Origin: Candidatus Pacearchaeota archaeon
GTDB taxonomy: Archaea; Nanobdellota; Nanobdellia; Pacearchaeales; GW2011-AR1
NCBI GenBank assembly: GCA_016181885.1
Contig: JACOYJ010000022.1
Coordinates: forward strand, 1-48,782
DNA: 48,782 bases
Direction of reading: 5' to 3'
Part shown: positions 1 through 48,782 of the stretch, piece by piece
Layout: the number at the start of each line of letters is the position of its first letter
Numbering within the stretch: position 1 is the stretch's first letter
Made by a program: the position numbers and the translations under genes
The notes under the pieces: model-generated
What the model saw: only the letters and a program-made list of their open reading frames with translations
What the model was told of the DNA's origin: nothing
The model's database searches: none

Positions 1-91
1 AAAATATGTGAAAAAAAAATTATATAAAACTTTCTTGTAACTTAAAAGTTCACAATAGAAAATTATAACAGCGCAAAAACGACTACATTTA

Positions 92-673
92 TTAATGTTT
101 AGCAACCATTTTCTCTATAAATAACCTATGAATATTCGGATTATCTGTCAATTCTGGATGAAATGTAGAAACAAGAAGATTGCCATTTCTTAGAAGCACT
201 GGATAGTCCCCTAATTTAGACAGTATCTCGACTCCTTCTCCTATACTTTTGATTATAGGCGCTCTTATAAAAACCCCTCTAAATTTTTCACCCGCTTCAA
301 GTCCAAGCGATATAATATCCAAATCTGCCTCAAAACTCTCTTTCTGCCTGCCATAACCATTGCGTTCTACATCAATATTCATAAGCTTCAAAGAAAATTG
401 ATTTGAACCAATAATATTTTTTGCAAGAATTATAAGCCCTGCACAAGTGCCAAATATAGGAAGTTGGGCATTTATTATTTCTTTATCAAGTCCGTGCTCT
501 ATCATTAATTTTCCAATAGAAGTGCTCTCTCCTCCGGGAATTATCAATCCCTGAATTTCCTTCATGTCTAAAGGTTGTTTCACGATTATTATATCTTTTT
601 TATCAATAAGAAGCTCAAGCATCTTCACATGTTCATAAAAATCTCCTTGAAGTCCGAGAACACCTATTTTCAT
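92..673 (-). CDS. pdxT: Pyridoxal 5'-phosphate synthase glutaminase subunit PdxT
   Basis: Class I glutamine amidotransferase of 193 residues, the usual length for PdxT. It hydrolyses glutamine and passes ammonia to PdxS for cofactor B6 synthesis. Visible motifs are GLQGDFYEH at the N-terminus, the PGGES oxyanion-loop motif at 46-50, the nucleophile elbow GTCAG with Cys77, and the His172/Glu174 pair in FHPEL. It starts 2 bases after the stop of the upstream pdxS gene, so the two are cotranscribed. Family assignment is clear from the motifs. Confidence 0.96.
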   Translation of the reverse strand: MKIGVLGLQGDFYEHVKMLELLIDKKDIIIVKQPLDMKEIQGLIIPGGESTSIGKLMIEHGLDKEIINAQLPIFGTCAGLIILAKNIIGSNQFSLKLMNIDVERNGYGRQKESFEADLDIISLGLEAGEKFRGVFIRAPIIKSIGEGVEILSKLGDYPVLLRNGNLLVSTFHPELTDNPNIHRLFIEKMVAKH

Positions 674-675
674 AG

Positions 676-1563
676 TTAAACTCCGCGAGTCTGCAATAGC
701 TCTCCCTTTTTTAAAGTTTTTGCATCAATGCCTCTCATTGCTTTGCCTATGCCTTCAGACATCTGAGCAAGAATAACCGGGTTATCAAAATGAGTTGTAG
801 CTTCGACTATTGCCTTTGCCCTTTCTGCAGGATTTTCTGATTTAAATATTCCAGACCCAACAAATATCCCGTCGGCGCCAAGCTGCATCATTAGTGAAGC
901 GTCTGCGGGAGTGGCTATTCCCCCTGCTGCAAAGTTCACAGTAGGAAGTCTCCCAAGTTTTGCAGTTTCTTTTACTAAATTATAAGGAGCGCCCATTTTC
1001 TTAGCCTCGGCCATAAGTTCTTCTTCAGGCATGTTAGCAAGCTTCTTAATTGAACCCATAACACTGCGCATATGCCTTACTGCTTCTACAACATCCCCGC
1101 TCCCAGCCTCACCCTTTGTTCTTATCATAGCTGCACCTTCGCCTATTCTCCTTAACGCCTCCCCAAGACTCCTAGCACCGCATACAAATGGAACTTCAAA
1201 TCTAGTTTTGTCTATGTGATGGTTTTCATCAGCAGGTGTTAAAACCTCGCTCTCATCAATATAATCAACCCCGAGGGATTCAAGTATCTGGGCCTCTGCA
1301 AAATGACCTATCCTAACTTTTGCCATCACTGGAATTGTCACTGCACCCATTATTTCCTTGATTATTTTTGGATCTGCCATTCTAGCCACTCCTCCTTCTG
1401 CGCGAATATCTGCCGGAACTCTTTCAAGAGCCATAACAGCAACTGCGCCCGCAGCCTCGGCAATTTTAGCATGTTCAGCATTAACAACATCCATAATTAC
1501 TCCTCCCTTCAACATTTGAGCGAATCCTCTCTTTACCGCTTCAGTTCCTTCTTTAACTTCCAT
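676..1563 (-). CDS. pdxS: Pyridoxal 5'-phosphate synthase subunit PdxS
   Basis: TIM-barrel synthase subunit of 295 residues that builds PLP from ribose 5-phosphate, glyceraldehyde 3-phosphate and ammonia. Asp25 (VIMDVVN), Lys82 ([10 protein letters not shown]) and Lys150 (RTKGEAG) match the family's catalytic Asp and two Schiff-base lysines. The stretch [14 protein letters not shown] and the C-terminal [10 protein letters not shown] phosphate-binding region are also present. First gene of the pdxST pair. Confidence 0.97.
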
Positions 1564-1686
1564 TTCGTATCCTTTTTTGCATAATTAATAGCAACTGAAT
1601 AAAAGAACTGTCTTTTTTATAATTTTCTAGTCCCAACTAAAAAAGAATTTTGGACCGTGCGAAAACTTAATTGGTAAACGCTAATC

Positions 1687-1932
1687 TTATTTCAAAGCCG
1701 TAGAGGCAGGAGAAATAAAGATAATTGTGTCACCTCTTAGAAAAGTCAATCCAAGGTTTCTTTTTATCTCGCCGTTCTGCATTTCCTTAATGTTGTCCAA
1801 AACTAAGTTGATATGGATATCAAAAGCAAGAAGTGTTCCCACAACTTGTTTGTCTCCCTTCAGCAACACTAAAACTTCTTTTCCTTTAGAGTTGTTCAAC
1901 AAATCCAATGGTCGTTCAATTCCATTAACCAT
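1687..1932 (-). CDS. Sm-like archaeal protein (Lsm)
   Basis: Small RNA-binding Sm/Lsm protein, which normally forms six- or seven-membered rings. The Sm1 region (LVLLKGDKQVVGTLLAFD) and Sm2 region (FLRGDTIIFIS) are both visible. I chose ATG at 1932 (81 residues) because a TATA-like ATTTATAAAT lies about 25 bases upstream, giving a near-leaderless mRNA; a TTG five codons earlier is possible. The gene is divergent from rps8e, and their promoters share the 85-bp gap. Confidence 0.9.
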   Translation of the reverse strand: MVNGIERPLDLLNNSKGKEVLVLLKGDKQVVGTLLAFDIHINLVLDNIKEMQNGEIKRNLGLTFLRGDTIIFISPASTALK

Positions 1933-2016
1933 AAAAGTAAATTGCAAAGTTCATTTATAAATATTTCGTAAAAAATCCAACAAAAAGTATTTAAATCAAT
2001 TTTTCCCCATTCATTT

Positions 2017-2370
2017 ATGAATCGTGGCAAAAAAACCTCTGGCGGAAAATATACGCGAAGCAGAAAAAAGAGAAAGTTTGAAATAGCCGGGCAGAGAAGA
2101 ATAGTCAAGCTGGGAAAAAACAAAAGAAAAAATCTGCGAACTTTAGGGGGAAAGTTAAAAACGGTCTTATTGATGGCTAACACTGTCAATGTCGAAAAAA
2201 AGAAAGTCGAAATTAAAAATGTTCTTGAAACTCCTTCAAATAGATTCTTAGCAAGACAAAATATTATAACAAAAGGGACAATTCTCCAAACAGATTCCGG
2301 AAAGGTTAAAGTAACTAACAGACCAAGCCAGGAAGGTGTTATTAATGGTGTTTTGGTTAAGCAAGATTAA
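2017..2370 (+). CDS. rps8e: 30S ribosomal protein S8e
   Basis: Basic 117-residue protein with the S8e signature GGKYTRSRKKRKFE at the N-terminus and a C-terminal half ending NRPSQEGVINGVLVKQD, as in archaeal S8e. TATA-like TATTTAAAT at about 1988 is consistent with a start of transcription a few bases before the ATG. Component of the small ribosomal subunit. Confidence 0.95.
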   Translation: MNRGKKTSGGKYTRSRKKRKFEIAGQRRIVKLGKNKRKNLRTLGGKLKTVLLMANTVNVEKKKVEIKNVLETPSNRFLARQNIITKGTILQTDSGKVKVTNRPSQEGVINGVLVKQD

Positions 2371-2855
2371 GCTATAGCAAAGGACATTAATATTATCCGG
2401 GATATAATTCATTTTTATTAGCCATCGTCAATAGGAATAATTTAAACAGTTTCAATAAGTTAATGGTTGTTTTAATTTGTTAGAGATAGTCTTCGGGAAA
2501 TGTCTCAATAAAGCTTAATTTTGCTTTTTTAATATAATTGTCTCATCGATAAACAGTGAAAAGCTTATGTCGCTCTCTATAATAAAACTTTACGAAGTGC
2601 ATTATCCTGCCCCGATAATTTATTCGCTCTATCTAAACTTCTTGGTAAAGATGCTAAGGCAAGAAATGAGAATCATAGCTTATAGAATGAGCAGCTTGAG
2701 CTGGCTTGAAGTTTTACTTCTTTAGACAGGCCAAGCCTGGACGGGCTTGAAATTTTACTTCTCTATCATAAAAACAAAAAACAAAAACTTTATAAAGCCA
2801 AAAAGTTTTTAAAGGATAGAATTTCACTTTAAAATAGCAAAAATTCTTAAATAAA
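2371..2855. other. Intergenic region between rps8e and tfb
   Basis: No convincing gene in 485 bases. The region holds an imperfect direct repeat (about 2706-2731 and 2746-2771, shared core GGCTTGAA(G/A)TTTTACTTCT) separated by the short inverted stretch AGGCCAAGCCT, and the tfb promoter. A small open frame on the minus strand here is not supported. Confidence 0.6.
2785..2815 (+). promoter_or_regulatory. tfb promoter with inverted repeat
   Basis: A TATA-like CTTTATAAAG lies at about 2789-2798. AAAAACTTT and its complement AAAGTTTTT flank the TATA region as an inverted repeat, which could act as an operator or a hairpin. The start codon is at 2856, so a leader of roughly 35 bases is predicted. 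This is inference from sequence only. Confidence 0.45.
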
Positions 2856-3782
2856 ATGGCCTTTGTCAAACGATGCCCGGAATGTGACAGCACCAATCTT
2901 ACTTTTGATTCTCATCTTGGAGAAGTGATATGCAACGATTGCGGTCTGGTTGTCGAAGAAAAGATGGTTGACACGGGTTCGGATTCTGGCGGAAAATTCG
3001 ACAAATCTGAAAAAAAAGGCAGAGGCGGAGCTCCCACAAGCATGCAGAAGTTCGACAAAGGCCTCACAACTAACGTCGGAGAGATTTCAGATATATACAA
3101 ACTTGACCCAAAGCAAACAAGAAAATTCTTAAGATTAAAGAAATGGCAGGAAAGGGTCTCAACTTCTATTGAGAGAAATTTAAGGCTTGCAATGGCTGAG
3201 TTGAGAGTTATCGCCTCTTATCTTAACCTGCCAAATGTTGTCAGGGACGAAGCTTCAAGAATTTACAATTATGTTTTGCAGCGAGGATTGGTAAGGGGAA
3301 GGAGCATGGAATCTGTAATTGCCGCCTGTTTATATGCAGCCTGTCGTTCATACAACATTCCAAGAACATTAGATGAAATGGCAACTGCTTCAGACGTAGA
3401 AAGAAAAGAAATTGGGAGGACATATAGGTTTATTATAAGAAAACTGGGAATAAAAGTAAAACAGTCCTCTCCAAAAGACTACATTTCAAGATTCTCTAGT
3501 GTACTAAAGCTTTCGCCAAAAACACAAAACGACGCTCTTAAAGTTCTGAGAAATGCAGAAGGAGTTGAACTAACAAGCGGAAGAGGTCCTGCTGGAATCG
3601 CTGCAGCCGCTTTATACGTCGCTGCTCTGATAAACGACGAAAAAAAGACCCAGAGAGAAGTTGCTGATATTGCGGGAATAACAGAAGTTACAATAAGAAA
3701 TAGATACAAAGAGCTTATAGAGAAGTTAAAGCTCGAAGACAAAATAAAGCAGAAAGAAAGGGAATTTAGTGGGAAGAAATAA
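2856..3782 (+). CDS. tfb: Transcription initiation factor IIB (TFB)
   Basis: General transcription factor that bridges TBP-bound promoters and RNA polymerase. The 308 residues show the N-terminal zinc ribbon (Cys7, Cys10, Cys26, Cys29), a B-reader/linker segment around GAPTSMQKFDKG, and two cyclin-fold repeats (about 100-200 and 205-300), the second with GRGPAGIAAAALYVAA and the recognition helix region TEVTIRNRYKEL. Full length for an archaeal TFB. Single-gene unit with its own promoter. Confidence 0.97.
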   Translation: MAFVKRCPECDSTNLTFDSHLGEVICNDCGLVVEEKMVDTGSDSGGKFDKSEKKGRGGAPTSMQKFDKGLTTNVGEISDIYKLDPKQTRKFLRLKKWQERVSTSIERNLRLAMAELRVIASYLNLPNVVRDEASRIYNYVLQRGLVRGRSMESVIAACLYAACRSYNIPRTLDEMATASDVERKEIGRTYRFIIRKLGIKVKQSSPKDYISRFSSVLKLSPKTQNDALKVLRNAEGVELTSGRGPAGIAAAALYVAALINDEKKTQREVADIAGITEVTIRNRYKELIEKLKLEDKIKQKEREFSGKK

Positions 3783-4229
3783 TATCTTCTATAGTCCAAT
3801 TAATGTGCAAAACAATTTTTAGTGAAGTTAATCTAACCTAAATTGGTTAAGTTGGACAAAATTCTCAAAACATATCCAAGTTAATATAAAATTAACTCTA
3901 ACTCGCTTTGATAATATAAAACCCGACTTTAAAGATTTATTTCCATTAATCTGCAAACGAGCTTTTTTCAGCTTAAAAATTCCCCTTTAAATAAACTTGC
4001 TTCACTAAGAACCCAACAACAAAAATACCCCCATTAATATTTTCTATAATCGAGAAAACCTTAACGTAGTTTGATTCTGAGCACATCAATATGCGAGCCG
4101 AGCATTTTGACTTTAGCAAATAAGACATTAATCCTGAAGTCAAGTTGCGAGTAGAGCAATTTCGCGACGCATGATACTGGACTTGATGGAGCGAAGTTGT
4201 GAGTAAGAGTGAGCGCTATATTTCGTAAA
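3783..4229. other. Intergenic region downstream of tfb
   Basis: No gene seen in 447 bases. From about 4089 to 4215 there are three imperfect copies of a motif like TTGCGAGTAGAGCAATTT, spaced about 52 bases apart. The rest is AT-rich sequence without a recognisable RNA or protein. Confidence 0.5.
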
Positions 4230-4351
4230 TGCAGGGTACAGGATTCGAACCTGTGCAAGCACTAAGCTAATAGGTTTCTTTAAGATTATTCGCGTTATTT
4301 TCGTAAATTCTTGCCTAAGCCTATCCCGTTTGACCACTCCGGCAACCCTGC
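4230..4351 (-). tRNA. tRNA-Leu(TAG) with intron
   Basis: Class II tRNA with acceptor stem GCAGGGT/ACCCTGC, discriminator A, D-arm GCCGGAGTGGTCAAACGG, extended variable arm and T-arm CAGGTTCGAATCCTG. The anticodon stem ATAGG/CCTAT encloses loop CTTAGG, giving anticodon TAG. A 38-base intron (about 4276-4313) sits at the canonical 37/38 position; removing it leaves 84 nt. A TATA-like ATATTTAAT lies about 28 bases upstream of the 5' end. Confidence 0.93.
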
Positions 4352-4408
4352 ATAGGGTTTGTATGAAAATAAGAATTAAATATTGATATAAAAAGGTTTG
4401 GAATTATG

Positions 4409-4607
4409 GGTATTGTAAACTTAAAGGGATATGCTTCTTCTAATTTAAAATCATCTTAAAGATTGCCTTTATTTATACATAAAATTTGCACTCCTCACAT
4501 TTGCTCATCGTGGATTCATTAAAATGTTAATTAAATCTGTGAACGAAAGTGAAGAGCAATTTAAAAGCTTGTAGATTTTGGTTATGCCTCGATAACTTGA
4601 CAGTATC
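4409..4607 (+). mobile_element. MITE-like element copy 1 (199 bp)
   Basis: Non-coding element with imperfect terminal inverted repeats (left GGTATTGTAAACTTAAAG; complement of the right end GATACTGTCAAGTTATCG). It is flanked by a perfect 9-bp direct repeat GGAATTATG at 4400-4408 and 4608-4616, as expected for a transposition target duplication. The right-hand duplication contains the TAA stop of the giant surface-protein gene. It has two relatives in this window (29209-29347 and 47196-47395). No transposase is present, so mobility would need one in trans. Confidence 0.85.
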
Positions 4608-4611
4608 GGAA

Positions 4612-7600
4612 TTATGTCAAGGTAGCTAATTTATCATATCTTTCCATAATCTTCTCAACATAATCGTGATCAGAAAAGACCTGTGAACCATCTGCCTTGT
4701 ATCTCGCACATCCCCATCCCTGATACCACCTCAATGCATTTTCCCAGCCAGTATAAGTAACATCGACTGCTGGCTCATCTTGTATAATCTGTCCCTCTGA
4801 ATTAACACTCTTAAATGCATCACACTTTAAGGTTTTGGGGGTGCTACTATAACTATCATAATTATCTCTGAGAATATGCGCTCCAACGTTAATATTTTCC
4901 GACGGGTCGTTCATTAAAATATTTACACAATCTGCTTGTGTTATCGGCAAACGAAACTCGCCGCACCAAATTCTTCCGCTTATTTGCATTAAACCATAAG
5001 AAGCGCCTTCGTCAAAAGTTATATAATCTCCGGAAGAAGCGTCAATTCTGCACGAAGATTCCTGCTGCATTAAGGAAAATAAAAGCAGCGGGTCTATCTG
5101 ATAATTTTCTGAAGCAGACACAATATCAGCGACAAAATCCCTGCATTTTCCAGACAAAATTTTATCTCGCGGAGACTCTGGAGCAGAAGCTGCATAAACT
5201 ATTCTCCCAACTTCTGCAAAGCTTCTTTGTTTAAATCCTGCAGCAGAATTACTAACACAAGTATCAGTCTGCCATTGACACCCAATCCCGCAAGTATCTT
5301 TCTGACATTGTTGTTGGGTATAAGTAGAACAATCAGGGGCAATAGCACCCATGACATCGTATCCGTATTGGTCTAAATAAGTTTGTGCATCTAAAGGAGC
5401 CAAACATTTTTCCTCTCCAGTATCTATTTCCTTAATTAAAACCTTATGACCTATTGGAAGATTTTTTATGCTTAAGGCAACATCTCTCGTCGGCAAAGGC
5501 AAGTCAAGATTAATATTAAAAATTGTCCTGGCGCCAAAATAAGCATCTAGCCCTTCCAGAGACTGCAATAAAGCAATGCTTCTAGAATCAATTAACGTTG
5601 GCTGGCCTGCATCAATATCAGTAATCCCAAACCACTCATCGCCATCAATAGACCACTTCCATTCATCTTCATATTTTAAGAATAATAATTCTTCATAATC
5701 AATCTTATATATTCCATCTTCAAAAGTAACTTTATCAGTAATTAATTCATCTTTATTAACAGACGCTATATCTAATAATAAAATTAATCCTGAAAAATAA
5801 TTCACTCCTTCAAGGGATTTAATTAAATTTTGATAATCTCCGCTTGGAAGCTTGTCTATCCCCCTTGAATTTTTATCATAACTCGCGACCCACTTTCCCT
5901 TGTCTCCTGAGTACTTGAAATTATAAACCAAGTAAAAAGCGTTGTCTGCTAAAAATCCAGTTCCCCATACTCCTCCATCTTTTATATAAAACTCCGGAGA
6001 AACTGTGCTTAAGGAATTTGTATTTTCAACACAAGCATCTGTTTGCCACATGCATTCTTGTTGAAGTCTGCAGACATTATTCTCGCAAGAAGGCCTATAT
6101 CCATAATCAGAACAACTATTTATCGAAGCACAATTATCATTTAAAACACCCTCGACAGCAACTCTGCAGGCATCTGGAGCAAGAGGGCCTTTTATTAAAT
6201 AATCTTCATATTCTTTTAAATTAACTTTGCCAGGCTCAAGACATATTTTAAATCCTGTTTCTCTATTTTCAGCCAAATAAACTCCACCAATGCTAACTCT
6301 CGCATTGATGTCAAATATTATTTTAGCTCCTTCATAAAAACCTTTATCTTGAATATCATTTAGTAAATTTATATCTGAATCATCTATTAAATTTGGCTGA
6401 CCAGCATCAATATCACTAATCCCAAACCATTCTTCATCGTCAATAGACCATTTCCATTCATCTTCATATTTTAAGAAAAGTTTCTGGCCTGAATCTAATT
6501 CAAAAATTTTATCTTTCTTAAATACAACCGTATCAGTAATTAACTCTGTCTTCCCCCCGATAATATCATTAAACCCTTCCCAGAATCCCTTCGATTCATC
6601 ATCTTTTACTGTTCTATCCATCAAAGCTTTAAGGCCATTAGCATAACTATAACTTTTTCCATCATTGTTAAGCTTCCTTATAAAAATTAAATCTCTTTCA
6701 TCAGGTGTTTTTTTATCATAAGCTCCTCCAATAGCAGCTTCCTGCGATGTCTTCATCCAATTTTCTTTATCAAAAGACCATCTCCAAATCCCTTGGCTGA
6801 AAGAATAATAGGTTGTAAAAGTTCCGGCAATTCCGTCGTCAAATTCAAATATCGGCGATGAATAAGTTTTATCTATCTCATCTGTTTCATTTGGCTTAGC
6901 TTCTTCAGGCTTTCCATAAATCGACTCATAAGCCGAGATAGTAAGCTCCTTGTATGCATTTCCTCTCTGCAAATAAGCCTCTCCTTTGTGTCTGCTCCAG
7001 AACAGCTTATTGTTAATAAGCAAATCTGTAAGATTATTTATTCTCTTTTGAATATTTGTTTCAGCTTTTATCTTTGAAATAATCAATCCATATTCTGGTT
7101 CATCAATGTAATTCGGGCCTTCTGCTAAAGCCTGCATTGCTGCTTCTTCCTGTTCTTTTAAAATCTCGCCTTCTATATTCAAATTTTTAATAATACTTTT
7201 AACAGAATAAGTATCGAGCCAGCACTTCATATTTGCATTGCATGTTCCAACCTTAACCCATCGGGCATCCTGCCCTCCAGCATTGGCATCATATCCCTGC
7301 CCAGGATCTTTTGTAGCGCACATTCTTATAAGCCCTTGATTATAAATTGCGGGGTTCAAAGCATTAGAAGCTCCTTCCTGCAAATTAGGATTGATTAAAG
7401 AATAAACATTCCTGCTTCCAGCAACGCAGTCTGTTTCAGACTTAATATCTCTTCTTTCAGCTTCCTGTTGTATATACTTTTCAGTCAAATAATTTAATCC
7501 AAAATCTGTTGTAACCTCCTTAAATCCACATTCCTCCTGATCATTAACCATAATGCAAAGTTGCTTGTATCCTGAAGGGGCTGTGAAATCCAAAGTATCT

Positions 7601-10600
7601 GTTGCAAAATCTCCCTTAGCAATATATCCCGAAGCCAAATTTCTGGTTAATCCTGTATCTCGATAATAAGGATCAGATTCTCCTTTAAAATAAACCTTGA
7701 AATAAGCTCCTCTATCTTTGCCGGCAAAAATATGGTAGAACACTTTGTATTGCGATTGCGGAGGATTTGTAACTGTTGTATAAGGTATTTCATCAAATCT
7801 CCCTGTAAATTGAGGCGGCGAATCAGGCTCAGTCAAAATATCTAAGGCATTTCCGTTTGTGGGAATAACTCCTGAAACATAAGCCTTGCAAATTTCTCCG
7901 CCAACATTTTCTGTAGCTCTTGATTGGAAACTCCTAAATGTGTCATCTGCATAATATTTGGTGAAGTAGTTTACAGAGCTTTCTGTATTCTCTAAAGCAG
8001 TTTTAACCCCAAGATATTCTCCTCCGCCGCGAGTATTTTGCCCGAATATAATTTCAAGCGCTTTTGGAACAGCTATCTTGGCAAAAGGCGCAGCATTTCT
8101 CCAGAAGAACTCGCATTTATACAAACTGTAAATCTCATCGCAAATTCCAACAGTTTCTCCAGTGTCTATTCCATGCTGCAAGCATTGCATATAAGATTTA
8201 TGAACAGAGAGCCATCCATCTAATCCTGCCTTTACTCCAGTCAAGCAAACAGGAATATAAACTTCAGGGAAATTAGGTAGGCAAAGCGCAATGCTCCCGA
8301 TTATTCCTGTCTGCACAACATCCTGCACCGGGAATTTTCCATTCAAATCGCATCTTGAGCTTGGGCATATAACAGGGTCGCAGACATTAAACAAAATTCT
8401 GCAGTCAGTAGGAGACATGAAATCCTGGCACTGAATATCCGGAATATCAACTGCTGGCGCGCCAACTCTTACTCCTTTTGCCTTAGAGCCAATGTCAATT
8501 CTGCTTTGCCCGTGAAGTCTAGATGCTGTTTCAATTGCATTATAAGCTTCTCTAACAAGTTCAGAAACTTTCGTAGGCTCAAGATTGTTAAACTGATTGT
8601 AAGGCATTCTCGTCCCAGTGTTTATTAACTCGCATATATCATCGCTTCCTTCATTCTCCTCAATCCCATTCTCGCCGACATTGCATAAAGAAAAACTTCT
8701 TACTTTTCCAGATTCATCATAAGATTGTATTGCTCCAAATGCAGGCAGAGTGTTTGTTATTTTAGCATACCATCCATTAGCCAAATCAAAAGGAACTATT
8801 GCAGGCAGTCCCTTATTCGGTTCTGTTTCATAATATTTTATTACAGGATAAGTTGTTCCTTGAGAATATTTGTAAGGGTTTTGATATGATGAAGAATCGT
8901 ATTTTCTATAGCCAAACTGCCTTGTAATCTCTTGGTCTGCATCTGAAACTTTTATCTTTCCGTTCTCTTGCCCTTCATACTTAAATGCTTTCACAGCCCC
9001 CAGCTCGCTGTCTTTTCCATCTAAAATAAATAAGTAAGTGTCAGAACCATATCCCTGTATTTTTGCCTTGTAAGATTTTCCGCTTTCGAAATAGCCTTCT
9101 CCGCCAATAACATCGCTGCTTGTTATCATCCATCCATTCCATCCTCCTTTTATTGCGCCTTCGGAAACAGCCCAAGAAACATCCGGAGTTCCGCTGCCAA
9201 TTCTTCCAATTTCGCCGGCCAAAGAGCTGACTTTTATATTTGCGTTATTATTTTCAAACAAATCTTTAAGTGCTGCATTAAGCCTTGCGCCGCTCATTAA
9301 ATTCAAACTCTCGCTTCCTTGAACTCTGCAATATAAATCCAATTGCCTGAATTCTTCTATGGAAACTCTGGATTTATTTAAGCCATCTGCAAACTCAGTA
9401 ATATTTATTTTATCATCCTGCATTTCAACAAATCCATCGCTGTTGTCATCCATTCTTGAAATGCATTGTTTTATTCTGCTCCTGTAATCGCTGTCAACAT
9501 ATCCGTTTAAGAAACAAGCGTCATCAACAACATTCTCGCCAAGAAGATTTGTCTTATCACATTCAGCTTGTATGTTTTTTATCTCCTCATTTAAAGTATT
9601 CTGGAACCCGTACCAATTCTTAACTTCTTCATTTATTGCATCTGCATTTTGATATAAACAATCATCAACATTTCTATATTGCTTCTGGTTCACCATATCG
9701 GTGCATCTTTCATACCACCCATTTGGGCCTCTCATAACCTCTCTTCTTGCAATTGCCTTGCCGTCTTTATTCTCCAAGAAATTCTTTATCATCAAAGCCG
9801 CGCTTGTTCCAATGCAGGCAGTCTTCATTCCCTTAACTATCTGCCCAAGCTTCTCTGACTTTTCTTCAAACTCTGCAACAGTTTTATTCAATTGCTCTAT
9901 TTTTTTTCTTGCTTCATCTGGAGTAAGCTGAATTCCTCTCTGCTCTATTCCTATTTTGAAGGGGAAGCTTGCTTTAGCTTCTGTTCTGCTTATTTCATCA
10001 TTAATTGAAACCTTGGCAACCCTCTTCAAATTTATTTTTGCAATGCTGACTTTAAAGCCCTGCCCTACATCAATTGTCTGGCCTAAATTAATTTTTTTAT
10101 TTTCAGATTCAAACAAGAAATTTCCAATTCTGTCTCTCCAGCTTGTAGGAGTAATCAAATTAGCAGTAATTTCAGCCCAATCCTCATCAAGATTATTTAT
10201 TTTTATATATTCGCCGTACGGTTTTTTGCCTGCGTCAGTCACTGATGAAGTTCCGCTAATAGTTATGCAGCTTCTGCTGCTAGAAGTATATTGACACGCC
10301 TTTCCAATTTTCTCTCCAATTGCAGTACATTCTTTTTCGGTGCAAAAATCAAAAATATCTTTTCCACAATCCTCACAAGCATTTTTATCCGTTATTCCCA
10401 AGACTTTTTCCCTAAGTCTCTTAGTAAATGCTGTGACAAGAACAGAGCCTTCTGAAAAATTCTTCCCTCTTAAAGAAATTGCTAAATCTCCATATATATT
10501 TATTAAATCCCACCCATCATACTTTCCCCCTTTAACTTCCATTTCAGAAACATTCATCCAATTTTGCTTGTCAAAAGACCATAACCACCCTGCCGGAGAA

Positions 10601-12558
10601 ATCTCCCTGTACCTAAAAAACACATCATGTTCCAACTGGTCATCATATTCAGATGGAATGGTAAAAATAGTATTTGCTGGCGATTCGCCAGTCACAGCAA
10701 TCTCATTCCTCATTCCTTCCAAATAAAAAGGCTGGCCATATCTAAGATCAACAACCTTCCTCACCCCATTAGGTCCTGTAATCGCAGCCTGAACTCCATA
10801 ATCATCAAATTTAGGATAAGAAATTCCCTGGAAAGAAATTTCTTTTATCTTGTTGTTGATTGTAACGTGCTGTGTAACTTTTTCTGGATTTGAAAACAGC
10901 AACGGATTTTCACAAGCCTGCTTAAACTCTGCAAGAGCTTTTGAATTGGGATAATCTCTCTTCAATTCCTTGCAAAGTTCAGCTGCAGTTCTTTTCTGTT
11001 CTATTTTGCCATTCAAATCAATAAGCTCTTTATATGCCTCTTCTCCTTTGGTTGTCTGAGCATTATCAGGATATTTCGCACTTGCAAACCCAGAAATTAC
11101 AGTATTATAATCTGCAGACGCCTTCTCATACAGCTCAAGTATTTTTGGATCTAAAGTCTTGTCAAATGCGTCTTTAAATCCTATAACACTGACCTTCTTG
11201 CCCTCAACATCGTCGGTTTCAGAAAATCCTATTTTATTGTAAGAGTTCCCATCAAACATATACTGATAGGCATTCGTCGTAGTGGCCACTAAATTTCTTC
11301 CAAAATTAGCCAATAAATCAGCAAGGCTATTGCCGCTTATCTTTTGATATTCGTAAGAATCCACAACATTTGAGATATCTTTTAATTCATCCCCCGTCAA
11401 CTTATCTTGTTTTATAGGCATAGCAAATGTGTAAATGAATAATTTTTCCTGATTATAAGAATCCTCTTCTGTTCCAACATATCCCAAATAAACTGTTTTT
11501 TCCCCGCCGTCATAAAGTTTGTCTCCAGTTTGAAATTCTCCTTCAATTCCATCTATCTTTAACTTAACTTTAGGGCTTATAGCCAAATCAAACTTATTAG
11601 TTCTTTCATCCTCTCTGCATCGTATGCTTGCTTTTTCAACAATGCCTTGTTTCTTAACTTCAGTTGCCCTGCATTTTCCATCTAAGAAATCCTCGCCTTC
11701 AGCAACCTGGACAATCTCTCCGTTAATATTTAATCTTACTCTTCTCTCAGGAACAACCAAATCATCCAGTTTTATCTTAAAACCCGCCAAGCAGTCAAAT
11801 CCAGGGAGATAAATCTTGCTTGACTCTTTTCCCTCTTCAAGATAAACATTTGCAATTTCCCTGCTATCAGTTCGCACAGAAATTCTTGCCCTGTCAGCGC
11901 TGATGTCTGTTGCTCTTAAAAATGCTCTTGCGTTCCAAAAACCATATTGGTCTTTCTGGAATTCCCACTGGCTGTCTGTCATCAAAGGAAGATAAAGTCC
12001 GACCTTCCCGACGCCAAATGCATTCGTCAAATCATACCGCAAAGTTGCAGTTATATTTCCTTCAACAAAAGCAGGCATCGCAGATGCATTCTTCTGCTGT
12101 TTCAAAACTATAACAGCATATCCCAGCTTATTCATCAAAGGAGTTGTTACATCAATATCGTTGCTGTCTCCTAAAGCAACTCTCTGCGCATGAAATCCTA
12201 TATCCCTTACATCGCTAGAATATTCTCCGCTAAGTCTTACGCTGTTTATCGCGTCAACTCCAATTAATGGATTTATCTTCGTTGCAACAATCTGGCAGAA
12301 AACCCTGGCATCCTGCTCTTCAAGCAAATCGCTTCTTACAACAGCAGGAGAACATCCAAATGGCGCTAGTTGCAGCACAAAGTCCTGTCCAGAATCACAA
12401 TATTTTCTCTCTATCTGCGTCCCCTGATTAAAAAATGTTCCAAGCCCATACCTCGAGGAAGTAAACCTGGCATCTGACTCCCTATACTCTGCAGAAACCT
12501 GAGACATAACTAAAGCCAATACTAACGCAAGTAAAATAAGCTCTTTCCAAAATTTCAT
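4612..12558 (-). CDS. Giant secreted surface protein with C-terminal lysozyme-like transglycosylase domain
   Basis: A 2648-residue protein with an N-terminal signal peptide (hydrophobic LILLALVLALVM at 8-19, then SQVSA). Most of it is unassigned extracellular sequence: at least four WSFDKxNW-type motifs, two of them inside a repeated module of about 70 residues (LFLKYEDEWKWSID...WFGI(S/T)DIDAGQP, near 6320-6530 and 5515-5720), plus three or more Cys-rich clusters. The C-terminal ~150 residues resemble the SLT/goose-lysozyme fold: Glu2500 in QQESS is the expected catalytic acid, followed by YGLMQIS. Its ATG overlaps the stop of the upstream surface-protein gene (TAATG), suggesting translational coupling. 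The signal peptide and domain order suggest action at or outside the cell surface. Substrate is unknown; DPANN archaea usually lack peptidoglycan. Confidence 0.88.
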   Translation of the reverse strand: MKFWKELILLALVLALVMSQVSAEYRESDARFTSSRYGLGTFFNQGTQIERKYCDSGQDFVLQLAPFGCSPAVVRSDLLEEQDARVFCQIVATKINPLIGVDAINSVRLSGEYSSDVRDIGFHAQRVALGDSNDIDVTTPLMNKLGYAVIVLKQQKNASAMPAFVEGNITATLRYDLTNAFGVGKVGLYLPLMTDSQWEFQKDQYGFWNARAFLRATDISADRARISVRTDSREIANVYLEEGKESSKIYLPGFDCLAGFKIKLDDLVVPERRVRLNINGEIVQVAEGEDFLDGKCRATEVKKQGIVEKASIRCREDERTNKFDLAISPKVKLKIDGIEGEFQTGDKLYDGGEKTVYLGYVGTEEDSYNQEKLFIYTFAMPIKQDKLTGDELKDISNVVDSYEYQKISGNSLADLLANFGRNLVATTTNAYQYMFDGNSYNKIGFSETDDVEGKKVSVIGFKDAFDKTLDPKILELYEKASADYNTVISGFASAKYPDNAQTTKGEEAYKELIDLNGKIEQKRTAAELCKELKRDYPNSKALAEFKQACENPLLFSNPEKVTQHVTINNKIKEISFQGISYPKFDDYGVQAAITGPNGVRKVVDLRYGQPFYLEGMRNEIAVTGESPANTIFTIPSEYDDQLEHDVFFRYREISPAGWLWSFDKQNWMNVSEMEVKGGKYDGWDLINIYGDLAISLRGKNFSEGSVLVTAFTKRLREKVLGITDKNACEDCGKDIFDFCTEKECTAIGEKIGKACQYTSSSRSCITISGTSSVTDAGKKPYGEYIKINNLDEDWAEITANLITPTSWRDRIGNFLFESENKKINLGQTIDVGQGFKVSIAKINLKRVAKVSINDEISRTEAKASFPFKIGIEQRGIQLTPDEARKKIEQLNKTVAEFEEKSEKLGQIVKGMKTACIGTSAALMIKNFLENKDGKAIARREVMRGPNGWYERCTDMVNQKQYRNVDDCLYQNADAINEEVKNWYGFQNTLNEEIKNIQAECDKTNLLGENVVDDACFLNGYVDSDYRSRIKQCISRMDDNSDGFVEMQDDKINITEFADGLNKSRVSIEEFRQLDLYCRVQGSESLNLMSGARLNAALKDLFENNNANIKVSSLAGEIGRIGSGTPDVSWAVSEGAIKGGWNGWMITSSDVIGGEGYFESGKSYKAKIQGYGSDTYLFILDGKDSELGAVKAFKYEGQENGKIKVSDADQEITRQFGYRKYDSSSYQNPYKYSQGTTYPVIKYYETEPNKGLPAIVPFDLANGWYAKITNTLPAFGAIQSYDESGKVRSFSLCNVGENGIEENEGSDDICELINTGTRMPYNQFNNLEPTKVSELVREAYNAIETASRLHGQSRIDIGSKAKGVRVGAPAVDIPDIQCQDFMSPTDCRILFNVCDPVICPSSRCDLNGKFPVQDVVQTGIIGSIALCLPNFPEVYIPVCLTGVKAGLDGWLSVHKSYMQCLQHGIDTGETVGICDEIYSLYKCEFFWRNAAPFAKIAVPKALEIIFGQNTRGGGEYLGVKTALENTESSVNYFTKYYADDTFRSFQSRATENVGGEICKAYVSGVIPTNGNALDILTEPDSPPQFTGRFDEIPYTTVTNPPQSQYKVFYHIFAGKDRGAYFKVYFKGESDPYYRDTGLTRNLASGYIAKGDFATDTLDFTAPSGYKQLCIMVNDQEECGFKEVTTDFGLNYLTEKYIQQEAERRDIKSETDCVAGSRNVYSLINPNLQEGASNALNPAIYNQGLIRMCATKDPGQGYDANAGGQDARWVKVGTCNANMKCWLDTYSVKSIIKNLNIEGEILKEQEEAAMQALAEGPNYIDEPEYGLIISKIKAETNIQKRINNLTDLLINNKLFWSRHKGEAYLQRGNAYKELTISAYESIYGKPEEAKPNETDEIDKTYSSPIFEFDDGIAGTFTTYYSFSQGIWRWSFDKENWMKTSQEAAIGGAYDKKTPDERDLIFIRKLNNDGKSYSYANGLKALMDRTVKDDESKGFWEGFNDIIGGKTELITDTVVFKKDKIFELDSGQKLFLKYEDEWKWSIDDEEWFGISDIDAGQPNLIDDSDINLLNDIQDKGFYEGAKIIFDINARVSIGGVYLAENRETGFKICLEPGKVNLKEYEDYLIKGPLAPDACRVAVEGVLNDNCASINSCSDYGYRPSCENNVCRLQQECMWQTDACVENTNSLSTVSPEFYIKDGGVWGTGFLADNAFYLVYNFKYSGDKGKWVASYDKNSRGIDKLPSGDYQNLIKSLEGVNYFSGLILLLDIASVNKDELITDKVTFEDGIYKIDYEELLFLKYEDEWKWSIDGDEWFGITDIDAGQPTLIDSRSIALLQSLEGLDAYFGARTIFNINLDLPLPTRDVALSIKNLPIGHKVLIKEIDTGEEKCLAPLDAQTYLDQYGYDVMGAIAPDCSTYTQQQCQKDTCGIGCQWQTDTCVSNSAAGFKQRSFAEVGRIVYAASAPESPRDKILSGKCRDFVADIVSASENYQIDPLLLFSLMQQESSCRIDASSGDYITFDEGASYGLMQISGRIWCGEFRLPITQADCVNILMNDPSENINVGAHILRDNYDSYSSTPKTLKCDAFKSVNSEGQIIQDEPAVDVTYTGWENALRWYQGWGCARYKADGSQVFSDHDYVEKIMERYDKLATLT

Positions 12559-14399
12559 TATCTAAAACTCACCTCCAAAGATTTATCATTGAACAATAAA
12601 TAGTTTATCTGAAGCTGTTCCAGTGAATCCGGATTTGGAAGGCTCTCTGCATTTATATCAACATTCTTGAAGTTCTGCAATTGGGTATCTGAAACATAAT
12701 AGTTCTGCCTCCCGCCTCCAGTTAAAGCATTTGAAACTATTTGTTCAGGCACTTCGACATCAAAACACTTTTCCTTAGTTAATCCAAAAACTCCGCCAAA
12801 CCACCCGCGAGGAACTTCAACGCACTGTTCCCTTACACTAGAGCCAAGTTTCAAAGTTGAATTCTTATATGCCTGCACTTCAATTAAATAATCTCCTTCA
12901 ACTAAATTTATAGTTTTCTGTTCCGGATAAAAAATAGTTGATGAACTGTCATTTGAAATAAAACTTATCAATGCTGCCTGATTATAAGGCCTGCCATCAA
13001 GCTTAAGAGATACATTAACCTGGCTAATTTTTTCAAGATAAATTTCTGCATTTCCAGAGCTGACTATGGAAATAGTTTCTTTGGCATCAGCATATCCTTC
13101 TGCCCTTGCCGTAATTCTCCCGTTTATGCACTGGGGAAAACTTGCCTCCAAAATGCCGTTAACAGATTTCCCTATGTAACAATTTGTATTAGAGCACTCA
13201 TACGAAACATCTGCATTGAGAGGTCTTCTTTGCGTATCGTAAACTCTGACTTTAAAGTCTGTGTTCAAGTACTGGCATAATTCTGGAATCTCAATGTTAA
13301 CTGCTTCTGCGCTATAAGGCTCTCTAGCTTTGTTTCCCTTTATTATTACAGCAACTGGAAATTGGAAAGTTTCATCTCCTTCATTCACTTGAATAACAAC
13401 AGGATACATTAAATCATAAACATAATGATAATCAACATAGCAAAATCCTAAAATCCCAAGCCCTGGCTGATTGCCTACAGGAGAAGAAATCATCAAGGGC
13501 CCTTCGCTTGGATTTACCTCAAATGAGTGTGTCCAGTTCATAGAATTCACAAATCTCACATCAGCATCAATTCCCTTAACCCTAAAGTATTCATCACCAC
13601 GGCCATTTGTGGCAATAGCGAGAGTATTGACTTCTACCGCCTCTTCCAATCTTGAGAAAACTTCAGGAGCATTCCATGTTAAGGGGCTGCAGCTAAACTC
13701 AACTCCTTCCATTGGAGCATATAATCCTAAAATATCTAAGCCATACTGTTCCAAGAATAATTCCTGCTGTTCTTTCTTATAAACTTCAAACGCAGAATTA
13801 TACAATGAACCAAGATTAGACTTCAAAATCACTTTATGAGTATCTATAAAAACATTGTCAGGATCTTTATTTATTGAGAGCCTCATATTAAGATTTACTT
13901 CAACCTCATCATCCCTTATGACCGCCCTTGCGCTTGACTCCCCCTGCTTTATTGAAAATCCTTGCGCATAATAACTGTCAAAGTTGCATCTCGAAATTCT
14001 ATCTGCAACAAATTCAGACAATTGCTCCTCCATAATTCTCTTGCTTGGAACCTGCTCTTTCTGAAGATTATTTCCTGAAAGATAATACCAATAAGGAATG
14101 TCTGTCCCAAAAAAATCAAGATGTGAAGAGAAAGGCGAGTAAAAAGAGCCGGGTTCAAATTCAGGCAGTTCTATATACCCTCCTTGATCTTCAAGCAGCC
14201 CTATTCCCAAACCAGCATCTTCTTCTAAACAAGATAAAAAAGTTTCGTAAACTGGCTGAACCTCTGCAGGCAGCTCATCTTCACCAGTTCCCCTATTAAA
14301 AACAAACAAGAAAAACAAAACCAATGCTATGGCAATTATTCCGACAATTATAAAAATTGTAACTTGCCCAAAATTATTCTTAGTCATTTCAGCATCCAT
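12558..14399 (-). CDS. Membrane-anchored extracellular protein, partner of the giant protein
   Basis: A 613-residue protein with a short cytoplasmic N-terminus, one transmembrane segment (about 12-36, GQVTIFIIVGIIAIALVLFF) and a long predicted extracellular part with paired cysteines and beta-rich segments. The GQVTIFIIVGI start is a pattern I associate with surface proteins of DPANN archaea. It lies 4 bases after the nuclease-like gene and overlaps the giant protein's start codon, so the two surface proteins are probably made together. No enzymatic domain recognised. Confidence 0.85.
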   Translation of the reverse strand: MDAEMTKNNFGQVTIFIIVGIIAIALVLFFLFVFNRGTGEDELPAEVQPVYETFLSCLEEDAGLGIGLLEDQGGYIELPEFEPGSFYSPFSSHLDFFGTDIPYWYYLSGNNLQKEQVPSKRIMEEQLSEFVADRISRCNFDSYYAQGFSIKQGESSARAVIRDDEVEVNLNMRLSINKDPDNVFIDTHKVILKSNLGSLYNSAFEVYKKEQQELFLEQYGLDILGLYAPMEGVEFSCSPLTWNAPEVFSRLEEAVEVNTLAIATNGRGDEYFRVKGIDADVRFVNSMNWTHSFEVNPSEGPLMISSPVGNQPGLGILGFCYVDYHYVYDLMYPVVIQVNEGDETFQFPVAVIIKGNKAREPYSAEAVNIEIPELCQYLNTDFKVRVYDTQRRPLNADVSYECSNTNCYIGKSVNGILEASFPQCINGRITARAEGYADAKETISIVSSGNAEIYLEKISQVNVSLKLDGRPYNQAALISFISNDSSSTIFYPEQKTINLVEGDYLIEVQAYKNSTLKLGSSVREQCVEVPRGWFGGVFGLTKEKCFDVEVPEQIVSNALTGGGRQNYYVSDTQLQNFKNVDINAESLPNPDSLEQLQINYLLFNDKSLEVSFR

Positions 14400-14403
14400 A
14401 AAT

Positions 14404-14862
14404 TCACCCCGGTTTTTTTATTCTTTCAACTTTTTCATCAAGAGCCAATTCCATAAGCCACTTGTCAGCAGTATTCCAGTGAAGATTTAATTTTTTAGCC
14501 ACATCTGAACTAGTCATGACTTTCTCTTTTTTAAACAAATTTAAAATTTTACTTTTTATAGAATTGGGAGAGTCTTCATCAAAGTTTATTTTTCTAAAGT
14601 CTTTTAATTCAATAACTGGAACGCCCAAAGCCGCGTCTTTTTCTATGCATATGACTTTATCCACTTTCTCAATTGGATGTTTATGCAGTAAAAAATTTGA
14701 CGATTTTATCTCCAATTCTACTTTAACCTCTTTTCCGTTTTCTAGCATTATAAAATCTGGAAAACTTTTGGGGCTTTCCTTTATTATCTTTGAGAATCCT
14801 AGCTTCTTATAGTTTTTCCTAAACCAGTAATTTAATTCAAATTCATTCCTAATTCTTTTCAT
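14404..14862 (-). CDS. PD-(D/E)XK nuclease-like protein with C-terminal winged helix
   Basis: About 152 residues from ATG 14862; an upstream start at 14907 would add 15 residues inside the lrp-like gene and is less likely. The segment FPDFIMLENG..VKVELEIKSS has the spacing of a PD-(D/E)XK active site (Asp36, Glu51, Lys53). The last ~50 residues (SDVAKKLNLHWNTADKWLMEL) look like a winged helix-turn-helix. Could be a DNA-cleaving enzyme or a catalytically silent DNA-binding regulator. It overlaps the upstream Lrp-type gene by 14 bases and precedes the surface-protein genes. Confidence 0.7.
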   Translation of the reverse strand: MKRIRNEFELNYWFRKNYKKLGFSKIIKESPKSFPDFIMLENGKEVKVELEIKSSNFLLHKHPIEKVDKVICIEKDAALGVPVIELKDFRKINFDEDSPNSIKSKILNLFKKEKVMTSSDVAKKLNLHWNTADKWLMELALDEKVERIKKPG

Positions 14863-15370
14863 TTTTACCTCTTTTATCAATAGATATAAGATCAACCATC
14901 CAATCATACTTGTATTCTTGAATAACTGGTGTAACCTTTATATCTTTAATAGTATCTGGAAATTTTTGTCTTATTTCTCTTACAGTTTCATCAAATTCCT
15001 TGTAATCTTTTGAGCAAACTCCAATAGTAAAATCAAACTCCCCTGAATTTTTTGCAACATAAATGATCTTTTTATATGACTTAAGGTAATTAACAAGCTT
15101 GATTTCATCTTCTGGGTTGAGATTGTAGCACGAGAATAAAACATACACATAAAGAGGGTATCCTAATCTTTGAGGATTAAGCAAAGTGTGATGTGCCCTA
15201 ATAACTTTTAGTTGTTCTAGCTTCTTTATTCTGTAAACAACAACATCTCTTGGCAGTTTTGTGTTTTTTGCTATTTCAGCTATTGTCTGCCTGCAGTTTT
15301 TCTGCATCTGCTCAAGTATTTTCCTATCTTTTGAATCAAGCTTAACTTTCTCCCCATACTCTAATTCCAT
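14849..15370 (-). CDS. Lrp/AsnC family transcriptional regulator
   Basis: 173 residues: N-terminal helix-turn-helix (about 12-60, LDSKDRKILEQMQKNCRQ..AEIAKNTKLPRDVVVYRIKKLE) and a C-terminal RAM/AsnC-like ligand-binding domain (about 65-155). Archaeal Lrp proteins bind DNA as dimers or octamers and often respond to amino acids. First gene of a four-gene minus-strand unit leading to the giant surface protein, so it may control that unit. TATA-like TTTATAAATAG about 25 bases upstream suggests a leaderless mRNA. Confidence 0.9.
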   Translation of the reverse strand: MELEYGEKVKLDSKDRKILEQMQKNCRQTIAEIAKNTKLPRDVVVYRIKKLEQLKVIRAHHTLLNPQRLGYPLYVYVLFSCYNLNPEDEIKLVNYLKSYKKIIYVAKNSGEFDFTIGVCSKDYKEFDETVREIRQKFPDTIKDIKVTPVIQEYKYDWMVDLISIDKRGKNEKN

Positions 15371-15484
15371 AATCCGTATAATAAAGAACTATTTATAAAT
15401 TTTACCTTATTTTAAGTAATTTTTATTGAATAAGCTTTTATATGGTGGTTGTTGAAAATCTATAGTACTTAAAATGATGTTAAA
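15371..15484. promoter_or_regulatory. Divergent promoter region, Lrp-type gene and 15.5 kb membrane-protein genes
   Basis: The minus-strand TATA candidate is TTTATAAATAG centred near 15395 for the Lrp-type gene. The plus-strand candidate is CTTTTATATGG at about 15436-15446 for the small membrane-protein pair. A self-binding site for the regulator would be expected here, but I see no clear palindrome. Confidence 0.5.
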
Positions 15485-15910
15485 ATGACAAAACGGGCGT
15501 TGTTCGTAGTTAGTTATTTTGCAACAGCGGGTTTTATGTGCTGGGCTGCAGTGGAGGGTAGTAATAGGTATATGAACACCGAAGATTTTCTTCGAAAAAA
15601 CCCCCCAAACCAAAAATATGCAAGAGTGTTTGAAATAGAAAAAACTTTGGGCATTAACCACACAATAAGTCTTGAAAAATTTTTAGATACTAATAGAACC
15701 AATGCATTAACAAACCTGGCAAGAACACTTGTACATGAAAGAGATAGTTTAGTTGCTTCTTATAACTCTCAGGATATACAAAATAGAAAGTCAACAATTC
15801 AAAATCAGAAAGAAAACAAGGATTTCTTTTATGCTCTGGGGGGATTAGCCCTTTCTATTCTATCTCTTGCATATTCTACTCTTTCAAAATCAAAGAAAGA
15901 AACAAAATGA
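15485..15910 (+). CDS. Small membrane protein, unknown function
   Basis: 141 residues with an N-terminal hydrophobic segment (about 5-22) and a C-terminal one (about 115-131, FFYALGGLALSILSLAYS) around a soluble middle part; the last residues are Lys-rich. The stop overlaps the next gene's start (ATGA), so the two are translated together. No known family recognised. Confidence 0.7.
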   Translation: MTKRALFVVSYFATAGFMCWAAVEGSNRYMNTEDFLRKNPPNQKYARVFEIEKTLGINHTISLEKFLDTNRTNALTNLARTLVHERDSLVASYNSQDIQNRKSTIQNQKENKDFFYALGGLALSILSLAYSTLSKSKKETK

Positions 15911-16335
15911 AACCCAAGACAAAATACATAGCTTTAGGCTTAGCAGGACTTATTGGCACTGGCTTAGGCTTTAAGGGTTGGATGTATAGTGATAAATTAA
16001 TGAAAGAAAATTATAAATCAAATCCAGAAATTGAGAGAGTAATTCACATTGATATTGAAATGCAAATGTCTTATTGGCCATTAAGACATATAGAGGATTC
16101 TAGTCTTGAATACTTTTGTTCTAAAACTCAAGATATCTGTAAAAGAATGAAGGAGCTTAAAGCTGAACAAGAGATCTTGATAACAAAAACAGATTATGAC
16201 ACCAAAAGAGGAGTTTTTGATAGAATTGACAATAAAGCTAATTGGTACTTTGGTATTGGCTATATTTCAACCTTGCTATCCCCCTTTTTATTAGGTTTTA
16301 GTATTTATAATTTTTTTAGTAAGAAAAAGTGTTGA
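15907..16335 (+). CDS. Small membrane protein, unknown function
   Basis: 142 residues with the same layout as its upstream neighbour: an N-terminal membrane segment (about 7-28) containing a glycine-rich GLAGLIGTGLGFKG, a soluble middle part, and a C-terminal membrane segment (about 117-136) with a Lys-rich end. The shared layout suggests a pair of related or interacting membrane proteins. No family recognised. Confidence 0.7.
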   Translation: MKPKTKYIALGLAGLIGTGLGFKGWMYSDKLMKENYKSNPEIERVIHIDIEMQMSYWPLRHIEDSSLEYFCSKTQDICKRMKELKAEQEILITKTDYDTKRGVFDRIDNKANWYFGIGYISTLLSPFLLGFSIYNFFSKKKC

Positions 16336-16402
16336 GAAAATAAAGTTTTCTTGTATAAATGTTTCTTAGAAAAAGATAAATAAAACAAAAAATAAAAAGC
16401 GG

Positions 16403-16603
16403 TTACATTCCGCCATATCTGCTAGACCTATAATAGCTGAATCCGCCAATAAGTATTAATATCCCGCCAATAAGGGTAATCCACTTATCAATACTGTCAA
16501 AAAAACCTGGCATGGCAATAAACCCTAATGCTGAATTTATGAAATACAGGGCAAAAATCAAATATACAAACAGCAGCAGGGTCCTATTTCCTCTCGTCAT
16601 CAT
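16403..16603 (-). CDS. Small two-helix membrane protein
   Basis: 66 residues with two strong hydrophobic segments (about 8-30 and 38-58, the second ITLIGGILILIGGFSYY). Positive residues MMTRGNR at the N-terminus and RSSRYGG at the C-terminus suggest both ends are cytoplasmic. Function unknown. An AT-rich region at 16604-16687 separates it from divergent tRNA-Val. Confidence 0.65.
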   Translation of the reverse strand: MMTRGNRTLLLFVYLIFALYFINSALGFIAMPGFFDSIDKWITLIGGILILIGGFSYYRSSRYGGM

Positions 16604-16687
16604 TTTTATACCTCCTTTAATCCTTTAATATTGCATATAAAAGGAAAACGAATATTTAAATATTTATAGTTCTGTGGACTTATGTTT

Positions 16688-16758
16688 GGCCTCATAGGCT
16701 AATGGTAGACCATGTCCTTGACGTGGACAATGCCCCAGTTCGATCCTGGGTGAGGCCA
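16688..16758 (+). tRNA. tRNA-Val(GAC)
   Basis: 71 bases: acceptor GGCCTCA/TGAGGCC with discriminator A, D-arm GGCTAATGGTAGACC, anticodon stem TGTCC/GGACA enclosing TTGACGT (anticodon GAC), T-arm CCCAGTTCGATCCTGGG. No intron. TATA-like AAATATTTATAG lies about 25 bases upstream. Confidence 0.95.
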
Positions 16759-16824
16759 TTTTTTAAAATGAGTTATCAACAACCTTTTTAAAGCATATTT
16801 TTCTATCAACTCTATTAATACAAA

Positions 16825-17142
16825 ATGAAGATTCCGAAAACAACAAAAAGATACTGTCCTTACTGCAACAAAAGAACAGATCAGAAAATAAAATTAGTTT
16901 CAGCTGGAGCAAAGAGAGGAACGCTTACGCGGGGAAGCATTTCAAGAGCAAAAAAAAGAGGGCTTGGGAGAGGAATAGGAAATAAAGGAAAATGGGGCTC
17001 TAAGCCTGCGGTTTCAAAATTCAAGAGAAAATCCAAGACAACAAAAAAGACAAATATAATGTATACCTGCCAAGTCTGCAAAAAGTCAAAGTACAGGCAA
17101 GGCAGAAGAAATAAACGAGCGGGAAAACAATTGCAGGAATAA
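16825..17142 (+). CDS. rpl44e: 50S ribosomal protein L44e
   Basis: 105 residues, very basic, with a zinc-binding set Cys11/Cys14 and Cys82/Cys85 and the family pattern PKTTKRYCPYC at the start and TCQVCKKSKY near the end. Large ribosomal subunit. In many archaea this gene is followed by rps27e; here a small membrane-protein gene begins one base after the stop. Confidence 0.95.
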   Translation: MKIPKTTKRYCPYCNKRTDQKIKLVSAGAKRGTLTRGSISRAKKRGLGRGIGNKGKWGSKPAVSKFKRKSKTTKKTNIMYTCQVCKKSKYRQGRRNKRAGKQLQE

Positions 17143-17143
17143 A

Positions 17144-17458
17144 ATGAGAAATGGCCTAATCGTTTCAGTTAGCGGGGGATTAATATTGGGAGGAAGTTTT
17201 TTAGGATATTACATGGGGAAACATTATAATGAACCAACAAGCATAACTAACTTAAATGTTAATCCAAAAGGTCCAGCAGTTATAGCAGTATATAACAATA
17301 ATTGTGTGCCTCCTAAACAAAAAGTCTTTGTTGAATTAAAGCGAGGTGAGTTCGTTAGTGTTGAAGAATATAGAAAAATTGAAGCAGAGGAAATAAGAGA
17401 ACATCCTGAAAGATATCCCATAATTAAAATAAAAATTCCAAGAGAGGTGCAAAAATAA
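17144..17458 (+). CDS. Small single-pass membrane protein, unknown function
   Basis: 104 residues with one N-terminal membrane segment (about 4-25, LIVSVSGGLILGGSFLGYYM) and a charged soluble remainder rich in Glu, Arg and Lys. It begins one base after the rpl44e stop, so it is likely cotranscribed with it. No family recognised; the glycine-rich membrane segment resembles that of the 15907-16335 product. Confidence 0.65.
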   Translation: MRNGLIVSVSGGLILGGSFLGYYMGKHYNEPTSITNLNVNPKGPAVIAVYNNNCVPPKQKVFVELKRGEFVSVEEYRKIEAEEIREHPERYPIIKIKIPREVQK

Positions 17459-17570
17459 AATGAGCAATAATATGGTGAATATTAATATATTAAAAATAGC
17501 TGATAATGATAGTAACATCCCCCATAGCAACACTAATAAAAAAAGTTTTTGCATTAATAATTATAAATTA

Positions 17571-17852
17571 AACGGGTTCAAGACTTTCATCGGAGGCCGA
17601 GGTTATTGGGAAGCGAGAAAGGTTGTTTATGCACAACGCCTTCACAATGGCCGAGCAGAGAGAAAGTCGCTCGAGGGATATAAAACCGGAGTTTTACGGG
17701 ATAAAGATTTCCATCAGAGACATAAAGAGGAAATCGCTCGAGGGAATCTAAAAACCGTAGATTTTAATGCGATTTTAATCAGAGGCAATTTAAAAAATCG
17801 CCCAACAGCAAATAAAGTGGAAAATCAAAAAAAACCGCGAGGTTGTTTTTAA
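17571..17852 (+). ncRNA. Structured leader region before rps3ae
   Basis: Between 17.57 kb and the rps3ae start codon there are several hairpins rather than a credible protein. TAAAAC-CGGA-GTTTTA, ATTTCC...GGAAAT, AATCTA...TAGATT and GCGATTTT...AAAATCGC can all pair. TCGCTCGAGGGA occurs twice (near 17670 and 17735), and ATC(A/G)GAG recurs in three loops. The open frame across it (17460-17852) has low-complexity, repeat-derived sequence. The last 84 bases match the leader of SRP54. Confidence 0.5.
17769..17852 (+). promoter_or_regulatory. 84-nt conserved leader element, copy 1 (rps3ae)
   Basis: The element runs from GCGATTTT up to the base before the rps3ae ATG. It is about 80-85% identical, without gaps, to 31879-31962 in front of SRP54. 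The first hairpin is GCGATTTT/AAAATCGC with GAGGCAATTT in its loop. The second is AACC-GCGA-GGTT, extendable by flanking A/T runs, with a GNRA tetraloop; it ends 7 bases before the start codon and could mask translation initiation. Confidence 0.7.
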
Positions 17853-18512
17853 ATGGCACAAGCAAAGAAAAAGCAAAAATTCTTCGACGTTGAAATCCCT
17901 TTAATAGGCAAAACAGCGCAATTATTTGCATACACATTAGAAGAAACTCATGGGAGGAATATTGTCTACGACCTGACAAGACTATTGAGGGGGAAAAATG
18001 CCATTCTTACGACAAAAGTCGAAGTCAATGGTGACAAAGCAATTGCTGTCCCAAAAGAATTCAGAATTCTTCCTTACTTCATGAAAAAAATGATTAGAAA
18101 GGGAACAAATTACGTCGAGGATTCTTTTTCAACACCCTGCAAAGATGCTGTATTGACGATAAAGCCTTTCTTAATTACAAGAAGAAAAGTTTCAAGAGCT
18201 GTTAGAAAAGCTCTGCGAATTAAGGCCAAAGAAGTTTTAATAGAATATGTTAAAAATAAGACAGCAAACGAATTATTCGATGAATTAGTTCAGAATAAGC
18301 TTCAAAGGCCTTTAAGCCTTAAATTGAAAAAGATTTATCCTCTTTCTTTATGTGAAATAAGAGTTTTCAGCGTTGCTAAATCTTTGGATAAAAAACAGGA
18401 AAAAGTAGAAAATCCAAAAGCTGTTGTTGAAAAAACAGAAGAAGTTAAGGAAGAAAAGTCAAAAAAGAAAGTGAAGAAGAAGGAAGAAAAAGAGGAAGAT
18501 GAAGAAAAATAA
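17853..18512 (+). CDS. rps3ae: 30S ribosomal protein S3Ae
   Basis: 219 residues matching archaeal S3Ae/S1e: FDVEIPLIGKTAQLFAYTLEE near the N-terminus and PFLITRRKVSRAVRKALR in the middle. The last ~45 residues are an almost pure Lys/Glu tail, longer than I would expect for the family. The start codon follows the conserved hairpin leader directly, suggesting translational control. Confidence 0.93.
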   Translation: MAQAKKKQKFFDVEIPLIGKTAQLFAYTLEETHGRNIVYDLTRLLRGKNAILTTKVEVNGDKAIAVPKEFRILPYFMKKMIRKGTNYVEDSFSTPCKDAVLTIKPFLITRRKVSRAVRKALRIKAKEVLIEYVKNKTANELFDELVQNKLQRPLSLKLKKIYPLSLCEIRVFSVAKSLDKKQEKVENPKAVVEKTEEVKEEKSKKKVKKKEEKEEDEEK

Positions 18513-18521
18513 ATTTGTGGT

Positions 18522-18923
18522 TTAATAAACTTTATAAATAATCCATTCTGCAGTTCCTGGAAGTTCTTTTCTAAAACCGCTTTCTCTAGGAATAACGGGA
18601 ACATTTACCCATGAATCCATCCATCCTAATTCAGTATTTATTAAATAATGTCCATAAGGGTATCTTTCATCAATGCCTATAAATATAATAGAGCCTTCTC
18701 TTGATATTAACTCATTTTTTCCATTAGCTCTTTCAAAAGAGTATCTTAATCCTCCATTTCTTAGTGCTTTTACAATAGAGTTATTATAATACCCTCTTTT
18801 TATGGCGTGCTCTGGATGAACAAAAAGTTTTTTAGCATTTTTATAAGAATCTGTTACTGCAAAAGCTACACATGCAATTGCACACCCCATGGGGTCTTCT
18901 TGGGTTACTGATTTAGATTTCAT
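18522..18923 (-). CDS. Peptidase C39-like cysteine protease domain protein
   Basis: 133-residue, single-domain soluble protein. TQEDPMGCAIACVAFA places Gln8 and Cys14 as in the oxyanion/nucleophile pair of C39 (bacteriocin-processing, papain-like) peptidases; His92 (YPYGHYLIN) and Asp103 (GWMDSW) complete a plausible triad. There is no transporter or signal peptide, unlike ABC-linked C39 proteases. Substrate unknown. It converges on rps3ae. Confidence 0.7.
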   Translation of the reverse strand: MKSKSVTQEDPMGCAIACVAFAVTDSYKNAKKLFVHPEHAIKRGYYNNSIVKALRNGGLRYSFERANGKNELISREGSIIFIGIDERYPYGHYLINTELGWMDSWVNVPVIPRESGFRKELPGTAEWIIYKVY

Positions 18924-18935
18924 ATTCTAATTAAA

Positions 18936-19026
18936 AGCCTGTGGAGAGAATTGAACTCCCGACCTACTGCTCTCTTATGAATTTATTCACTACAAGGCAG
19001 CCGCTCTACCACTGAGCTACACAGGC
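18936..19026 (-). tRNA. tRNA-Thr(TGT) with intron
   Basis: Acceptor GCCTGTG/CACAGGC with discriminator T, D-arm GCTCAGTGGTAGAGC, anticodon stem GCTGC/GCAGT around CTTGTA (anticodon TGT), T-arm GGGAGTTCAATTCTCTC. A 19-base intron (about 18972-18990) interrupts position 37/38; removing it leaves 72 nt with the usual CTTGTAAGCAG-TAGGTC arrangement. Confidence 0.92.
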
Positions 19027-19610
19027 ATTTACGAATTTTAAAGAAGAAAATTGCTTTTAAATTTATCCTTGTTGTAAAGTAAACCCGCAATCTCAGCATA
19101 AAAAATTACTCACTCCTATCGTCGTGTATTTTATTATTAATATTAATGGCAAATCTGCGAATGAAATGAGCAGTTATTGTAAAGGACATTGATATCCCAC
19201 AAAGATACAATCTATGAATAACATATTATTAAACCAATAATTACCTTTATCATTAATAAGAGAGGGGCGTCCAACCTAATATGTTTTTATCAATATTAAA
19301 TTTTTAGTTTTATTTGATAATTAAGGTAAATGTTTATCTGGGGAAATTGTTTCATCTTGCAACTTTATACTCTTTAAACTCCTTGCGATAATAATGATAA
19401 ATTAATTAAATTATGAAATGTTTTGTTATGAACTTGGCTTAACACTCGCTTAAATTGCGCTCATCCTGTTCGCAGATTTAATTAAGTTTTTTAATAAACT
19501 GACAAAGCCCCGCAAGCAAATATCTTAATAAAATCTCCTTTACATTTTTATTTTGAAAAATAACAACTCCGCGCCTAAACCTTTAAAACGCGCTTTTGTC
19601 TAAGCAATAA
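19027..19610. other. Intergenic region with decayed repeat copies
   Basis: No gene in 584 bases. It contains a repeat (19071-19174) also found at 42344-42446, and on the other strand a fragment (about 19451-19487, AAATTG...TGTTCGCAGATTT) matching the interior of the MITE-like family. It looks like a graveyard of such elements. A promoter for the next gene may lie near 19575. Confidence 0.6.
19071..19174 (+). repeat. Dispersed intergenic repeat, family 2, copy 1
   Basis: Starts GTTGTAAAGTAAACCCGC and is clearly similar over about 100 bases to 42344-42446. It ends in AATCTGCGAATGAAATGAG, which resembles the interior of the MITE-like family, so the two may be related. No target duplication found. 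Confidence 0.6.
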
Positions 19611-19802
19611 ATGTCAAAAACATTGATTAATATCCTGGAAGCAACCACTATATGCGCGATGGCTATTGCCCTCTTTTCTGGGGGATATTGTTTATATAAA
19701 AGAAATACAGACAACATTTTCTTTAAATATCTTATTCCAAGCTCTATAATTTTAACAGCTGCCTCTGGCTTAGCTTCAGAAACAATAAAAGAGATGGCAT
19801 GA
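19611..19802 (+). CDS. Small membrane protein, unknown function
   Basis: 63 residues with two hydrophobic segments (about 12-28 and 40-57) joined by a short basic loop (YKRNTDN). No family recognised. It lies 34 bases before the aminotransferase gene. Short and without homologues I can name, so moderate confidence. Confidence 0.5.
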   Translation: MSKTLINILEATTICAMAIALFSGGYCLYKRNTDNIFFKYLIPSSIILTAASGLASETIKEMA

Positions 19803-19836
19803 AAAAATTTTAAAAGCCGCCTTGTCTTAAAAAATT

Positions 19837-21039
19837 ATGAATCCGGAAAAGAGGTTTCATCATTCTTTTACAAATATAGGGCTTTCAAAAATAGTCGAAG
19901 TAAGCGAGAGAGCGAGGCTTCTTGCGCCAGAATACGAGCAAAAAACAGGTCAGCCATTTATATATTTCCAGAGAGGGGAGTCTAACTTAATTGTTCCTGA
20001 ATACATCAAAGAATCAATTATGCTGGCTTTATCAAGCAACAGAACAAAATACCCAAAATCCGGCGGAGAGCCGGAATTTAAAGACTCTATAATAGACTAT
20101 TGCGCAGAATCTGGAGTAAATTTAGAAAGGGACAATATTGTAGCAACCTACGGAGGCCAAGAAGGGCTCCAGTTGGCATTCTCTTTATTTAGAGGCTCGC
20201 GGGCAGCCGGATTTGCGCCATGCTGGAGCGCCATGCTTGATAATATCTTCCCTTACTGTGAGATAAACTTTTCTCCAATAAATTTTTATGAAAAAAACGA
20301 AAAGTTTGCATTTAATAAAGGAAAATTAGAAGAAGAAATAAAAAAAGCTGATTTGTTTTATCTCAACAATCCGCACAACCCAACTGGAAAAGTCTTCTCA
20401 AGAGATGAGCTGGAGACAATAAATGATTTATGCATAAAGCATGATGTTCTTGTAATTTCCGATGAGCCATACAAAGATATAATTTTTGACGGAAAAAAAC
20501 ATATCAGCTTTGCTGAGCTGGAAAACCCAAATGCGGTAAGTGTTTACACATTTTCAAAATCATTCGCTTCAACAGGCTTGAGAATTGGATATACAATAAG
20601 CAAAAACAAAGATATCATAAAAGCAATGACTCTTGGGAACTATACTCAAACAGCGGCGGTTGTTACCCCGTTTCAAATAGCATTTTCCAAAGTCTTGAGA
20701 GAAAAAGAAAAAACCAAATCATGGCTTGAAGAATTAGCGCAAGAATATGGGCAGAGAAGAAACGTTCTTTACGAAGAGCTAAAATTCCTGTCTGCGCCAA
20801 AGCCAGAGGGGGCATTTTATTTTTTTCCTAATCTAAAGGATTTTGCGGGAAATATTAAAAATCCGGATAAATTTTTTCTGGAGTTGTTTCTCAGCAATGG
20901 AATAGCAATAGTTCCTGGAACAGCTTTTGGAAAAGACTACAATTCAAGCATAAGGATTTCTTTTTCTGAAACAAACAAAGAGCTTATTAAAATCGGCGCT
21001 GGAAGAATGAAAAAACTCCTGGAGGAAAGAAGAGAATGA
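19837..21039 (+). CDS. PLP-dependent aminotransferase, class I/II (aspartate aminotransferase-like)
   Basis: 400 residues of fold type I aminotransferase. The pyridine-ring loop region YGGQEGLQ, Asn178 in NNPHNPTGK, SDEPYKDI (cofactor Asp region), Lys241 in TFSKSFASTGLRIGY (Schiff-base lysine) and the carboxylate-binding Arg region SSIRISFS are all present. Substrate cannot be told from sequence. Its stop overlaps the next start (ATGA), coupling it to a hotdog thioesterase. PLP itself is made by PdxST in this window. Confidence 0.92.
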   Translation: MNPEKRFHHSFTNIGLSKIVEVSERARLLAPEYEQKTGQPFIYFQRGESNLIVPEYIKESIMLALSSNRTKYPKSGGEPEFKDSIIDYCAESGVNLERDNIVATYGGQEGLQLAFSLFRGSRAAGFAPCWSAMLDNIFPYCEINFSPINFYEKNEKFAFNKGKLEEEIKKADLFYLNNPHNPTGKVFSRDELETINDLCIKHDVLVISDEPYKDIIFDGKKHISFAELENPNAVSVYTFSKSFASTGLRIGYTISKNKDIIKAMTLGNYTQTAAVVTPFQIAFSKVLREKEKTKSWLEELAQEYGQRRNVLYEELKFLSAPKPEGAFYFFPNLKDFAGNIKNPDKFFLELFLSNGIAIVPGTAFGKDYNSSIRISFSETNKELIKIGAGRMKKLLEERRE

Positions 21040-21449
21040 TAACTCTGACCAATAAGATAATAGTTCCTGCAATAGATATTGACAGCTACGACCATGTTAA
21101 CTTCAGCAATTATCTTAGATATTACCAAACCGGCCATCAGACATTGTTCAGGGAATGCCTGGGGTTAAGTTACAGAACATTGGAAGATACATACAAAATA
21201 AGGGCTGTAATAAGGCACGCCGAAATAAATTTTATAAGAGAATTATTCGCCGGAGATGAAATCACAATAAATACAATTGTCAGCAGATTAGGAAACAGCA
21301 GCATGACTAAAAAGCAGTCAATAGACAGGGGGGAAACAAGAATGTCTGAAGCTGAATTTGTTACTGTATTCACAGACTTAAATAAGAAACCAATAAGAAT
21401 TCCAGACTGGATTAGGGCAAGAATAAATAATTTCTTCAAAATCGAATAA
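21036..21449 (+). CDS. Acyl-CoA thioesterase, 4HBT/YbgC-like hotdog fold
   Basis: 137 residues with the hotdog signature IDIDSYDHVNFSNYLRYYQ, where Asp19 matches the catalytic acid of YbgC/FadM-type thioesterases. Overlaps the aminotransferase by 4 bases. A second protein of this type is encoded at 35091-35525. Natural substrate unknown. Confidence 0.87.
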   Translation: MITLTNKIIVPAIDIDSYDHVNFSNYLRYYQTGHQTLFRECLGLSYRTLEDTYKIRAVIRHAEINFIRELFAGDEITINTIVSRLGNSSMTKKQSIDRGETRMSEAEFVTVFTDLNKKPIRIPDWIRARINNFFKIE

Positions 21450-21504
21450 TTTATATACTGATTGATTTCTCCTAGTAAAATGACTGGAGTAATAACAAAC
21501 TAAA

Positions 21505-21894
21505 ATGAAATTAATAAAACTCCTATGTGGGAAAAGAAAAGAAATTTCACCGGAAGAGTTGGCAAAAGAAGCAGAAGAACAAAGAGAAAATATGGAAAAT
21601 AGAGAATTGTATTATTTAGCCAGAGATGCAAGAGGCCCTTTTAAAAGTAGAATAGGCCGTACAAGCCATATAGATATATATGAAAACCCAAAAATGATTG
21701 ACGGAAAACGATATGTGCTAACTCATGAAGTCTTGCCAAATGAAGAGGGAGTTACAGACATGGTTTATTTTCAAGGAAGCGATTTTAAAGTAGTAATGAG
21801 TGTTTTTAGTGAAGGCTCAGTTTATATTTCACACTGCGTGGGCAATAAAACAACAAAAGAACTGAAGAAGTTGCTTCAGGAAATGGGAAAGTAA
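21505..21894 (+). CDS. Hypothetical protein
   Basis: 129 residues, no signal peptide or membrane segment. The N-terminus is Glu-rich and probably helical (SPEELAKEAEEQRENMENRE); the rest alternates in a way that suggests beta strands. No family recognised. It lies 5 bases before the next gene and is probably cotranscribed with it. Confidence 0.65.
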   Translation: MKLIKLLCGKRKEISPEELAKEAEEQRENMENRELYYLARDARGPFKSRIGRTSHIDIYENPKMIDGKRYVLTHEVLPNEEGVTDMVYFQGSDFKVVMSVFSEGSVYISHCVGNKTTKELKKLLQEMGK

Positions 21895-21899
21895 ATAAA

Positions 21900-22430
21900 A
21901 TGACGCGAGATTTATCTTTAATAACGCAACCCTATAGCGAAGTTTTAGGTATACTTAGAATGATTTGCGAAATTGATAATTCTAGATTCAATTATTGGTT
22001 TTCTGACAAAAAGGATGATGCCACAGCACTCTCAGAAACATTGAAAAGAGATTTAGAAGAATATAATCCCCAAGAGCTTTATTTATCCGGAAAACCAGCC
22101 AGCACTCCTGGTTATTGCAAAGACCCATGGGAGAACGAAATTATTCCGTGTGCAAACAGACTAAGCGAATCAGAAATAGAAAAAGCAGTAATTATGTTAA
22201 GTACAGAAAAAATTCCTAAAGGTAATGAATTTATGTTCTTAAAGGAATTAGTAAGGGGAATAGATGAATATATAGAAAAGGCAGGAAGCAATAGAAGATA
22301 TTCCCGTATATTAATAACACCTCAAAATTATTTGCAGATATTTTATGATAATAACGAAGGAACAATGCCAAATTGGGGTGGATTTAAGGGCAGACAAGAT
22401 GGAATATTGGTTTTGGATAGAAATAAATAA
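21900..22430 (+). CDS. Hypothetical protein
   Basis: 176 residues, soluble. Contains GNEFMFLKELVRGIDEYIEK and YFPLQ-free, mostly helical sequence; two cysteines (in GYCKDP and IPCANR) might pair or bind a metal. No family recognised. Cotranscribed with the preceding gene by spacing. Confidence 0.65.
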   Translation: MTRDLSLITQPYSEVLGILRMICEIDNSRFNYWFSDKKDDATALSETLKRDLEEYNPQELYLSGKPASTPGYCKDPWENEIIPCANRLSESEIEKAVIMLSTEKIPKGNEFMFLKELVRGIDEYIEKAGSNRRYSRILITPQNYLQIFYDNNEGTMPNWGGFKGRQDGILVLDRNK

Positions 22431-22516
22431 CAAGATAATTTTATTCATAGTTAAAGCCATCAAATCAAAAATAACAACTCCGAAATATTTAAAAACCACT
22501 TTAATAATTGAATTAA

Positions 22517-22906
22517 ATGACAGCTCAAATTTCAGGTATAAAAGGTCTTATTGGGGCAGTAGAAAAAATTGTCTTAACAGATGAAATAAAGCCACGAGTT
22601 AAAATTTTATTTGCAGAAACTCCGACATCTGGTAGATATCAGCATTTAATAATAGATTTTAAGGAATTTTTAAATAACGAACTCAATGATAATTTTGATG
22701 AAAGAATAATAGCGGAATTAGGCCAAAGGGGGATTCATGGTCTGCCTGAAGTGCAATTCAGAAGAAGCGGACAGCCAAGTTATGATGGGTTTTTGATGCG
22801 AGGTACTTTTCCTAATGCTGTTGAAATTCAGCCATTATCTATCGGTGATTCTAAGGCAATATCTTCGTACACTCAACATTTAAAGCAAGAGCTTGATATT
22901 CCTTAA
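22517..22906 (+). CDS. Hypothetical protein
   Basis: 129 residues, soluble, with no domain I can name. TATA-like ATATTTAAAA at about 22486 suggests its own promoter and a very short leader. Codon use and length resemble the two upstream unknown genes, with which it may form a lineage-specific group. Confidence 0.65.
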   Translation: MTAQISGIKGLIGAVEKIVLTDEIKPRVKILFAETPTSGRYQHLIIDFKEFLNNELNDNFDERIIAELGQRGIHGLPEVQFRRSGQPSYDGFLMRGTFPNAVEIQPLSIGDSKAISSYTQHLKQELDIP

Positions 22907-23122
22907 CAAAATAAATATCGCCACATTTTTTTATTTTCAGTTAAGTATATCGCAAATTATTAATTTTTTAATAACTTGAACTCGCTTTGATTAGATTATC
23001 TCAGCTTAAAACAATTTCTCGCATTAATGCCGTTTTTGTGTGAAGAAATCTGCTGAATGAAATCTCGGAACAAACTCCAATATTTACTCACACTCAATCT
23101 TTTGATTGGAAAATGACGTCGC

Positions 23123-23671
23123 TTACTCCACCATAACGGCTTTTCCATCATCAATTAAAATCTTCACGATTTCTCTTGGCAGATTTGCAATATCTCCCTT
23201 GTGGAATGGCCCCATTCTCTCGCCGTCAATATTCATAAATTCTGTAACGTCTTCCTTAAAACTGACCATTTCATTTCTTGCCTCTTCTTTGACTCCGTTC
23301 AAGCCGCCATCAAGTTTTTGGTCAGCGGCTTCTATGCATTCCATCATGTCCTCAAATAGCTCTTTTTCCAGTTTAAGCATATTCTCAAAATCCTGCTTGG
23401 AAATCCCGGTCTCTGAAGCAATTAAAACCAAATCAAGAATTTTCTTCCTTCTTCTTAAAATAAGCTCTTTAAAAAGGGTTATCGCGTTTTCAAGCTGTTT
23501 CTTGGTTTTAATTATAACATCGGAAAACTCGTCAGCATCTTTAGAAGCCATCGCCTTTTTATCTTTAAGATAAGAAGAAACTTCATCAATGAAATTTTTT
23601 GGAATTGGCTGCAACTGGTCAGAATATCTTTCTTTTCTAGCTGCTTCGTATATATCGTTATATGTTATCAT
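23123..23671 (-). CDS. gins51: GINS complex subunit (Gins51-type)
   Basis: 182 residues. TYNDIYEAARKERYSDQLQP at the start and a helical A-domain up to about 130 are followed by a small C-terminal B-domain (about 140-180, FMNIDGERMGPFHKGDIANLP), the A-B order of archaeal Gins51. GINS joins MCM and a RecJ/Cdc45-like protein in the replicative helicase. Its ATG overlaps the stop of the exonuclease gene upstream (ATGA), pairing it with a possible replication or repair nuclease. Confidence 0.87.
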   Translation of the reverse strand: MITYNDIYEAARKERYSDQLQPIPKNFIDEVSSYLKDKKAMASKDADEFSDVIIKTKKQLENAITLFKELILRRRKKILDLVLIASETGISKQDFENMLKLEKELFEDMMECIEAADQKLDGGLNGVKEEARNEMVSFKEDVTEFMNIDGERMGPFHKGDIANLPREIVKILIDDGKAVMVE

Positions 23672-24318
23672 TTTCTTAAATAATCTGGAGCAGGAAAACC
23701 TTTAAATTCTTCCAATAAATTTTTTTCATACATTAATCTTGAAAAGCATTCTGCAGTTAATTTAGCATCTTCAAGAGCGTTATGAGGCGTTCCTTCTTTG
23801 CTGACTCCCAACACTCCTATCAGCTTCTTTCTTTCTGTGCTAATCCCACAAAATCTCACAATTTCAGAAAGGCTCATATTACTCCTTCCATCTTCTCTTA
23901 ACGAATAATCTCCATCAATCTCCCTATGCCTAAATTGTGCAACCGTATGCAAGTCAAAAGACCTTATTCCTGCAGATCCTTTAAACAAATCCATTAATCC
24001 ATATCTCAAACACTTATTCTGGAGAAAAATTAAATCAAATCCTATATTATGACCAACGCAGATATTATTACTTAAACCGCCACACCACTCAAGATAATTA
24101 ATTATTAACTGCTTCTGGGATTGTTTGTCTTTACTCCTTAAATCAGCTTCGGTCTTTCCCGTAAGCCCAAGAGCTTCAGGCATTATTTCGTCTTCATCAT
24201 CTATTCTAGATTCCTGTAAAAACTGGTTGCTCGGATTCTCAAACTCCAAAGCCCCTATCTGCCAAATGCCATTTCTACCAGTATCCAAGCCGCTTGTCTC
24301 TATATCTAAAACCATCAT
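23668..24318 (-). CDS. DnaQ-like 3'-5' exonuclease (DEDDh)
   Basis: 216 residues with all three exonuclease motifs: Exo I LDIETSGLD (Asp5, Glu7), Exo II HNIGFDLIFL, and Exo III HNALEDAKLTAE carrying the His and Asp of the DEDDh type. The domain stands alone, without a polymerase. It overlaps the GINS gene by 4 bases, so a role in replication or repair is likely by context (inference). Confidence 0.9.
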   Translation of the reverse strand: MMVLDIETSGLDTGRNGIWQIGALEFENPSNQFLQESRIDDEDEIMPEALGLTGKTEADLRSKDKQSQKQLIINYLEWCGGLSNNICVGHNIGFDLIFLQNKCLRYGLMDLFKGSAGIRSFDLHTVAQFRHREIDGDYSLREDGRSNMSLSEIVRFCGISTERKKLIGVLGVSKEGTPHNALEDAKLTAECFSRLMYEKNLLEEFKGFPAPDYLRK

Positions 24319-24369
24319 ACCCCTAACAAAAACCCCTTATTTTTAATGATTGCTGTGATAAAAAATAGG

Positions 24370-24789
24370 CTAATTGCGCTCCAAAAGATTCTGTTTCCAT
24401 GCTGGCCATGAAGCAACTATTTCTGAGGCTAGTTCTAAATGCTCTTCAAATCGTTTTCTTTTATTTGCTCCATTTAAGGTAAGGGTACATTTGAATCCAG
24501 CTCTCTCAATTTCTCTGGCACATTGTTCAGCTTTTATAACAATTCCTGGATTCATTCTTTCTCGACGCGGAGAATTCAAAAACTCTCCCCTATCAACAAC
24601 TAAACTCCTCCCACCAGCTTCAAAAACTAAATCGTAACTAAATGTATCATATCCTGTCGCATAAGTATCAACCCTAATATCCAAGGAAGCTACCCCTGCT
24701 TTCTTTAAATCCTCACAGAAAAAATCTATTGGACTTCTTATATTATTCTCCATTCCATAAAGTCCATAATTTAAACTTGATAAATCCAT
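24370..24789 (-). CDS. Hypothetical protein
   Basis: 139 residues from ATG 24789; a TTG five codons upstream is the alternative. AT-rich TTTTTTAAAC about 25 bases upstream favours the ATG with a leaderless mRNA. Soluble, alpha/beta-looking, with a basic segment NSPRRERMNPG and a Trp-rich end. No family recognised. Confidence 0.6.
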   Translation of the reverse strand: MDLSSLNYGLYGMENNIRSPIDFFCEDLKKAGVASLDIRVDTYATGYDTFSYDLVFEAGGRSLVVDRGEFLNSPRRERMNPGIVIKAEQCAREIERAGFKCTLTLNGANKRKRFEEHLELASEIVASWPAWKQNLLERN

Positions 24790-24843
24790 TTTTATAAGGA
24801 ACAATCATTTGTTTAAAAAATAATCTATACTCTAATATAACAA

Positions 24844-26082
24844 TCACCTCGCAAACCCAACCTTCTTCAAAAAATCCCTTCCTTCAATTCTTCCTAAACT
24901 GCCTTTTCTGCATTCGCTTTCGCTGAATTTTTTTTCTTTTGGAATTGAATTATTATAAACCAAAACTGGAACAGGGTCATCAGAATGGCTCTTCAGTTTG
25001 CATGGCGTCGAGTGGTCTGCGGTAACGACAACTTTAACCTCATTTTTCTGAACAAACTCCCTCAAAAAAGCAAAAAGGGTTTTGTCAATATGTTCAAGCA
25101 TGGCTTTTTTTTCCAATGGTTTATTGTCATGCCCTGGCAAATCAACTTCTTTTAAATGAACATAAAAATAATCAAAATCTTTGTGTTTCTTTTTAATAAT
25201 ACTTACTACAAACTCGCATGCTTTCTTTAATCCTTCCCAAAGATTTTCATAAGAATCATTTCCCTTAAGTTTTGGATATTCAAACGAAAAAACACTCATC
25301 CCGCTAAGTTTTGAGAACCCTATTTCCAGAGGCATATAATTAATCGAAGCCCATTTTTTATACTGCTTCAATTTAGGAAGTTCAACGCCAGCGCCTCTTA
25401 GAATCATATAATTAGCCGGCAAAAATCCTTTCTTTCTTCTTTCTTGATTAATAGGATGGTCGTTCAAGACTCCATGCGTTTTTTTTACAAACTCATTTAG
25501 CAAGTTAATTGTGTAAATAGTATTATCCTCGTCATCAAGTGCCTTGAAGTTCTTTGCCTTCGGCAAATTCTCGGGCTTTCCTTGAGGAGCAGCATCATTT
25601 CCAGCAATATTATCAGAAAAACCGCCTCTAAAAACTAAAACTCCTCTATGCTGAATCGTCGGCACAAACTCAAATTTTACAGGCATTTGAATTTTATTGA
25701 TTGCCTTTGCCAGAACTTGAGCTTCATCATTAGTAAGGTTCCTGCCAACTCTTCTGTCAACAAAATTTCCTTCTTTCAAAGAATCAATGGTCGCGAAATT
25801 AACTCTAAGCGCCAAATCTCCTCTCATTAATTTCACGCCAGCTCCTGCCGCTTCTAACTGCCCCCTTGTGCTGTCAATAAGTTCATTTCCAAAAATGCAG
25901 ACTATTGCCTGGTCTGATTCAGGAACGTATCCCTGCTTGACAGAATACATATATCCCAATTCTCCGCGGGCAGCAAAAAAATCTAAATTGGGTGTATCTG
26001 CCGCTTCCAATGGCGTTTTATTCCCAAGTTGCTTGTTGGGCAAATCCCCCATGCCATCAATGATTACGAGAACACCTTTCAT
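24844..26082 (-). CDS. apgM: 2,3-bisphosphoglycerate-independent phosphoglycerate mutase, archaeal type
   Basis: 412 residues of the alkaline-phosphatase superfamily. IIDGMGD (Asp9, metal), VPESDQAI with Ser56 as the probable phospho-acceptor, and ADHSTPCKLKSHSDDPVPVL (metal site) match archaeal ApgM. It interconverts 3- and 2-phosphoglycerate in glycolysis/gluconeogenesis in the cytoplasm. Full length. Confidence 0.93.
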   Translation of the reverse strand: MKGVLVIIDGMGDLPNKQLGNKTPLEAADTPNLDFFAARGELGYMYSVKQGYVPESDQAIVCIFGNELIDSTRGQLEAAGAGVKLMRGDLALRVNFATIDSLKEGNFVDRRVGRNLTNDEAQVLAKAINKIQMPVKFEFVPTIQHRGVLVFRGGFSDNIAGNDAAPQGKPENLPKAKNFKALDDEDNTIYTINLLNEFVKKTHGVLNDHPINQERRKKGFLPANYMILRGAGVELPKLKQYKKWASINYMPLEIGFSKLSGMSVFSFEYPKLKGNDSYENLWEGLKKACEFVVSIIKKKHKDFDYFYVHLKEVDLPGHDNKPLEKKAMLEHIDKTLFAFLREFVQKNEVKVVVTADHSTPCKLKSHSDDPVPVLVYNNSIPKEKKFSESECRKGSLGRIEGRDFLKKVGFAR

Positions 26083-26175
26083 TTAAACTCAAAATCCCTG
26101 AGCTTTATAAAAATTTATATCTCTTTCAGAGAGACATAAGAAAAAGAAAAAAGAAAAAAAGTGGTAAATGATAGT

Positions 26176-27600
26176 TTATGCCTTTTCTACGTCAAATTCT
26201 ATGCTTTCCTCATCCTCAAGAGAACCAACTGAAACTTTGTAGCCTTCTACATTTTCATAGCTATATTCAGTTATTTTTTTCTTGAAAACTTCACTGCCTT
26301 TTACAACTTCAACTTCAACAACTTTCTTTGAAGTTGGGAAAATCCATAGAACTTTCTTTTCTGTAACTTTTACAGGCTTAATGTAAACTTCGTCTTGAGA
26401 CTTATCTAAAGATGCGCTTGTAGTTCCGGCTGCAGCGACGCTCGGAGCAACAACAACAGCTTCTCCAACAGAAACCTCAACACTCTCGCCATCATCAAGG
26501 TCAAATTCTCTTACTTCAAACTTTTTCTTTCCCATTGCAGTCAAAGTCCAAGTTTTTCCTTCAAAGTTTTTTATCTTTCCTTCCAAAAGAAGAAACCCAG
26601 TATATTGCCTTGCCTGCCCCTCAAAGCTTCCAACTTTCTCTCCAGTTTTTATAAAGATTAAATCAAACTTAACTGCCCAAGCATTATATCCAAAATCAAC
26701 TCCATCAACAGCAACTTCAGCAACACTTCCATCTATCTTATAATTTCTCTCTCCTATTTTTGCCTTTCCAGACAAAACAAAATCCTTGTTCAATATTTTA
26801 AGGTCAAGCAAAAAGCCATTTGTCTTATTTTCACTAAGAACAAAACCCTTGCCTACAAAAAAGGCAGTTTCCTCTTCTGGGGGAATGTCTCCATTCTTAA
26901 CAAAAGTTATGGAAGCTTTTCCAACAGCAACAACGCCAGACTTGTCCTTAATAAATACTGCAAAAGAAGATGTTCCTTTTTTCTCTGTTGTTACAGTTAG
27001 CTGAAAAACTTTAGTTTGGCCTCCTCCAATGCTGAATTCATTATTCTCCAAAGTACTTATCTTACATGTAGTAGAATCTGGGCCTGGATCTGCTTCTGTA
27101 ATTCCTGGTTCTGAACCAACCTCTGTTCTACTGCCAGTAAAGGTTGAAATACATTCGGATTCAGAAAACTCTCCCTTTAATCCATCTTTCCCTTCAAACT
27201 CAATTTTATACTTGAACTTAGTTACTGGACATGGAGTAGCTAATCCTGAAACAATATCATATCCACAAACACTACTTTCAGGCTTATGTTGATCTGTAAA
27301 AACAATTTTGTATGTTGCAGTTCCATCATTAGTCATTTGTCTTTCAGAATCAATTTCAAGTCTATAGATACTAACTCCACCATCATCTATAACTGTTGGC
27401 TTACCTTCTACTGTACCTACAGATGACCCTTCTGACCCATTAACTCTATCTGAGCCATTATCTGACAAATAAACAACCTTAGACTTTTCCTTGCCTAAAA
27501 TAGTTGGATTGTAAGACTGAGCCACAATGCTTCCTACCATCAAGACAAGCAAAGCTATTGAAGCTATAATTAAGCTCTTGCTTTTATTATTTATTTCCAT
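26176..27600 (-). CDS. Secreted/S-layer-like surface protein
   Basis: 474 residues with an N-terminal signal or anchor segment (about 10-27, LIIASIALLVLMVGSIVA). The mature part has few cysteines and many Ser, Thr, Gly, Val, Lys and Glu, with beta-sandwich-like strands; the end carries repeated VSVG-type strands. A strong leader hairpin and isolated transcription suggest an abundant surface protein. Function is inference; no family named. Confidence 0.75.
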   Translation of the reverse strand: MEINNKSKSLIIASIALLVLMVGSIVAQSYNPTILGKEKSKVVYLSDNGSDRVNGSEGSSVGTVEGKPTVIDDGGVSIYRLEIDSERQMTNDGTATYKIVFTDQHKPESSVCGYDIVSGLATPCPVTKFKYKIEFEGKDGLKGEFSESECISTFTGSRTEVGSEPGITEADPGPDSTTCKISTLENNEFSIGGGQTKVFQLTVTTEKKGTSSFAVFIKDKSGVVAVGKASITFVKNGDIPPEEETAFFVGKGFVLSENKTNGFLLDLKILNKDFVLSGKAKIGERNYKIDGSVAEVAVDGVDFGYNAWAVKFDLIFIKTGEKVGSFEGQARQYTGFLLLEGKIKNFEGKTWTLTAMGKKKFEVREFDLDDGESVEVSVGEAVVVAPSVAAAGTTSASLDKSQDEVYIKPVKVTEKKVLWIFPTSKKVVEVEVVKGSEVFKKKITEYSYENVEGYKVSVGSLEDEESIEFDVEKA

Positions 27601-27616
27601 TTTATTTCGTTTTTGG

Positions 27617-27637
27617 AAACCTTTTTTTAAAAGGTTT
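27617..27637 (-). promoter_or_regulatory. Leader hairpin upstream of the surface-protein gene
   Basis: A perfect 9-bp inverted repeat (AAACCTTTT / AAAAGGTTT) with a 3-base spacer lies 17 bases before the ATG of the 474-residue surface protein. It could form an mRNA 5' hairpin that stabilises the transcript, or be an operator. Inference only. Confidence 0.5.
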
Positions 27638-27852
27638 ATTTTACGCTTTATTTAATCCTCCCGCGATGTTTAATTCCATAAATAGCATAGTCATCACTAC
27701 AAATAGTTCTAACATGCTATCTACTTTCAAAATTTCTTTGAAATTCATACAAACCACAAGAAAAAAACCTATATATAATTGTAGATGGAACTATGTGGAA
27801 CTAAGATATACAGGCATTATTATCTTGAGTAAGTTTGTATTTTTATTGTTTT

Positions 27853-29160
27853 CTACACTTCTAAAAGCCACTTCCAAAGTGGAATAAATTTAACCTTCCT
27901 CTTTATCCCAAACCACTCTAAATCTTCTTCTCCAGAATAATCTTTGTTGATTACTAAAAGATTTTTGCATTTTAAATCCTTGCTTGCCTTTAATAAAGCC
28001 CTAATTTCTCTTTTTTTTGTATCTGAATCAGCAATATCATAACAAACCTGTATTAACTGACCAATTTTTGCATCATTTTTTACAACAAAATCAACCTCTT
28101 CTTTTTCCATATTCTTCCAATAAAAACATTCTTTTTTTCTCCTTTTTAATTCAACAGCAACAATATTTTCATAAAGTCTCCCAAAATTATTTGAGAACTT
28201 TGTCGAAATAGCATTAATAAAAGCATTATCTATAAAATAAATCTTTTTGGGATATTGCATTTGGTCTTTTATTTTATAAGAAAAAATAGGCAAGCTAAAT
28301 GTAAAATATGAGTTCTCGATATAAGAAATATACTTTTGCAGTGTAGATTTGCCAATTTCATAACCTAAACTTTTGAGATTATTGTAACTTTTGCTTATAG
28401 AATATTCTTTTGAATCAAGAAGAAGTTTTAAGAGAGCTTTTAGAGATTCTTCATTTTTTATATTATATCTCTCAACAATATCTCTTTTTATAACAGTGGA
28501 ATAATAAGACTGTGCTAATTCAAATTTTTTATTCTCATCTATAAGAACTATTTCCGGCAACCCCCCGTAAGTAAGATATTCTGTAAGTGCTTTAAGAATA
28601 AGTGGTTTTTCTTTCTCAGAATAATCTAATACTTTAAAGTCAAAATTAAGTTTCTTGAATTTTAAGAATTCTTTAAAAGATAGGGGAAATATTTTAATTT
28701 CTAAGAACCTGCCCCTTAATTCTGTCGGTATTTCTTCTTCAGACATTTTTGAGGAAGAACCAGAGACAAAAATATTCATATTTTGATTATCATAAGTTCT
28801 TCTAAGCCACTTGCTCCAATTAGGCAGATTATGCAACTCGTCTAAAAATAGATACTTGATTTTTTTATCAAATATTTCCTCTGCAGTCGGAAGTAAAGAA
28901 CTTAAAAATTCTGTCTTAAGAGGTACTCTTTCATCTTCAAAATTAATGTGAACAACCTCCTCGCGGGAATTAAATTTAAGAAGTTCGTTAATTAGGCCAT
29001 ATAAAATATATGTTTTCCCAACTCTTCTAAAGCCATTTAATACAATTATCTTATTAACTCTCATATTAAGATAATCTCGAAGATTAATTTCTCTAGGAAT
29101 TACTGCTGGGAGATTTTTCCCTTTCCATTCTGCCAGAATTGTTTTTATTATTTTATCCAT
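27853..29160 (-). CDS. AAA+ ATPase with DUF4143 domain
   Basis: 435 residues. Walker A GFRRVGKT (43-50), Walker B YLFLDELHN (Asp107, Glu108), sensor-like FVSGSSS, and a C-terminal DUF4143 region with KKIYFIDNAFINAIS and ENIVAVELKRRKKECFYWKNMEKEEVDF, whose last part is nuclease-like (E..K plus EVDFVV). A widespread archaeal/bacterial family of unclear function, sometimes associated with mobile or conflict systems. Transcribed alone behind a palindromic site. Confidence 0.9.
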   Translation of the reverse strand: MDKIIKTILAEWKGKNLPAVIPREINLRDYLNMRVNKIIVLNGFRRVGKTYILYGLINELLKFNSREEVVHINFEDERVPLKTEFLSSLLPTAEEIFDKKIKYLFLDELHNLPNWSKWLRRTYDNQNMNIFVSGSSSKMSEEEIPTELRGRFLEIKIFPLSFKEFLKFKKLNFDFKVLDYSEKEKPLILKALTEYLTYGGLPEIVLIDENKKFELAQSYYSTVIKRDIVERYNIKNEESLKALLKLLLDSKEYSISKSYNNLKSLGYEIGKSTLQKYISYIENSYFTFSLPIFSYKIKDQMQYPKKIYFIDNAFINAISTKFSNNFGRLYENIVAVELKRRKKECFYWKNMEKEEVDFVVKNDAKIGQLIQVCYDIADSDTKKREIRALLKASKDLKCKNLLVINKDYSGEEDLEWFGIKRKVKFIPLWKWLLEV

Positions 29161-29198
29161 AGTACAATTTTAGTATATTATTGTACTATTTAAATCTT
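29161..29198 (-). promoter_or_regulatory. Promoter and palindromic operator of the DUF4143 ATPase gene
   Basis: AGTACAAT and ATTGTACT form a perfect 8-bp inverted repeat (29161-29168 and 29180-29187, 11-base spacer) touching the start codon. A TATA-like ATTTAAATAG lies just outside it (about 29187-29196), so transcription would start inside the palindrome or at the ATG. The position suits a repressor site or autoregulation. Confidence 0.6.
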
Positions 29199-29208
29199 TC
29201 TGCGCTTT

Positions 29209-29347
29209 GACACTGTAAACTTAATTTGCACTCCTCGCATTTACATATTGAAATTTATTAAAATTGTTAACTAAATCTGCGAACAAATGTGAGCAGCAAT
29301 TTAGAGTCTTATAGATTTTAGTTAGGCCTCGATAACTTGACAGTATC
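29209..29347 (+). mobile_element. MITE-like element copy 2 (139 bp, internally deleted)
   Basis: Same ends as the 199-200 bp copies (left GACACTGTAAACTTAA; right AACTTGACAGTATC) but lacking about 60 interior bases after the left end. Flanked by CTGCGCTTT (29200-29208) and TTGCGCTTT (29348-29356), a 9-bp target duplication with one mismatch. It lies between the ATPase promoter and the 3' end of the winged-helix gene. Confidence 0.8.
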
Positions 29348-29387
29348 TTGCGCTTTAGAAAGAGCATATATCTGAAAATTATTAATA

Positions 29388-30083
29388 TTACTTAACTCTC
29401 AAGACCTTGTTTTTCCCCTCGCCTTCTTTGATAATCAGCCTCTTTTTTTCCAAATTAATCACATATCTAGTAAAGCTAGCCTTGGGGATTCTGAGCTTCT
29501 CCCTCAATGTTTTTTGTCTCATTGGATTTTCCATAAGCATCTTAATAATTTTCTCCTCATTTTCATTCAACACAGGCATAAGTGCATTAATTCTAAACTT
29601 TTTCTTATAAATCTTAAATAAGAAATAAGCAACAACCCCTAAAACTAAAACAAAAATTAAAAAATAAATCCACCCATAATCCCTGGAATCTCTAAGCTTA
29701 TATTTTATAGAAAAATCTAAATTAGTATTTGCATCAACTAAAGTAACTGTCTTTTTCTCAGTATCCAAAATCCTATCAACTCCTTCCATAAATTGAATTG
29801 CTCTCAAATCTTTTGGCAAATGAATTTCCAAGAGAATATCTTCATACTCTCCAAAATCTAAAGTAAAAGTCCAAACATCTCCTTGTTTTGAAGTTAACGA
29901 AGAAGCTCTGCCGTTAATATTCCCTTCTGAGAAACTTAATCCTTCAATTCCAACATCAACATCACTTTCAACCCTAAAAGAAGCCATTCCATCTTCAGAA
30001 ACATAAATGTCCCCATAAATGTAACTGGCTGAAACAGCTGGAAATAAAACCAAAAGCACTGTTAAAATCACTATTAATCTCAT
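29388..30083 (-). CDS. Membrane-anchored winged-helix protein
   Basis: 231 residues: signal peptide (1-19, LIVILTVLLVLFPAVSA), an extracellular beta-rich domain (about 20-135), one transmembrane segment (about 139-160) and a cytoplasmic winged helix (about 170-231, NEEKIIKMLMENPMRQKTLR..PKASFTRYVINLEKKRLI). The layout suggests a sensor that links the cell surface to gene control. Ligand and targets unknown. Confidence 0.82.
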   Translation of the reverse strand: MRLIVILTVLLVLFPAVSASYIYGDIYVSEDGMASFRVESDVDVGIEGLSFSEGNINGRASSLTSKQGDVWTFTLDFGEYEDILLEIHLPKDLRAIQFMEGVDRILDTEKKTVTLVDANTNLDFSIKYKLRDSRDYGWIYFLIFVLVLGVVAYFLFKIYKKKFRINALMPVLNENEEKIIKMLMENPMRQKTLREKLRIPKASFTRYVINLEKKRLIIKEGEGKNKVLRVK

Positions 30084-30436
30084 TTAAAAACTAAGTTTTG
30101 AGTATTTATAAAACTTAAAGAATACTTCAATTCCATTGAACAATAAATCCATTTAACATTATATTCTTTTATTAATATCTTATCAAAAATGAGTTGGCCT
30201 AATCTCCCTGCGTTAAAATAAAATTAGAGATTGTCTTAAAACATTATTTACCAGCAAAAAACTTAGCGAAGTGAGTGTTTTGACATTGGACTAATTTTCA
30301 CATTAATTACCGGTGTCAAGATGCGAGATGTTTTGAGCAATCAATCTGCTGGTGAGGCGGGCGTAATTATTATAAACACCCTCTCTCTCCTAATTAAAAG
30401 GGAAATTGACTGTCAAGAAACCGTAGGTGTCTTACA
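30084..30436. other. Intergenic region and ftsY leader
   Basis: 353 bases without a supported gene. The last part holds a GGTG...CACC inverted pair with AGGCGGGCGTAATT in its loop and AAACCGTAGGTGTCTTACA just before the ftsY ATG. Both faintly echo the rps3ae/SRP54 leader (AAACCGC(G/A)AGGTTGTTTT), so a divergent member of that leader family is possible. Confidence 0.4.
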
Positions 30437-31591
30437 ATGTTCGGAAAACTTAAAGAAAAGCTCAAAAGCTGGACGCAAAATTTTGTTAAAAAAGAATCTG
30501 CAGAAGAAAAAAAGAAAATTGCTGAGAAAAAACAGGAAAAAATAGCCGAAGCCGTGGAACATAAAAAAACGTCCAAAGAGCCTTCAAAGGAAACTGAAAT
30601 TCCAACAAAATTTGAAATTGGAACAATGAAAGTCATGCCTGACTTGGACAAGATAAAAGAAATAAAGGAAGAAATATATTCCGCCAAAGAAAGAGAATCC
30701 CAAGAAACATCTGAAGAGGGCTTCTTCTCCAAATTAAAATCAAAAATAACAAAGGTAAAAATTTCTGAGGGCGATTTCAATAATTACAAGGAAGATTTAA
30801 AGATGCTCCTGCTGGAAAACAACGTCGCTTACGAAGTTGCTGATTTTATAATATTTAAACTAAGGCAAAAAGTTGTTGGAAAAGAAATTTTAAAGAAAGA
30901 GCTTGAGAGTGAAATAAAAGACACGCTAAGAGACATTATTGAAAATATTTTATTAGAGTCATTCGACGTGGCTGAGAAAATAAGGCAAAAAGAGCAAAAA
31001 CCCTATGTTATTTTATTTTGCGGAATTAACGGAACAGGAAAAACAACAACAATTGCAAAATTAATCCATTATTTCAAAAAACAAAATTTATCCAGCGTAA
31101 TTGCAGCAGCAGATACATTCAGGGCTGCTTCTATAGAACAGCTAAAGAAACATGGTGAAAAATTAGGGGTGAAGGTCATCTCGCATGATTACGGAAGCGA
31201 TCCGGCAGCAGTGGGATTTGATGCGATAAAATACGCGCAAAAAAACAAAATAGATGTTGTTTTGATTGATACTGCTGGAAGAATGCACACAGAGAAAAAC
31301 CTCATAAAAGAAATTGAAAAAATATCAAAAGTCAATAATCCAGATTTGAAAATCTTCGTCGGAGAAGCCATTGCCGGAAATGATTCAATAGAGCAGATAA
31401 AAACCTTTGATAATGCTATGGGAATAGATGGAATAATTTTGACAAAAGCGGACACTGATGAAAAAGGCGGAACTTCATTGTCAGTAGGCCATGTCACAAG
31501 AAAACCAATCCTTTATTTGGGAACTGGACAAAAATACAATGACATAATTCCATTTGACAGAAGAAAATTCACGAAAGAGCTGGGATTGTAG
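30437..31591 (+). CDS. ftsY: Signal recognition particle receptor FtsY
   Basis: 384 residues. A charged, coiled-coil-like N-terminus (about 1-95) is followed by the N-domain four-helix region and the SRP GTPase domain: P-loop GINGTGKT (196-203), DTFRAASIEQL, DTAGRMHTEK, TKADTDEKGG and LYLGTGQKYNDIIPFD. It docks SRP54-ribosome complexes at the membrane. Encoded close to SRP54; unlike SRP54 its P-loop has no intein. Confidence 0.96.
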   Translation: MFGKLKEKLKSWTQNFVKKESAEEKKKIAEKKQEKIAEAVEHKKTSKEPSKETEIPTKFEIGTMKVMPDLDKIKEIKEEIYSAKERESQETSEEGFFSKLKSKITKVKISEGDFNNYKEDLKMLLLENNVAYEVADFIIFKLRQKVVGKEILKKELESEIKDTLRDIIENILLESFDVAEKIRQKEQKPYVILFCGINGTGKTTTIAKLIHYFKKQNLSSVIAAADTFRAASIEQLKKHGEKLGVKVISHDYGSDPAAVGFDAIKYAQKNKIDVVLIDTAGRMHTEKNLIKEIEKISKVNNPDLKIFVGEAIAGNDSIEQIKTFDNAMGIDGIILTKADTDEKGGTSLSVGHVTRKPILYLGTGQKYNDIIPFDRRKFTKELGL

Positions 31592-31813
31592 CTAATCTTC
31601 TAATTTTAAATCTGGACTATCTCTTATTCTATGAATGGTTCCAGAATAAGGCAAATCTCCTTCATAGTTGGGATTGATTTCATCGTTAGTAACTCCTTCA
31701 TCGTCCCTTGAGTCATAAGCAGCCCGCCTTATCTTGAATCCCTCGCTAATCCTACTCCCTTCTCTTCCAGTCATGTAAGAAAAAACGTCTTCCATAAATC
31801 CATCAAAAATCAA
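31592..31813 (-). CDS. Small hypothetical protein
   Basis: 73 residues (or 67 from an internal ATG at 31795), highly charged and without membrane segments, containing REGSRISEGFKIRRAAYDS. It abuts the ftsY stop and converges on it. No homologue recognised; length and charge are compatible with a real small protein but evidence is limited. Confidence 0.4.
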   Translation of the reverse strand: MIFDGFMEDVFSYMTGREGSRISEGFKIRRAAYDSRDDEGVTNDEINPNYEGDLPYSGTIHRIRDSPDLKLED

Positions 31814-31878
31814 CTCTTTAAAAACTTAACTGCAATCAACAACAACTTTATTAACCCTCTTTCTGCTTTAATTTATAT

Positions 31879-31962
31879 GCGATTTTCATCGGAGGCAATT
31901 TAAAAAATCGCCAATCCGCGCAGAAAAGGGAAAATCGAAAAAAACCGCAAGGTTGTTTTCAA
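31879..31962 (+). promoter_or_regulatory. 84-nt conserved leader element, copy 2 (SRP54)
   Basis: Gap-free counterpart of 17769-17852. Hairpin GCGATTTT/AAAATCGC is unchanged, the second hairpin is AACC-GCAA-GGTT (a different but still GNRA tetraloop), and the element again ends at the ATG. Differences cluster in the linker between the hairpins, as expected for a structure under selection. Confidence 0.7.
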
Positions 31963-34900
31963 ATGTTAGAAAAGCTGGGCCAAGCCCTCAAAAAAGCAAC
32001 AGATAAGATAGCAAACGCCCTATTTTTAGATAGAGATTTAGTTGAATCAATAATCAGAGACCTGCAAAGAGCGCTGATTGAAGCCGATATGAACATTCCT
32101 TTAGTCAAAGAGCTTTCAGAAAAAATAAGAAAAGCCGCTTTCGATGAAAGAATTAAAGAAATAGATAAAAAAGAGCATATAATAAAACTCCTGCATGACG
32201 AACTTAGCTCAATTCTAGGAGAATACAAACCTCTCCAAATTCAAAAAAAGCAGAATAGAATAATGTTTCTTGGATTGTATGGAGCAGGAAAATGTGTTCA
32301 TGGAAAGAGCAATATTCCGTTAAGTGATGGTAACATAATTCAAATTGAGAAGCTTTATAACAAATATTCAGAAAAATTCAAAGAAGAGGAATTAGAGGAT
32401 GGAAGAATAATAAACATATCAAACTCAAATCTTCTAGTTCCTTCATTTAACCCAAAGACTTCAAAAATAGAAAATAAAAAAGCCACTCATTTATGGAAGC
32501 TAAATAAAAAAGAACTGATAGAAATCAAAGCGGATAATGGAAACGATTTCTCAATTAAAGTAACTCCAGAACACCCATTTTTTGCACTGAAAAACGGACA
32601 AATAATCCAAATAAGAGCCGATAAACTAACAGAAAATGACTTTATAGCACTTCCAAGAGAGATAGAAATCAATGGAAACCCGATAAAGATATCTGAGAAA
32701 ATAAAGGACCTTGACCTATATATATACCTAAATAAAGAAGAGACTGAGAGAATAATAAAGGAAAAGAACAAAACAATAAAAGAAATTCATAATACTTTAA
32801 AAAATAAAAGGAACTATTGTCAATTAACAACAGATATAAAAAAAGGGAAAATTCCAATTGAGCTTGTTAATCTTGATAACTTTAGCTCAATACGAACAAA
32901 ACTTAAAAATGCGATAAATATTATTCAGTTTCCATTATTTTTAAATTCAGAACTGGCAGAATTTCTTGGCTATGTAATGGGCGATGGTCATTTAGATAAA
33001 AATTATGTTGAAATTGTAACAGAAGATGGGGAGATTATACAAAGAATGGTTTATCTATCCAAAAACCTGTTTGGTCTGAATGTTTCTCTTAAAAGAGACA
33101 CAAGAACAAAATCCATGTATAAGTTAGTTTTGAGCTCATCAACACTAGTAAAATTAATCTCTATTTTTGGATTAAATCCAGGAAAAAAGGGCAAAAAATT
33201 AGAGATTCCGGAGGAAATTCTCAAATCAAATAATGAAGTTGTAAGAAGTTTCATTAGGGCATATTTTGATTGTGATTCTTATGCTTCACAAGGTAGAAAT
33301 ATAGAACTGTCTTCAGAAAGCAACATCTTAATTAAGCAGATGAATTTATTACTAAACAGATTTAATATAGCTTCTACAATATCAAAAAAAATAACCAATA
33401 ATGTTCCTTATTGGAGGCTATATATTAAATCAAAATCAGCAGAACTTTATGCAGATAAAATAGGATATCTCATAGAAAAAAAGCAAAAGAGAGCTAATAG
33501 ATATAGGATAATAGGAATAAACCAAGGATGTGGAGATCAAGAAATGCTTCCTTTAGGAAAGATTTTAAAAGAAATAAGAGAAAGCCTAGGATTCTCAATA
33601 GGAGAAATTCAGGAAAATGCTGTCTTTAGTTATGGAAGATATGAGGAAAGTGGATTTATATCAAGAGAACATTTAAGAAAACTAATAGAATATTATAGAG
33701 GTAAAAAAGGAAGATTTTTCCAGATATTAGATTCCATTTCAAATAATGAAGATATTTATGAAAAATACTCAAGGGAAGTTATAAATGGGTTAGTTTGGTT
33801 TTTAAAAAATCAAGAGATAGTAAACAAAAAAGGAACTAAAATAATCTTAACAAATAAAGGTGAGAGTTATCTTCAATTAGTAAAAAATAGTAATTTAAAT
33901 GAAATATTGAACAATCTTGAGTTTCTTTCTGAGTCCAATGTCTTTTGGTCCTCTGTAAAAGAAATAAATAAGATTACAAATGATCAAGATGTTGTTTATG
34001 ATCTTACAGTAGAGGATAATCACAGCTTTATTGCAGAAGGATTCATAGTTCATAACACAACAACAATCGGAAAGCTGGGAAATTATTTTGCCAAAAGGGG
34101 AAATAAAGTTGCGCTTGTTGGATTAGATGTTCATCGTCCAGCAGCAGCCGAACAGCTAAAGCAAACTGCAGATAAAAATAATTTAACCTGCTTCATTGAG
34201 CCAAAAGAAAAAAGCGCGGTAAAAATATGGAAAAAATATGAAAGCGAATTGGAGAAATATTCTCTGGTTTTAATTGACACAGCCGGACGGCACATGCTTG
34301 ATGAAGAGCTAATCTCTGAAATAAAGGAACTTGATAAGTCAATTAAGCCAACAGAAAGAATTCTAGTCATGCCTGCAGATATAGGGCAAGCCGCAAAAAG
34401 ACAATCAAAAGAATTTCAAGATGCTGTAAAAATCTCCGGGGTGATAATCACAAGAATGGACTCAAGCGCAAAAGGCGGGGGGGCGATTACCGCATGCAAC
34501 GAAACAAAAGCCGGCGTTTATTTTATAACAACTGGAGAAAAAATAAATGACATCGAGGAATTCAACCCATCATCTTTCTTATCAAGACTTTTAGGTATGG
34601 GGGATCTTCAGGCATTAATTGAAAAGATAAAATCTGTGACTGATGAAAAAAATCAGGAAAAAATCAAAAAAAATTTAGAAGAAGGCAGAATATCTTTAGA
34701 TGATGTCGTTGAACAAGTAAAGGCTATGGGCTCTATGGGCGGATTTGACAAAATAAAGAGCATGATTCCCGGTTTAAGAAGCGCAAAAATTCCCGAAAAC
34801 GCTCTTGAAAGTCAGCAAACAAAAATAGCTAAGTGGGAGCATATTTTAAAATCAATGACAAAAGAGGAAAAGGAAAATCCTGAATTGCTTAAGGAACAGC

Positions 34901-35094
34901 ATTCAAGAATAAACAGAATAGCTAGTGGTGCGGGTGTCGCAAATTCTGAAATAAAATCTTTGTTGAAGCAATATGATATGCTAAACGAATTCATAAAAAA
35001 CCAATCTGATTTTGATCCGGAAAAAGGGATGAATCAGAAACAAATGATGAAACTCGCCAAGAAGTTTGGAAAAATTAAGAAGATGAGGTTTTAG
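31963..35094 (+). CDS. srp54: Signal recognition particle 54 kDa protein with intein
   Basis: 1043-residue precursor; removing the intein (residues 111-698) gives 455 residues, normal for SRP54. The first extein carries the N-domain and ends inside the P-loop at FLGLYGAGK; the second resumes with TTTIGKLGNYFAK and continues with VGLDVHRPAAAEQLK, DTAGRHMLDEE, TRMDSSAKGGGA and a Met-rich M-domain (about 940-1043). It binds signal sequences and targets ribosomes to FtsY. GTP binding would require protein splicing, since the intein splits the P-loop. Confidence 0.95.
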   Translation: MLEKLGQALKKATDKIANALFLDRDLVESIIRDLQRALIEADMNIPLVKELSEKIRKAAFDERIKEIDKKEHIIKLLHDELSSILGEYKPLQIQKKQNRIMFLGLYGAGKCVHGKSNIPLSDGNIIQIEKLYNKYSEKFKEEELEDGRIINISNSNLLVPSFNPKTSKIENKKATHLWKLNKKELIEIKADNGNDFSIKVTPEHPFFALKNGQIIQIRADKLTENDFIALPREIEINGNPIKISEKIKDLDLYIYLNKEETERIIKEKNKTIKEIHNTLKNKRNYCQLTTDIKKGKIPIELVNLDNFSSIRTKLKNAINIIQFPLFLNSELAEFLGYVMGDGHLDKNYVEIVTEDGEIIQRMVYLSKNLFGLNVSLKRDTRTKSMYKLVLSSSTLVKLISIFGLNPGKKGKKLEIPEEILKSNNEVVRSFIRAYFDCDSYASQGRNIELSSESNILIKQMNLLLNRFNIASTISKKITNNVPYWRLYIKSKSAELYADKIGYLIEKKQKRANRYRIIGINQGCGDQEMLPLGKILKEIRESLGFSIGEIQENAVFSYGRYEESGFISREHLRKLIEYYRGKKGRFFQILDSISNNEDIYEKYSREVINGLVWFLKNQEIVNKKGTKIILTNKGESYLQLVKNSNLNEILNNLEFLSESNVFWSSVKEINKITNDQDVVYDLTVEDNHSFIAEGFIVHNTTTIGKLGNYFAKRGNKVALVGLDVHRPAAAEQLKQTADKNNLTCFIEPKEKSAVKIWKKYESELEKYSLVLIDTAGRHMLDEELISEIKELDKSIKPTERILVMPADIGQAAKRQSKEFQDAVKISGVIITRMDSSAKGGGAITACNETKAGVYFITTGEKINDIEEFNPSSFLSRLLGMGDLQALIEKIKSVTDEKNQEKIKKNLEEGRISLDDVVEQVKAMGSMGGFDKIKSMIPGLRSAKIPENALESQQTKIAKWEHILKSMTKEEKENPELLKEQHSRINRIASGAGVANSEIKSLLKQYDMLNEFIKNQSDFDPEKGMNQKQMMKLAKKFGKIKKMRF
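32293..34056 (+). mobile_element. SRP54 intein with LAGLIDADG endonuclease
   Basis: 588-residue in-frame insertion between GAGK and TTT of the P-loop. It starts with Cys (CVHGKSNIPL, block A) and ends in SFIAEGFIVHN with the splicing Asn; the +1 residue is Thr. LAGLIDADG motifs are FLGYVMGDGH (near residue 335 of the precursor) and FIRAYFDCDS (near 435). An extra domain at about 528-590 (LPLGKILKEIRESLGFSIGE) looks like a helix-turn-helix between the endonuclease and the C-terminal splicing block. All splicing residues seem intact. Confidence 0.93.
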
Positions 35095-35525
35095 TTTTTC
35101 CCTACACTTCTTAATGTATCAAGAAAAAAGTCAGGAACTCTAACTATTTGATTTCTGCTATTAACAAAAACAGCTCTTGTTTCATCGAAAAAATTCACAT
35201 TATCATAAATATCACAAAATAGATAATCCATCTTTAAAACTCTGCTGCCTTCAAGAAAAACGCTTAATGTCACACCAATAGCATTTCCCTTATGGAGAGG
35301 AACTCTATATCCAACAATTCTATCAACCACAATCATTGAAACGCCTTTTTCTGCTCTAAAGAAAGAATCACTCCAGCCAAACTCGGATAAAAAATCTCTT
35401 CTAGCCCTTTCACAATATTGGAAATAATCGGGATTATTCAAATGCCCATTATAATCATTTTCATGTGTAACTATGTAAGAAAATCTTCCTTCATGCAGTT
35501 TTTCTCCTAAATCTTTCAAAGCCAT
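35091..35525 (-). CDS. Acyl-CoA thioesterase, hotdog fold (second copy)
   Basis: 144 residues with HENDYNGHLNNPDYFQYCERARRD, the YbgC/FadM-type motif with Asp24 as the likely catalytic residue. Similar in type to the 21036-21449 product but only distantly alike. Its end overlaps the SRP54 stop by 4 bases on the opposite strand. Substrate unknown. Confidence 0.83.
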   Translation of the reverse strand: MALKDLGEKLHEGRFSYIVTHENDYNGHLNNPDYFQYCERARRDFLSEFGWSDSFFRAEKGVSMIVVDRIVGYRVPLHKGNAIGVTLSVFLEGSRVLKMDYLFCDIYDNVNFFDETRAVFVNSRNQIVRVPDFFLDTLRSVGKN

Positions 35526-35577
35526 AAAAAATCTGGAAAAACAAACTTTTTAAGTCTTGTCATTCTTTAAGAATAAA

Positions 35578-36327
35578 ATGTCAAAAATCCTCGCGCAGGG
35601 TGCTGAAGCAATAATAAGGCTTGAAAATCAAGTTATTATCAAACGCAGAATTCCAAAAACATACAGATTAAAAATCCTCGACGATAAAATAATAAAATTA
35701 AGAACTCGCTCAGAGTTGAAACTTCTAGAAAAAGCATCAAGGATAGTTAATATTCCCAAAGTAATAAGCTCTAATGATAATAAGATAGTAATGGAATTTA
35801 TTGCGGGTCATAAACTTTCATCTAGCCTAGACAATTTTCCATTAAAAAACCAGAAACAAATCCTAAATCTTATTGGAAAAGATGTTTCAAAGCTCCATGG
35901 CGCAGGCATAATTCACGGAGATCTAACAACTAGCAATATGATTTTAGTCAATAACTCTAATAATAAAATAATAAATGTTAAGGATAAAAATATCAAAAAA
36001 AACAGATTAATATCTAAAAATAAATATGCGGATGTTAATGAGACTAATAAGGGGCTGGGTGGTCGGGGGATTAGTGATTTGGATAATAAAAATACTTTCA
36101 AAATCTTCTTCATAGATTTCGGCTTAGGATTTATAAGCAATAAACCAGAAGACAAAGCAGTAGACCTGCACCTGCTCAAGCAAGCCTTAGAAGCAAAACA
36201 CTTTAAGAATTGGCAAGAACTATGGAAAGAGTTTGAGAAAGGTTACAAACATTCAAAAGAATCAGTAAAGGTCTTTGAGAGGCTCAAAGCAGTTGAAAAA
36301 CGTGGGCGTTACAAGGAAAGATATTAG
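35578..36327 (+). CDS. bud32: KEOPS complex kinase Bud32
   Basis: About 249 residues from ATG 35578, chosen because MSKILAQGAEAII is the usual Bud32 start; an ATG seven codons earlier is less likely. Motifs: QGAEAII (nucleotide loop), VIIKRRIPKTYR (Lys), MEFIAGHKL, HGDLTTSNM (catalytic loop) and FIDFGLGF. It works with Kae1 to make the t6A base at position 37 of ANN-decoding tRNAs. Between the catalytic loop and DFG there is an unusual insertion of about 45 residues rich in Asn, Lys and Gly. Confidence 0.93.
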   Translation: MSKILAQGAEAIIRLENQVIIKRRIPKTYRLKILDDKIIKLRTRSELKLLEKASRIVNIPKVISSNDNKIVMEFIAGHKLSSSLDNFPLKNQKQILNLIGKDVSKLHGAGIIHGDLTTSNMILVNNSNNKIINVKDKNIKKNRLISKNKYADVNETNKGLGGRGISDLDNKNTFKIFFIDFGLGFISNKPEDKAVDLHLLKQALEAKHFKNWQELWKEFEKGYKHSKESVKVFERLKAVEKRGRYKERY

Positions 36328-36430
36328 CCCACGAATATTTTTTCAGTAGAAAAAACATAGAGGAAGATATAAGGAGAGATACTAATCTCTAAAATTCTCT
36401 AATTCATTATTCTTCCTTGCGATATTCTTA

Positions 36431-36973
36431 TCACTTTCTCATAAATTCAAACACAAATTCCTGATCTTCAATTCTTTGAGCAAGAACCAATGCCAATCCC
36501 TTTAGTGCAGAGATATCGTCAGCTTCTCTTGAATTAACAAGTCCCGAAATATCCGCTTCTTTTTCAAAACAAAATACTTGAGATAAGGAAGATTCATCTC
36601 CTAAAAAGTAAGCATGCGTAAGCCCCATTTCTCCCAATGTTTTATATTCTTGTCTTGATGCTAAAAAGTCTTTCGTCATTCTTCTATAAGGAACAACTAT
36701 TCCTCCTTCTTTATACTCTCCATTTAAAGTATATGCAGAAAGCTCTTTTCTTTTTAATTCGACAGCAACAATATTTCCATTCCTATATAACTCAACTCTT
36801 GCTATTGACTTATTCGATAAAGGATTTACAACATCTTCTGTAGATATGTCCCTATCTCCTAAATTAATGTTGAAATCAGTATAAATCATTCCAGCAATTT
36901 CTGCAGGAGTTCCAACCCGCAAAATATATGTTTTTTCCTCATCTTTGTTTGTTCTAATTAAATATTGCGTCAT
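36431..36973 (-). CDS. Accessory protein of the MoxR/VWA operon (unknown)
   Basis: 180 residues from ATG 36973, one base after the stop of the upstream gene; an earlier ATG at 37006 would overlap that gene. Soluble. It contains the segment GEMGLTHAYFLGDESSLSQVFCFEK, which looks like parts of the MoxR N-terminal region (KQAGFSHGYKLRSSEETGRLHYFEQ). Last gene of the operon. Unlike three of its neighbours it lacks the IPR-type tail. No family recognised. Confidence 0.7.
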   Translation of the reverse strand: MTQYLIRTNKDEEKTYILRVGTPAEIAGMIYTDFNINLGDRDISTEDVVNPLSNKSIARVELYRNGNIVAVELKRKELSAYTLNGEYKEGGIVVPYRRMTKDFLASRQEYKTLGEMGLTHAYFLGDESSLSQVFCFEKEADISGLVNSREADDISALKGLALVLAQRIEDQEFVFEFMRK

Positions 36974-36974
36974 T

Positions 36975-37427
36975 TCATTTCCTTTCAGGTATTTTAGGTA
37001 TGTCAATGCTCCAAATTCTTTTAGCTAAAGAATCAGACATAATTCCAGATTGAGGTGCTTTAAACAATCTTGGATAAACACAATAAAAGTTGCCAGTTAA
37101 ATGATGACAAGTAAACTCCCCTACTCTTTTGGCAGCAACATAATCATACCCTAAAACTTCTGCTAATTTTCTAGTTTGTCCGATAACATCCATTACTTCC
37201 CCGCCATCCAATTTTGTTCTTTCAACAACTATTGACAAATCACCTAAAGGTGTTTCGATAATGTTCTCCCCTAAAATAAGCTTTTGAGAGTTATACCTGA
37301 ACTTCCAATCATGTCCTAAGTTAGTTTTTTCGGTTGAAACAGATTTGGGAATTTTGAAAATGCCTTTCTCACCTGTTTCAACTAAAAAATATGGTTTCCT
37401 TGAACAATTTATTTCTCTTTCATCCAT
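36975..37427 (-). CDS. Accessory protein of the MoxR/VWA operon with IPK tail (unknown)
   Basis: 150 residues from ATG 37427, which follows the VWA gene's stop by one base; the longer frame to 37502 would run into the VWA coding sequence. The C-terminus RIWSIDIPKIPERK resembles the tails of two other proteins of this operon (PWKVQIPRIDK, PWDIKIPRLEG). Three cysteines. No family recognised. Confidence 0.7.
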   Translation of the reverse strand: MDEREINCSRKPYFLVETGEKGIFKIPKSVSTEKTNLGHDWKFRYNSQKLILGENIIETPLGDLSIVVERTKLDGGEVMDVIGQTRKLAEVLGYDYVAAKRVGEFTCHHLTGNFYCVYPRLFKAPQSGIMSDSLAKRIWSIDIPKIPERK

Positions 37428-37428
37428 T

Positions 37429-39207
37429 TTATCTTGATATCCCGAATGTTTTAAACAGCCTAAACATCTCGCTAGGAAGTTCATAAACTTTATCCCTGTC
37501 AATCACAGTATAGTGGTCTGAGCCTATCTCTTCAGTTAAACTTCTTGCATATTTTTCAAACTCTCTTCCTATTACAACCAAAAAAGGATACATCTTTTGA
37601 TCATATACCTCACGCATTGCAGCCTTTGCATCGTCAAAATTTTGATCTTCGCCATCTGTAATAATTGTTATTCCTTTTGGATGTTCTCTTTGTCTCCCTA
37701 ATAAACTTCCAACAGCTCTTAATGGCGGACCTAAATAAGTCCCGCCATCATCTTCTTTTTTCAAAGCCATAATTTTATTTGAACTTGTTGAATCATATCT
37801 CTCTGGAAAGTCATTTATTACATAAAGAACATTGCTTGAAAATCCAAACAATCCAATTGACCAGTCAGTTACTCCCAAAGCTTCAGCATTGATAAATAAT
37901 CCTGCTCTTATATCCTCAAGGATTTTATATGAATTAGTAGATGGAGTGATGTCTGCCAAAACAGCCCATGCAGGTCTTTGTTCATTTTGCGTACCTCTTC
38001 TAAAACATTTTCCATTTCCTTTAATTCTTGTAACTATTGACTCTAATTCGGATTGCAGATAATCTTCATAGTTTAATTCCTGCCCTTGAAAATCTTCCTT
38101 GTCTCCATAATGTTTAAGCTGCAACTGTCTAAAAATTCTCTTCATGCTTTCTATTTCACCAGTATACATGTTTCTAAAACTATCCTCTTTTTGCGCCATC
38201 TCTCCGGTAAATCGTGGCTCAACAACCTGAATCCTAACCCCATATTCCTTCTGGGCTTGCTGATATAAACTTGTTCTATCGTCGTCATTTCTTCCCGCGC
38301 CTTCGTCTTCTTTGTTTTTATCTTGATTATTTTTTGTCTTATCCTCTCCGTTTTCACCTAGTTTGGATAATTTTTCCTTTCCTCCGTCTAATTTCTCTGG
38401 TTTTTTTCCATCTTCTCTTCCTTCTCTTGGTTTTACCTCTTTTCCATAACCCTGCTGCGGACTCCCCGTATTTGGTTGAGAGTGATTTCCTGTCCCAAAC
38501 ATTGGGGGAAGTCTTGAAATAGGCTGGGTAATATCAAAATTTTCTTTAAATTTTTGATAGATTCTGCTCACAACTTCTTTATCTCTTTGAATAGAATCTG
38601 CCGTGCTTGTTAAAGCAACAACCTCTTCAAGAAGAATCTTATGTTTATCCGGAATTGGTTCAATAACTCTCCCTATTAGAGATTTTTGCAGATATTGTTC
38701 TCTAAAAACATCTAATTCCGACATGCCCTTTACACTTGGTCTAAAGTATTCTGCAGCTGGATGAAAAACTTCCTCATGGTGTCTTTTTACGCCCGGAAGC
38801 TGCTCTCTTCTTTGAGCATCAATTCTCCTGTCCTTGACAATCTTATCAATCCAGCCGGCAAGTGCGGGATTTTCTTTCAGTTCTGAATAATTTCTTTGAT
38901 GAAATTCTTGTACCAGATTAGTTTCCCCCTCTCTTAATTGCTCTATTTCTGCGCCGAAATATTCATTTATTTCCCTGATATGATCTGCCTCGTGTGCTGT
39001 TGAATCTGCTATCAGCAATTCATTATCTTTTTCAGATGCAAAACTACTCTCTCTTCTCGGAAGAAAGATTTGTGTTCCGTCAGTGCGTGGACAAGAACTA
39101 TTTCCCTCCAATACAATCAGATGCTTATCAGACGCTCCTTCTCCGATTCTGAAATCAATTATCTTTTCTAATTTCTCTGACAATCTGCCTGTATGAACAA
39201 TTGACAT
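37429..39207 (-). CDS. Von Willebrand factor A domain protein, NorD/CbbO/CobT-like
   Basis: 592 residues from ATG 39207 (the stop of the upstream gene is 2 bases before it). The N-terminal part has TDGTQIFLP and AHEADH (72-76 as HEADH), as in NorD/CbbO partners of MoxR ATPases. The middle is a highly charged, disordered linker (about 250-310, rich in Lys, Glu, Asp, Asn). The C-terminal VWA domain has DITPST, GGTYLG and TDGED as MIDAS-type motifs, slightly off the DxSxS consensus. Such proteins work with MoxR AAA+ ATPases to remodel or insert metal into targets. Confidence 0.88.
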   Translation of the reverse strand: MSIVHTGRLSEKLEKIIDFRIGEGASDKHLIVLEGNSSCPRTDGTQIFLPRRESSFASEKDNELLIADSTAHEADHIREINEYFGAEIEQLREGETNLVQEFHQRNYSELKENPALAGWIDKIVKDRRIDAQRREQLPGVKRHHEEVFHPAAEYFRPSVKGMSELDVFREQYLQKSLIGRVIEPIPDKHKILLEEVVALTSTADSIQRDKEVVSRIYQKFKENFDITQPISRLPPMFGTGNHSQPNTGSPQQGYGKEVKPREGREDGKKPEKLDGGKEKLSKLGENGEDKTKNNQDKNKEDEGAGRNDDDRTSLYQQAQKEYGVRIQVVEPRFTGEMAQKEDSFRNMYTGEIESMKRIFRQLQLKHYGDKEDFQGQELNYEDYLQSELESIVTRIKGNGKCFRRGTQNEQRPAWAVLADITPSTNSYKILEDIRAGLFINAEALGVTDWSIGLFGFSSNVLYVINDFPERYDSTSSNKIMALKKEDDGGTYLGPPLRAVGSLLGRQREHPKGITIITDGEDQNFDDAKAAMREVYDQKMYPFLVVIGREFEKYARSLTEEIGSDHYTVIDRDKVYELPSEMFRLFKTFGISR

Positions 39208-39209
39208 TT

Positions 39210-40037
39210 TTATCCGTCCTTGTCTATTCTTGGAATCTGAACTTTCCATGGGTCTACAAAGGGAGTTTCTACTTGGGAAATGTTGACTTGATTAGATTGG
39301 TTCTGCATAGTTTGCTGGATAGTTTTCTTATCTATTTCTACAATCGTTCCACTAAGTCTTCCAGAATCATACCAACTAATTTCGTGAAGAGGCATTCTTT
39401 GTAATGGAGAAATACCCGAGATTATTCTTTCAAAATTACCCTCTCCTACAAGTGGCAATCCATATCTTACAACAGCATTGCTTAATGCATCTCCTACTTG
39501 GAAAGTTCTTAAAAACTGTTCTTCAGAACGATATGTAAGATGTAATTTTAGATTTTCTTTGACAGTATAATCTCCATATTCCCCATATTTTTTACCAGAT
39601 GTTTCAACAATCCTTTCCCTTCCTGCACAAAATAATTCTTCTCCAACTTTTTCTTTTGTTAGGATCATTAAATCTAAGTCGCGAGGTTTTTTCCTTTCTG
39701 TTCTTGCTGTTTCAACTACACCTTTTCTCAATCCAAACCAGGTTTTTCTTGTTCTTGCAAACTGTGTTGGAAAATGCCGATACAACGTGCTTCCATATAT
39801 GCATACTGCGCTTATGTTTTTCGGAGTAACCTTCCTCTTGTCAATATTTGGAATTTCTATGGAAAAGGCGTTTAGATTTGCAACATATTTCCATAAATTG
39901 GTTAAATCTGCATTAACTGATAACTCTCCTTCGACAAATTTTTTAACTTCCGGGATAACTATCCCAAGACTTCCTAAAGTATCTGCTTCGTATCTTGACT
40001 GCATATATTCTGGAGTTATATCTCTTGAGTTTGCCAT
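39210..40037 (-). CDS. Nucleotidyltransferase-like protein with IPR tail, MoxR/VWA operon
   Basis: 275 residues. CIYGSTLYRHF (Gly82-Ser83) followed by RDLDLMILT (Asp120, Asp122) fits the GS...DxD core of polymerase-beta-type nucleotidyltransferases, but the spacing (about 36 residues) is longer than in minimal enzymes. The protein ends FVDPWKVQIPRIDKDG, a tail shared in form with the 41470 and 36975 products; an internal SIEIPNIDKRK (59-69) looks like a copy. Substrate unknown. Confidence 0.75.
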   Translation of the reverse strand: MANSRDITPEYMQSRYEADTLGSLGIVIPEVKKFVEGELSVNADLTNLWKYVANLNAFSIEIPNIDKRKVTPKNISAVCIYGSTLYRHFPTQFARTRKTWFGLRKGVVETARTERKKPRDLDLMILTKEKVGEELFCAGRERIVETSGKKYGEYGDYTVKENLKLHLTYRSEEQFLRTFQVGDALSNAVVRYGLPLVGEGNFERIISGISPLQRMPLHEISWYDSGRLSGTIVEIDKKTIQQTMQNQSNQVNISQVETPFVDPWKVQIPRIDKDG

Positions 40038-40045
40038 ATTGTCAC

Positions 40046-41473
40046 TTAAACATATTTATTTACAATATCCATTAATTTAGTATATAATTTTCCATCTCTT
40101 CTCTCAATATTGTTTTCATAAGTTGTTAGAGGATTGACGATATTATCTTCAAATAATTCTCTCATCGGAATAGTTGTTCCCATTATGATTCTTTGAGCCA
40201 ATTCAACTGCTCCTTTTAATCCTAAATCCCTCGAAAACTTTCTTGCTTCTGGCCTCATCTCTTCAACTGCATCAGTTATAAGTTCTGCAGTCTCATAATC
40301 TAATCCAGGAGCTCTTGCTTGCAGAATGTCAATCATATTATCTCTTGATGGATATCCTATTTTTAATTGGGAAAATCTTTGCAAAAGAGCATCATTTAGC
40401 TCATTAGTTGTATAATTACTATGAAAATTTCCTGCTGCTACAAATCTAAAATTAGGATTGGCTATAACAACCTCATGCCCAAATTGTGTGATGAGAGGCA
40501 ACTCTCCTGTTTCTAAAAAGATATTTAATCCAGTTAATTCATCTTGAGGTATTGGCGGCATTTCTTCCAATACATAAACTCCGCCATGAATCGCCGCTAA
40601 TGTTAGAGAGCCTGGTGAAAATGTTGGATTGCCGGGGCTTGGGACAAACTTTCCTATTGCAGTTGAAAGCCTAAAAGATGTGCTTCCCGTATCAAAATAA
40701 AAAGGAAGTCCTCTTTCACACGCATAATTTCTTGACAAAACTGTCTTGCCGTTTCCAGTAGGTCCATTAAGAATAACTGGCCTTATCCCATGGTCAAGAT
40801 ATTCAAAAAATCTCTCTTTTTCCCCCTCTTGGTCCTGGTAAGGAAATGCTCCTTCAATTACTCTCGGCTGAAAATGTTCTTTTACAAATTTTACAAAATT
40901 CCCTTCTACAACTTCTCTATGAACTTTCTGGGGTTTTTTAACTGGAACTTGTTTCTTTACAGTTCTTCCTTCAATATCTTGTTTGATTCTGTCATAGATG
41001 ACTATCGGCAAAAAGGACGTGTAATCTGAAATGTCTAAAGCTAAAACCGCCCTGGATAATCCATCTTGTTCAAAGTAGTGCAATCTCCCAGTTTCTTCCG
41101 AACTTCTAAGTTTATAGCCGTGTGAAAAACCAGCTTGCTTTAATTGCTCTGCTTCCTGGCTTGCCAAATCCTCCAAGCTTAATCTTCCAATGTCATATCT
41201 TCTGCTTCCTGTCTTTAAAATAAGCTCTTCATTTCCGCCAATAATTAAAATTGAATTCTGGTCGCCATTTCTCATCATAACCCTGTTTCTTTCAGGCAGA
41301 TACGAACTAATAGTTCCCAATAATCTATCATCTAAAGAAGTAACTATATAACGAACAGGCAAAGCAATTTCTTCCTTTAGTTCTGGATAATTAACAACTG
41401 CTTGAGCTTGACCATCTTCCAAATTAACAACTACTGCTCTTTTATCTTGAAAATCTACTGCATAATTATTCAT
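40046..41473 (-). CDS. MoxR-family AAA+ ATPase
   Basis: 475 residues. The N-terminal ~200 residues are not typical for MoxR and may be a family-specific domain. Then Walker A GPTGNGKT (237-244), Walker B VYVLEEM (Glu303/304), sensor 1 AAGNFH (Asn349) and arginine finger LLQRFS (Arg366), as in CbbQ/NorQ-type MoxR proteins. It probably forms a hexamer that acts with the VWA protein to remodel a client. Its start overlaps the upstream gene's stop by 4 bases. Confidence 0.9.
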   Translation of the reverse strand: MNNYAVDFQDKRAVVVNLEDGQAQAVVNYPELKEEIALPVRYIVTSLDDRLLGTISSYLPERNRVMMRNGDQNSILIIGGNEELILKTGSRRYDIGRLSLEDLASQEAEQLKQAGFSHGYKLRSSEETGRLHYFEQDGLSRAVLALDISDYTSFLPIVIYDRIKQDIEGRTVKKQVPVKKPQKVHREVVEGNFVKFVKEHFQPRVIEGAFPYQDQEGEKERFFEYLDHGIRPVILNGPTGNGKTVLSRNYACERGLPFYFDTGSTSFRLSTAIGKFVPSPGNPTFSPGSLTLAAIHGGVYVLEEMPPIPQDELTGLNIFLETGELPLITQFGHEVVIANPNFRFVAAGNFHSNYTTNELNDALLQRFSQLKIGYPSRDNMIDILQARAPGLDYETAELITDAVEEMRPEARKFSRDLGLKGAVELAQRIIMGTTIPMRELFEDNIVNPLTTYENNIERRDGKLYTKLMDIVNKYV

Positions 41474-42150
41474 TTTCTCTTTCCTTCCAATCTAGGAATT
41501 TTAATATCCCATGGATTTATAAAATGAGTTTCTGCTTGAGGCATCTCTGCTTTTTTGGGTTCAGCTTCTTTTCCTTGTGGCGCTTGAGGTGAATATGTTA
41601 TAAGAGAATCATGCCTCATCGCATTTTCAAGACCTTGCTTATATCTTGCAAACTCCCCAAGGTCTTGAACTGTTATAATATCACGATTTAAACTAATATC
41701 GTATTGGAAGGCAAATTTCTTCGCGTCATAAAGAAAGATGCCCGATAAAGATTCTTTTGTTGTATCCCTTACAGATAATCTAAAAGAATAGCCGCTGCCT
41801 TCGTAAGAAGTTCTGACTATTCTTGATCTATCGTAGCAACATCCAGACCCGTTTCGTTTAAATTTAGCATCTTTAGAAATTATTACTTTCAATAAAGCAT
41901 CCCTGCTATTTGAATCGTTAATTTTGCAAAACGCGTCATTATCAATTTCAAGACCCTCAGGAAAAAACATTGTCCCATCGACAAAATTTACCCGCCTAAG
42001 ATTCCAACCTGGGAAAATCTGAATTTCTTCCGCAAACCTCAGATTTGTTAAATATCTCCTGCAATTTAGCATGCTTACAAGCGCCTTAGCAATTTTCTCA
42101 TGCTGTTCCTCTCCCCTATCCGGATATCTTCCGTTACAAACTTTTTTCAT
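41470..42150 (-). CDS. Accessory protein of the MoxR/VWA operon with IPR tail (unknown)
   Basis: About 226 residues from ATG 42150; the ATG at 42165 is the alternative. It overlaps the 37-codon leader gene by 17 bases. The body is alpha/beta and soluble with adjacent cysteines (GSGCCYDRSR). A Pro/Glu/Lys-rich linker (about 190-205) leads to the tail FINPWDIKIPRLEGKRK, which parallels FVDPWKVQIPRIDKDG in the nucleotidyltransferase-like protein. No family recognised. Confidence 0.75.
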   Translation of the reverse strand: MKKVCNGRYPDRGEEQHEKIAKALVSMLNCRRYLTNLRFAEEIQIFPGWNLRRVNFVDGTMFFPEGLEIDNDAFCKINDSNSRDALLKVIISKDAKFKRNGSGCCYDRSRIVRTSYEGSGYSFRLSVRDTTKESLSGIFLYDAKKFAFQYDISLNRDIITVQDLGEFARYKQGLENAMRHDSLITYSPQAPQGKEAEPKKAEMPQAETHFINPWDIKIPRLEGKRK

Positions 42151-42247
42151 TTTTCTTATTCTCAAAAGATTTATTGATTGTGAGCTTCATTGCATGATTC
42201 TTGTCTCTAAAAGCGTCTTCTTCTATGCTTATGCTTAATTTCCCCAT
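42134..42247 (-). CDS. 37-residue leader protein of the MoxR/VWA operon
   Basis: A short frame beginning MGKLSISIEEDAFRDK with ATG at 42247, only about 24 bases after a TATA-like GATTTATAAGG. This makes it the first start codon on the mRNA, and it overlaps the next gene by 17 bases, the usual pattern for coupled archaeal genes. Charged, helical, no membrane segment. Too short to identify by family; promoter position is the main support. Confidence 0.5.
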   Translation of the reverse strand: MGKLSISIEEDAFRDKNHAMKLTINKSFENKKNEKSL

Positions 42248-42558
42248 AGCATAAATTAGTAAAGCTCATCCTTATAAATCTTTCTAAATTTACCACTTTA
42301 AAGTTAATAATAGATATTTTTCAGCAGAAAAAAATAGTGAGGGGTTGTAAAGTAAACCAGCGATCTTAACATAAAACTTGTTCACCACATATGCATGTTT
42401 TTATCATTAATAGCTAATAACAAATTTGCGAATGAAATGAGCAGCTAATTTTATTTATTATTTGCAGATTATTTAAGGAATCAAACTGTAGAATGTTAAG
42501 TTATGACCTTGACTCAGCAAAGATGCAAAGTTTAAATATTATAGAAGAATAATTATTT
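42248..42558. other. Intergenic region between the MoxR/VWA operon and purQ
   Basis: Holds the TATA box of the minus-strand operon (about 42270-42280), a copy of the family 2 repeat (42344-42446) and the purQ promoter region. A TATA-like AAATATTATAG lies near 42533. No further gene seen. Confidence 0.6.
42344..42446 (+). repeat. Dispersed intergenic repeat, family 2, copy 2
   Basis: Starts GTTGTAAAGTAAACCAGC and matches 19071-19174 over about 100 bases. Its end, AATTTGCGAATGAAATGAG, recalls the interior of the MITE-like family (ATCTGCGAACAAATGTGAG). A second partial match (GTTATGACCTTGACTCAGC, about 42502-42520) also has a counterpart near 19434. Target duplication not seen. Confidence 0.6.
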
Positions 42559-43254
42559 ATGGCAAAGCCTTTAAAAGTTGGAGTGATAAGATTTCCTGGC
42601 TCAAATTGCGATTTTGATGCTCTGCGATTTTTTCAGATATACGGGCACAATCCTGAATTTATTTGGCACAAAGAATCAAAAACAAATTTTTCGCATGATT
42701 TGATTGTTTTGCCCGGAGGATTTGCATTCGGAGATAGATTCTATGAAGAAGCTACTGGAAGTTATAATATAGACCCTGCAGTAATGGCTTTAAAATCCCC
42801 GGCAATGGAGATAGTTCGGAAATATGCAGAAAAAGGAAAGCCGATTCTTGGAATATGCAACGGATTCCAAATATTAACTGAAGCTGGAATACTGCCAGGC
42901 AAGCTGGAAAAAAATATTAGCGGAAAATTTCATTGCAATTTAGTAAAATGCGAAATAACTGGGAAATCTTTTTTTCATGATGAAGAAATTAAAGGAAAAA
43001 TCGTTTCAATTCCTGTAGCTCATGGACATGGAAGATATGTAATAGATGAAAAGACCTGCAAAGAGCTAAATTCAAAAGGCCAAATATTCTTAAAATACCT
43101 GGCTGAAGACAACCCCAACGGCTCTTGCGAAAATATTGCCGGGGTATGCAATGATAAAGGAAATATTTTTGGTCTAATGCCGCATCCGGAGAGAATACCT
43201 AAAGAAGAATGTTTTATAAAAGCTATAGAAAAATATGTCAAAAGATATAATTAA
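42559..43254 (+). CDS. purQ: Phosphoribosylformylglycinamidine synthase glutaminase subunit PurQ
   Basis: 231 residues, class I glutamine amidotransferase. [10 protein letters not shown] at the start, [11 protein letters not shown], the nucleophile elbow GICNGFQ and the catalytic His-Glu pair in MPHPER are all present. It supplies ammonia to PurL in step four of purine synthesis. The purL start lies inside its last 20 bases in another frame, so the two are coupled. I see no purS here. Confidence 0.95.
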
Positions 43255-44770
43255 TAAATTAAGAGACGCTATGAGCAGTGAACATTGCAGCTATAAGAGT
43301 ACAAAAAAATTTCTATCAAAACTGCACACGAAAGCGCCATGGGTCATTCAAGGTCCGGGAGAAAATGCGGGAATTGTGGATATCGGGGATGGTTTAGCCT
43401 TAGCATTAAGAATAGAAAGCCATAATCATCCCTCATACATTTCTCCGCATCACGGAGCTGCAACAGGCGTTGGGGGCATACTAAGAGATATATTTACAAT
43501 GGGAGCTCGTCCAATAGCTTTGCTGGACTTTCTAAGGTTCGGAACAGATAAAAAAGCTGGAAATCTCCTGGAAGAGGTCGTAAGAGGAATTTCTGATTAT
43601 GGAAACTGCGTCGGAATTCCTGTAGTCGGCGGAGATTTATATTTAGACAAAACATACAATAAAAATTGCTTGGTCAATGTTTGTGCGCTTGGATTAGTAA
43701 AAAAAGAAAATATAATCTATGGACATGCCCTAACGCCTGGAAACGATTTAATTTACGCTGGCGCGCGAACAGGAAAAGATGGAATTGGGGGCGCAGAAAT
43801 GGCATCATCAAATCTTGAAATTTTAGACGCATCAAAGGTCCAAAACCCTGACCCTTATTTAGAGAAATTATTATTAGAAGCGTGTTGTGAGTTATCTGAA
43901 AAAAAATTAGTCGAGGGCATGCAAGACATGGGCGCCGCTGGATTATTGTGTTCAACAACAGAGGTTGCGCTAAGAGGGCAAAAAAAAACTGGAAGAAATA
44001 TAGGAACAAAAATTGATTTGTTAAAAATTCCCCTAAAGTCAAAAGGCATGTCTCCTGAAGAAATACTGCTCTCAGAATCTCAAGAAAGAATGTTAATTGT
44101 GGGCAAAAAAGAATTTAGAAACCAGATACTAAATATATTTAAAAAGTGGGATTTGGAGGCAGAAATTATTGGAGAAGTCACGGAAGATGGAAAATATACT
44201 CTCTCTTATAAAAATAACGAAGCTCCAATTGACTTAGAAATTAATTTTGCTGAGATAATGCCTGATTTAGAAGAAAATTGGCCTCTTTATGATTGGCCAA
44301 GCCAAAAAACAAAGCATGAAAAAGGCAGCGGAAAATTAATCAGAAATATCTGGCAGCAATATGACTGGGGTGTCGGCGCAAGAACAATAAAGGGGCCGAA
44401 TCTTTCTGGGAATTATGCAATTCTGGATATTTATGAGATAGAAAAAGAGCTTGTTGTAAGCTGGAGCTCTGATGAGGGAAGAAGTGACTTAAATGCCAAA
44501 GAAGGAGCAAAATACGCATTTAATAGATGTTACGAAAAAATGCGGGAGCATAAAGCAGCGCCATTAGCAATTACTAATTGCTTGAATTTTGGGCATCCAA
44601 AAGACTCAATGGGCGCATTTAATGAAACAATTGAAGGATTAAAAGAAATTTGCAAAGAAAAAAATGTTCCGGTTATTAGCGGCAACGTCAGTCTTTACAA
44701 TGCCTGCAAAGAACATTCAATCAAGCCAACTCCCATAATAGTAATGATTGGAATAAGGGATAAATCTTAA
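43235..44770 (+). CDS. purL: Phosphoribosylformylglycinamidine synthase PurL, C-terminally short
   Basis: 511 residues where archaeal/small PurL usually has over 700. It begins near [11 protein letters not shown], so about 40 N-terminal residues of the usual protein are also absent. Present are the ESHNHPS active-site motif, GVGGILRD, and the second-half motifs TNCLNFGHP and SGNVSLYN. The frame stops just after [14 protein letters not shown], where the last (B2-like) subdomain should begin. Either a recent truncation or a lineage-specific short form; activity is uncertain. Confidence 0.85.
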
Positions 44771-44812
44771 CTGATTGCCAAAATATTTAAACTTATTTCA
44801 ACAGAAATAGTT

Positions 44813-45802
44813 ATGATAAGAATCTTTTCATTCAACGGCAAAAAAGTGGATAAAAAGGAGATAGATAATTTTGAAGACACTCTTCTTGGACAGAAAAGAA
44901 AGGATAATGTCTGGATTGCAGTCAACAACGCGACAAAAAAAGATGCTGAGATTCTAAAGAGAAAATTTAAAATTCATCCTACGACTATTGAGGATATGTT
45001 TTTTCAGCACTCAAGAATAAAATACGAAGAGCTGGAGGAGTATACTTTGATAGTATTCAAGGCTATAAAAAAAGTTGGCGCGCTGTACTTGAAAACAGAC
45101 AATATTGCAATGGTTTTTGGCGAAAGCATACTGATAACAGTTTCGCCAAACGGCAACCAGACGATTGAAAACCTAATCAGCAACGAAAAGAAGCTTGAAA
45201 CTCTTCTGGCAAGAGGCGAGGATTTTATCTGCCATTATATCATGGACAAGGAAATAGATAAATACGTTGAAACAAAAAACATTCTCGGCGAGGATTTCAA
45301 AAAATTAGAAAGAGAGTTTATAAAAAAACCTGGCAAGGAAGTTCTCAGCAAGTTATTTACAAAAGAATTGGTTTTGCTTGAATTAAGGCAGACAATAGAA
45401 TCAACCACAGATATGGTGTTAAATCTCATCAAGCCAACTGACAATTATATCAACAACGAATTAATCCCATATTTTAGAGACGTATATGATCACGCTTTCA
45501 AAACAACTGATTCGTTAAAAACAACGCTCGGAAGAATCAATGGAATGAGGAACACATATCAGTCAATTATCTCAAACAAAATGAATGAAACAATTAGAAC
45601 TCTTACAATATTAATGGCCATAATGCTGCCCATGACTGTAATAACTGGATTTTATGGAATGAATGTTCATCTTCCTCTCCAAAACAATGTGAATGCACCG
45701 GCACTAATTGCGGGCTTAATGATTTTAACCTCAATAATTATTTACTTTGCGTCGAGAGGTCTTGGCTGGATAAAAGAAACAGAAAAGCTGCCTTATTCTT
45801 GA
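44813..45802 (+). CDS. corA: CorA-family magnesium/divalent cation transporter
   Basis: 329 residues. A cytoplasmic alpha/beta N-domain, a long helical region (about 150-260) and two C-terminal transmembrane helices (about 262-282 and 297-315) with the pore-mouth motif YGMNV between them. The cation selectivity cannot be told apart between Mg, Co and Ni. Short gap and its own likely promoter after purL. Confidence 0.93.
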   Translation: MIRIFSFNGKKVDKKEIDNFEDTLLGQKRKDNVWIAVNNATKKDAEILKRKFKIHPTTIEDMFFQHSRIKYEELEEYTLIVFKAIKKVGALYLKTDNIAMVFGESILITVSPNGNQTIENLISNEKKLETLLARGEDFICHYIMDKEIDKYVETKNILGEDFKKLEREFIKKPGKEVLSKLFTKELVLLELRQTIESTTDMVLNLIKPTDNYINNELIPYFRDVYDHAFKTTDSLKTTLGRINGMRNTYQSIISNKMNETIRTLTILMAIMLPMTVITGFYGMNVHLPLQNNVNAPALIAGLMILTSIIIYFASRGLGWIKETEKLPYS

Positions 45803-46001
45803 GAAGTTTCTTTTTTTGAAAGATAAATCTGACAGGCATTGAAATCGTCTGAATTGCATATTCCATTAATCAAGCTTCCATCATAACTATCTCTTGTATC
45901 TTGCAGTTTGCAACAATGCGTCCCATCATTATAATCTTCAACGCCCCAACCATTAAATCATCAAATCTCAATTCATAATATGGACATCTCTTATCTGCCA
46001 T
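45793..46001 (-). pseudogene. Frameshifted small Cys-rich protein gene
   Basis: From ATG 46001 the frame reads MADKRCPYYELRFDDL and then ends early, but after a one-base shift near 45950 it continues as GWGVEDYNDGTHCCKLQD to a Cys-rich end (NGICNSDDFNACQIYLSK) and a stop at 45793. The split Cys pattern (CPYY, HCC, GIC, AC) over about 68 residues looks like one small metal- or disulfide-binding protein. A sequencing error would explain it as well as decay. It converges on corA, overlapping its last 10 bases. Confidence 0.55.
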
Positions 46002-46088
46002 AAAAAACAAAATTACAATTCATTAATAAAGATTTATGCGAATAAATGAATGCCGCTGATTGTATTTAAGGGAGATTAATCCGATAAT

Positions 46089-46161
46089 AGCCCCGCTCGG
46101 ATTCGAACCGAGGTCTCGAGCTCCAAAGGCTCGCATACTTGACCGGCTATACGACGGGGCT
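46089..46161 (-). tRNA. tRNA-Gln(TTG)
   Basis: 73 bases: acceptor AGCCCCG/CGGGGCT with discriminator T or A depending on end choice, D-arm GTATAGCCGGTCAAGTAT, anticodon stem CGAGC/GCTCG around CTTTGGA (anticodon TTG), T-arm CTCGGTTCGAATCCGAG. No intron. Unusually it has no TATA box in front of it: the upstream bases are the end of a homing endonuclease gene whose stop codon lies 15 bases inside the tRNA. Confidence 0.93.
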
Positions 46162-47091
46162 ATCTAAATTCCACATCCTAACTTTCTTAAGATGCTTATC
46201 ATTACTGAAACCGATGAGTTTTAAAAACTTTCTTAATTCGTCTTTTTTGGTTATGTAAATTTCCTTACCTTTGCTTATTCTTGAGCAATTAATGCCCAAT
46301 GAAAGTAAACCGTTTCTAACGTCATTCAATAAATCTTGATTATAATTAGTAAAGCAAAATTGGTGGGAATTTTGGTTAGTTAGTTTATAAACAGATCCAT
46401 CAGTATCATAAAGCCCCCTTAAACACGCAATAAGAAATTTGTTGTGATCCTTTATCCAAACCGGAATCCTCAGTTTATTCTTAATCTTATTTCCAGGAGG
46501 AAATCCTTTTTCTTCTAAAAAATTAATAAGTTTTACACTATGGGATTCAATAAACATTGCATTTGGAGGATCTTGAAAACCTTTTTTAGGTTTAAACCTC
46601 CCAACTCTAACTTGAATATTAAATAATTTTTCAATAAGAGGCTTTACGTAATTAGTTAAATACTCCTTATCATGCCTGGAGTCTCCAACAATTTTTATCA
46701 CATAAACTCCTCTTTTGTTATTTCGTGATTTATAGAAACTTGTTTTATAGGAATTCCCATCTCCTAGCATGATTCCATAAAACTCTGCAAGTTCTTCTGA
46801 ATCTCGAGGGATTTTAATTTCCTTTGTTTTGCCTAGGGATATAATTCCCCCCTTACATTGTCCCCAATTATCACTCAATTTTTCAGTTATAAATTCATTA
46901 AAATCTTTCTTAAGAAATCTGCAAATTTTCTTATAAACATCTTAAGAAAGTAATCTTTGTTCATGCCTTAATTCACTCCTCAAGTAACCTTCTGAAACAC
47001 CCAATAACTTAGACAACTCAAACCAAGAATAATTTTCTTTCAAAGAATTAATCATTTCTTTCTGCTTACCTTTAATCAACTTAATCCTCAT
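46147..47091 (-). pseudogene. LAGLIDADG homing endonuclease gene with in-frame stop
   Basis: From ATG 47091 a 49-residue N-terminal part (MRIKLIKGKQKEM..., with a helix-turn-helix-like WFELSKLLGVSEGYLRSEL) ends in TAA at 46942-46944. The same frame then continues without interruption (DVYKKICRFLKKDF...) into a 243-residue endonuclease that could restart at TTG 46878. Motifs FYGIMLGDGN and LRGLYDTDGS are the two LAGLIDADG helices. It ends inside the tRNA-Gln gene. Either decaying, or made as two pieces or by readthrough. Confidence 0.8.
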
Positions 47092-47128
47092 AGATAAACA
47101 AAAGTCCTGAATTATATAAATCTATTTT

Positions 47129-47150
47129 TTGACCACTGAACTATGGGGCT
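47129..47150 (-). repeat. tRNA-Gln 5' fragment (acceptor strand and D-arm)
   Basis: AGCCCCATAGTTCAGTGGTC followed by AA matches the first third of tRNA-Gln, as in the intact copy at 46161 (AGCCCCGTCGTATAGCCGGTC), differing at six positions. It then runs directly into the endonuclease leader. No matching 3' part follows, so it is a partial copy. Confidence 0.7.
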
Positions 47151-47172
47151 ATAAAAAGAAAACTTATATTTG

Positions 47173-47181
47173 ATTTATAAG
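47173..47181 (-). promoter_or_regulatory. TATA box in front of the tRNA-Gln fragment
   Basis: TTATAAATC on the minus strand lies about 26 bases before the fragment's first base, the normal distance for an archaeal tRNA promoter. It appears to be the only promoter for the fragment, the endonuclease and the intact tRNA-Gln downstream. Confidence 0.55.
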
Positions 47182-47195
47182 GGTTTCTCACCCAA

Positions 47196-47395
47196 AATAC
47201 TGTCAAGTTATCGAGGCCTAACTAAAATCTATAAGACTCTAAATTGCTGCTCACATTTGTTCGCAGATTTAATTAACATTTTAATAAATTCACGACGAGC
47301 AAGTGGCGAGGAGCACAAATTTTACATATAAATAAAAGTAATCTTTAAGATAACTTTAAATTAGTAGAGATATGTCCCTTTAAGTTTACAGTATC
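47196..47395 (-). mobile_element. MITE-like element copy 3 (200 bp)
   Basis: Reverse-oriented, near full-length copy with ends matching copy 1 (plus-strand left end AATACTGTCAAGTTATCG, right end TAAGTTTACAGTATC). Flanked by the perfect 9-bp repeat CTCACCCAA at 47187-47195 and 47396-47404. The right-hand duplication contains the minD stop codon (47397-47399). Lies 15 bases beyond the TATA box of the tRNA-Gln unit. Confidence 0.85.
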
Positions 47396-47396
47396 C

Positions 47397-48116
47397 TCAC
47401 CCAAAAACTTCATTGTAATAAATCGCCCTATTAACATCCTGGGCCTTTGGATTAATCCATCCAAAAAATCTTTTCAATCCAGAATCTCCATACTTTTCTC
47501 CGATCAGCATCGCTGCAAGCTTTCTATACTCCTCGCTTGCTCTCGACCACGGCTTGTAGCTCGGATAAGTTTGAAACTCAGACAAAGCTCTCAAGAAATT
47601 AATATCATAGGGGATAACAGCCATAACAGGCAGATCCAAAGTATCCTCAATATCTTTCAAGGATAACTCAAAATTTTTACTATGAACTTTATTGATAATT
47701 ATGCCTGAAATAGGGGTCCCTCGATTAACGGCCAATTTAACTGCCTTAAGAGTATTGCTAAGAGTCGGATGGTCTGGGGTTGTAACAACAAGTATCTCGT
47801 CAGAAGCCAGCATAACTCCCAAGGTTTCATCATTCAATGCAGGCGAAGAGTCAATAATAACTGCATCATAAAATTTTTTCAGATATCCTATCTTGTCCCC
47901 AATCTTTAACGGGCTGACATCTAACCTATTGAATATCGAAGCCGGCATGACATCAAATTTTTCAAGATTATGAATTGCGTCCTTTGGGCTAGCCCTTTTG
48001 GCAAGAACATGATGAAGAGTAACTTCAGGCTCGATAATGTTAAAATGCAGGCCCAAGTTTGGCGCTGATAGATTTCCGTCGACAAGCAAGGCTTTTCTTC
48101 CAAAATAAGAATAGTT
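47397..48116 (-). CDS. minD: MinD/ParA-family ATPase, 5'-truncated
   Basis: About 240 residues in frame, beginning in YSYFGRKALLVDGNLSAPN, which in an intact MinD follows the Walker A motif. Walker B-like VIIDSSPAL, TTPDHPTLSN and GIIINKVHS are as in MinD. The Walker A region (GKGGxGKT) should lie about 30 residues upstream, but the frame hits TAG at 48117-48119 and the sequence beyond is unrelated. The gene is therefore cut at about 48113, most likely by a contig misjoin. Confidence 0.85.
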   Translation of the reverse strand, partial: NYSYFGRKALLVDGNLSAPNLGLHFNIIEPEVTLHHVLAKRASPKDAIHNLEKFDVMPASIFNRLDVSPLKIGDKIGYLKKFYDAVIIDSSPALNDETLGVMLASDEILVVTTPDHPTLSNTLKAVKLAVNRGTPISGIIINKVHSKNFELSLKDIEDTLDLPVMAVIPYDINFLRALSEFQTYPSYKPWSRASEEYRKLAAMLIGEKYGDSGLKRFFGWINPKAQDVNRAIYYNEVFG

Positions 48117-48195
48117 CTAAAATCAAACTCATCGGAATAAAAACGGTTGAGAATCTTGTCTTTGTCTTGTATTGTTTCATGGCTATAAAACAAGC

Positions 48196-48411
48196 TCATT
48201 TTATCCCTAGCTGTGTTATTTCTATACAACTGGTACTTCCCATCATCAAATACTTTTTTGGTACCCCAAATGCCAGGATAATACTCAACCAGATAGACGC
48301 AATCACCATGCTTGATCCAAGATCTGGCTGCAGAAAAGCTAGTAACATGGGTAAGAGCATTGCAGTCAGGGACAAGATTAGCGCCACAGGAAAATTTTTT
48401 CTAAACTTCAA
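48196..48411 (-). pseudogene. RodA/FtsW-like fragment
   Basis: About 70 residues including RKNFPVALILSLTAMLLPML and LAFLQPDLGSSMVIASIWLS, the QPDLG motif typical of RodA/FtsW/SpoVE, a peptidoglycan glycosyltransferase of bacteria. Both ends are broken. The surrounding frames do not continue the domain. Probably bacterial DNA joined to this contig. Confidence 0.6.
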
Positions 48412-48782
48412 ATTTTATATAACTTAGAAGGTGGAGAGGATGTTTTAAAAGATCCCGATGTCAATAAGTTTATATATCTTCTCGCCGTTGTAGAAAAATC
48501 TAAATATGCGGAAGAGAATTTAGATTTTTTTAATATACTTAGTTATCCTTTCTTAAATTTTGATTATGTTGAAAATTTAAGACTTGCCCGTTTAGCTGCA
48601 GAGAATGGCAGAAATATACAAGATGTTATTCTGCAAAAAGATTTTGTCGAAATGGCAAGAAAGAAGAATTTAGAGAATCCTCAAGTTTATAAAAATTTCA
48701 TGGATAAAATTGCCCATTGGCAAAGTGTTGATGCTAAGAATACCTTCAACACAACTTTTGAAATAATTTTAGAAGAATCTGG
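48400..48782 (+). CDS. UvrD-like DNA helicase fragment (no start, runs off the end)
   Basis: 127 codons open from about 48400 to the window end. KLQILYNLEGGEDVLKDPDV followed by FIYLLAVV and FFNILSYPFLNFDYVENLRL matches the 2A-domain region of UvrD/Rep-type helicases (the I-Y-x-L-x-G-G-E-D-V-L motif), and later sequence ends EIILEESG. No start; it begins where the RodA-like fragment on the other strand ends. Confidence 0.6.

Follow-up and report, generated by a model that had tools for sequence, protein, structure and literature searches.

A MoxR/VWA operon of a Pacearchaeota archaeon encodes exchangeable partner proteins with a common C-terminal tail

Client choice by MoxR-VWA machines is, to our knowledge, poorly understood, and the known pairs are each dedicated to one client. 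In the SspB/ClpX docking tails and the encapsulin cargo-loading peptides, a flexible linker and a short C-terminal peptide bring proteins, either unrelated ones or adaptors, to a single machine or shell. In NorQD, the finger of NorD fills the pore (PMC13036017), and the MIDAS has been implicated in client binding (PMC9976466); in the MoxR-vWA ternary conflict systems (VMAP, iSTAND, and related), vWA or VMAP carries the variable domains as fusions (PMC7159879). The operon analyzed here is like NorQ/NorD and CbbQ/CbbO in the AAA+ branch, in a VWA partner with a finger-like segment and MIDAS, and probably in motor geometry. It differs from them in a 205-residue MoxR N-terminal domain, in the core gene g7, and in partners that are exchanged between genomes and bear a common C-terminal tag, and no cNOR, other metalloenzyme or rubisco client was found among the operon proteins or the scanned neighbours. 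With the ternary systems, it shares a conserved MoxR-VWA core and variable effector-like partners, but these are separate proteins with a common short tail, and the MoxR N-region is different. Those systems are marked by VMAP upstream of the MoxR and vWA genes, by the aromatic motifs WxhapG and PsWRxa in the N-region of MoxR, and by a vWA-fused effector; here, no VMAP match was obtained, neither MoxR has a tryptophan in its first 200 residues, and nothing follows the VWA domain in the VWA protein. The linker and C-terminal peptide recall SspB/ClpX and encapsulin, whereas machine, motif and lineage differ, there is no shell gene, and docking is here something that we infer. As the original prediction had supposed, the literature yielded no description of a system with these genes.

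The window, i.e., the whole 48,782-nt stretch of DNA that was analyzed, comes from Candidatus Pacearchaeota archaeon (GCA_016181885.1, contig JACOYJ010000022.1). On its minus strand (42247-36431), there are seven packed genes in the order leader, g2, MoxR, NT, VWA, g6, and g7, and after start correction these were of the kinds that had been predicted. The junctions had been given as gaps or overlaps of 1-4 bases; when corrected, the extremes are an overlap of 17 nt and a gap of 8 nt. The features of the operon are as follows.

42271..42278, minus strand: putative archaeal promoter, TATA-like box TTTATAAG, 23 nt upstream of the leader ATG, read from the sequence
42134..42247, minus strand: leader ORF, 37 codons, 17-nt overlap with g2
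41470..42150, minus strand: g2, 226 aa, tagged, no family match
41473..41523, minus strand: C-terminal tag of g2, FINPWDIKIPRLEGKRK, preceded by the linker YSPQAPQGKEAEPKKAEMPQAETH
40046..41473, minus strand: MoxR-type AAA+ ATPase, 475 aa, 4-nt overlap with g2
40859..41473, minus strand: N-terminal extension of MoxR, about 205 residues, 52% conserved between the two operons, candidate tag receptor
40765-40742, minus strand: Walker A of MoxR, GPTGNGKT
39210..40037, minus strand: NT, 275 aa, divergent nucleotidyltransferase-like protein, tagged, gap of 8 after MoxR
39794-39789, minus strand: GS motif of NT
39680-39672, minus strand: DxD of NT
39213..39260, minus strand: C-terminal tag of NT, FVDPWKVQIPRIDKDG, preceded by a Gln/Asn-rich linker
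37429..39207, minus strand: VWA protein, 592 aa, NorD-like, gap of 2 after NT
38994-38980, minus strand: HEADH of the VWA protein
37953-37939, minus strand: DxTxS of the VWA MIDAS, with the T and TDG also present
36975..37427, minus strand: g6, 150 aa, tagged with a weaker variant, operon copy extended at the C-terminus, gap of 1 after VWA
36978..37019, minus strand: weaker tag variant of g6, RIWSIDIPKIPERK
36431..36973, minus strand: g7, 180 aa, untagged, gap of 1 after g6

The MoxR protein matched Pfam AAA_5 (1.1e-10) and the GvpN model (1.1e-12, below the equivalog cut-off), and in the PDB it matched CbbQ (4.9e-13) and NorQ (6.7e-10), with midasin higher. Judged by such matches, it has the AAA+ module and is a member of the CbbQ/GvpN/NorQ branch. 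It is not a compact ATPase, as about 205 extra residues form a large N-terminal domain in both known copies of the operon; this extension is absent from the other NorQ-type ATPases of the phylum, which match only from about position 202 of the model. The VWA protein consists of an N-domain with HEADH and DRRID, a low-complexity linker, a finger-like segment, and a VWA domain with a complete MIDAS. It is encoded one gene from MoxR and, as expected of a NorD/CbbO partner, has the finger ahead of the MIDAS-bearing domain; the alignment with NorD chain 9qhd_G (E 2.7e-4) covers the finger and MIDAS region. Together with the CbbQ and NorQ matches of MoxR, this result upheld the predicted kinship with NorQ/NorD. 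NT is linked weakly to NTP_transf_2 proteins, and its distant homologues bear NTP_transf_2/Polbeta; the Pol beta-like residues GS82-83 and D120/D122 are present in NT and in the two proteins closest to it, and its activity is uncertain, as His apparently occupies the position of the third carboxylate. The g6 protein belongs to a small family of unknown function, and g2 and the other unknown proteins gave nothing reliable in Pfam, NCBIfam, PHROGs, or PADLOC.

The sole other operon of this kind was found in a related nanosized archaeon, Candidatus Pacearchaeota RIFOXYC1_FULL_30_12 (G085), so that two of the 200 genomes in the order carry it. Beyond this one true relative, no further operon was detected in the whole order and the sampled phylum, in viral contigs queried with MoxR, VWA, g7, e1, and e2, or in the phages and plasmids searched, and the GTDB genome contigs returned nothing beyond the G085 contig and generic MoxR. 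Identity between the two operons is 65% for MoxR, 51% for VWA, and 47% for g7, the last gene of the window operon; this untagged gene shows a weak local resemblance to the MoxR N-domain. The accessory genes, in contrast, are replaced in G085 by two unrelated signal-peptide/membrane proteins, and both of these carry the tail (FIDPWSIDI and IINPWDINV). The six genes had been proposed to stay together: this applied to MoxR, VWA, and g7, while the tagged genes were exchanged, and the tail was retained on accessory proteins that are unrelated to those of the window. The leader has no counterpart in the sister operon, which begins with a 48-aa gene that, judged by eye, reads like an AbrB-type protein. 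Synteny with purQ was also examined as an insertion marker, and this gene was rare in relatives.

The C-termini of g2 and NT read F[IV][ND]PWx[IV]xIPR[LI] and are preceded by Gln/Glu/Pro/Lys-rich linkers, in line with the predicted Gln/Glu/Pro-rich linker of these two proteins. Across both operons, the tag can be generalised as [FI][IV][ND]PWx[IV]x[IV] at the end of a flexible, hydrophilic linker; the tail peptide sequences include FINPWDIKIPRL and FVDPWKVQIPRI. The comparison comprises two operons and five tail sequences in total. Ungapped BLOSUM62 comparison of the last 22 residues of g2, NT, and the tagged pair from G085 gave pairwise scores of 36-64, the best of 377 background C-termini reached 25-34, and only 0-1 of 4000 shuffles attained the scores of these tails. 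About 1% of shuffles attained that of g6; of the three accessory proteins said to end alike, g2 and NT were thus above background and the g6 tail was weak on sequence alone. Moreover, a scan of both operon-bearing genomes with [ND]PWx[IVM]x[IVM] gave nine matches; only four were no more than 16 codons away from the stop codon of a substantial gene, and these were g2, NT, and the two tagged G085 proteins. One further match lies 12 codons upstream of a stop, in an apparently non-coding frame of 35 codons. Two refuting cases had been set beforehand: tails that are as frequent on unrelated proteins, and orthologous operons devoid of them. The motif was not equally common in unrelated proteins, and the sister operon keeps the tail; among substantial genes of both genomes, its stop-proximal form is confined to the MoxR/VWA operons.

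Relatives of the tagged proteins outside such operons were informative as well. NT homologues from three genomes stop short of the linker and are tailless, and both linker and tail are missing from the g6 homologues of two genomes (stand-alone L060 and L061) and from the one complete homologue of e2, a G085 membrane protein. The MoxR N-domain and g7, in turn, were found only in the company of tagged proteins. Because unrelated G085 proteins carry the tail while homologues elsewhere do not, the tail tracks the operon and not the protein family, and the proposal of a tag is supported, in the sense that the tag is modular and linked to the MoxR/VWA operon. Since unrelated co-encoded proteins share it and three of them have tailless relatives elsewhere, the peptide looks like a plug for exchangeable parts.

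We consider it fairly probable that the operon encodes a MoxR-VWA machine of the NorQ/NorD type whose cargo is swappable and recruited by a C-terminal docking tag. From its conservation in both operons, the core would be MoxR with the extra N-terminal domain, the NorD-like VWA protein, and g7; docking of the tag on this core is what we infer, and its receptor might be the N-terminal domain of MoxR, the VWA protein, or g7. The finger of the VWA protein probably occupies the pore of MoxR, as in NorQD. Because the NorD finger occupies the pore in NorQD (PMC13036017), threading of the tail through it is less likely, and the tag would more likely be an outer-surface tether, held by the MoxR N-domain, the VWA N-domain, or g7. 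ATP-driven rotation of the VWA protein might thereby act on the tethered proteins by remodelling or switching them; these would be a nucleotidyltransferase and small proteins in one archaeon and membrane-anchored exported proteins in the other. If true, recruitment to a MoxR-VWA machine would follow a simple rule, a transferable short tag on unrelated proteins; such a tag could serve to attach proteins of choice to an AAA+ machine, and the tail would be a sequence signature to predict cargo in uncultured DPANN archaea. More tentatively, and with less than even confidence, one may think of a tag-coded MoxR-VWA platform in DPANN, in which the linker and PWxIxI tail admit any protein and mobile operons carry interchangeable effectors, which would be enzymes in one host and exported proteins anchored in the membrane in another, perhaps in defence or in contacts of the cell surface with the host cell.

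A plug-and-play conflict system, in which the MoxR-VWA pair is a threshold switch and tagged toxic or signalling effectors are held inactive and released on infection, with a peptide tag in place of domain fusion, would agree with the patchy distribution, with exchangeable partners of which one is nucleotidyltransferase-like, with the integrase, type III restriction-modification system, and other accessory genes on the G085 contig, and with the conserved core and variable effectors described for VMAP systems (PMC7159879). However, PADLOC gave no convincing match for the core, a VMAP-type third protein, a VWA-fused effector, and W-motifs in the MoxR N-region were all lacking, NT has no recognised toxin partner, and the window copy lies amid housekeeping genes, and we regard this defensive role as rather unlikely. 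A handle for proteolysis or processing, with the HEADH/DRRID segment of the VWA protein as a metallopeptidase fed with tagged proteins by MoxR, appears improbable. HExxH and [ED]xRI[DE] are conserved in the VWA proteins of both operons, and HExxH recurs in the related NorD-like operon L067, but the putative peptidase segment aligns weakly with NorD, whose motif is degenerate, and a tag common to co-encoded, operon-specific proteins suits recruitment more than disposal.

The motif may also have another partner, because its residues resemble an internal stretch of ScpA. The ScpA proteins of both genomes contain LDPWDVDI or LNPWDIDI, and the tails could thus bind SMC by mimicry of [ND]PWD[IV]DI, or else an encapsulin-like protein shell. 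It is very doubtful that the partner lies outside the operon, as the segment lies inside ScpA and is found as well in the ScpA of the L067 genome, which is free of the present operon, whereas the tails are found only with the operon; the encapsulin shell PF04454 was absent from both genomes (85-86% complete), and control genomes were positive. Both ScpA mimicry and encapsulin targeting are therefore disfavoured. Chance or low-complexity similarity would fit a short motif known from five sequences, with a weak tail in g6, but the shuffles, the background C-termini, the genome-wide specificity, and the homologues devoid of linker and tail make this hardly credible. Recruitment of swappable cargo by the tag remains the reading that we prefer.

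AlphaFold2 predictions, each from a two-sequence alignment, had a pLDDT of 35 for MoxR and of 30 for a stop-read-through construct with the e2 tail ahead of the VWA protein, both too low to be informative. The sole complete e2 homologue belongs to another AAA+ operon, L072 of G448, which differs in that its ATPase is of the classical Cdc48/PAN kind, VWA was not found, and the e2-like protein is tailless; as in G085, exported membrane proteins of the e2 family are encoded there with an AAA+ ATPase.

The operon lies in a 1.1-Mb genome of 69 contigs, in which the window is contig G000:C33, and its start-corrected genes are as follows:

42247-42134, minus strand, leader
42150-41470, minus strand, g2
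41473-40046, minus strand, MoxR (AAA+ ATPase)
40037-39210, minus strand, NT (nucleotidyltransferase-like)
39207-37429, minus strand, VWA (NorD-like)
37427-36975, minus strand, g6
36973-36431, minus strand, g7

The seven genes predicted originally were thus present after start correction, but the extremes among the junctions were a 17-nt overlap and an 8-nt gap, beyond the 1-4 bases first described. A TATA-like box was read from the sequence 23 nt upstream of the leader ATG.

This MoxR was detected in only one other genome among 200 of the order, G085 (Candidatus Pacearchaeota archaeon RIFOXYC1_FULL_30_12, contig G085:C38), and no further copy was found in 371 genomes sampled across the phylum. 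The sister operon keeps MoxR (65% identity), VWA (51%) and g7 (47%), and between MoxR and VWA it carries two different proteins, e1 and e2 (351 and 368 aa), both of which have an N-terminus resembling a signal peptide as well as a hydrophobic stretch. These end in IINPWDINVNNLNSGGKR and FIDPWSIDIRGKEGGK, and do not resemble g2, NT or g6 outside the tail. The comparison, which is of two operons in incomplete genomes (85% and 86%), showed a conserved core of MoxR, VWA and g7 with exchangeable tagged partners; of the genes expected to stay together, the core did so and the tagged ones were replaced by others. At the start of the G085 operon (L004 6513-6659), a 48-aa gene reading like an AbrB-type DNA-binding protein replaces the 37-codon leader.

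The strongest evidence, drawn from the sequences of a few genomes, is that the tail goes with the operon. NT homologues in G074 (40%), G254 (36%) and G031 (25%) all stop about where the linker of the window NT starts, and no MoxR or VWA gene occurred in the DNA read around them (3.5 kb in G031). Similarly, both g6 homologues (G087 and G050) were without the final extension, and the complete e2 homologue of G448, adjoining a Cdc48/PAN-like AAA+ ATPase, ends LHPLVFPK without linker and tail; a second G448 homologue is cut off at the contig end and gives no information on the tail. Therefore, in three families linker and tail were present only on the operon copy. The G448 locus (L072 1-5379, G448:C30) is a compact operon of two e2-like exported membrane proteins, the ATPase and two uncharacterised proteins, and may be a second AAA+ system with the same membrane-protein family. 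The stand-alone NT homologue of G074 (L055 2688-7139, G074:C22) is separated from SRP54 by a few genes and has a RIO/Bud32-like kinase in its vicinity; the window operon adjoins the same kind of kinase with SRP54 nearby, in a different arrangement.

That the tails are chance similarity is hardly credible. The four tails of g2, NT, e1 and e2 gave pairwise scores of 36-64, the best of 377 other C-termini reached 25-34 against them, and 0-1 of 4000 shuffles attained the observed scores in the five pairs tested; the weaker g6 score was reached by about 1% of shuffles. A scan of both genomes with [ND]PWx[IVM]x[IVM] gave nine matches, four of them close to the stop codon of a sizeable gene, all operon proteins; another lay 12 codons upstream of the stop of an apparently non-coding 35-codon frame, and two were internal to Pfam-confirmed ScpA. 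Among 688 ORFs of the loci examined, W-x-[IVM]-x-[IVM] occurred within the last 30 residues of five operon proteins and three short ORFs (62-78 aa), the latter probably spurious. Hence neither outcome that had been named as contrary to a docking tag was observed: both G085 accessory proteins carry the tail, and near-stop motifs in substantial genes were confined to operon proteins in both genomes. The ScpA of both genomes (L021 and L026, each about 1500) has [ND]PWD[IV]DI, closely like the tail motif; this likeness is probably convergence and less likely mimicry of the kleisin segment by the tail.

The remaining alternatives were weighed by judgement. A conflict-system role, possibly VMAP-like in working, is conceivable but doubtful: the operon is patchily spread and the G085 contig bears an integrase and a type III restriction-modification system, but it failed the tests for VMAP membership. 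This reading overlaps with the docking tag, because such a tag could serve a conflict system. Proteolysis through the HEADH segment, which is found in the N-terminal part of VWA with DRRID downstream, is unlikely, and a tail partner outside the operon very unlikely. 

A docking tag is the most probable reading. The tail would then hold cargo on an outer surface, where the cargo may be remodelled, gated or cut, and the simplest tether site would be the MoxR N-domain, a stretch of about 205 N-terminal residues additional to the AAA_5 module, or g7. Both were found only in the two operons, the N-domain being absent from other NorQ-type loci of the phylum. The two (40859-41473 and 36431-36973) are weakly similar over part of their length (hhalign E 0.002, probability 13%), and may have arisen by duplication and divergence of a single domain.

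The motor itself is familiar. The AAA_5 module of MoxR is closest to GvpN, CbbQ, NorQ and midasin, and the match of VWA to NorD (9qhd_G, E 2.7e-4) covers both the finger and the MIDAS region, the MIDAS being complete. In the NorQ/NorD system the MIDAS is required for client maturation and dispensable for NorQ binding (PMC9976466). Compared with the known NorQ-type motor, exchange of partners by tag is an unfamiliar feature of the window and G085 operons, and, as originally supposed, no description of a tail-tagged MoxR system or of this gene set was found in open-access papers. NT had no Pfam match, but homologues that it matches weakly within the phylum (E about 1e-3) bear NTP_transf_2/Polbeta, and its GS and DxD motifs are conserved in the two closest relatives; g2, g6 and g7 had no reliable match in Pfam, NCBIfam, PHROGs or PADLOC.

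Two further NorQ/NorD-like pairs were seen in the phylum: at L067 5346-8623 (G430:C49) the NorD-like N-domain, with HEAGH, is a separate overlapping gene, and at L070 2178-6858 (G179) a separate overlapping upstream ORF weakly matches that region. Elsewhere in the window, the SRP54 gene (31963-35094, plus strand) is apparently split within its P-loop (GAGK / TTT); the long insert begins (CVHGKS) and ends (VHN) like an intein. A LAGLIDADG-domain ORF (46147-46770, within 46087-46770, minus strand) overlaps the end of a tRNA-Gln call (46087-46162), and is possibly an intron, intein or homing element.

Follow-up and report, generated by a model that had tools for sequence, protein, structure and literature searches.

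The window (the whole stretch of DNA analysed, 48,782 nt of contig JACOYJ010000022.1 from a Candidatus Pacearchaeota archaeon) very probably contains a mobile homing-endonuclease element that inserted after nucleotide 22, in the D loop, of a tRNA-Gln(UUG) gene. In the cycle that we propose, the enzyme would cut the D loop of tRNA genes that lack the element, the element would spread when the break is repaired from an occupied copy, and the rebuilt tRNA would evade cutting through a changed D arm (an extra base, substitutions or, in many relatives, a bulge–helix–bulge (BHB) intron at the site). RNase P would free the tRNA from a transcript started at the old tRNA promoter and/or at the TATA box of the element. 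The window, in which the endonuclease is probably nonfunctional owing to an in-frame stop, would represent a decay stage of this homing cycle. Such elements would form a class of selfish genes that DPANN archaea have in common with CPR bacteria and whose targets are tRNA genes of many kinds, each broken and then rebuilt.

Layout of the tRNA-Gln locus and its endonuclease

All features of the locus lie on the minus strand. The TATA box of the original tRNA-Gln promoter (CTTATAAAT, 47173–47181) is located at −31 of a 22-nt 5′ stub of the original tRNA-Gln(UUG) (AGCCCCATAGTTCAGTGGTCAA, 47129–47150; nucleotide 1 to the D loop), and native tRNA-Gln genes of the same order also have a TATA box at about −31. 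The element spans about 47128 to 46139 and comprises its own TATA box, a LAGLIDADG homing endonuclease gene and a replacement tRNA 5′ part; insertion leaves the old promoter and the stub behind. The TATA box of the element (TTTATATAA, 47112–47120) has a conserved position in related loci and lies 29 nt upstream of the endonuclease ATG, which fits a leaderless mRNA. The endonuclease gene (46147–47091; ATG at 47091, stop TAG at 46149–46147) runs through a hairpin at its 3′ end (46173–46195; z −2.37), just before the tRNA, and into the complete rebuilt tRNA-Gln(UUG) (46088–46161; 59.8 bits to Rfam tRNA), in which its TAG forms nucleotides 13–15. The order of TATA box, tRNA-Gln 5′ part, endonuclease and complete tRNA-Gln described in the first-pass annotation is thus confirmed, as is the endonuclease stop within the tRNA. 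Upstream, a ParA/MinD-like gene (47397–48089; Pfam ParA/CbiA), a conserved neighbour by synteny, marks the insertion locus; it has no N-terminal part in its frame (region 47397–48400), pointing to a frameshift or sequencing error. The rebuilt gene is the sole tRNA-Gln(UUG) among the 25 tRNA genes found in an incomplete assembly (84.7%). Two intron-bearing tRNA genes of the window, tRNA-Leu(UAA) at 4230–4351 (−) and tRNA-Thr(UGU) at 18936–19026 (−), were missed by the default tRNA scan.

The stub resembles native tRNA-Gln of the order (36.1 bits against native tRNA-Gln 5′ ends and P of about 0.005 in the stub scan of the window). It terminates at the D-loop GGTCAA, 37 nt from the endonuclease ATG, a distance found in several related loci. 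The sequence 3′ of the stub, CAGGACTTTTG, was considered as a second tRNA piece and rejected, because what follows GGTCAA in relatives is specific to the element and includes its TATA box, with 37 nt to the ATG.

The encoded protein matches Pfam LAGLIDADG_3 (E = 2e-14) and consists of an N-terminal part and a two-motif LAGLIDADG domain, in which GDG and DTDG are invariant and both LAGLIDADG motifs retain their acidic residues. Its predicted structure (pLDDT 85.5) matched PI-PfuI, I-DmoI and I-Tsp061I in Foldseek (E about 1e-9). By domain, motifs and modelled fold the protein belongs to the LAGLIDADG homing endonucleases, with cleavage as a putative activity. Intact endonuclease frames are present in many relatives. 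The frame in the window is interrupted by TAA at 46944–46942 (codon 50), so this copy is probably inactive or starts internally. The N-terminal part missing from the ParA/MinD-like frame makes an assembly or sequencing error conceivable as well; in all, the copy would be either dying, internally started or mis-assembled.

Transcription of the rebuilt tRNA

The first-pass annotation held that the intact tRNA has no promoter of its own and is made from the old one. With a motif trained on 39 tRNA-Gln promoters without endonuclease, the old promoter scores 12.5 bits in the window (native median, 11.4) and is retained in 12 of 23 loci. No good TATA box is present at −45 to −18 of the intact tRNA in the window (best score, −0.9), and only 2 of the 23 loci have one. 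A weaker TATA-like site (7.4 bits) occurs at −64 of the window tRNA. Transcription from the old promoter is favoured by the promoter kept in the window and made less certain by two features: the element has its own TATA box, and the old promoter has been lost at the same locus in G154, where the stop codon of the ParA/MinD-like gene abuts the stub. In addition, remnants in L215 and L195 retain the 3′ end of the endonuclease gene alone before the tRNA. Given the G154 loss, these remnants and the −64 site, the single-promoter claim is supported only in part.

The same observations favour a promoter inside the 3′ end of the endonuclease gene, with the stub promoter irrelevant, and TATA-like sites at about −60 recur in tRNA-Gln(UUG) loci. 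We consider this arrangement somewhat unlikely, since the site scores barely within the range of native promoters and lies at an atypical distance from the tRNA, and since the window retains a strong old promoter; the arrangement concerns expression only and is compatible with homing. The hairpin before the tRNA has z < −2.3 in 9 of 14 tRNA-Gln(UUG) loci, is not general elsewhere and could aid release of the tRNA. Apparently compensating changes (GCATCTTAA/TTAAGATGC and ACATTTTAA/TTAAAATGT) were seen in this hairpin among the window, L050, L051, L098, L215 and L233.

Empty sites, spread and target specificity

The order of the ParA/MinD-like gene followed by a same-strand tRNA-Gln is conserved in the family, and loci with and without the element could be compared. 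Five relatives carry an intact tRNA without endonuclease at the locus of the window (G127 (L226), G003 (L230), G002 (L200), G001 (L205) and G159 (L231)), with 73–128 nt between the ParA/MinD-like stop codon and the anticodon; L209 and L224 are likewise unfilled. The same locus is filled in the window, G154 (L228) and G014 (L056). In the empty L205, the promoter AAACCCTTATAAAT runs into the intact tRNA, whereas in the window the same motif runs into the stub. The empty relatives of the window itself belong to other genera; three pairs of filled and empty loci come from single genera. L050 (G047; filled, with a D-loop intron) and L239 (G035; empty) have flanks that are 70–73% identical on both sides and a common promoter, L244 (G200; filled) and L240 (G199; empty) share an upstream kinase-like gene, and L215 (G045) has a decayed remnant of ~176 nt and an intron whereas L214 (G049) is empty and has no intron. 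A CPR pair from one family shows the same contrast, with comF, endonuclease gene and tRNA-Ser in L248 and comF and tRNA-Ser in L250. No relative with two complete tRNA genes at the site of the window was seen. These comparisons bear out the proposal that a tRNA-Gln gene was invaded within its 5′ part and that a full tRNA stands at the far end of the element: relatives lacking the element carry just one tRNA-Gln, intact, in the corresponding position.

The single tRNA at empty sites already contradicts the view that the endonuclease merely lies beside the tRNA and that the stub is a chance match or a decayed tandem tRNA copy. Stubs are unclear in several loci and duplications are possible in metagenome-assembled contigs, but the geometry is fixed and nearly all strong homologues adjoin a tRNA in two domains, which makes this explanation very unlikely. 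Where the target is tRNA-Gln, GGTCAA is the exact end of the stub, and the ATG mostly follows after 36–39 nt. When a native-tRNA profile was combined with a positional test, 26 of 49 archaeal loci had their best stub match ending 20–60 nt upstream of the endonuclease ATG, whereas 7.2 would be expected. A direct comparison of rebuilt tRNA 5′ ends with the DNA upstream of them was dropped for low power (22/79 at P < 0.05), because the stub and the rebuilt end differ. In CPR bacteria the N terminus of the endonuclease may begin inside the stub (L120, L105), and across the family the usual endonuclease stop is TAG or TAA within the tRNA.

The order of fragment, endonuclease and tRNA, for which the first-pass annotation had suggested a wider search, was found at many tRNA genes of archaea and bacteria. 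Of 56 relatives covered by a protein search, 28 have homologues, almost all of them immediately before a tRNA, and a scan of GTDB contigs yielded at least 438 confirmed relatives. The hosts of the best 80 of these are archaea (Pacearchaeota, Woesearchaeota, Diapherotrites, Aenigmatarchaeota and Micrarchaeota) and bacteria (many CPR phyla, Omnitrophota, Elusimicrobiota and a Planctomycetales metagenome-assembled genome), and in 67 of the 80 a same-strand tRNA starts ≤150 nt from the end of the endonuclease match. With even sampling, the host phylum gave matches in 86 of 194 genomes (E ≤ 1e-20) and Patescibacteria in 15 of 145 (E ≤ 1e-10); all 13 CPR matches with E < 1e-29 adjoin tRNA-Ser, tRNA-Tyr or tRNA-Gln. 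Among the 30 top-scoring loci in the host phylum, ARAGORN placed a same-strand tRNA in 18, five more were found by eye (L299, L300, L301, L304 and L309) and three have an opposite-strand tRNA (L314 by eye, L315 and L320). Because ARAGORN misses or mislabels several tRNAs with D-loop introns, these adjacency counts are lower bounds and the isotype labels of intron-bearing tRNAs are rough. Viral and phage collections yielded distant homologues only. Two weaker homologues in Patescibacteria (L288 and L284) show a different arrangement, with the nearest tRNA-Leu(CAA) near the 5′ end of the endonuclease gene and none directly after it.

Endonucleases antisense to tRNA-Met or tRNA-Phe genes were found in L023, L025, L015, L016, L314, L315 and L320. 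In L023, where the tRNA is tRNA-Met, a 39-nt 3′ stub is located on the far side of the endonuclease gene, so that the layout mirrors that of the window; no stub was found in L015 and L016 (tRNA-Phe). From these layouts, the rebuilt tRNA seems always to lie on the 3′ side of the endonuclease gene, with orientation setting which end is rebuilt (clear in L023, weak in L025).

In a tree of the endonucleases, the target labels required 24 changes compared with a mean of 42.1 after shuffling, and none of 200 shuffles was as low. The tRNA-Gln(UUG) enzymes form a single clade (100/100) and those of tRNA-Gln(CUG) mostly another, and one tRNA-Ser(CGA) clade unites hosts named Elusimicrobiota, Liptonbacteria and Moranbacteria. 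As far as these sequences tell, endonuclease phylogeny follows the isoacceptor that is targeted even where host phyla differ, a pattern characteristic of homing.

D-arm changes and relation to known systems

The rebuilt 5′ part of the window tRNA (AGCCCCGTCGTATAGCCGGTCAA) has a different D stem from the stub, and its D loop (AGCCGGTCAA) is one base longer than that of the stub (AGTGGTCAA). The tRNA-Gln(UUG) genes carry introns between GGTCAA and the 3′ D strand in 7 of 14 cases with an endonuclease or remnant compared with 4 of 42 without (P = 0.003), and a D-loop intron or one additional base in 10 of 14 filled compared with 6 of 42 unfilled loci (P = 1.3e-4); D-loop changes were counted by hand and the P values ignore relatedness. 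A strict BHB is present in 10 of 11 introns, compared with 2.6% of shuffles, and removal of the BHB intron leaves a tRNA-like D arm. The spliced product of L215 (GGTCAAGCATCCAAGG) is one base off the sequence of its empty congener (GGTCAAGCATTCAAGG).

Given that D-loop BHB introns exist in the host lineage and that the stub ends where they start, the endonuclease could instead lie within a very long tRNA intron, the real tRNA being spliced from the stub and the 3′ half. This is highly improbable: no GACC or GACT partner precedes the 3′ half of the window tRNA, and the stub would mispair with that half at 7:66 (A × C) and 12:23 (T × T), whereas the rebuilt 5′ part pairs with it fully, including at both positions. 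Moreover, the Rfam scan found no group I or group II intron, and the tRNA is complete without any removal.

Under the insertion model, we infer, without claiming proof, that the intron and the altered D arm shield the rebuilt gene from the enzyme. The D-loop length is unaltered in four filled relatives (L053, L228, L052 and L195), in which protection would therefore come from substitutions, or the enzyme is dead. A broader reading, which we hold tentatively and as somewhat less than an even prospect, is that D-loop introns of DPANN tRNAs originate, in part at least, as a means of immunity to these endonucleases: either the element brings along a BHB intron or altered D arm, or its attack selects for one, in each case precisely where the enzyme cuts. 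If true, this would directly answer why archaeal tRNA introns occupy odd positions. Introns of this type also occur at the exact insertion site in tRNA-Gln(UUG) genes without endonuclease (L203, L213/L216, L222 and L229), possibly as scars of lost elements.

Integrases commonly have their attachment sites in tRNA genes. Like the element, tRNA-integrating genomic islands use and restore a tRNA gene, but they depend on an integrase and in general it is the 3′ end that they restore. The displaced fragment and rebuilt tRNA recall such sites, but placement by an integrase with the endonuclease as cargo is extremely improbable, as the LAGLIDADG protein is the sole product encoded by the 1-kb element and target specificity tracks the endonuclease tree. 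The distinction drawn in the first-pass annotation from both intron homing and integrases is upheld, with neither a splice boundary nor an integrase in the element. PI-PfuI, I-DmoI and I-Tsp061I share the fold and the two motifs, but reside in inteins or introns that are spliced out, whereas here the host gene is rebuilt.

The closest parallels are the mobile endonuclease ORFs (mORFs) of fungal mitochondria, which replace gene 3′ ends in Allomyces atp6 and in Glomus atp6, atp9, cox2 and nad3 (PMC3630166). As in mORFs, a LAGLIDADG ORF lies in an essential gene with a diverged replacement part, the displaced native part stays and no intron is needed; the layout of stub, endonuclease gene and rebuilt tRNA, together with the empty sites, is that of an mORF. 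Fungal mORFs, however, replace the C-terminal part (3′ end) of mitochondrial protein genes, whereas the element affects archaeal and bacterial tRNA genes, and a BHB intron is often present at the site. Because it is the 5′ part of a tRNA gene that is replaced, the element functions as mORFs do but is not classed among them. SegB of phage T4 is also a free-standing homing endonuclease among tRNA genes that homes without an intron (PMC2988022), but it is a GIY-YIG enzyme encoded between tRNA genes with an intergenic target, and no tRNA is split and rebuilt. Split and intron-bearing archaeal tRNAs likewise have BHB introns in D arms, and disruption of tRNA genes has been proposed to protect against mobile elements, in a review that mentions no homing endonuclease (PMC3978253). 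The full-length tRNA in the window sets it apart from split or permuted tRNAs, and the element would supply a concrete agent for that older proposal.

In a survey of archaeal group I introns, 39 of 39 were in rRNA genes (PMC6125680), and a paper on rRNA insertions in CPR bacteria leaves tRNA unmentioned (PMC11270868). Our literature search, with bioRxiv and most subscription journals outside its reach, returned no report of such elements at tRNA genes, and the breaking and rebuilding of tRNA genes by endonuclease elements appears to be undescribed. The elements may be a vehicle of tRNA D-arm replacement and could be a source of meganucleases specific for tRNA genes. The genome of the window encodes two further endonucleases of the family, one beside tRNA-His (L256, 1234–2331; G000:C11) and one beside tRNA-Pro (L257, 548–1066; G000:C4).
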